Shown here: positions 1 through 20,511 of the stretch, one piece after another
How positions within the stretch are numbered: position 1 is the stretch's first letter
Layout: each line of letters opens with the position of its first letter
Virus record (IMG/VR): IMGVR_UViG_3300043548_000220
Location: 1-20,511 of that record
Source: a virus
Reading direction: 5' to 3' (one strand)
DNA length: 20,511 nt
The notes under the pieces: model-generated
The model's database searches: none
What the model was told of the DNA's origin: nothing
Seen by the model: only the letters and a program-made list of their open reading frames with translations
Program-made: the position numbers and the translations under genes

Positions 1-48
1 TTGGAAAAGGTCATGGACATGAAAAGGACAAAAGATGCAACTAAGTGA
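1..48 (+). CDS. 3' end of an upstream gene (partial)
   Basis: The first frame is open from the window edge to a TGA at 46-48, giving a 15-residue basic tail (LEKVMDMKRTKDATK). It would overlap the endolysin start by 14 nt, which fits the overlap style of this genome. A second frame (from base 3, ending TAA at 42-44) is also open, so the true frame of the upstream gene cannot be decided here. No function can be given. Confidence 0.3.
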   Translation: MEKVMDMKRTKDATK

Positions 49-472
49 GCATTTTTCCTACGAGGAGCTGGTGCGGTCTGAGACCGCCGAGCGCAACGGC
101 TGGCTCAATATCCCCTCAAATGCGGAAAAAGAGAACCTGATCCGTCTTGCGGAGCTACTGGAGAAGGTTAAGGCTGCGGTCGGTGGGAAGCCCGTAATGA
201 TCAATTCTGCCTACCGGTCAAAACAGGTCAATGACTCCGTGGGCTCCAAGGACACCTCCCAGCACCGGCTTGGCTGTGCGGCAGACCTACGGGTTCCCGG
301 CATGAAGCCACGGGAGGTCGTAGAGGCCTGTATAGCGGCCTCTGTGCCATTTGACCAGATCATCTTAGAGTTTGATAGCTGGACTCATATCAGCGTCCCA
401 AACACCCCGGAAACGTCCCCACGCGGTCAGGCGTTAATCATTGACCGGCAGGGGACTAGGACTTACAGTTAA
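35..472 (+). CDS. Peptidase M15-type endolysin (D-Ala-D-Ala carboxypeptidase-like)
   Basis: A 145-residue protein of the M15_3 type, Zn-dependent peptidases that cut peptidoglycan cross-links; in phages they usually act as endolysins. The zinc-site pattern is visible: SAYRS at about 58-62, SQHRLGCAADLRV at 75-87 with His77 and Asp84 as ligands, and WTHIS at 116-120 with His118 as the third ligand. The N-terminal FSYEELVRSETA segment is typical of these single-domain enzymes. There is no signal peptide or membrane segment, so release would need a holin. The ATG at 35 has AAGGA about 7 nt upstream. The gene ends just before a strong terminator and converges on the leftward operon. The family is clear; the role in lysis is inferred from family and phage context. 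Confidence 0.9.
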   Translation: MQLSEHFSYEELVRSETAERNGWLNIPSNAEKENLIRLAELLEKVKAAVGGKPVMINSAYRSKQVNDSVGSKDTSQHRLGCAADLRVPGMKPREVVEACIAASVPFDQIILEFDSWTHISVPNTPETSPRGQALIIDRQGTRTYS

Positions 473-504
473 GACGCTTTCTCTTTGCCCTTACGGGCCT
501 TACG

Positions 505-529
505 ACCCCCTTTTCGGGGGTTCTTTTTT
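505..529 (+). terminator. Rho-independent terminator after the endolysin gene
   Basis: The stem ACCCCC (505-510) pairs with GGGGGT (516-521) around a TTTTC loop and is followed by a run of six T at 524-529. A smaller GCCC/GGGC hairpin lies just upstream at 487-498. The T-run is on the + side only, so it ends rightward endolysin transcription. The stop codon of the convergent lipoprotein gene (528-530) lies inside the T-run. Confidence 0.88.
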
Positions 530-779
530 AGTACAGCGGGGCGCAAGTTACATCAATAACTACGTCCCTAGTTACCCCTCCCACAGCCCTGCGACCGTAG
601 ATCACCACAGCCCTAGTCCTAGCCGCCTGACAGTCCTGAATCGCGTTGGCGGTCTCTAAGCGGGTCATGGCGTGGACTTCCTTATCCACGATGAGCTTCT
701 GGGCCGGTGGCGGTACAGAGTAGTCAGCGGGGTTTGTGGCGCACCCAGTTAGGGCGAGAACTATCAGTAGTCTTTTCAT
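528..779 (-). CDS. Small predicted lipoprotein, in the position of an Rz1-like outer spanin
   Basis: An 83-residue protein starting at the ATG at 779, with AAGGA about 9 nt upstream on the minus strand; a longer TTG start at 806 is less likely. The N-terminus MKRLLIVLALTGCATNP is a lipoprotein signal with lipobox LTGC and lipidated Cys13. A short proline-containing stretch (SVPPPAQK) follows, then a soluble domain with two more Cys residues (QDC, VTC). Its start lies inside the upstream membrane-protein ORF in another frame, which recalls Rz/Rz1 gene overlap. The mature part is not strongly proline-rich as Rz1 usually is, so outer spanin is a positional guess; a plain phage lipoprotein is the alternative. 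Confidence 0.7.
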   Translation of the reverse strand: MKRLLIVLALTGCATNPADYSVPPPAQKLIVDKEVHAMTRLETANAIQDCQAARTRAVVIYGRRAVGGVTRDVVIDVTCAPLY

Positions 780-888
780 CTTTTTTTTCCTTTTGTGAAC
801 AAACAAAACAGACCATCGCGATCATCGCAATCATCCACAGAACAAAAAACCAAATGTCGGCAGCGACTAAGTGAGAGATAAAAGTCAT
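724..888 (-). CDS. 54-residue single-pass membrane protein (holin- or spanin-like)
   Basis: An ATG at 888 overlaps the TGA of the upstream gene as ATGA. The product has a short N-terminus (MTFISHLVAAD), one hydrophobic helix (about residues 12-31, IWFFVLWMIAMIAMVCFVC) and a highly charged tail (SQKEKKDEKTTDSSRPNWVRHKPR). The last 56 nt overlap the lipoprotein gene in another frame. The positive tail suggests N-out/C-in topology, which argues against a classic inner spanin with a periplasmic coiled coil and fits a small holin-like protein better. The ATGA coupling, the coherent membrane segment and the overlap support it as a real gene; function is inferred from position only. Confidence 0.6.
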   Translation of the reverse strand: MTFISHLVAADIWFFVLWMIAMIAMVCFVCSQKEKKDEKTTDSSRPNWVRHKPR

Positions 889-1097
889 GGTTCACCTACC
901 TCCTTAATATTGACTATTACTTGTACTGGTTTGGCCTTGTAGTACCAGTACAAGTTCCTAGTTAACCACTCATTAGCCGCCCGCTGTGTTCTAAATGTGA
1001 GATTCTTAAAGGCTTCTTGCGGCATCGCACCATGTTCTATCTGAACGTAGCGGCCTCGCGAGTCTTTAAGCGCCCAGCACTTAATCCTGTTTGGCAT
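885..1097 (-). CDS. Hypothetical 70-residue protein
   Basis: A basic, aromatic-rich small protein (MPNRIKCWALKDSRGRY...) with no motif I can name. It has a mixed alpha/beta look, with a central segment rich in Phe, Arg and Trp (FKNLTFRTQRAANEWLTRN) and a beta-like end (KPVQVIVNIKEVG). The ATG at 1097 is preceded by GGAAAA and lies inside the end of the upstream small gene (17-nt overlap). Its TGA overlaps the ATG of the membrane protein downstream, so translation is probably coupled. Confidence 0.65.
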   Translation of the reverse strand: MPNRIKCWALKDSRGRYVQIEHGAMPQEAFKNLTFRTQRAANEWLTRNLYWYYKAKPVQVIVNIKEVGEP

Positions 1098-1260
1098 CTG
1101 ATTTTCCGATTGAGGTCAGGGCTTGCGATAACTGCCAGCGCATATCCAAAATGATCTGCGTAATTTTTTCGTTATCGGAAAACGCCGGGGTTCTGGTCAG
1201 GCGCTTTAGCTCCGACAGGTTTAGGTCGAGCTTAATAATTAGTGACGAAATATCTTCCAT
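1081..1260 (-). CDS. Hypothetical 59-residue helical protein
   Basis: The ATG at 1260 has a strong GGGGG Shine-Dalgarno 4-5 nt upstream, and the gene ends in TAA at 1081-1083. The product (MEDISSLIIKLDLNLSELKR...) is mostly amphipathic helix with regularly spaced Leu and Ile, so a coiled-coil or helical-bundle protein is likely. It starts 8 nt after SSB and overlaps the next gene by 17 nt, filling what would otherwise be a gap in the operon. I recognise no family. Confidence 0.6.
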   Translation of the reverse strand: MEDISSLIIKLDLNLSELKRLTRTPAFSDNEKITQIILDMRWQLSQALTSIGKSDAKQD

Positions 1261-1268
1261 AAGTCCCC

Positions 1269-1655
1269 CTAGAAAGGAATGTCATCAATTAGGCCGGTGG
1301 AGTCAAAGTTTTCTTTTGGCTCCTCGCGTACCTTGTCCTTTGGAGCCCCGGCAAACTCCAGCTCATTTAACCGAGCTCTGAGCGAAGTACCCGTGGTTCC
1401 GTCCTTGCGCTTGTATTCCTCAAGGTGGGGCTCAGACAGGGTCACAAAGAGGCTCTGGCCCTTGATTAGGTGAGATTGGAGCTTTTCCACGCGGTCACCC
1501 CACATGGTCGCGCTAATCCATTGCGTAGGGCGCTTGCCGTCCGCGCCCTTTTTCCCGTAATCCATAGCCAGCGATAGATCCATGACAGGTTTTCCATCAC
1601 CGGTATAACGAATTGCTGGGTCTTTACCTATACGAGCTAATCCAATTAGTAACAT
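1269..1655 (-). CDS. ssb: Single-stranded DNA-binding protein (SSB)
   Basis: A 128-residue OB-fold SSB. It binds ssDNA during replication and recombination. The N-terminal MLLIGLARIGKDPAIRYT and the segment TQWISATMWGDRVEKLQSHLIKG match the SSB strands that carry DNA-contacting aromatics. The C-terminus ends in DDIPF, the acidic tip through which bacterial SSB recruits partner proteins, after a flexible linker (EPKENFDSTGLI). The ATG at 1655 has AAGGAT upstream, inside the end of the exonuclease gene. Sitting directly after exonuclease and annealase genes, it forms a recombination cassette. It is shorter than cellular SSB (about 170) because the linker is short. Confidence 0.93.
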   Translation of the reverse strand: MLLIGLARIGKDPAIRYTGDGKPVMDLSLAMDYGKKGADGKRPTQWISATMWGDRVEKLQSHLIKGQSLFVTLSEPHLEEYKRKDGTTGTSLRARLNELEFAGAPKDKVREEPKENFDSTGLIDDIPF

Positions 1656-1657
1656 TT

Positions 1658-2299
1658 TTAATCCTTATCAAAGTAAACTGCTTTGTTGTTGTAGAAATCA
1701 AACAGGGCATCACACTCAGCCAAGAACTGCTCGGCTGCGTCCTCAACCACCTTGATCTCCTCCGGGGTGGGTTTGAACTTCTTAATGAACAAGTCCTTGC
1801 CCTCACCCATACGCGGGTCGTAGGACACAAACCAGACCGCCTTACCCGTGACCGCGGCCTGTAAAGTCATCTGAGGTTTGTATTCCGCAGGGACTTCTTG
1901 GTTGGCGATGTATTTCATATGGGTCTTGGTCTTGGGACACTTGATCTCAATTAGGCATCCGTCAGACACAAAGCCGTCAGGGGAACAGCCCAGAAAGGGT
2001 ATACGCGGGTGGTCTATGAACCGAGTGTCCGTGACTATCAGGCCACAGACAGACTCAAACCTTTCCTTGGCCGCAGCCTCTTGCTCCACCCCCCATTGCA
2101 TATCGCTGGTTGTGTACTTATCCGCAAAGGTATTGGTGATCCGTTCCGCGACAATCTCATAGCGCAAGTTCTCGCGTTCCGTGGATTCCTTACCAGACTT
2201 TAGAAAGTTCATAGCCGCCGCCATACGCGAGGCGGTGAGCTTGCCCAGCCGGTCGTTCCACCAGTTGCCATCAAGCTGGAATGGATTGGCCTCACGCAT
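1658..2299 (-). CDS. YqaJ/lambda-exonuclease-type recombination nuclease
   Basis: A 213-residue member of the YqaJ-like viral recombinase family (PD-(D/E)XK fold), expected to resect dsDNA ends 5' to 3' to give 3' tails for the annealase. Visible motifs: WWNDRLGKLTAS at 13-24, WGVEQEAAAKERF at 69-81 with the acidic helix, the catalytic core LGCSPDGF (Asp108) and LIEIKCP (Glu118, Lys120), and the conserved PAEYKPQMTLQAAVTG helix with Gln143. It starts with ATG at 2299, overlapping the annealase gene by 8 nt, and is followed by SSB. All key catalytic residues are present and the length is normal. Confidence 0.9.
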   Translation of the reverse strand: MREANPFQLDGNWWNDRLGKLTASRMAAAMNFLKSGKESTERENLRYEIVAERITNTFADKYTTSDMQWGVEQEAAAKERFESVCGLIVTDTRFIDHPRIPFLGCSPDGFVSDGCLIEIKCPKTKTHMKYIANQEVPAEYKPQMTLQAAVTGKAVWFVSYDPRMGEGKDLFIKKFKPTPEEIKVVEDAAEQFLAECDALFDFYNNKAVYFDKD

Positions 2300-2810
2300 C
2301 TTTAGCCCCCTTTAGTTCTTGACCCTTGTGCGCGGCCTCAGTCCTGACCAACTCACGTTCTTCCGGGCTCAGAGCTTTCCAAAACACCGAGAGGATCTCA
2401 GGGCTCGATGCCTCATTGATCAGCTTGACCAGTTCCTCTTTACTTTTGGTCGCACGTTTTTTAGGCGTAGCTTGCTGGTGGATAGCGTTCTGTACTTCAT
2501 TCGCGGAACCGAACTCCATGCCACCCCAACCCGCAGCCGCCAAGCACCGACCGATTGCGCTAGTCTCTGCGTTTTCTAACGCGGATGTTGAGTTGATCTG
2601 GCTTGAGGCTCTGAACTCCTCTGCGTGACCCGTAGCGATGCACTTGCCTAGGTCTGTGTAGATCCGGGCTTGCATGATCACCACGGTATCGTCTGCCTTG
2701 ATTATTTCGGTAGACAGTTCCCAATCCGGGTGAGCCTCGCGGAACTTCTGAACCCGCAACGCAACGGTTTGGTATTCCTTGCCTTTGATATTAACTATGC
2801 CTGTATTCAA
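2292..2810 (-). CDS. Single-strand annealing protein-like (Sak3/Rad52-type) recombinase partner
   Basis: A 172-residue protein beginning with a TTG at 2810 preceded by AAGGAG (2816-2821). The core has the pattern IKGKEYQTVALRVQKFREAHPDW, then beta strands (VVIMQARIYTDLGKCIATGHAEE), then SALENAETSAIGRCLAAAGWGG at about 76-97. From memory this last pattern is typical of phage annealing proteins of the DUF1071/Sak3 group. The C-terminal third is a basic linker plus helical domain. Position directly before the exonuclease gene, with an 8-nt overlap, supports an exonuclease-annealase pair like lambda Exo/Bet. Family naming is moderately sure; the pairing is inferred. Confidence 0.75.
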   Translation of the reverse strand: MNTGIVNIKGKEYQTVALRVQKFREAHPDWELSTEIIKADDTVVIMQARIYTDLGKCIATGHAEEFRASSQINSTSALENAETSAIGRCLAAAGWGGMEFGSANEVQNAIHQQATPKKRATKSKEELVKLINEASSPEILSVFWKALSPEERELVRTEAAHKGQELKGAKDA

Positions 2811-2820
2811 GTTATTCTCC

Positions 2821-2898
2821 TTAGATAAACATTGCTAAAACTGCTACTAGCGCAAATAGTGCGCCACCTATTAAATCACCAAATTCGTCTTTAGTCAT
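2821..2898 (-). CDS. 25-residue single-pass membrane peptide
   Basis: A tiny ORF whose ATG at 2898 overlaps the TGA of the HTH gene (ATGA) and whose TAA at 2821 merges into the AAGGAG ribosome site of the annealase gene. The peptide is a short acidic head (MTKDEFGDL) plus one hydrophobic helix (IGGALFALVAVLAMFI). It fits the gap exactly and is coupled on both sides, which supports translation. Function is unknown: it could be a membrane regulator, or serve only as a leader that couples translation of the TTG-started annealase. Confidence 0.5.
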   Translation of the reverse strand: MTKDEFGDLIGGALFALVAVLAMFI

Positions 2899-3116
2899 TT
2901 GGTTTTCGCCTTAATCAAAATATATTCTGCGTAACGGGTCTTGTCTCTCTGAATCATAATCGTGTTGATCAACCACCCCTCATTACGCAAGTTAAAAATA
3001 ATGTCGGCTAGGCGTGTAGCGCGGTACAACTGAATCGCCTCCCAGCTTGTTATTTTTTTCTTGGTAACTAAGTGGTGGGCTACTTTGTCAATCTTAGTGC
3101 TTGGTGCTTTGCTCAT
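2895..3116 (-). CDS. Small helix-turn-helix protein (HTH_39-like)
   Basis: The ATG at 3116 is chosen because an AGGAGG Shine-Dalgarno lies just upstream; a longer start at 3140 lacks this. The 73-residue product has KVAHHLVTKKKITSWEAIQLYRATRLADIIFNLRNEGW: a helix, a turn with 'ITSWEA', a recognition helix (RATRLADIIFNLRNEG) and a C-terminal wing (TRYAEYILIK). This matches the phage HTH_39 type found near replication and recombination genes. It probably binds DNA; the target is unknown. Confidence 0.72.
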   Translation of the reverse strand: MSKAPSTKIDKVAHHLVTKKKITSWEAIQLYRATRLADIIFNLRNEGWLINTIMIQRDKTRYAEYILIKAKTK

Positions 3117-3333
3117 CGTACTTCCTCCTTGTTTTATCAAACTCAGTTGCCAGCTCGATTAAGCGGGCTCTAGACTTCTCAAACGACTCCGGGTCACGCA
3201 TAAAACTTAAATCACGAACTGCTTGGGCCACACCTAGACACTTGTAAGCAATCAGGTCTAGGTGCTGGATAGTTATCTTTTCCTCTTGTTCCTGTTGCTC
3301 AAGTTCTTGCTGGTGGTGTTCTGCGTCAGTCAT
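3094..3333 (-). CDS. Hypothetical 79-residue helical protein
   Basis: A highly charged, Gln/Glu-rich protein whose first 20 residues (TDAEHHQQELEQQEQEEK) look like a coiled coil, followed by two more helices ending in a basic tail (FDKTRRKYDEQSTKH). The ATG at 3333 overlaps the stop of the gene before it (ATGA), and its end overlaps the HTH gene by 23 nt. No family recognised. Confidence 0.62.
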   Translation of the reverse strand: MTDAEHHQQELEQQEQEEKITIQHLDLIAYKCLGVAQAVRDLSFMRDPESFEKSRARLIELATEFDKTRRKYDEQSTKH

Positions 3334-3512
3334 TTTGTTACCTCACAGTCTTGGTGGTCGGTGATGAATCGCTCAAGGCAGTCATGGTCATACGTAAAGA
3401 TGCGACCCTTGCAATGAACGCATTCGTGGTAATAGCCTTGGGGGGTTGTTACTCTGAGGACGCGGTCAACTGCATCGTCTCGATATATTGACCAAGCGGG
3501 TGATGTTGTCAT
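3330..3512 (-). CDS. Hypothetical 60-residue Cys/His-rich protein
   Basis: The ATG at 3512 is preceded by CGGAGAG. The segment HECVHCKGRIFTYDHDC ... DHQDC carries four Cys and several His residues in a CxxC-plus-Cys/His layout, so a small zinc-binding fold is plausible. The C-terminus leads by ATGA overlap into the next gene. No family name can be supported. Confidence 0.6.
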   Translation of the reverse strand: MTTSPAWSIYRDDAVDRVLRVTTPQGYYHECVHCKGRIFTYDHDCLERFITDHQDCEVTK

Positions 3513-3529
3513 TTATTCTCTCCGATAGT

Positions 3530-3545
3530 GGGGGCCGAAGCCCCC
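3530..3545 (-). other. UUCG-capped hairpin between two leftward genes
   Basis: On the minus strand GGGGGC-TTCG-GCCCCC forms a 6-bp GC stem with the very stable c(UUCG)g tetraloop. It lies right after the stop of the first leftward gene. It is followed by ACTATCGGAGAG, not by a U tract, so it is more likely an mRNA-stability, processing or partial-attenuation hairpin than a simple terminator. Confidence 0.6.
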
Positions 3546-3550
3546 GGTTG

Positions 3551-3844
3551 TTAGATTATTGCTTTACCTGTTAAAACGTCAACAGCTTCTTCATCGCCAA
3601 ACTCAGATTTAATTTCTGCAAGTTCTTCTTCTGAGTAACCGTTTTTCTCACGGAAGGAAATGTAGCGTGCAATGGCTAGTGCATCTTCTACGGATCTTTG
3701 TTTAACCGATGCTTGCACTTGTGTTTGAGTAATTACGCCGTCAGCTAACAGACCGGCCAAGGTATCGGCAAAAGGAATGTTGTTGCTAGAAATCCAGCGA
3801 ACTACGTTGCCGTCAAATTTGATGTTGTTTGCGTCTTTGTTCAT
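3551..3844 (-). CDS. Hypothetical 97-residue acidic protein, first gene of the leftward operon
   Basis: The ATG at 3844 is preceded by CGGAGAG within a 15-bp leader that is repeated exactly before the next gene (3510-3524). The protein is acidic with a helical C-terminal half (SVEDALAIARYISFREKNGYSEEELAEIKSEFGDEE) and no catalytic motif or membrane segment. As the first gene behind a strong-looking promoter it is likely made early and in quantity. It could be a regulator or a host-takeover protein, but nothing in the sequence proves this. Confidence 0.7.
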   Translation of the reverse strand: MNKDANNIKFDGNVVRWISSNNIPFADTLAGLLADGVITQTQVQASVKQRSVEDALAIARYISFREKNGYSEEELAEIKSEFGDEEAVDVLTGKAII

Positions 3845-3885
3845 TTATTCTCTCCGGTTAGTTACGATCAAGTGACCGTAGATGA

Positions 3886-3915
3886 ATCATAGAACGATTA
3901 GTAAACTGTTTGCAA
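3886..3915 (-). promoter_or_regulatory. Leftward promoter of the recombination operon
   Basis: Minus strand: TTGCAA (3915-3910), 18-nt spacer, TATGAT (3891-3886; 5 of 6 to the sigma70 -10). The predicted start is near 3879, about 35 nt before the first leftward ATG. The -35 is part of TTGCAAACAGTTT, repeated exactly in inverted orientation at 4357-4369. An alternative reading places a weaker -10 (TACTAA) directly after AACAGTT, as at other copies of the element. Confidence 0.55.
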
Positions 3916-3921
3916 GAGGTA

Positions 3922-3951
3922 TTTACATCTTTTTATCAATTATTTGATATT
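3922..3951 (+). promoter_or_regulatory. Possible promoter for the structured RNA
   Basis: TTTACA (3922-3927; 5 of 6), 18-nt AT-rich spacer, GATATT (3946-3951; 4 of 6). It points into the helix-rich region, with a predicted start about 3958. The match is moderate and the region is AT-rich, so this is tentative. Confidence 0.35.
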
Positions 3952-4330
3952 CCCCTACAACTTGTGGGGTTAATCTATCTTGGACGGTATTGGAAACCGT
4001 ATACAATTTCGTGGTCGGAAGTGACGCTCCGGTGTTTGGCAGACAAAAATAGTACCCAGAACCCTTTAGTGGGGGCTTGTTGCCATCGTTTGTCTGCCCG
4101 ATGCTGGCCTGTCAAGCCCAAGTCTCCACTAAAGGGTTTTTCCATTTCCGACTGCGCGAAACGCCAGCTAAGTCTAAAAGGCGGGGATGGGATAGAGGCC
4201 GTGGAATAAGTAGCCACGGAGCCGGGGTCGACACCCGCTATATCCGTCTAGTAGTGGGCATGGCTACCTAGAGTACCGTTGTTACGGGATACATCTCCAT
4301 GTAAGTCTGGCAAAAACTTGTTTTTGCTAG
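3952..4330 (+). ncRNA. Candidate structured non-coding RNA with a pseudoknot
   Basis: A stretch of about 380 nt without a credible gene is dense in helices. Main helices: 3952-3959/3963-3969; ACGGT 3984-3988/ACCGT 3996-4000; 4060-4072 with 4126-4138 (13 bp perfect) continued by 4073-4079 with 4113-4119 (7 bp); an inner stem 4084-4088/4099-4103 whose 10-nt loop (4089-4098, TTTGTCTGCC) is the exact complement of 4038-4047; 4199-4204/4214-4219 inside GCGGG/CCCGC 4181-4185/4234-4238; 4247-4254/4264-4272; 4276-4279/4284-4287; and 4307-4316/4321-4330 (10 bp with one G-U, CTTG loop). The G-U pair slightly favours the + strand. It lies between divergent promoters. It may be a large phage RNA (GOLLD- or ROOL-like in spirit), a long leader, or an origin structure; the exact ends are uncertain. 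Confidence 0.5.
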
Positions 4331-4356
4331 TTGGTCGGTCTTTGGGCCTTTAGGGA

Positions 4357-4383
4357 TTGCAAACAGTTTCTAAAACAGATAAT
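4357..4383 (+). promoter_or_regulatory. Rightward early promoter
   Basis: TTGCAA (4357-4362), 15-nt spacer, GATAAT (4378-4383; 5 of 6), with a predicted start near 4390 just upstream of the CGGAG ribosome site of the first rightward gene. The -35 belongs to the 13-bp inverted repeat. The 15-nt spacing is short, so an activator may be needed; the alternative -10 TCTAAA (4369-4374) follows AACAGTT as at other copies. Confidence 0.45.
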
Positions 4384-4403
4384 CTACCCAAAACGGAGAT
4401 TTT

Positions 4404-4607
4404 ATGAATACTGAAGATGTAGGCAATTTGATCGCTAAAGTCCCGCAGGGCTTGAGTCCTGACGAGTTCCTGATGGCTCTGGCTAACCTAGTCGAGGCCA
4501 CGACCCGCGAGGCTTGCGCCCGTGAGATTGAGGTTGAGGTCGAGGACTACGACCGGGACTACCGCGAGGTAGGTCTGGAGCTAGCAGCTCAGTTGAGGTC
4601 GAAATGA
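4404..4607 (+). CDS. Hypothetical 67-residue acidic protein
   Basis: First gene of the rightward early operon, with CGGAG about 5 nt before the ATG. It is acidic and helical. Its start (MNTEDVGNLI) resembles that of the next gene (MNREDIENLA), and both have an EACAREIE/ERAECAKLA-like segment, which suggests distant paralogy. Its TGA overlaps the next ATG (ATGA). No function known. Confidence 0.65.
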   Translation: MNTEDVGNLIAKVPQGLSPDEFLMALANLVEATTREACAREIEVEVEDYDRDYREVGLELAAQLRSK

Positions 4608-4873
4608 ACCGCGAAGATATAGAGAACTTGGCCTTGGGCGTAGGAATGATCCGCACCCAAGGAGACCTGATTAAACCCTTGTGGACGGCCTCCGACGATC
4701 AACTGGGTAAGCTGGTTGAGACCGTGGTCTCCGAGGTCAAGCAAAGCGCCTCAGAGTACGTTGTCCGGGCCATTAAGAAGGCTGTCGAGTACGAGAGAGC
4801 CGAGTGCGCCAAACTTGCTGGGTATGTCAGCAAGGAAGCCGCCAAGTCCATACGGGAGCGTGAGAATGACTGA
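4604..4873 (+). CDS. Hypothetical 89-residue helical protein
   Basis: A mostly alpha-helical protein ending in EYERAECAKLAGYVSKEAAKSIRERE, a charged Cys/Ala-rich helix frequently seen at the C-terminus of small phage early proteins. It is coupled by ATGA to the gene before. Its stop overlaps the following ATG at 4866 by 8 nt. No catalytic residues or membrane segment are apparent. Confidence 0.65.
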   Translation: MNREDIENLALGVGMIRTQGDLIKPLWTASDDQLGKLVETVVSEVKQSASEYVVRAIKKAVEYERAECAKLAGYVSKEAAKSIREREND

Positions 4874-5144
4874 CCTACGCAAAGCGGCAGAGCAGGCCAT
4901 AGAAGCGATTATGCACGGCGGCGCGAAAGAACAGGCCGCAGCAGTTTACGAATTACGCCAAGCACTACAAGAAAAGCCGCCAGTTAAGACCTACTGCGGT
5001 GGTAAGCCTAACTACTGCACACCTGAAGAGCGTGAATGGGTTGGGTTGACAGAGGAAGATGCAAAGGAATTGTATGAATATTCTGCAACTGAATGGCAAT
5101 TTGCACAGGCGATTGAAGCCAAATTGAAGGAGAAGAACACTTGA
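4866..5144 (+). CDS. Hypothetical 92-residue phage early protein
   Basis: The ATG at 4866 is preferred over upstream in-frame starts because it overlaps the end of the preceding gene, as is usual here. The N-terminus (MTDLRKAAEQAIEAIMHGG) is a helix; the middle holds KTYCGGKPNYCTPEEREWVGLTEEDA and the end is EATEWQ/AIEAKLKEK-like helix. From memory this layout (Ala-rich helix, then 'GLTEEDA') recurs in small phage proteins of unknown function. The two Cys residues could be structural. The stop overlaps the next gene's TTG. Confidence 0.65.
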   Translation: MTDLRKAAEQAIEAIMHGGAKEQAAAVYELRQALQEKPPVKTYCGGKPNYCTPEEREWVGLTEEDAKELYEYSATEWQFAQAIEAKLKEKNT

Positions 5145-5521
5145 CTGACTTTGAGACCTTCTGGAGGGCATGGCCTAAACGGGTCGCAAAAGGGGATGCC
5201 CGTAAGGCGTTCCAGCAAACTGAGCATATTCGACCCCCTTTGGTAGAGTTATTAGAGGCCATAGAAGCCCAATCCCGGTCGGATCAATGGCGCAAGAACG
5301 ATGGTCAGTTCATCCCTTACCCTGCGACATGGCTACGTCAGGAAAGGTGGTCTGACGAGCTAAAGGTCACCCTGCCGGGGGTGGTTCAGGGCAAGGAGTG
5401 GCATGAGACTTGGGCAGGGATTCAGGCTAAAGGCCGAGAGCTTGGCATCGATGAGAGCCAGTTCACCCACCCGCAAGACTTTAAGAGCGCGGTCATGCGC
5501 GGTTCGGTGAAGGTCGCATGA
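5141..5521 (+). CDS. Replication-protein-like (C-terminal O/DnaT-like domain), TTG start
   Basis: A 126-residue protein starting at TTG 5141, which overlaps the previous stop (TTGA), with AAGGAGAAG about 7 nt upstream. The segment FWRAWPKRVAKGDARKAFQQ followed by FIPYPATWLRQERWSDE matches the pattern found at the C-terminal end of many phage replication (lambda O-like) proteins. The usual N-terminal DNA-binding domain is absent, so it may be a stand-alone helicase-loader-like or accessory piece. It precedes modification and recombination genes in the early operon. The homology is by recalled pattern and the role is inferred. Confidence 0.55.
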   Translation: MTDFETFWRAWPKRVAKGDARKAFQQTEHIRPPLVELLEAIEAQSRSDQWRKNDGQFIPYPATWLRQERWSDELKVTLPGVVQGKEWHETWAGIQAKGRELGIDESQFTHPQDFKSAVMRGSVKVA

Positions 5522-5625
5522 GGATTGACTACACCTTGTTTGGATTGCGGGAACCTGAGTTTGGGGAGACCCCTTTGAGCTGGGCAGAGGTCTTGGTTTG
5601 GTTGCGTATAAGGAAGGAACAATGA
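5518..5625 (+). CDS. 35-residue hypothetical protein coupled to the methyltransferase
   Basis: The ATG at 5518 overlaps the previous TGA (ATGA), and its TGA (5623-5625) overlaps the methyltransferase ATG (5622, ATGA) and directly abuts the nested ORF's ATG (5626). The product (MRIDYTLFGLREPEFGETPL...) is short, with Trp-rich hydrophobic stretches and a basic end. It may act mainly as a coupling leader. It is in the same frame as the nested ORF. Confidence 0.5.
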   Translation: MRIDYTLFGLREPEFGETPLSWAEVLVWLRIRKEQ

Positions 5626-6392
5626 ATGAGTTGGCTCTTTTCGCGGGTGCTGGTGGAGGAATACTTGGGGGACACCTCCTTGGATGGCGAACAGTCTGTG
5701 CAGTCGAATGGGAACCATACCCAGCAAGCGTACTGTGCGCCCGACAAAATGACGGATTTCTCCCGTCTTTCCCAATTTGGGATGACGTACAAACCTTTGA
5801 CGGAAAGCCGTGGCGAGGAATTGTTGACGTTGTATCGGGGGGCTTTCCCTGCCAAGACATCAGCGCAGCCGGAAAAGGAGCGGGGATTGACGGAGAACGG
5901 TCAGGAATGTGGCGAGAAATGGCCCGCATCATTCACGAAGTACGACCCAGATTCGTCTTTGTGGAAAACTCACCAATGCTCACTTCTAGGGGACTTGGAG
6001 TCGTACTCGGAGACTTGGCCTCAATGGGGTTTGATGCGGAATGGGGAGTGTTGGGCCATGACAAGTTCGGTGGGCAACACCGTAGAGAAAGAATCTGGAT
6101 TGTTGCCTACACCGACCAAAGAGCTTTTCAGTCATTGGTCGAGCGCCAGGGCAAAGTTATTAAACGATGGTCGCAGAAAAAGCGGAGTGAAAGTTGGGTC
6201 AATTTTATGGTGGGAAATGACGGAACAACACCTCCGACTTGGGGGGGGGGAGGACAAAACAATGATCCCAGACCCATCATGTGGCGAAAAAGTGATGGGA
6301 TGGCCGATGGGGTGGACAGAATTGCGGCCATTGGAAACGGACAGGTTCCAAGAGTGGCTGCGGCAGCATGGGAAGTCTTGAGTGACCTGTGA
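5622..6392 (+). CDS. C5 cytosine-specific DNA methyltransferase
   Basis: A 256-residue enzyme that would transfer a methyl group from AdoMet to C5 of cytosine, as phages do to evade host restriction. Motifs in order: I LFAGAGGG at 6-13; IV GGFPCQDIS at 73-81 with catalytic Cys77; VI VENS at 114-117; VIII GQHRRERIW at 151-159; a short target-recognition region about 162-220; and X GNGQVP at 238-243. It is short for the family but complete. The ATG at 5622 follows AAGGAAGGAA; an upstream start at 5598 lacks support. No restriction nuclease is next to it, so it is an orphan methylase. The whole gene is overlapped in the +1 frame by another ORF, and a G10 tract lies in the recognition region. Confidence 0.93.
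   Translation: MNELALFAGAGGGILGGHLLGWRTVCAVEWEPYPASVLCARQNDGFLPSFPIWDDVQTFDGKPWRGIVDVVSGGFPCQDISAAGKGAGIDGERSGMWREMARIIHEVRPRFVFVENSPMLTSRGLGVVLGDLASMGFDAEWGVLGHDKFGGQHRRERIWIVAYTDQRAFQSLVERQGKVIKRWSQKKRSESWVNFMVGNDGTTPPTWGGGGQNNDPRPIMWRKSDGMADGVDRIAAIGNGQVPRVAAAAWEVLSDL
5626..6381 (+). CDS. Nested +1-frame ORF entirely inside the methyltransferase gene
   Basis: A 251-codon ATG-started frame begins 4 nt after the methyltransferase ATG and ends 11 nt before its stop. Its protein has an organised pattern: MSWLFSRVLVEEYL at 1-14, FSRLSQFGMTYKPLTE at 45-60, FPAKTSA at 74-80, YDPDSSLWKTHQCSLLGD at 106-123, SETWPQWGLMRNGECW at 128-143, GLLPTPT at 158-164 and MGWPMGWTELRPLETDRFQEW at 224-244. From memory these strings closely resemble a widespread phage hypothetical family ('MSWLFSRALVEEY... 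SLWKT... ETWPRWGLMRNG... PTPT... MGWPxGWT'). Chance openness over this length is unlikely. It shares the ribosome site AAGGAAGGAA and abuts neighbours in frame on both sides. The function is unknown; an overprinted gene is inferred. Confidence 0.6.
   Translation: MSWLFSRVLVEEYLGDTSLDGEQSVQSNGNHTQQAYCAPDKMTDFSRLSQFGMTYKPLTESRGEELLTLYRGAFPAKTSAQPEKERGLTENGQECGEKWPASFTKYDPDSSLWKTHQCSLLGDLESYSETWPQWGLMRNGECWAMTSSVGNTVEKESGLLPTPTKELFSHWSSARAKLLNDGRRKSGVKVGSILWWEMTEQHLRLGGGEDKTMIPDPSCGEKVMGWPMGWTELRPLETDRFQEWLRQHGKS
6241..6250 (+). repeat. G10 homopolymer inside the dual-coding methyltransferase gene
   Basis: Ten consecutive G at 6241-6250 encode W-G-G-G in the methyltransferase frame and L-G-G-G in the nested frame. 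Tracts of this length are prone to slippage. A change in length would swap the C-termini of the two frames. Confidence 0.9.
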
Positions 6393-6600
6393 AAAGTGCG
6401 AAAAGGACTCCCGGATCTTTGATCTGCAATGCCACGGTTGCCGAGATAGGCTGGTCATGGGCATAGACTGCAAGGTTCTCCGGGAGATAGAGGCCAAGTA
6501 CCTAGACATGAAGTTTGGGTTCCTACCGGACTACAAGAAGGAACCCCATTGCGGGTGCAAGACCACTTGCTTAAGAAAGTCTAGGTTGCGTGAACAATAA
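6382..6600 (+). CDS. 72-residue Cys-rich (zinc-finger-like) protein
   Basis: Begins with GTG at 6382, immediately after the TGA of the nested ORF and 8 nt inside the methyltransferase end. The GTG is favoured because it keeps the first CxxC. Cys pairs CEKC (3-6), CHGC (17-20) and a C-terminal CGCKTTC give six or more Cys in paired spacing, so a zinc-ribbon-like fold is likely. The C-terminus is basic (LRKSRLREQ), consistent with nucleic-acid binding. No named family; it overlaps the HNH gene. Confidence 0.65.
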   Translation: MTCEKCEKDSRIFDLQCHGCRDRLVMGIDCKVLREIEAKYLDMKFGFLPDYKKEPHCGCKTTCLRKSRLREQ

Positions 6601-6847
6601 GCTTACCGCCCCCCAGAGACGGCACTTGGCTGCGGTCAAATCCTTGCCATGCGGGGTCTGCGGAGCCTCAGAACCCTCTGATGCCCACCACATAGAGCAG
6701 GGGCTCCAGTACATCTGTATACCCCTTTGTAAGGACTGCCATCAGGGTTCCCACAACGGTATCCACGGTCGCAAGGCTATTTGGAACGTATTCAAAAAGA
6801 CTGAAATGACGGTACTCAATGACACAATCGAAAAGCTCACCCGCTAG
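6590..6847 (+). CDS. Ref/YbcO-like HNH-type nuclease
   Basis: An 85-residue protein with GTG start at 6590, overlapping the previous gene. LPCGVCGA (Cys21, Cys24), DAHHIEQG (His33, His34) and PLCKDCHQGSHNGIHG (Cys47, Cys50, His51) form the zinc-supported His-metal layout of the phage Ref and YbcO nucleases. Ref of phage P1 is a RecA-dependent nuclease; the similar small phage proteins are thought to act in recombination. The location directly before RusA supports that role. The long N-terminal tail of P1 Ref is missing. Confidence 0.75.
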   Translation: MNNKLTAPQRRHLAAVKSLPCGVCGASEPSDAHHIEQGLQYICIPLCKDCHQGSHNGIHGRKAIWNVFKKTEMTVLNDTIEKLTR

Positions 6848-7190
6848 GCTTACCCTGCCTTGGCCCCCCAAGGAGCTGAGTCCGAATTACTCAGGCCATT
6901 GGGCTCCACAGGCATCAGCCAAGAAAAAGTACCGGTTTGCGGTCAGGATGCTGGCCTTGCAAGAGAGGTGGGAGATCCCAGAGGAAGGGCCAATCTATCT
7001 GGAGGTGGAGTTCTACCCCCCGGACAGACGGCCACGGGACAAGGACAACATGGTTGGTGCTTTCAAGGCGGGGCAAGACGGACTTGCGGACGCTTGGAAA
7101 ATCAACGATAAAAGAATTGATTGCACATACAAAGTGAGCGATCAAGTAAGCGGTATGGTCAAAGTTAAACTTTTAGGAGAAAAACCATGA
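6819..7190 (+). CDS. rusA: RusA-like Holliday junction resolvase
   Basis: A 123-residue RusA-family endonuclease that resolves four-way DNA junctions in phage recombination and replication. It has the N-terminal LTLPWPPKELSPNYSGHW and the catalytic RPRDKDNMVGAFKAGQDGLADAWKINDKRI, with Asp74 and Asp76 in the DxDN motif, the following Lys, and a later Asp in INDKRI. The length equals the family norm (about 120). The ATG at 6819 overlaps the HNH gene by 29 nt, and the end overlaps the next ATG (ATGA). High confidence. Confidence 0.93.
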   Translation: MTQSKSSPARLTLPWPPKELSPNYSGHWAPQASAKKKYRFAVRMLALQERWEIPEEGPIYLEVEFYPPDRRPRDKDNMVGAFKAGQDGLADAWKINDKRIDCTYKVSDQVSGMVKVKLLGEKP

Positions 7191-7318
7191 AAAAGGTATT
7201 AGCAGTAGCAATCCTGATGAGCGCCAGCGTAGCTTTTGCGGCTTGTCCCGTTTATGCCCCGTATGGTTGCGTACAAACTTACGGTGGAAAGATGAAATGT
7301 GGTTGCGGTGTACGATAA
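7187..7318 (+). CDS. 43-residue secreted Cys-rich microprotein
   Basis: An ATGA overlap with rusA and an AGGAG just upstream support translation. MKKVLAVAILMSASVAFA is a textbook Sec signal peptide (basic start, hydrophobic core, AFA cleavage site), leaving a 25-residue mature peptide (ACPVYAPYGCVQTYGG...) with four Cys (20, 28, 38, 40) that can form two disulphides in the periplasm. No family recognised. It may alter the host envelope, for example in superinfection exclusion, but that is a guess. Confidence 0.65.
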   Translation: MKKVLAVAILMSASVAFAACPVYAPYGCVQTYGGKMKCGCGVR

Positions 7319-7325
7319 TTAGAAC

Positions 7326-7383
7326 GGGAGGCGTAACGGCTGGATGCAACGTGAGATCCGGTTGTTGTACACAAACGCCTCCC
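7326..7383 (+). ncRNA. Long imperfect hairpin RNA element between operons
   Basis: GGGAGGCGT (7326-7334) pairs perfectly with ACGCCTCCC (7375-7383). An inner 11-bp helix, AACGGCTGGAT (7335-7345) with ATCCGGTTGTT (7356-7366), contains three G-U pairs. An 8-nt bulge (7367-7374) and a 10-nt loop complete it. The G-U pairs work only on the + strand, so it acts as rightward RNA. It follows the microprotein stop and lacks a U tract, so it is a processing, stability or attenuating structure rather than a simple terminator. The gap holds no other gene. Confidence 0.6.
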
Positions 7384-7385
7384 AT

Positions 7386-7399
7386 TAACAGTTTATAAT
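7386..7399 (+). promoter_or_regulatory. Promoter for the 7406 gene block
   Basis: TAACAGTTTATAAT: a perfect -10 TATAAT at 7394-7399 directly preceded by AACAGTT, the element shared with other promoters here. No good -35 hexamer lies 17 nt upstream. The expected start falls at about 7406, on the ATG of the next gene. Confidence 0.55.
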
Positions 7400-7405
7400 A
7401 GCGTG

Positions 7406-7672
7406 ATGGAACCCCAAAAGCGCACCCGTAGGCCGTTTCTGAGCCGAGACATCCTGAAAGTCTTAAGAAAGCACCCGAACTTAACGAGGCGGGAGATTTC
7501 TATTAAGACCCATGCGAAGAACCATTCGGTCAAGGCGGTGTTATTTAAGCTGGTGGCAACGAATAAGATCAAGTGCGAAAAGGGTAAGGAAACCAACGCC
7601 AAGACAGGGCCACGCCTAGTAAATGTCTATTGCTTAACCCTTGAGGAAAGTGCAGAATCTAGTCATGGGTGA
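7406..7672 (+). CDS. Small winged-helix DNA-binding protein, possibly from a leaderless mRNA
   Basis: An 88-residue basic protein. LSRDILKVLRKHPNLTRREISIKTHAKNHSVKAVLFKLVATNKIK looks like helix, 'TRREI' turn, recognition helix (NHSVKAVLFKLV) and wing (GPRLVNVYCL), a winged-helix layout. GTG at 7403 and ATG at 7406 are adjacent; ATG is chosen because the -10 box places transcription start at about that base. There is no Shine-Dalgarno. As first gene behind this promoter it may regulate the middle or late block. Its end overlaps the Dps-like gene. Confidence 0.68.
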   Translation: MEPQKRTRRPFLSRDILKVLRKHPNLTRREISIKTHAKNHSVKAVLFKLVATNKIKCEKGKETNAKTGPRLVNVYCLTLEESAESSHG

Positions 7673-8027
7673 AATGGAATCTTTCGCGCTAAACCTCTTG
7701 CACTCCGCAAGTTGCGCTCATGTCTATCATTGGCAGACTACTAGCTACTCTGCCCATAAGGCATTGGGTAAGTTCTACGGGACTATGCCCGACCTAGTAG
7801 ACGGTCTGGTTGAGACCTATATGGGGCGCAACGGGATATTTGGCGAGGTGGACAAGGAGCAAGAGGTCTACATGGATAAAGACCCCCTTGCGTATATGAA
7901 GGCCCTGCGGAGCTATGTGGATGACACCCGCAAGGACTTACCACAGGATTCAGAGATCCAAAACCTGATAGACGGGATCACGGATCTGATCAACACCACC
8001 ATTTACAAACTTGAAAACCTCAAATAG
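7665..8027 (+). CDS. Dps/ferritin-like phage protein (DUF5856-like)
   Basis: A 120-residue helical protein. SCAHVYHWQTTSYSAHKALGKFYGTMPDLVDGLVETYMG matches phage Dps-like proteins, in which His residues of the first helix and the Asp/Glu of the next recall ferroxidase ligands. Two further helices end the protein (SEIQNLIDGITDLINTTIYKL). The start is uncertain: ATG 7665 overlaps the preceding stop, ATG 7674 is possible, and GAGGAAAG lies 14 nt upstream. A role in metal or oxidative protection, or in the virion, is inferred from family only. Confidence 0.7.
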   Translation: MGEMESFALNLLHSASCAHVYHWQTTSYSAHKALGKFYGTMPDLVDGLVETYMGRNGIFGEVDKEQEVYMDKDPLAYMKALRSYVDDTRKDLPQDSEIQNLIDGITDLINTTIYKLENLK

Positions 8028-8035
8028 GAGCAGCC

Positions 8036-8215
8036 ATGTCTAAGATCAATTTTGAAGTACCCAAGCATTGCAACGACAAGGGTGGACGTTCCGAGCCCAA
8101 GAAGAATTCAGTCCAGCAGGGCGGTAAGAACAAGCCTATGGGCGAAAAGATGACCATGAAGGGCCGCGACACCAAGATGGGCACGAACAACTCTGGCGAG
8201 ATTTACCAGAAGTGA
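8036..8215 (+). CDS. 59-residue basic hypothetical protein
   Basis: The ATG at 8036 has AGGAG 6 nt upstream. The protein (MSKINFEVPKHCNDKGGRSEPK...) is Lys/Gly/Asn-rich and probably disordered, ending in an SGEIYQK tail. No motif. Its TGA overlaps the next gene's GTG (GTGA). It is the first of a run of small basic proteins in this block. Confidence 0.62.
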   Translation: MSKINFEVPKHCNDKGGRSEPKKNSVQQGGKNKPMGEKMTMKGRDTKMGTNNSGEIYQK

Positions 8216-8412
8216 ACTGCGGGACTTGTAGGTTTTTCCTAGCAAACCAGAAGTTTGGAATGTGCCAGCGGTATCCTGAATACGTTATGAAACAGGATAC
8301 TCAATGGTGCGGAGAGTTCCAAAAGAAGCAAGAAGCAATCATTGACGAGCCTAAAAAACGGAGAAAAAATGATCCAGCCCCTGCGCGACCGGATTCTAGT
8401 CAGGCCGATTGA
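8212..8412 (+). CDS. 66-residue Cys-rich protein
   Basis: GTG start at 8212 overlapping the previous TGA. The N-terminal domain has NCGTCRFF, GMCQRYP and WCGEF: a CxxC, then one Cys and another, the typical pattern of a small phage or bacterial metal-binding domain (CxxCrff...C.ryP...dwCGef). The C-terminus is a charged, disordered tail that overlaps the GroES gene by 44 nt. Probably a zinc or iron-sulphur binder; no tested function known to me. Confidence 0.65.
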   Translation: MNCGTCRFFLANQKFGMCQRYPEYVMKQDTQWCGEFQKKQEAIIDEPKKRRKNDPAPARPDSSQAD

Positions 8413-8665
8413 GCGAACAAAGAGCGACATTCTTGCGGTCATCATGCAGGAAAACCCTAATATGGGTGAAGTGGTCGCGGTCGGGCCGGGGGAGTACGAC
8501 AAGAAGGGTCGTAGAGTCCCGAATCCGTGCGAAATTGGGCAGAAGATAAGATACGGAACGACAGGCGAGTACCTGACGTTCCAAGAGGTAGACCACGAAG
8601 GCGAGAAGTTCCTTATGATGTCTTGGAAAGATGTCTGCTGGGTGGAAAATGAAAACAACCAATAA
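8369..8665 (+). CDS. GroES-like co-chaperonin
   Basis: A 98-residue Cpn10-family protein. IQPLRDRILVRPIERTKSDI starts the GroES fold (cf. IRPLHDRVIV in bacteria), followed by a mobile-loop-like stretch, GEVVAVGPGEYDKKGRRV, IGQKIRYG and a closing strand (FLMMSWKDVCWVEN). The ATG at 8369 has CGGAG upstream; a longer start at 8342 is not needed. Phage GroES homologues (T4 gp31 and others) replace host GroES to fold capsid proteins with host GroEL. No GroEL gene is seen. The mobile loop carries ILAVIMQENPNMG, a hydrophobic segment fit to bind GroEL. Confidence 0.9.
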   Translation: MIQPLRDRILVRPIERTKSDILAVIMQENPNMGEVVAVGPGEYDKKGRRVPNPCEIGQKIRYGTTGEYLTFQEVDHEGEKFLMMSWKDVCWVENENNQ

Positions 8666-8930
8666 ACCAATCCCGAAAACTACGACCGGCAAGGGCAAGA
8701 ACTACAAGCCCACCGAGCAGGGTGCGGGAATGACTGCAAAAGGAAGGGCAGCATACAATGCGAAAAATAATTCAAACCTTAAAGCTCCAACTCCAAACCC
8801 TAAAACAAAAGCTGACGAAGGCCGTAAAAAGTCTTTTTGTGCGCGGATGAGTGGGATGCCGGGGCCAATGAAGGACGAAAAAGGCCGACCAACCCGTAAG
8901 GCAGCTAGCCTCAAAAACTGGAACTGTTAA
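8649..8930 (+). CDS. 93-residue basic phage protein (DUF6321-like)
   Basis: The ATG at 8649 follows GGTGG and overlaps the GroES end. The first half is Lys/Gly/Asn/Thr-rich and likely disordered (KPIPKTTTGKGKNY); GAGMTAKGRAAYNAKNNSNLK and RKKSFCARMSGMPGPMKDEKGRPTRKAASLKNWNC follow. The strings 'GAG-T-KG--AY' and 'KSFCARM-GM ... L--WNC' recur, from memory, in a common phage family of unknown function (DUF6321). A virion or DNA-associated role is possible given its charge. Confidence 0.75.
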   Translation: MKTTNKPIPKTTTGKGKNYKPTEQGAGMTAKGRAAYNAKNNSNLKAPTPNPKTKADEGRKKSFCARMSGMPGPMKDEKGRPTRKAASLKNWNC

Positions 8931-9097
8931 TGGATGAGCAATCAATACAAGCAAGAGTTGCGGAACTTAATCAACAACGCTCGATCACCGTGGCTAATCT
9001 TCAAGCTCTGGATGGGGCGATTGCAGACTGCAATTGGTGGCTTGCGAAGATCAAGGCAGATACCGTCAAGATTAACGAAAACGAGGGGAATGACTGA
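8930..9097 (+). CDS. 55-residue helical hypothetical protein
   Basis: TAATG coupling with the previous gene (ATG at 8930), ending in TGA at 9095-9097 that overlaps the next ATG. The product (MDEQSIQARVAELNQQRSIT...) is a long amphipathic helix with VANLQALDGAIADCNWWLAKI in the middle; a small coiled-coil protein is likely. The position resembles that of small phage accessory proteins, but no family can be named. Confidence 0.58.
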   Translation: MDEQSIQARVAELNQQRSITVANLQALDGAIADCNWWLAKIKADTVKINENEGND

Positions 9098-9255
9098 TGG
9101 CTACCGGACTTTACGCGAACATCCACGCCAAGCGCGAGAGGATCAAGGCACAAAAGGCAGCGGGCAAGACTCCAGAGAAGATGCGAGCCCCCGGAGCCAA
9201 GGGCGCTCCCACGGCAAAGGCGTTCAAAGAATCAGCAAAGACTGCGAAGAAATAA
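9097..9255 (+). CDS. 52-residue basic phage protein
   Basis: TGATG coupling; ends in TAATG with the next gene. LYANIHAKRERIKA at 5-18 and KMRAPGAKGAPTAKAFKESAKT at the end follow the pattern of a common small phage protein ('LYANI-AKR-RI...KMR-PG-KGAPT...F--AAKTAK') of unknown role, as I recall it. Highly basic, probably nucleic-acid or membrane associated. Confidence 0.65.
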   Translation: MATGLYANIHAKRERIKAQKAAGKTPEKMRAPGAKGAPTAKAFKESAKTAKK

Positions 9256-9398
9256 TGCTAAAGAAATCCATGTCCGACAAGGCGTTCAAGCAGAACATCA
9301 AGACCGAGGTCAAGGCCGGGAAACCGGTCAAACAGGCGGTTGCGATAGCTTACTCAGTCAAGCGTGAAGCCAAAAAGGGTACTAAAGGTAAGAAGTAA
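9255..9398 (+). CDS. 47-residue basic protein (DUF6496-like)
   Basis: TAATG coupling at both ends (stop of the former, start of the next). MLKKSMSDKAFKQNIKTEV and GKPVKQAVAIAYSVKREA form two helices followed by a Lys/Gly tail. 'KPVKQAVAIAYS' is the hallmark I associate with DUF6496. Basic; no enzymatic motif. Confidence 0.65.
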   Translation: MLKKSMSDKAFKQNIKTEVKAGKPVKQAVAIAYSVKREAKKGTKGKK

Positions 9399-10744
9399 TG
9401 CCAGTTCTTGCGGACATCTTTAGTGCTGGCAACACCATAAAGCGCCGCATGAAGGACTTTGTGGCTGATCCGGGTGCGTTTCTAGAGACCGAGGTCAATT
9501 ACCGCAACCAGAAGGCTGGAGAGTTCAACACCCTACAAGACCTAGCCACGCAGGGTGACATCAATAAGATGCGTGGGCTACCCGTCACTCAAGAGCAACA
9601 GGCCGCCGAGCTGCGGTTACGGGACATTGTTGCGGGCGCATATAACCCAGTAGGGATGACTGCGTACCACGCGTCACCATACCTATTCTCAAGGTTTGAC
9701 CCAAGAAAGATGGGGTCAGGGGAAGGCGCACAGGCTTACGGAGTCGGCGCTGGGTACACGGCAGAGGCTAGACCGGTTGCTTCTTCATATTTGCCAGCAA
9801 CATCAGAAGAAATTGCCCAAAAAATTAATGTTTTAGAACCAGAATTAGATAAGTTTAGAACTTATTTACGGGTTGCTAAAAAAACGAATAGTCCAGACGT
9901 AAAAGTTCTTTCTGAAAAAGTAAATGAGCTAAAAACTCAAATAGATCAAACAAAAAAATCTGCGGGTTATTTGTATAAAGGGGACATCCCAGACGAAATC
10001 ATCCCCAAGTTCTTGGACTACGATGCTCCCCTAAAAGACCAATCCCCAGAAGTTCAGGCTCTTGCGAAAAGCCTAGGAATGGATCTAGAGGATCTAGGTG
10101 GAGACTTACTAGGTAAGGTAGGAAAGACAGTCAAGGGAACCTTGCAAATGCAGGGTGCGGGCATCAAAGGGATTAGATACTTAGACCAAGGCAGTCGCGG
10201 AAAAGGCAAGGGAACATCAAACTTTATCCCCTTTAGCCCAGATGACTTCAAGATCCAAGAGATCAACGATGAACCCTTAGAAGCATGGCTCAAGTCAGGC
10301 AGACTAAAGGTAGACCAACCACAACTTACCGAACAAGACTTTGTGAAGCTGGCTGAAAGCGGTCAGATCCGCATGGCAAAGAATAAAGAACAGGAACTAA
10401 ACGACCTATTGACCGGCAAGGCAAAGTTTGCCGAAGTATTGATGACTACTGCGAAACCAGAGATCAAAGAATTGGTAAACCAGCTAAAGGGTCAGGGCTA
10501 CCAGCTTACGACCAAGCGCCAAGGCCCGGACACCATGACTTACATCTACAAGAACGAGGAAGATGTCAGGCCAATCTTTGAAGCTAAGAACCCTGCGGAG
10601 TACGGTAAGGCTTATGGATACTCAGACGCTGACATAGCTCGCTTCTACATGGAACGAGGATTAGGACACCAAAAGTATCTCAAAGACACAGAGATGGCTT
10701 CTCCCGAACTAGACCCGCTGATGCAGTTCTTAGGACAGAAATAG
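9398..10744 (+). CDS. 448-residue protein with polyvalent ADP-ribosyltransferase-like domain
   Basis: The central domain has MTAYHASPYLFSRFDPRKMG (His91), GEGAQAYGVGAGYTAEA at 109-124, LYKGDIPDEIIPKFLDYDAPL and GIKGIRYLDQGSR at 256-267 then NFIPFSPDD. From memory this series is that of ART-PolyVal-like domains carried on large phage 'polyvalent' proteins, related to ADP-ribosyltransferases that move ADP-ribose from NAD to a target. A full catalytic H-Y-E set cannot be confirmed by eye. Residues about 128-193 are coiled-coil-like and coded by markedly AT-rich DNA, unlike the flanks. The C-terminus (about 300-448) is a helical domain. The ATG at 9398 overlaps the previous TAA (TAATG). It may be injected or packaged; that is inferred. 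Confidence 0.72.
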   Translation: MPVLADIFSAGNTIKRRMKDFVADPGAFLETEVNYRNQKAGEFNTLQDLATQGDINKMRGLPVTQEQQAAELRLRDIVAGAYNPVGMTAYHASPYLFSRFDPRKMGSGEGAQAYGVGAGYTAEARPVASSYLPATSEEIAQKINVLEPELDKFRTYLRVAKKTNSPDVKVLSEKVNELKTQIDQTKKSAGYLYKGDIPDEIIPKFLDYDAPLKDQSPEVQALAKSLGMDLEDLGGDLLGKVGKTVKGTLQMQGAGIKGIRYLDQGSRGKGKGTSNFIPFSPDDFKIQEINDEPLEAWLKSGRLKVDQPQLTEQDFVKLAESGQIRMAKNKEQELNDLLTGKAKFAEVLMTTAKPEIKELVNQLKGQGYQLTTKRQGPDTMTYIYKNEEDVRPIFEAKNPAEYGKAYGYSDADIARFYMERGLGHQKYLKDTEMASPELDPLMQFLGQK

Positions 10745-10745
10745 G

Positions 10746-10774
10746 TTGCAATCTAAACGAGAATAGTTTACATT
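10746..10774 (+). promoter_or_regulatory. Promoter before the terminase genes
   Basis: TTGCAA (10746-10751), 17-nt spacer, TACATT (10769-10774). ATAGTT directly before the -10 matches the AACAGTT element of other sites in the same register. It lies in a 71-bp gap before the small terminase gene and starts the packaging/head operon. Confidence 0.55.
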
Positions 10775-10815
10775 TCCAATTCCGTGTCAGGAACTTATAG
10801 ATTGAGTTAATCAAT

Positions 10816-11094
10816 ATGGCCGCACCGATAGGTAATACAAATGCTGTAAAGGGGAAGATGTTCCATGATGCTTTGCGTAAAGCGTTGGTACAGAACCCTC
10901 AGAGACTACCCAAGATAGTAGAAACGCTCTTGACTGCGGCTGAGATTGGAGAGGCTTGGGCTGTCAAGGAAGTCATAGACCGCTTAGACGGCAAGGCGAT
11001 CCAGATTAACCAGATGGAGAACGCTGACGGCTCACCGATACTGAACGCCATTCAGGTCACGTTCATTAAACCGCCAGAAACCATAGATGTCTGA
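10816..11094 (+). CDS. Terminase small subunit-like protein
   Basis: A 92-residue protein beginning MAAPIGNTNAVKGKMFHDALRKAL and continuing RLPKIVETLLTAAEIGEAWAVKEVIDRLDGKA, a layout typical of short phage small terminase proteins, which bind packaging sites and regulate the large subunit. The C-terminal tail is a beta-like segment (ILNAIQVTFIKPPE). It lies directly before and overlaps the large subunit by 8 nt, which supports the call. The ATG has no strong Shine-Dalgarno. Confidence 0.75.
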   Translation: MAAPIGNTNAVKGKMFHDALRKALVQNPQRLPKIVETLLTAAEIGEAWAVKEVIDRLDGKAIQINQMENADGSPILNAIQVTFIKPPETIDV

Positions 11095-12373
11095 CCGCGA
11101 GCTGCTGGAACAGGCGGTAGCCAAGGCAGAGTTCCCGGTAAAACTTGCGTGCCTATTTGAGGCCAAGCGGTACAAGGTTCTCTACGGAGGCCGAGGTGGA
11201 GCAAAGTCTTGGGGGGTAGCCAGAGCCCTACTGATCAAGGGAGCCAAAGACCCCCTTAGAATTCTCTGCGCCCGTGAGTTTCAGGTCTCAATTAAGGACT
11301 CAGTCCATAAGCTCCTAGCCGACCAGATTGAAGCTCTAGGTCTGGCTGAGTTCTACGAAGTCACGAACACCTCGATCAAGGGCAAGAACGGAACCGAGTT
11401 CTTCTTTGCGGGGCTCAAGAACAACATCATGTCTATCAAGTCCTTTGAGGGCGTAGACATCTGCTGGTGCGAGGAAGCCCAGACCATCTCCAAGACTAGC
11501 TGGAACGTCCTGATCCCAACCATCCGTAGGGATAACTCAGAGATATGGGTCACTTTTAACCCGGAGCTAGAGACTGACGAAACCTACCAGCGTTTTGTGA
11601 TCAGCCCGCCTGAAAACGCGATAGTCCAGAAGATTACATGGCGAGATAACCCGTGGTTCCCCCAGACCCTGCGGGAGGAAAAGGAGAACCTAGAGATCCA
11701 CGACCACAACGCCTACCTAAACGTCTGGGAAGGCTTATGCAGACGGACAGTAGACGGCGCTGTTTTTGCCCAAGAGATGAACATGGCAGAAATGGACGGT
11801 CGGATCACCAAAGTTCCCTACGATGCTATCAAGCCCGTCCACGCGGTATTTGACTTGGGTTGGGCAGACAACACGGCCATCTGGTTTGTACAGTTCATAG
11901 GCTTTGAGATCCGGTTGATCCGATACTTGGAGGACAACCAAAAGACCATGAGCTACTACTTGGCCCAGCTTCAGTCTTTGGGCTACGTTTACGACACCAT
12001 CTGGTTACCCCATGACGCGGAGAACACGACCTTGGCGGCTGCCGGTCGGTCGATTGCGGACATAGTCAGGGGAGCAAACTATAAGGTTCAGATCCTACCG
12101 AGAGTGCCGGTCACGGACTCAATTAACGCGGCCCGCACGATTTTCCAGAAGTGTTACTTTGATAAAGAAAATTGCTATCAGGGGCTACAATGTCTGAGGC
12201 ACTATCGGTATGATGTTGATCCAGATACGAAACAGTTCTCGAAATCGCCTCTGCATGACATCTATTCGCATGGTGCGGATGCGTTTCGGTACATTGGATT
12301 GGTGGTAAACGAACCCCGGAAGGCAGGGCCAAAGAAGCCGGTCTACCAAATTCCGGGCTCATGGATGGGCTAA
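11087..12373 (+). CDS. terL: Terminase large subunit (PBSX-type)
   Basis: A 428-residue DNA-packaging motor. The ATPase has Walker A GGRGGAKS at 34-41, Walker B VDICWCEEA at about 123-131 with Glu129 or Glu130 catalytic, and coupling motif TFNPE at 156-160. The C-terminal nuclease has FDLGWADNTA (Asp256), LPHDAEN (Asp310) and HDIYSHGADAFRY (Asp398), the three acidic metal ligands of the RNase H-like fold. Normal length for a Terminase_3/PBSX-like large subunit. The ATG at 11087 overlaps the small subunit gene. High confidence. Confidence 0.95.
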   Translation: MSDRELLEQAVAKAEFPVKLACLFEAKRYKVLYGGRGGAKSWGVARALLIKGAKDPLRILCAREFQVSIKDSVHKLLADQIEALGLAEFYEVTNTSIKGKNGTEFFFAGLKNNIMSIKSFEGVDICWCEEAQTISKTSWNVLIPTIRRDNSEIWVTFNPELETDETYQRFVISPPENAIVQKITWRDNPWFPQTLREEKENLEIHDHNAYLNVWEGLCRRTVDGAVFAQEMNMAEMDGRITKVPYDAIKPVHAVFDLGWADNTAIWFVQFIGFEIRLIRYLEDNQKTMSYYLAQLQSLGYVYDTIWLPHDAENTTLAAAGRSIADIVRGANYKVQILPRVPVTDSINAARTIFQKCYFDKENCYQGLQCLRHYRYDVDPDTKQFSKSPLHDIYSHGADAFRYIGLVVNEPRKAGPKKPVYQIPGSWMG

Positions 12374-12376
12374 AAC

Positions 12377-14536
12377 ATGGCAAAAGTAGACGTTCCGAGT
12401 GCTATCCCTGCGGATTCCCGCATACAGGAAGCCATAGACTTTCTTAAATTTTCTAATGAGGCCGACACCGAGAATCGGCAAAAGGGTCTCGATGACCTGA
12501 AGTTTTCCTCTGGTGACCAATGGCCCATCGAGGTTCAAAACTCCCGACACCTTGAAGCCAGACCGTGCCTGACCATCAATAAGCTAGACGCTTACGTCAG
12601 ACAGATAGTCAACCAGATGCGTCAGTCCCGCCCCCGGATGCGGGCTCACTCCATGAACTCCGAGGCCAACGCAAAGGTTGCGGATGTCATCACCGGGATA
12701 TTCAAGCACATAGAAGTCAACTCAGACGCAGACACGGCCTACGATACCGCCGGTGAGTACGCGGTGCGGATTGGCTGGGGCTACTGGCGGGTCATTACTG
12801 ACTACGTCCGTGAGGATTCCTTTGATCAGGAAATCTACATCCGTCCTATCGACAACCCTTTCTCAGTCTACTTTGACCCCAATTCCATCCAGCCTGACGG
12901 TTCAGACGCTGAGAAGGTCTTGATCACTACCTTGATGTCTAAGGATGACTTCAAGATTCAGTACCCCGGAGCCGATGACGGCGGTGACTTTAACCAGCGC
13001 GGAACGGGTGACTTTGACCCCGATTGGGTACAGAAAGAGGACATCCGGGTTGCCGAGTATTTTTACGTTGAACGCAAAAAGACCAAGTTACTGCTCCTAT
13101 CTGACGGGACAAAGGTTTACAAGGACGAGGCCCCAAGCCCTGAGATCCTAGCTGCGGCAGGGATTATGGTGGTGGGCGAGCGCGAGACCATGCGTAAGCA
13201 GATCAAGTGGTGCAAGCTCACAGGACTTGAGATCCTTGAGGAGCGCGATTGGTCAGGGCGCTACATTCCCGTGGTTCCGGTCTACGGTCAGCAACTTACG
13301 GTTGAGGACAAGCGCAAGAAGTACGGCTTAGTGCGGAACGCCAAGGACGCGCAACGTATGTACAATTATTGGCAGACCAGCTTGACCGAGAGCATAGCTC
13401 TGGCTCCCAAGGCCAAGTGGCTCTTAGCTGAAGGTCAGGACGAAGGCCATGAGAACGAGTGGGCGCAAGCCAACATCAAGTCCATGCCGGTCTTGCGCTA
13501 CAAGCAAACTGACATCAATGGCAAGGAAGCCCCAGCCCCACAGCGTCTCCAGCCAGAGCCGCCGCCCGCTGGGGTTATTGCGGCCGCGATGTCTATCGAT
13601 AAGGACTTACAGTCAGTAGTCGGTATCTTTGATCCGTCCCAATTGCCCCAAGGCAATATGTCTGGCAAGGCTCTACGCGGTCAGCAGATGCAACAGGACA
13701 TGACCAATTTCCACTACTACGACAACCTTGTGCGGTCTATGAAGCACACGGGTCGGATCATCCTAGACTTGATCCCCAAGATTTACGACCGGGAGCGTGT
13801 ACTGCGGATTATTGGCTACGATGGGCAACCTGAGATGGTTACCCTGAACCAACGGACTCAAGACGAGATGGGCGTGGAAAAGGTTCTTAATGACGTGACT
13901 GTGGGTGAATACGATGTCTATATGGACACCGGCCCCGGCTACCAGAGCAAGCGTCAGGAAGCTGTCGAGGCCATGATGCCCATGATCTCTACTAATCAGG
14001 AACTCTTTAACCTTGCGGGTGACTTGGTGTTCCGCAACATGGACTTTCCGGGGGCCGAGGTCATTGCAGACCGTCTGGCGGCGAACAACCCGCTGGCCCA
14101 GATTGACGAGAAGTCCGAGATCCCACCCCAGATCCAAATGCAGCTCATGCAAGCCCAAAAGCAGATTGCCGATATGCAACAGATGATTGCGGCTATGGAG
14201 CTTGAGAAGCAGTACCGAAGTGACGTTGAGATGATGAAACAAGAGGGCGAGACCAAGCGCAAGCTCATGGATGTCACCTCGCGGGCGTACAACACCGACA
14301 CCATCAACGAGGCCAAGGTCAACCAGCAGATTATGAACTCTCAGGCCAATCAGAATAAGGCCGAGCTTGACGCGGTAACCAAGATGCTCTTGAAGCGGAT
14401 GGACATTGGCGAGCTACGTCAGGTCATAGCCGAGAAGGATGCGGAACAGGCTCAAGTAGCCGCGTTTGCGGAAGCTGAAGTCAATCAGTCATCGAACCCG
14501 TTTCTACAACAGGAACAACAAATAGCAAATAGTTGA
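12377..14536 (+). CDS. P22-like portal protein
   Basis: A 719-residue protein, matching P22 portal size (about 725). It has an N-terminal acidic/helical start, RQIVNQMRQSRPRM and DTAGEYAVRIGWGYWRV in the typical portal core, NPFSVYFDPNS, and a long Gln-rich helical barrel-like C-terminal part (IQMQLMQAQKQIADMQQM) near 575-610. It forms the ring through which DNA is packaged and released. The downstream scaffold and coat genes fit P22-like order. A promoter for the next genes begins within its last codons. Confidence 0.9.
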   Translation: MAKVDVPSAIPADSRIQEAIDFLKFSNEADTENRQKGLDDLKFSSGDQWPIEVQNSRHLEARPCLTINKLDAYVRQIVNQMRQSRPRMRAHSMNSEANAKVADVITGIFKHIEVNSDADTAYDTAGEYAVRIGWGYWRVITDYVREDSFDQEIYIRPIDNPFSVYFDPNSIQPDGSDAEKVLITTLMSKDDFKIQYPGADDGGDFNQRGTGDFDPDWVQKEDIRVAEYFYVERKKTKLLLLSDGTKVYKDEAPSPEILAAAGIMVVGERETMRKQIKWCKLTGLEILEERDWSGRYIPVVPVYGQQLTVEDKRKKYGLVRNAKDAQRMYNYWQTSLTESIALAPKAKWLLAEGQDEGHENEWAQANIKSMPVLRYKQTDINGKEAPAPQRLQPEPPPAGVIAAAMSIDKDLQSVVGIFDPSQLPQGNMSGKALRGQQMQQDMTNFHYYDNLVRSMKHTGRIILDLIPKIYDRERVLRIIGYDGQPEMVTLNQRTQDEMGVEKVLNDVTVGEYDVYMDTGPGYQSKRQEAVEAMMPMISTNQELFNLAGDLVFRNMDFPGAEVIADRLAANNPLAQIDEKSEIPPQIQMQLMQAQKQIADMQQMIAAMELEKQYRSDVEMMKQEGETKRKLMDVTSRAYNTDTINEAKVNQQIMNSQANQNKAELDAVTKMLLKRMDIGELRQVIAEKDAEQAQVAAFAEAEVNQSSNPFLQQEQQIANS

Positions 14537-14561
14537 CAACTATTGGGAAACAGTTTGTAAT
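14533..14561 (+). promoter_or_regulatory. Sigma70-type promoter for the scaffold and coat genes
   Basis: TTGACA (14533-14538; perfect -35), 17-nt spacer, TGTAAT (14556-14561; 5 of 6). AAACAGTT lies directly before the -10. It starts at the very end of the portal gene and gives a short leader to the ATG at 14610, with GGAG upstream. The best promoter in the window. Confidence 0.75.
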
Positions 14562-14609
14562 ACGAATTACCTACCAATGGGTTCATTGGGTTTATTCTTG
14601 GAGTAATCC

Positions 14610-15527
14610 ATGTCTGAAGCAGCACAAGAGGCCCGGAAACAGGCTTCAACAGTTGTAACGAGTGAGAATTTAGCTGAGTTTTCGTTAGCAAAATTAGGTT
14701 TAGCGTCAGATGGAACTCCCATTGAGGCCGCACCAGCGGAGCCGGTGGTTGAGACCGAGGCGAGTGAACCAAGCGAAACCGAGGCTGCGACAGGTGAAAA
14801 GAAGCAAAACCCAAAACTTGAGAAGCGGTTTTCAGAACTGACTAAGCAGCGTGAAGCGGCCCGCCAAGAAGCGGAACGTGAGCGCCAAGCCCGTCAAGAA
14901 CTGGAGAATCGGATTAAGGAACTGGAGACTAAGGCTAACCCTGCGAAAGCAGCACCGGCAGATCCAGACCCTAAACCCGATCCAAGCCAGTTTAATGATG
15001 CGCTGGAATATGCTGAAGCTCTGGCTGAGTGGACTACTGACAAGCGGTTGCGGGAGCGCGATGAACAAGAAATGTCTCGCAAGGCGCAAGAAGAACAGAG
15101 CCGTAAACAGGTCGAGTTCCAAAAGCGCGTAGAAAGTGCGAAGGCAAATCTGCCGGACTATGAGGACACAATCGCGGCTGCTGGGGATATACCAGTTAGC
15201 GCACCGGTTGGGGAATCGATTGTTGATAGTGAGTTTGGGCCTGAAATCCTTTACTACCTAGCCGACAACCCGGACTACGCACGTTCCCTAGCGGAGAAGT
15301 CATTGACCGCGCAATTGCGTGAGATTGGGAAGTTGGAGGCAAAGTTTGAGAAAACCGCGACTCCTAGCAAAAAGGAACCTGTGGCTAAGAAATCGAACGC
15401 CCCTGCGCCGATTTCGCCTATCAAGGCAAGCAGTAGCGCCGTGGACACCGGTTTGGATTCAGACCGAGCGTTTCATGGAACCTACCAGCAATGGAAGGCT
15501 GCTCGCCTTGCGGGGAAGATTCGGTAA
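14610..15527 (+). CDS. Scaffold-like protein
   Basis: A 305-residue protein directly before the coat gene. It is charged and low in complexity: Glu/Pro/Ala-rich N-terminal linker, then a long coiled coil (FSELTKQREAARQEAERER, about 70-110), then more helices with acidic and basic clusters, ending in a basic stretch (QWKAARLAGKIR). This layout matches internal scaffolding proteins of P22-like phages (about 303 residues), whose basic C-terminal helix binds coat. Identity rests on length, composition, position and the downstream P22-like coat. Confidence 0.75.
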   Translation: MSEAAQEARKQASTVVTSENLAEFSLAKLGLASDGTPIEAAPAEPVVETEASEPSETEAATGEKKQNPKLEKRFSELTKQREAARQEAERERQARQELENRIKELETKANPAKAAPADPDPKPDPSQFNDALEYAEALAEWTTDKRLRERDEQEMSRKAQEEQSRKQVEFQKRVESAKANLPDYEDTIAAAGDIPVSAPVGESIVDSEFGPEILYYLADNPDYARSLAEKSLTAQLREIGKLEAKFEKTATPSKKEPVAKKSNAPAPISPIKASSSAVDTGLDSDRAFHGTYQQWKAARLAGKIR

Positions 15528-15560
15528 TAGGGCAACCTTAACCTTTTTGGAGAATTAAAA

Positions 15561-16808
15561 ATGGCAAATAATTTGCTAACCATCTCCATGATCACCAACG
15601 AGGCGTTGATGGTCTTGGAAAACGAACTTACGTTCACGGCCCGCGTTGACCGTTCTTATGACGAGCAATTTGCGGTTACTGGCGCTAAGATTGGTAACAC
15701 CGTAAACGTCCGCCGTCCGGGTCGTTTTATCGGTACTACTGGCCCTGCGCTTAACGTAGAGGACTTCAACGAGACATCCGTCCCCGTTACCCTCTCAACC
15801 CAGTTCCACGTTGATACCCAGTTCACCACACAGGATCTGGCTCTGTCGTTGGATATGTTCTCTGACCGCGTTCTGAAGCCCGCAATCGCTGCTATCGCCA
15901 ACAAAATGGACTTTGATGGCACGACAATGGCTACCGACAACACCGCTAACACGGTGGGAACGGCTGGAGTTGTACCCTCTGACATCGCTACGTTCTTGAC
16001 CGCACAGGCTTATCTGGACGGTGAAGGCTCACCCCGTGATGGCAAGCGTTCTTGCGTTGTTGACCCCTTTACCGGTGCGTCAATCGTTGGCTCGCTCAAA
16101 GGTCTCTTTAACCCACAAGGCACTATCTCTGGTCAGTACGAGAAGGGCATGATGGGCAAAGACACCATTGGTATGAACTGGTACATGGATCAGAACATTG
16201 TGTCGCACACATACGGTTCTTATTCGACCGCAACTCTTTCAACCAACACAACGACCTTTACCGGCTCGCTGACAACTGGTTGGGCTTCTACATCCACGAT
16301 CACAATCGCGGCTGCTACCGCTAACGCTGGCTTAAAGCAAGGCGATACCATCCAGATTGCTGGCGTATATGCAGTCAACCCACAGAACCGTCAGCCATAC
16401 GGCGGTAATGTTCTGCGTAACTTTGTCGTGACCGCTGACGTGACGATTACTTCCGGTGGCTCTGCTTCCGTAACCGTATCGCCCGCTATCATCACGGCTG
16501 GTCAGTTCCAAAACGTATCCGTTCTCGCAACATCTTCGACCGCAGTTGTTACACCGTTCAACAAGACCGGTGTTGTCAGCCCGCAGAACTTGGTGTTCCA
16601 CAAGAACGCGTTCACGTTAGCGACTGCCGACCTTGAGTTACCGGACGGTGTTCACTTTGCTGGTCGTGCAAGCGACAAGCAGTTGGGTCTCTCAATCCGC
16701 GTTGTTCGCCAATACACGATCAACAACGACTCGATCCCCACCCGCTTAGACGTTCTGTACGGTTGGGCTCCCCTCTACCCCGAACTCGCTTGCCGAGTTG
16801 CGGCTTAA
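15561..16808 (+). CDS. Major coat protein (P22-like)
   Basis: A 415-residue capsid protein of the P22 coat type (HK97 fold with an inserted domain). The N-terminus MANNLLTISMITNEALMVLE, GNTVNVRRPGRF, QFHVDTQFTTQDLALSLDMFSDRVLKPAIAAIANKMD and the C-terminal ADLELPDGVHFAGRASDKQLGLSIRVVRQY match the family. The middle (about 210-330) is Thr/Ser-rich and likely the inserted beta domain. GGAG precedes the ATG. Its codon use is C-rich and regular, as expected for an abundant protein. High confidence. Confidence 0.92.
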   Translation: MANNLLTISMITNEALMVLENELTFTARVDRSYDEQFAVTGAKIGNTVNVRRPGRFIGTTGPALNVEDFNETSVPVTLSTQFHVDTQFTTQDLALSLDMFSDRVLKPAIAAIANKMDFDGTTMATDNTANTVGTAGVVPSDIATFLTAQAYLDGEGSPRDGKRSCVVDPFTGASIVGSLKGLFNPQGTISGQYEKGMMGKDTIGMNWYMDQNIVSHTYGSYSTATLSTNTTTFTGSLTTGWASTSTITIAAATANAGLKQGDTIQIAGVYAVNPQNRQPYGGNVLRNFVVTADVTITSGGSASVTVSPAIITAGQFQNVSVLATSSTAVVTPFNKTGVVSPQNLVFHKNAFTLATADLELPDGVHFAGRASDKQLGLSIRVVRQYTINNDSIPTRLDVLYGWAPLYPELACRVAA

Positions 16809-16828
16809 TTAGGAAAGGAACCTAAATC

Positions 16829-17062
16829 ATGTCAAATCCCGGCGCAGCAAGTACCCAAACGACCAACTACCTATTTAACGGTAACGCCTCTGACGGTGTC
16901 CTATTGGGCATCGCTACTGGCAAAGTTGGTTTCTACGGCGAGACCCCAGTTGTTCAGGCATCTGCAATCACCACGATTTCAGACTCTGCAACTGGAACCG
17001 CCATCGCAACTGCGGTTAACAGCGTTATTACCGCGTTGAAGAACATTGGCATAACCGCCTAA
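16829..17062 (+). CDS. 77-residue small structural-like protein
   Basis: Starts with ATG at 16829 after AGGAAAGGAAC. Ala/Thr/Gly-rich, acidic, without charged patches: TNYLFNGNASDGVLLGIATGKVGFYGETPVVQ and a helix (ATGTAIATAVNSVITALKNIG). The last gene of the coat transcription unit, directly before a terminator. The 'KVGFYG-TPV-Q' string is common in small phage head or decoration proteins. A virion role is likely but unproven. Confidence 0.65.
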   Translation: MSNPGAASTQTTNYLFNGNASDGVLLGIATGKVGFYGETPVVQASAITTISDSATGTAIATAVNSVITALKNIGITA

Positions 17063-17080
17063 GATGTTCGTATGACCGAG

Positions 17081-17117
17081 AAGGCCACCCTCACAAGGGG
17101 TGGCTTTTTCTTTTTTT
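17081..17117 (+). terminator. Rho-independent terminator after the coat operon
   Basis: AAGGCCACCC (17081-17090) pairs with GGGTGGCTTT (17098-17107) around TCACAAG; five T, a C, then seven more T follow (17105-17117). It ends the coat transcript 64 nt after the previous stop, and the GGAG of the glycosyltransferase gene lies immediately downstream. Confidence 0.85.
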
Positions 17118-17126
17118 GGAGAATCC

Positions 17127-17849
17127 ATGAAGCACGTAATGATTGCCCTGCCGACTTACACAGGAGTAGTCCACATTGGAACCGTTCATAGCCTTATTGA
17201 TGACCTTATTGCCTTGGTTAACCGTGGTGATAGGTTTACTATTGTTGATGATGTCGGTAATTCTGCTATTGCTGATTGCCGAGGGGTAATTGCTTCCAAT
17301 TTCTATAAGTCCGACTGCGATATGTTGGTCTTTGTGGATAACGATGTCTGCTGGGAGCGCGGTGGTTTACTAAGAATCATTGATCACCCCGTGGACTTGG
17401 TGGCTGGTGTCTATCCGTATCGGGTTGACCCCCTGTCTTGGACTGTCCGTTGGGATCAGAGCAAAAAGGAACTTTGGGCAGACCCAGAGACCGGTTTGCT
17501 TGAGGTAGAGTGCGTAGCAACTGGATTTATGAAGATTTCTCGCAATTGCATAGCCAAAATGATTGAAGCCCACCCAAGCACTTGGGTACATGAAAAGGCT
17601 GTTGATGGCGAGTTTTGGCCTTTATTTGAGCCCCACCTAGATGTCCGCAAAAAACACCGATATGGCGAGGATTATTCGTTCTGTATGAGGTGGCGAGAGC
17701 TAGGGGAAAAGGTATGGATAGACCCAGAAATCGGAATGGGTCATACCGGCCTAAAAGTTTTTGAAGGACATATTGGAAACTGGCTGAAAAGTAGGATAAT
17801 TCCACAACCAACATCTGAGGTGACCCATGAACCAAATCAAAATTCTTAG
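17127..17849 (+). CDS. GT-A family glycosyltransferase-like protein
   Basis: A 240-residue GT-A-like protein. The ATG at 17127 with GGAG is chosen over a start at 17100 that lies in the terminator. ALPTYTG (7-13) begins the nucleotide-binding fold, MLVFVDNDVCW carries the DxD-like Asp71-Asn72-Asp73 metal site, and GEDYSFCMRWRELGEKVWIDPEIGMGHTG supplies the acidic acceptor-side motif and the HTG end. It could modify virion sugars or host surface or DNA. Located between head and fibre-like genes, unusual for a modification enzyme. Substrate unknown. Confidence 0.82.
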   Translation: MKHVMIALPTYTGVVHIGTVHSLIDDLIALVNRGDRFTIVDDVGNSAIADCRGVIASNFYKSDCDMLVFVDNDVCWERGGLLRIIDHPVDLVAGVYPYRVDPLSWTVRWDQSKKELWADPETGLLEVECVATGFMKISRNCIAKMIEAHPSTWVHEKAVDGEFWPLFEPHLDVRKKHRYGEDYSFCMRWRELGEKVWIDPEIGMGHTGLKVFEGHIGNWLKSRIIPQPTSEVTHEPNQNS

Positions 17850-18159
17850 CCCAACCTTTGCGTTGGATCTCACAACTGCGGCATCGTCTGCCCTACAAAT
17901 CGTTCCCAACACCCCAACCCGCGCCTACCGCGTGGCTCTCTTGAACACCGGGACGGGCAAGGCTGGCGTGACCTTTGGCACAAGCTCAACGAACATGGAC
18001 ACTCCCGCGATTGCGGCCACGGGTGGCTCTGGGGCGCTAGTTCTACCCGGAAACATGATTTACCCAATGATTGTTGATTGCGGAGCCCCGGATCTGTACA
18101 TCAAGGCTATCTCATCAGGAACCAACACTCTGTACATTACGTTGGTGGCTACCGAATAA
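17827..18159 (+). CDS. 110-residue hypothetical structural-like protein
   Basis: The ATG at 17827 overlaps the glycosyltransferase gene by 23 nt. It is beta-rich and Ala/Thr/Gly-rich with alternating hydrophobics (RAYRVALLNTGTGKAGVTFG, LVLPGNMIYPMIVDCG, LYIKAISSGTNTLYITLVATE), typical of a small all-beta virion protein. No named family; a decoration, collar or head-fibre protein is possible from context. Confidence 0.65.
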   Translation: MNQIKILSPTFALDLTTAASSALQIVPNTPTRAYRVALLNTGTGKAGVTFGTSSTNMDTPAIAATGGSGALVLPGNMIYPMIVDCGAPDLYIKAISSGTNTLYITLVATE

Positions 18160-18168
18160 GGATTCACC

Positions 18169-20511
18169 ATGTCGAACTCGACTGCCAAAACCATAACCAC
18201 CAACATAGTGCCGGTTCAGGGGACGTTTGAGCCCCTGCCACCCTATGATTGCATCAGCTTAATTGGCCCTGCTGGAACGCCTTTTTTTGCCCCTGTAAGC
18301 CCAATTTTAGACGGGGTGACGATTACCAATAGTACGATTGATAGTACGACTATTGGGGCAACGTCAGCGACCACGGGAGCGTTTACAACCGCAACGGCAA
18401 CCAACGCCCCAAGCGGAAATAATGACCTGTGCAATAAAATCTATGTTGACTCTTTGGCGGTCGGTATCCAATGGAAAGAGCCAGTAGTTGCGGCAACCAC
18501 GGTAAATATCACCCTCTCAGGCGCTCAGACCATCGACACGGTCTCCGTAGTTGCGGGCAATAGGGTTTTAGTCAAGAATCAGTCAACAGCGGCTGATAAC
18601 GGTATTTACATTGCCGACAGCGGCCCTTGGTCACGAAGCGCAGACGCAAATACTTGGGATGAGTTGGTCTCAGCTATTGTGTTTGTAGAGCAAGGAAATC
18701 AAGGCGGGTCGGCTTGGTACTGCTACGCCCAGCCCGGAGGCACTCTTGGGGTCACGGCGGTTCCTTGGAGCAATCTAGCGGTTTCTGGGGTGTATTACGC
18801 CGGGACAGGACTAAGCCTTGCTGGCAATACGTTTAGCATCACCAACACCGGGGTAAGCGCGGCTACCTACGGTTCTGCCTCTGCCGTTCCGGTTTTTGCG
18901 GTCAACGCCCAAGGCCAACTGACAAGCGTAACCAATACGAGCATAGCAATTGCGGCTTCTGCGATAACCTCTGGAACCATTGATTCTGCAAGGATCTCAG
19001 GCTCTTACACGGGCATTACGGCGGTCGGAACCCTGTCTGGTCTGACGGTCAGTAGCACAATTGTTGGGTCGATTTCTGGCAATGCTGCAACTGCAACAAC
19101 AGCTACAACTGCGACTACGGCTACTAATTTAGCCGGTGGTGCGTCAGGAAACATACCCTATCAAACCGGTTCTGGAACTACTTCTTACGTTTCTACGGGT
19201 ACAGATGGGCAGTATTTGGTTTTGGCAAGCGGGGTTCCAACATGGACTTCTGCTTCAGGGGCTGGTGACGTAACCGGCCCAGCATCGTCCACAGACAACG
19301 CAATTACGCGGTTCGATGGAACAACCGGCAAGGTCATCCAGAACTCTACGATTACCCTGTCTGACGCTGGTGCGTTGCAAAACGTCAACGAGATCAACTT
19401 TGACATCACTCCCGCGTCAGTTGTAGGCGGTGCGGGCTCTCTGTCTTGGAATAACAACGACAACACCCAGACCTTGCAGTTAATTGGTAACAACAACGTA
19501 GAACTAAAACTTACGCAAGAAAGCTACTACCGCGTCAAGGCATCGTCCGCAATTACTAAAGGCAATGTCGTAATGCTGACCGGCACGTTAGGATCGTCCG
19601 GGGGCTTATTAGGCGCTCCAGCTACGGGTCTAACTGCGGCTACCGGCTACTACGTTTTAGGCATAGCCAAGGAGTCAGCGGCGCTCAACGGCTGGATTTA
19701 CGTTCAGTCATTTGGAGAGGTTAAAGGAATCGACACCTCTGGAACCCCTGTAAGTGAAACTTGGGTTGACGGGGACGTTTTGTATTACAACCCTGCGGTT
19801 ACGGGTGGACTGACCAAAAACGTACCAAATGCACCAAACGCCAAGGTTCAGGTAGCTGCGGTCGTTCACGCTGACAATACCAACGGCATCTTATTTGTAA
19901 GACCTACGTTTGAACCCCGACTAAACGACCTGTCAAACGTATACGCACCAAGTCCATCAGACAATGATTTGATCGTTTGGGATAACACGGACGCACGCTG
20001 GGAGAGCAGGGCTCCGTCATCAGTCACGGCTGGTTTGGCTACTAGTCTAGCTGGTGGTGCGACCGGTTCTCTACCCTATCAGTCAGCAACAAACACGACC
20101 ACGTTCCTTGCGGCTGGCACAGACGGTCAGGTTCTAAAGCTGGCCTCTGGGGTTCCTACTTGGTCAAGTGATGTCTCTGGGGTCACGATTACAGACGATA
20201 CGACCACCAACGCCACGCGGTACATCACGTTCTCAAACGTCACGACCGGCAACGAAACCACTTTAGACGTATCGTCAACCAAGCTCCAATTTAACCCAAG
20301 CACAGGTGCGCTAACTGCTACAAGCCTGACCCCGACCAATGCGCTTGGAACGGCTTACGGTGGAACTGGACTGACATCTCTTGGAACTGGTGTAGCAACT
20401 TGGCTTGGAACCCCGTCATCTGCAAATCTAGCTGCGGCAGTAACAGACGAGACAGGTTCTGGATCTTTGGTATTTGCGACAAGCCCGTCTCTGACTACTC
20501 CTAATATCGGA
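18169..20511 (+). CDS. Long tail-fibre-like protein (partial at window end)
   Basis: An open frame of 781 codons with no stop up to the edge, starting with ATG at 18169 after AAGGA. The sequence is Ala/Thr/Ser/Gly/Val-rich with motifs seen in phage fibres and tailspikes: KNQSTAADNGIYIADSGPW, IVNA/NTFSITNTGV, DGQVLKLASGVPTW, GGTGLTSLGTGVATWLGTP and SGSLVFATSPSLTTPNIG. Two 39-codon repeats and an Ala-Thr stretch (19081-19128) lie inside. Fibres form trimers that bind the host surface. The C-terminal, host-recognising end and any chaperone are outside the window. Confidence 0.8.
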   Translation, partial: MSNSTAKTITTNIVPVQGTFEPLPPYDCISLIGPAGTPFFAPVSPILDGVTITNSTIDSTTIGATSATTGAFTTATATNAPSGNNDLCNKIYVDSLAVGIQWKEPVVAATTVNITLSGAQTIDTVSVVAGNRVLVKNQSTAADNGIYIADSGPWSRSADANTWDELVSAIVFVEQGNQGGSAWYCYAQPGGTLGVTAVPWSNLAVSGVYYAGTGLSLAGNTFSITNTGVSAATYGSASAVPVFAVNAQGQLTSVTNTSIAIAASAITSGTIDSARISGSYTGITAVGTLSGLTVSSTIVGSISGNAATATTATTATTATNLAGGASGNIPYQTGSGTTSYVSTGTDGQYLVLASGVPTWTSASGAGDVTGPASSTDNAITRFDGTTGKVIQNSTITLSDAGALQNVNEINFDITPASVVGGAGSLSWNNNDNTQTLQLIGNNNVELKLTQESYYRVKASSAITKGNVVMLTGTLGSSGGLLGAPATGLTAATGYYVLGIAKESAALNGWIYVQSFGEVKGIDTSGTPVSETWVDGDVLYYNPAVTGGLTKNVPNAPNAKVQVAAVVHADNTNGILFVRPTFEPRLNDLSNVYAPSPSDNDLIVWDNTDARWESRAPSSVTAGLATSLAGGATGSLPYQSATNTTTFLAAGTDGQVLKLASGVPTWSSDVSGVTITDDTTTNATRYITFSNVTTGNETTLDVSSTKLQFNPSTGALTATSLTPTNALGTAYGGTGLTSLGTGVATWLGTPSSANLAAAVTDETGSGSLVFATSPSLTTPNIG
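19129..19245 (+). repeat. Fibre repeat, copy 1 (39 codons)
   Basis: Encodes LAGGASGNIPYQTGSG ... GTDGQYLVLASGVPTW. Nearly the same module appears at 20047-20163 in the same frame and of the same length, with the shared ends LAGGA and ASGVPTW. It is a modular stem repeat of the tail fibre. Confidence 0.8.
20047..20163 (+). repeat. Fibre repeat, copy 2 (39 codons)
   Basis: Encodes LAGGATGSLPYQSATN ... GTDGQVLKLASGVPTW, homologous to copy 1 at 19129-19245. The DNA of the copies is diverged at many third positions, so it is not a very recent duplication. Confidence 0.8.

Follow-up and report, generated by a model that had tools for sequence, protein, structure and literature searches.

A predicted noncoding RNA domain with a hypervariable pseudoknot helix in freshwater bacterial viruses

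The locus and the fold of the RNA domain

The source DNA is the IMG/VR record IMGVR_UViG_3300043548_000220, a 20.5-kb virus record which was analysed at its full length of 20,511 nt (the window). According to its protein domain matches (Terminase_3, P22 portal, P22 coat) the window represents a P22-like phage. The RNA element described here is flanked on one side by leftward recombination genes (SSB, exonuclease) and on the other by rightward early genes; the latter include a cytosine methylase and, at 5141-5518, an O-like replication initiation protein. The GC skew of the window changes its sign near 4000. No conserved ORF covers the element. The ORF at 3910-4209 was rejected as a gene because the lengths of the P2 loop (see below) differ among relatives by non-multiples of three.

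A 13-mer, TTGCAAACAGTTT, is present at 3903-3915 and again at 4357-4369, ahead of both divergent genes, where it overlaps the -35 boxes of promoter-like sequences (TTGCAA-18-TATGAT leftward; TTGCAA-17-TAATCT rightward, 4357-4385). The sequence AAACNGTTT is a palindrome that recurs in relatives, and the 13-mer site resembles a shared operator.

Relatives were collected in IMG/VR, first by scans with neighbouring proteins and afterwards with a short DNA pattern; this gave 49 extended type-A sequences, 40 of them distinct and fully parsed. In addition, 16 RNAs with little sequence similarity to type A share its architecture (types B to E; loci carry L or G numbers). The features of the window are the following:

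3980-4007, + strand: predicted sigma70-type promoter, TTGGAC (3980-3985), 16 nt, TACAAT (4002-4007)
4014-4141, + strand: predicted noncoding RNA domain of about 128 nt, from its predicted start to the U-tract, supported by conservation and covariation among 40 RNAs of type A and 16 of types B to E
4014-4019 with 4028-4033, + strand: P1 hairpin, loop 4020-4027, covarying across types
4038-4047, + strand: 5' strand of the pseudoknot helix P2, hypervariable (complementarity, covariation, divergence)
4060-4079, + strand: 5' strand of the 20-bp helix P3, pairing with 4119-4138 (covariation, 99.1% of cells paired)
4084-4103, + strand: P4 hairpin, CATCG/CGATG with a 10-nt loop, invariant in type A
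4089-4098, + strand: 3' strand of P2, identical with the P4 loop, hypervariable (complementarity, covariation, divergence)
4106-4118, + strand: P5 hairpin, GGC-CTGTCAA-GCC, whose loop (4110-4114) can pair with the P1 loop (4022-4026)
4119-4138 and 4137-4141, + strand: 3' strand of P3 and U-tract, intrinsic-terminator-like, with a G-run and T4 or more in every type
4146-4152, + strand: 3' strand of P0, TTCCGAC, alternative partner of 4014-4020, covarying
4153-4345, + strand: module 2a, another conserved region that is probably structured RNA; relatives are 95-99% identical here, and one hairpin carries a compensated change

The segment 4038-4047 (GGCAGACAAA) is the exact reverse complement of 4089-4098 (TTTGTCTGCC), and the latter forms the entire 10-nt loop of the hairpin CATCG (4084-4088) / CGATG (4099-4103) inside the 13-bp stem 4060-4072/4126-4138. 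The coordinates, already given in a preliminary description of this DNA, proved exact, and its statement that the complementarity exceeds chance agrees with a rough calculation (about 50 upstream positions x 4^-10, i.e. ~5e-5) and with the folding of 4016-4150 in comparison to shuffled sequences (z = -4.5 on the + strand, -2.5 on the - strand). The enclosing stem had been drawn there as 13 + 7 bp. We retain the 13 bp, whereas the 7 bp, which made use of CAAGCCC at 4113-4119, are replaced by a continuous 20-bp helix P3 (4060-4079/4119-4138). This helix contains two G-U pairs, is about 5 kcal/mol better and is backed by covariation at columns 61/118 and 62/117. It also leaves 4106-4118 free for P5, a hairpin that the more divergent types have as well. 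P4 has a different sequence in type D RNAs and is still paired there (e.g. CTAGTT/AACTAG in L167).

The loops of P1 and P5 are complementary in all groups, UGACR/UGUCA in type A and UGGCA/UGCCA in types B to E. By this comparison, which rests essentially on one compensated difference between the groups, the two loops can pair and their contact would belong to the fold of the domain.

In each of the 51 distinct loci, which cover all types, a -10 box of the form TAnnnT precedes the first G of GUCGG/GUCAG by 6 or 7 nt; random registers within the upstream DNA of these loci show the pattern at a rate of 4.9%. In the window, the inferred transcription start is therefore placed at 4014, and the predicted RNA from there to the U-tract has a length of ~128 nt. 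Conserved G-U pairs (columns 13/102, 53/126, 62/117 and 64/115) would be A-C on the opposite strand and, together with the fixed spacing of the -10 box, point to an RNA encoded on the + strand. P3 is followed by a U-tract in every type. A generic terminator scan did not detect the stem 4119-4141 with its U-tract, because the loop is large.

The 5' strand 4014-4020 has two partners, the P1 strand 4028-4033 and the P0 strand 4146-4152 just past the U-tract. Both helices covary: across types the own P1 strands form 6.02 bp versus 4.62 ± 0.23 bp when permuted, and the own P0 strands 5.39 bp versus 4.05 ± 0.29 bp (0/3000 permutations in each case). P0 pairs include GUCGGAA/UUCCGAC, GUUGGAA/UUCCAAC (L140), GUCAUCGG/CCGAUGAC (L049), GUCAGAU/AUCUGAC (L176) and GUCGGC/GCCGAC (L327). 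In loci with an insert behind the U-tract, which is an ORF in L121 and L166 and a hairpin in L175 and L320, the P0 strand is found again on the far side of the insert. P1 and P0 share one strand and a U-tract follows P3, which is the arrangement of mutually exclusive helices around a terminator as expected for an attenuator. The predicted promoter, the P0 helix 4014-4020/4146-4152, the loop pairing 4022-4026/4110-4114 and the hypervariability of P2 go beyond the preliminary description.

Covariation and hypervariability of the crossing helix

In nearly all parsed type-A RNAs a segment ahead of P3 is the complement of the P4 loop, with differing sequences: besides GGCAGACAAA/TTTGTCTGCC in the window we found GGCGCGAAC/GTTCGCGCC (L088), GGCTCAGAC/GTCTGAGCC (L087), GGCGATTACC/GGTAATCGCC (L116) and GCTAGGA/TCCTAGC (L117). 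The mean length of the own Watson-Crick helix is 8.42 bp versus 3.99 ± 0.24 bp when the loops are permuted among the RNAs (26 distinct loops; 0/20,000). In a 28-row alignment 52 cells are changed on both sides (four central pairs) and 95% of the cells are paired. The covariation score is 0.486 versus 0.143 ± 0.020 after shuffling, and a slid register reaches at most 0.116. Compensatory changes among the relatives also occur in P1, P3 and P0. The preliminary description had proposed that the helices cross to form a pseudoknot and had named the lack of compensatory changes in relatives as the result which would speak against it; this test was run and the pseudoknot passed it. Judged by covariation, P2 is a real crossing helix and is predicted to form in the RNA. 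Exceptions are L094 with one mismatch and L109, which is badly paired; they may have arisen by recombination or be intermediates. One copy was found in each of the 11 type-A phage records which were searched as a whole, and weak matches on the opposite strand fall on the same place.

The sequence of P2 varies to an extent unlike the remainder of the domain. Two dozen RNA pairs have zero differences at 102 aligned positions outside P2 and the linker, and yet up to 8 of 8 P2 core positions differ. Per site, the P2 core diverges by 0.62 on average, compared with 0.09 elsewhere and 0.10 in P3, and among RNA pairs that are at most 3% different elsewhere the P2 core divergence is still 0.61. Because alleles such as GGCACGAAC recur in independent assemblies (L090, L093, L100, L104, L105), this variability is not assembly noise. 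The idea that divergent RNAs draw their P2 cores from a small common set was not supported, as the sharing is what composition predicts (21 cores, p = 0.22). An antisense target of P2 in the own genome was likewise rejected, since 7-, 8- and 9-mers of P2 are not enriched there (p = 0.75, 0.65 and 0.51).

Covarying helices normally drift slowly, but P2 is near saturation between otherwise identical RNAs, and this calls for diversifying selection on an RNA-RNA contact. The hypervariability suggests that P2 is a virus-specific lock or identity tag. It is conceivable, and we put it forward with reserve, that P2 is kept paired and at the same time diversified as an identity code, which would block cross-pairing between near-identical co-circulating phages, the RNA being a self/non-self system controlling early gene expression or RNA assembly. 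P2 makes it possible to test directly whether phages recognise one another by RNA, or whether an arms race is acting on an RNA fold.

The wider family, downstream modules and neighbouring genes

Types B to E follow the same plan: a GUCRG start, P1 with the loop UGGCA, a crossing helix, P3, a late UGCCAAG-like loop, and a G-run with U-tract. The own crossing helices of these 16 RNAs have a mean of 8.94 bp versus 5.29 ± 0.35 bp when permuted (0/20,000). The type-A covariance model finds type D unaided (L167, E = 7e-6; L176, E = 5e-5) and gave a weak lead to type E (L071, L058; E = 0.03-0.07), which was then confirmed by its architecture. Because types A, B and C occupy the same site in phages sharing the flanks of the window, the pseudoknot domain is taken to be exchanged as a cassette. 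A second pair of complementary segments lies beside P2 in type C (L089/L169/L170, GGAAAGATGA/TCATTTTTCC) and in type B (L097/L106, GAAACCAA/TTGGTTTC), suggesting a two-part crossing helix in these RNAs.

Rfam, searched at gathering and permissive thresholds, contains no credible match to the domain. Annotated phage records searched with the intergenic region or the RNA, and plasmids searched for the RNA, gave short low-complexity matches or none. A loose type-A pattern has 83 matches in bacterial genomes, none of which showed on inspection the flanking sequence and terminator of the family. The nearest annotated phage (MW202674, terminase 72% identical) is without a recognisable copy, and therefore the RNA is accessory. 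Literature searches yielded nothing on the pseudoknot RNA or on the Betaproteobacteria-1 RNA discussed below. We therefore rate the domain as new, a previously uncatalogued RNA family in freshwater bacterial viruses with an unusual evolutionary signature. The claim of novelty would shrink if its function proved to be ordinary attenuation.

Module 2a follows the domain in the window. Its own fold is not unusually stable there (z = -1.0), and elsewhere it is replaced by other structured modules. In total, 66 downstream stretches comprise 22 of module 2a, 15 of module 2b and 12 of RF02932 (Betaproteobacteria-1) or resembling it in BLAST; the others are different or unclassified. RF02932 was confirmed by its covariance model as the following module in L117, L124, G004, G007, G008 and G009, and in L117 (7505-7623) the match begins after the U-tract. 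It is distinct from the pseudoknot domain itself, and its model has no match in the window. The Betaproteobacteria-1 RNA thus gains a structural context, as it follows the pseudoknot domain in several phages. RF02932 is also found in ~1-2% of the Burkholderiales genomes sampled, apparently without the pseudoknot domain; a search with model R1 did not find the domain upstream of the Betaproteobacteria-1 RNA in these genomes. Module 2b (L050:3729-3957 and ten related loci) has 220-265 nt, double changes at 21 of 36 predicted pairs and no Rfam match, and on this comparative evidence is a second uncatalogued, predicted structured RNA.

In L098 (4188-4954), ~800 bp with a gene for an HNH endonuclease take the place of the second module, which looks like the insertion of a homing element beside the RNA. 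Small ORFs without Pfam match are located between the terminator-like stem and module 2, or inside module 2, in L121, L166, L112 and L118. The ATG of the ORF in L121/L166 directly follows the U-tract, with a possible Shine-Dalgarno sequence AAGGGG inside P3.

At 25 of 30 loci, replication genes of two unrelated kinds are found downstream of the RNA and in the same orientation: an O-like initiator in 13/30 and a DEAD-type helicase in 12/30. At the remaining 5/30 no replication gene of these kinds was seen in the sequence examined: G003 has a Toprim/DnaB protein, and L171, L176, L137 and L150 fit neither kind (L137 and L150 are near contig ends).

Possible functions and comparison with known systems

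By comparison among the relatives, 4014-4141 is the 5' domain of a predicted phage noncoding RNA with the crossing helix P2, a P1-P5 loop contact and two alternative partners for its 5' end. Among the functions considered, the most likely, tentative as this judgement is, would be a cis-acting structured leader of the early/replication transcription unit with conditional termination, in which P2 is a phage-specific lock. Transcription would begin at 4014. Part of the transcripts would stop at the U-tract and yield a ~130-nt RNA with P1 formed; others would read through, with P0 replacing P1, into the second structured RNA and on toward the replication genes, and the RNA would thereby set early gene expression. 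P2 would be the lock helix that holds the terminator domain together, with a sequence diversified between phages so that an RNA would pair with itself but not with those of related phages infecting the same cell.

We prefer this leader because P1 and P0 exclude each other, a U-tract is present and the RNA precedes two unrelated replication modules; the start motif present at every distinct locus and the saturation of P2 between otherwise identical RNAs lend further support. In L121/L166, where the ORF starts right after the U-tract, read-through must occur if this ORF is expressed. However, the next gene in the window has its own promoter-like sequence (4357-4385), so that read-through is not needed there. 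The P3 loop is also large for an efficient terminator, and the loci without a visible replication gene speak against a leader as well. Least explained by the leader model is the hypervariability of P2, for which attenuation alone fails to account.

In the main rival explanation, the pseudoknot domain and module 2 would together be a larger ornate RNA of 340-450 nt that forms a homo-oligomer, with P2 as an intermolecular loop-junction contact whose variability keeps the assemblies phage-specific. P0 indeed links the pseudoknot domain with module 2, module 2b has a structure of its own, and the RNA occurs in lake phages. The loop-junction pairings that covariation revealed in GOLLD and ROOL, which are RNA-only homo-oligomers, were shown to form between molecules (PMC12286853). 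On the other hand, a U-tract conserved between the two domains points to termination, module 2 is swapped for unrelated RNAs while the first domain stays, and by estimate P2 is geometrically possible within one molecule too. We regard such an oligomer as rather doubtful.

Somewhat less probable still is a free, trans-acting early RNA of ~130 nt, directed against a host defence or regulating the host or competing phages; the recognition element under diversifying selection would then be P2 or its strands. The predicted promoter and terminator-like end, the early position, and cassette exchange combined with hypervariability would fit such an RNA. It has, however, no complementary target elsewhere in the same phage genome (a host target is conceivable), the P0 helix ties it to downstream sequence, and its shared orientation with the replication genes would be left unexplained. 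That a transcript primes or licenses replication as an origin RNA seems improbable: replication genes are constantly nearby and the GC skew changes sign near the element, but the same RNA is used by two unrelated replication systems, and a relative with the same kind of replication gene is without it. A DNA-level inverted-repeat element (cruciform or mobile cassette), to which the P0 arms resembling short terminal inverted repeats and the swapping of modules would correspond, or else a chance or assembly artefact, is highly improbable and already disfavoured by the G-U pairs that would be A-C on the other strand, the fixed distance of the -10 box and, for the artefact, the recurrence of P2 alleles in independent assemblies.

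With its inferred start and end and a model that finds relatives, the domain is testable in a laboratory host, and the preferred leader can be set beside several known phage and plasmid systems. The window proteins scanned, a part of the ORFs, include no reverse transcriptase, the gene of which would be adjacent to a retron RNA. ToxI-type antitoxin RNAs of type III toxin-antitoxin systems are pseudoknotted small RNAs, which the domain resembles, and are present as tandem repeats next to a toxin gene; here no tandem repeats were found and no toxin match among the neighbouring proteins scanned. The packaging RNA of phi29 is a small phage RNA with a covarying loop pairing that is possibly intermolecular, and to this extent similar. 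In contrast to it, our domain is located at replication genes, ~6.7 kb from the terminase in the window, which has no match to the Rfam packaging-RNA model.

Antisense copy-control and c4-type RNAs (ColE1 RNAI, CopA, P1/P22 c4) have allelic loops that diversify and lie in early or replication control regions, just like the domain described here. The domain differs from them in that the complement sits in the same RNA, and the Rfam model for C4 has no match in the window. The HK022 put antiterminator RNAs and attenuator leaders are structured leaders before early genes with a terminator-like element. The likeness to the domain is one of description, with no sequence relation seen, and to our knowledge a pseudoknot and hypervariability are not part of these systems.

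The likeness to large structured phage RNAs seen in the preliminary description holds insofar as the domain is part of a larger structured RNA region; it does not extend to membership in GOLLD, ROOL or another Rfam family. The Rfam check proposed there gave no family match, and at the gathering level neither the window nor any of 13 related loci matched the GOLLD or ROOL covariance models. No tRNA is found near the RNA in the window. Unlike GOLLD and ROOL, the pseudoknot RNA is much shorter and has a predicted promoter, a U-tract and the alternative pairing of P1 and P0. It shares with them that it is a phage-borne, multi-domain structured RNA with a loop-junction pairing and a less conserved 5' part (PMC12286853).
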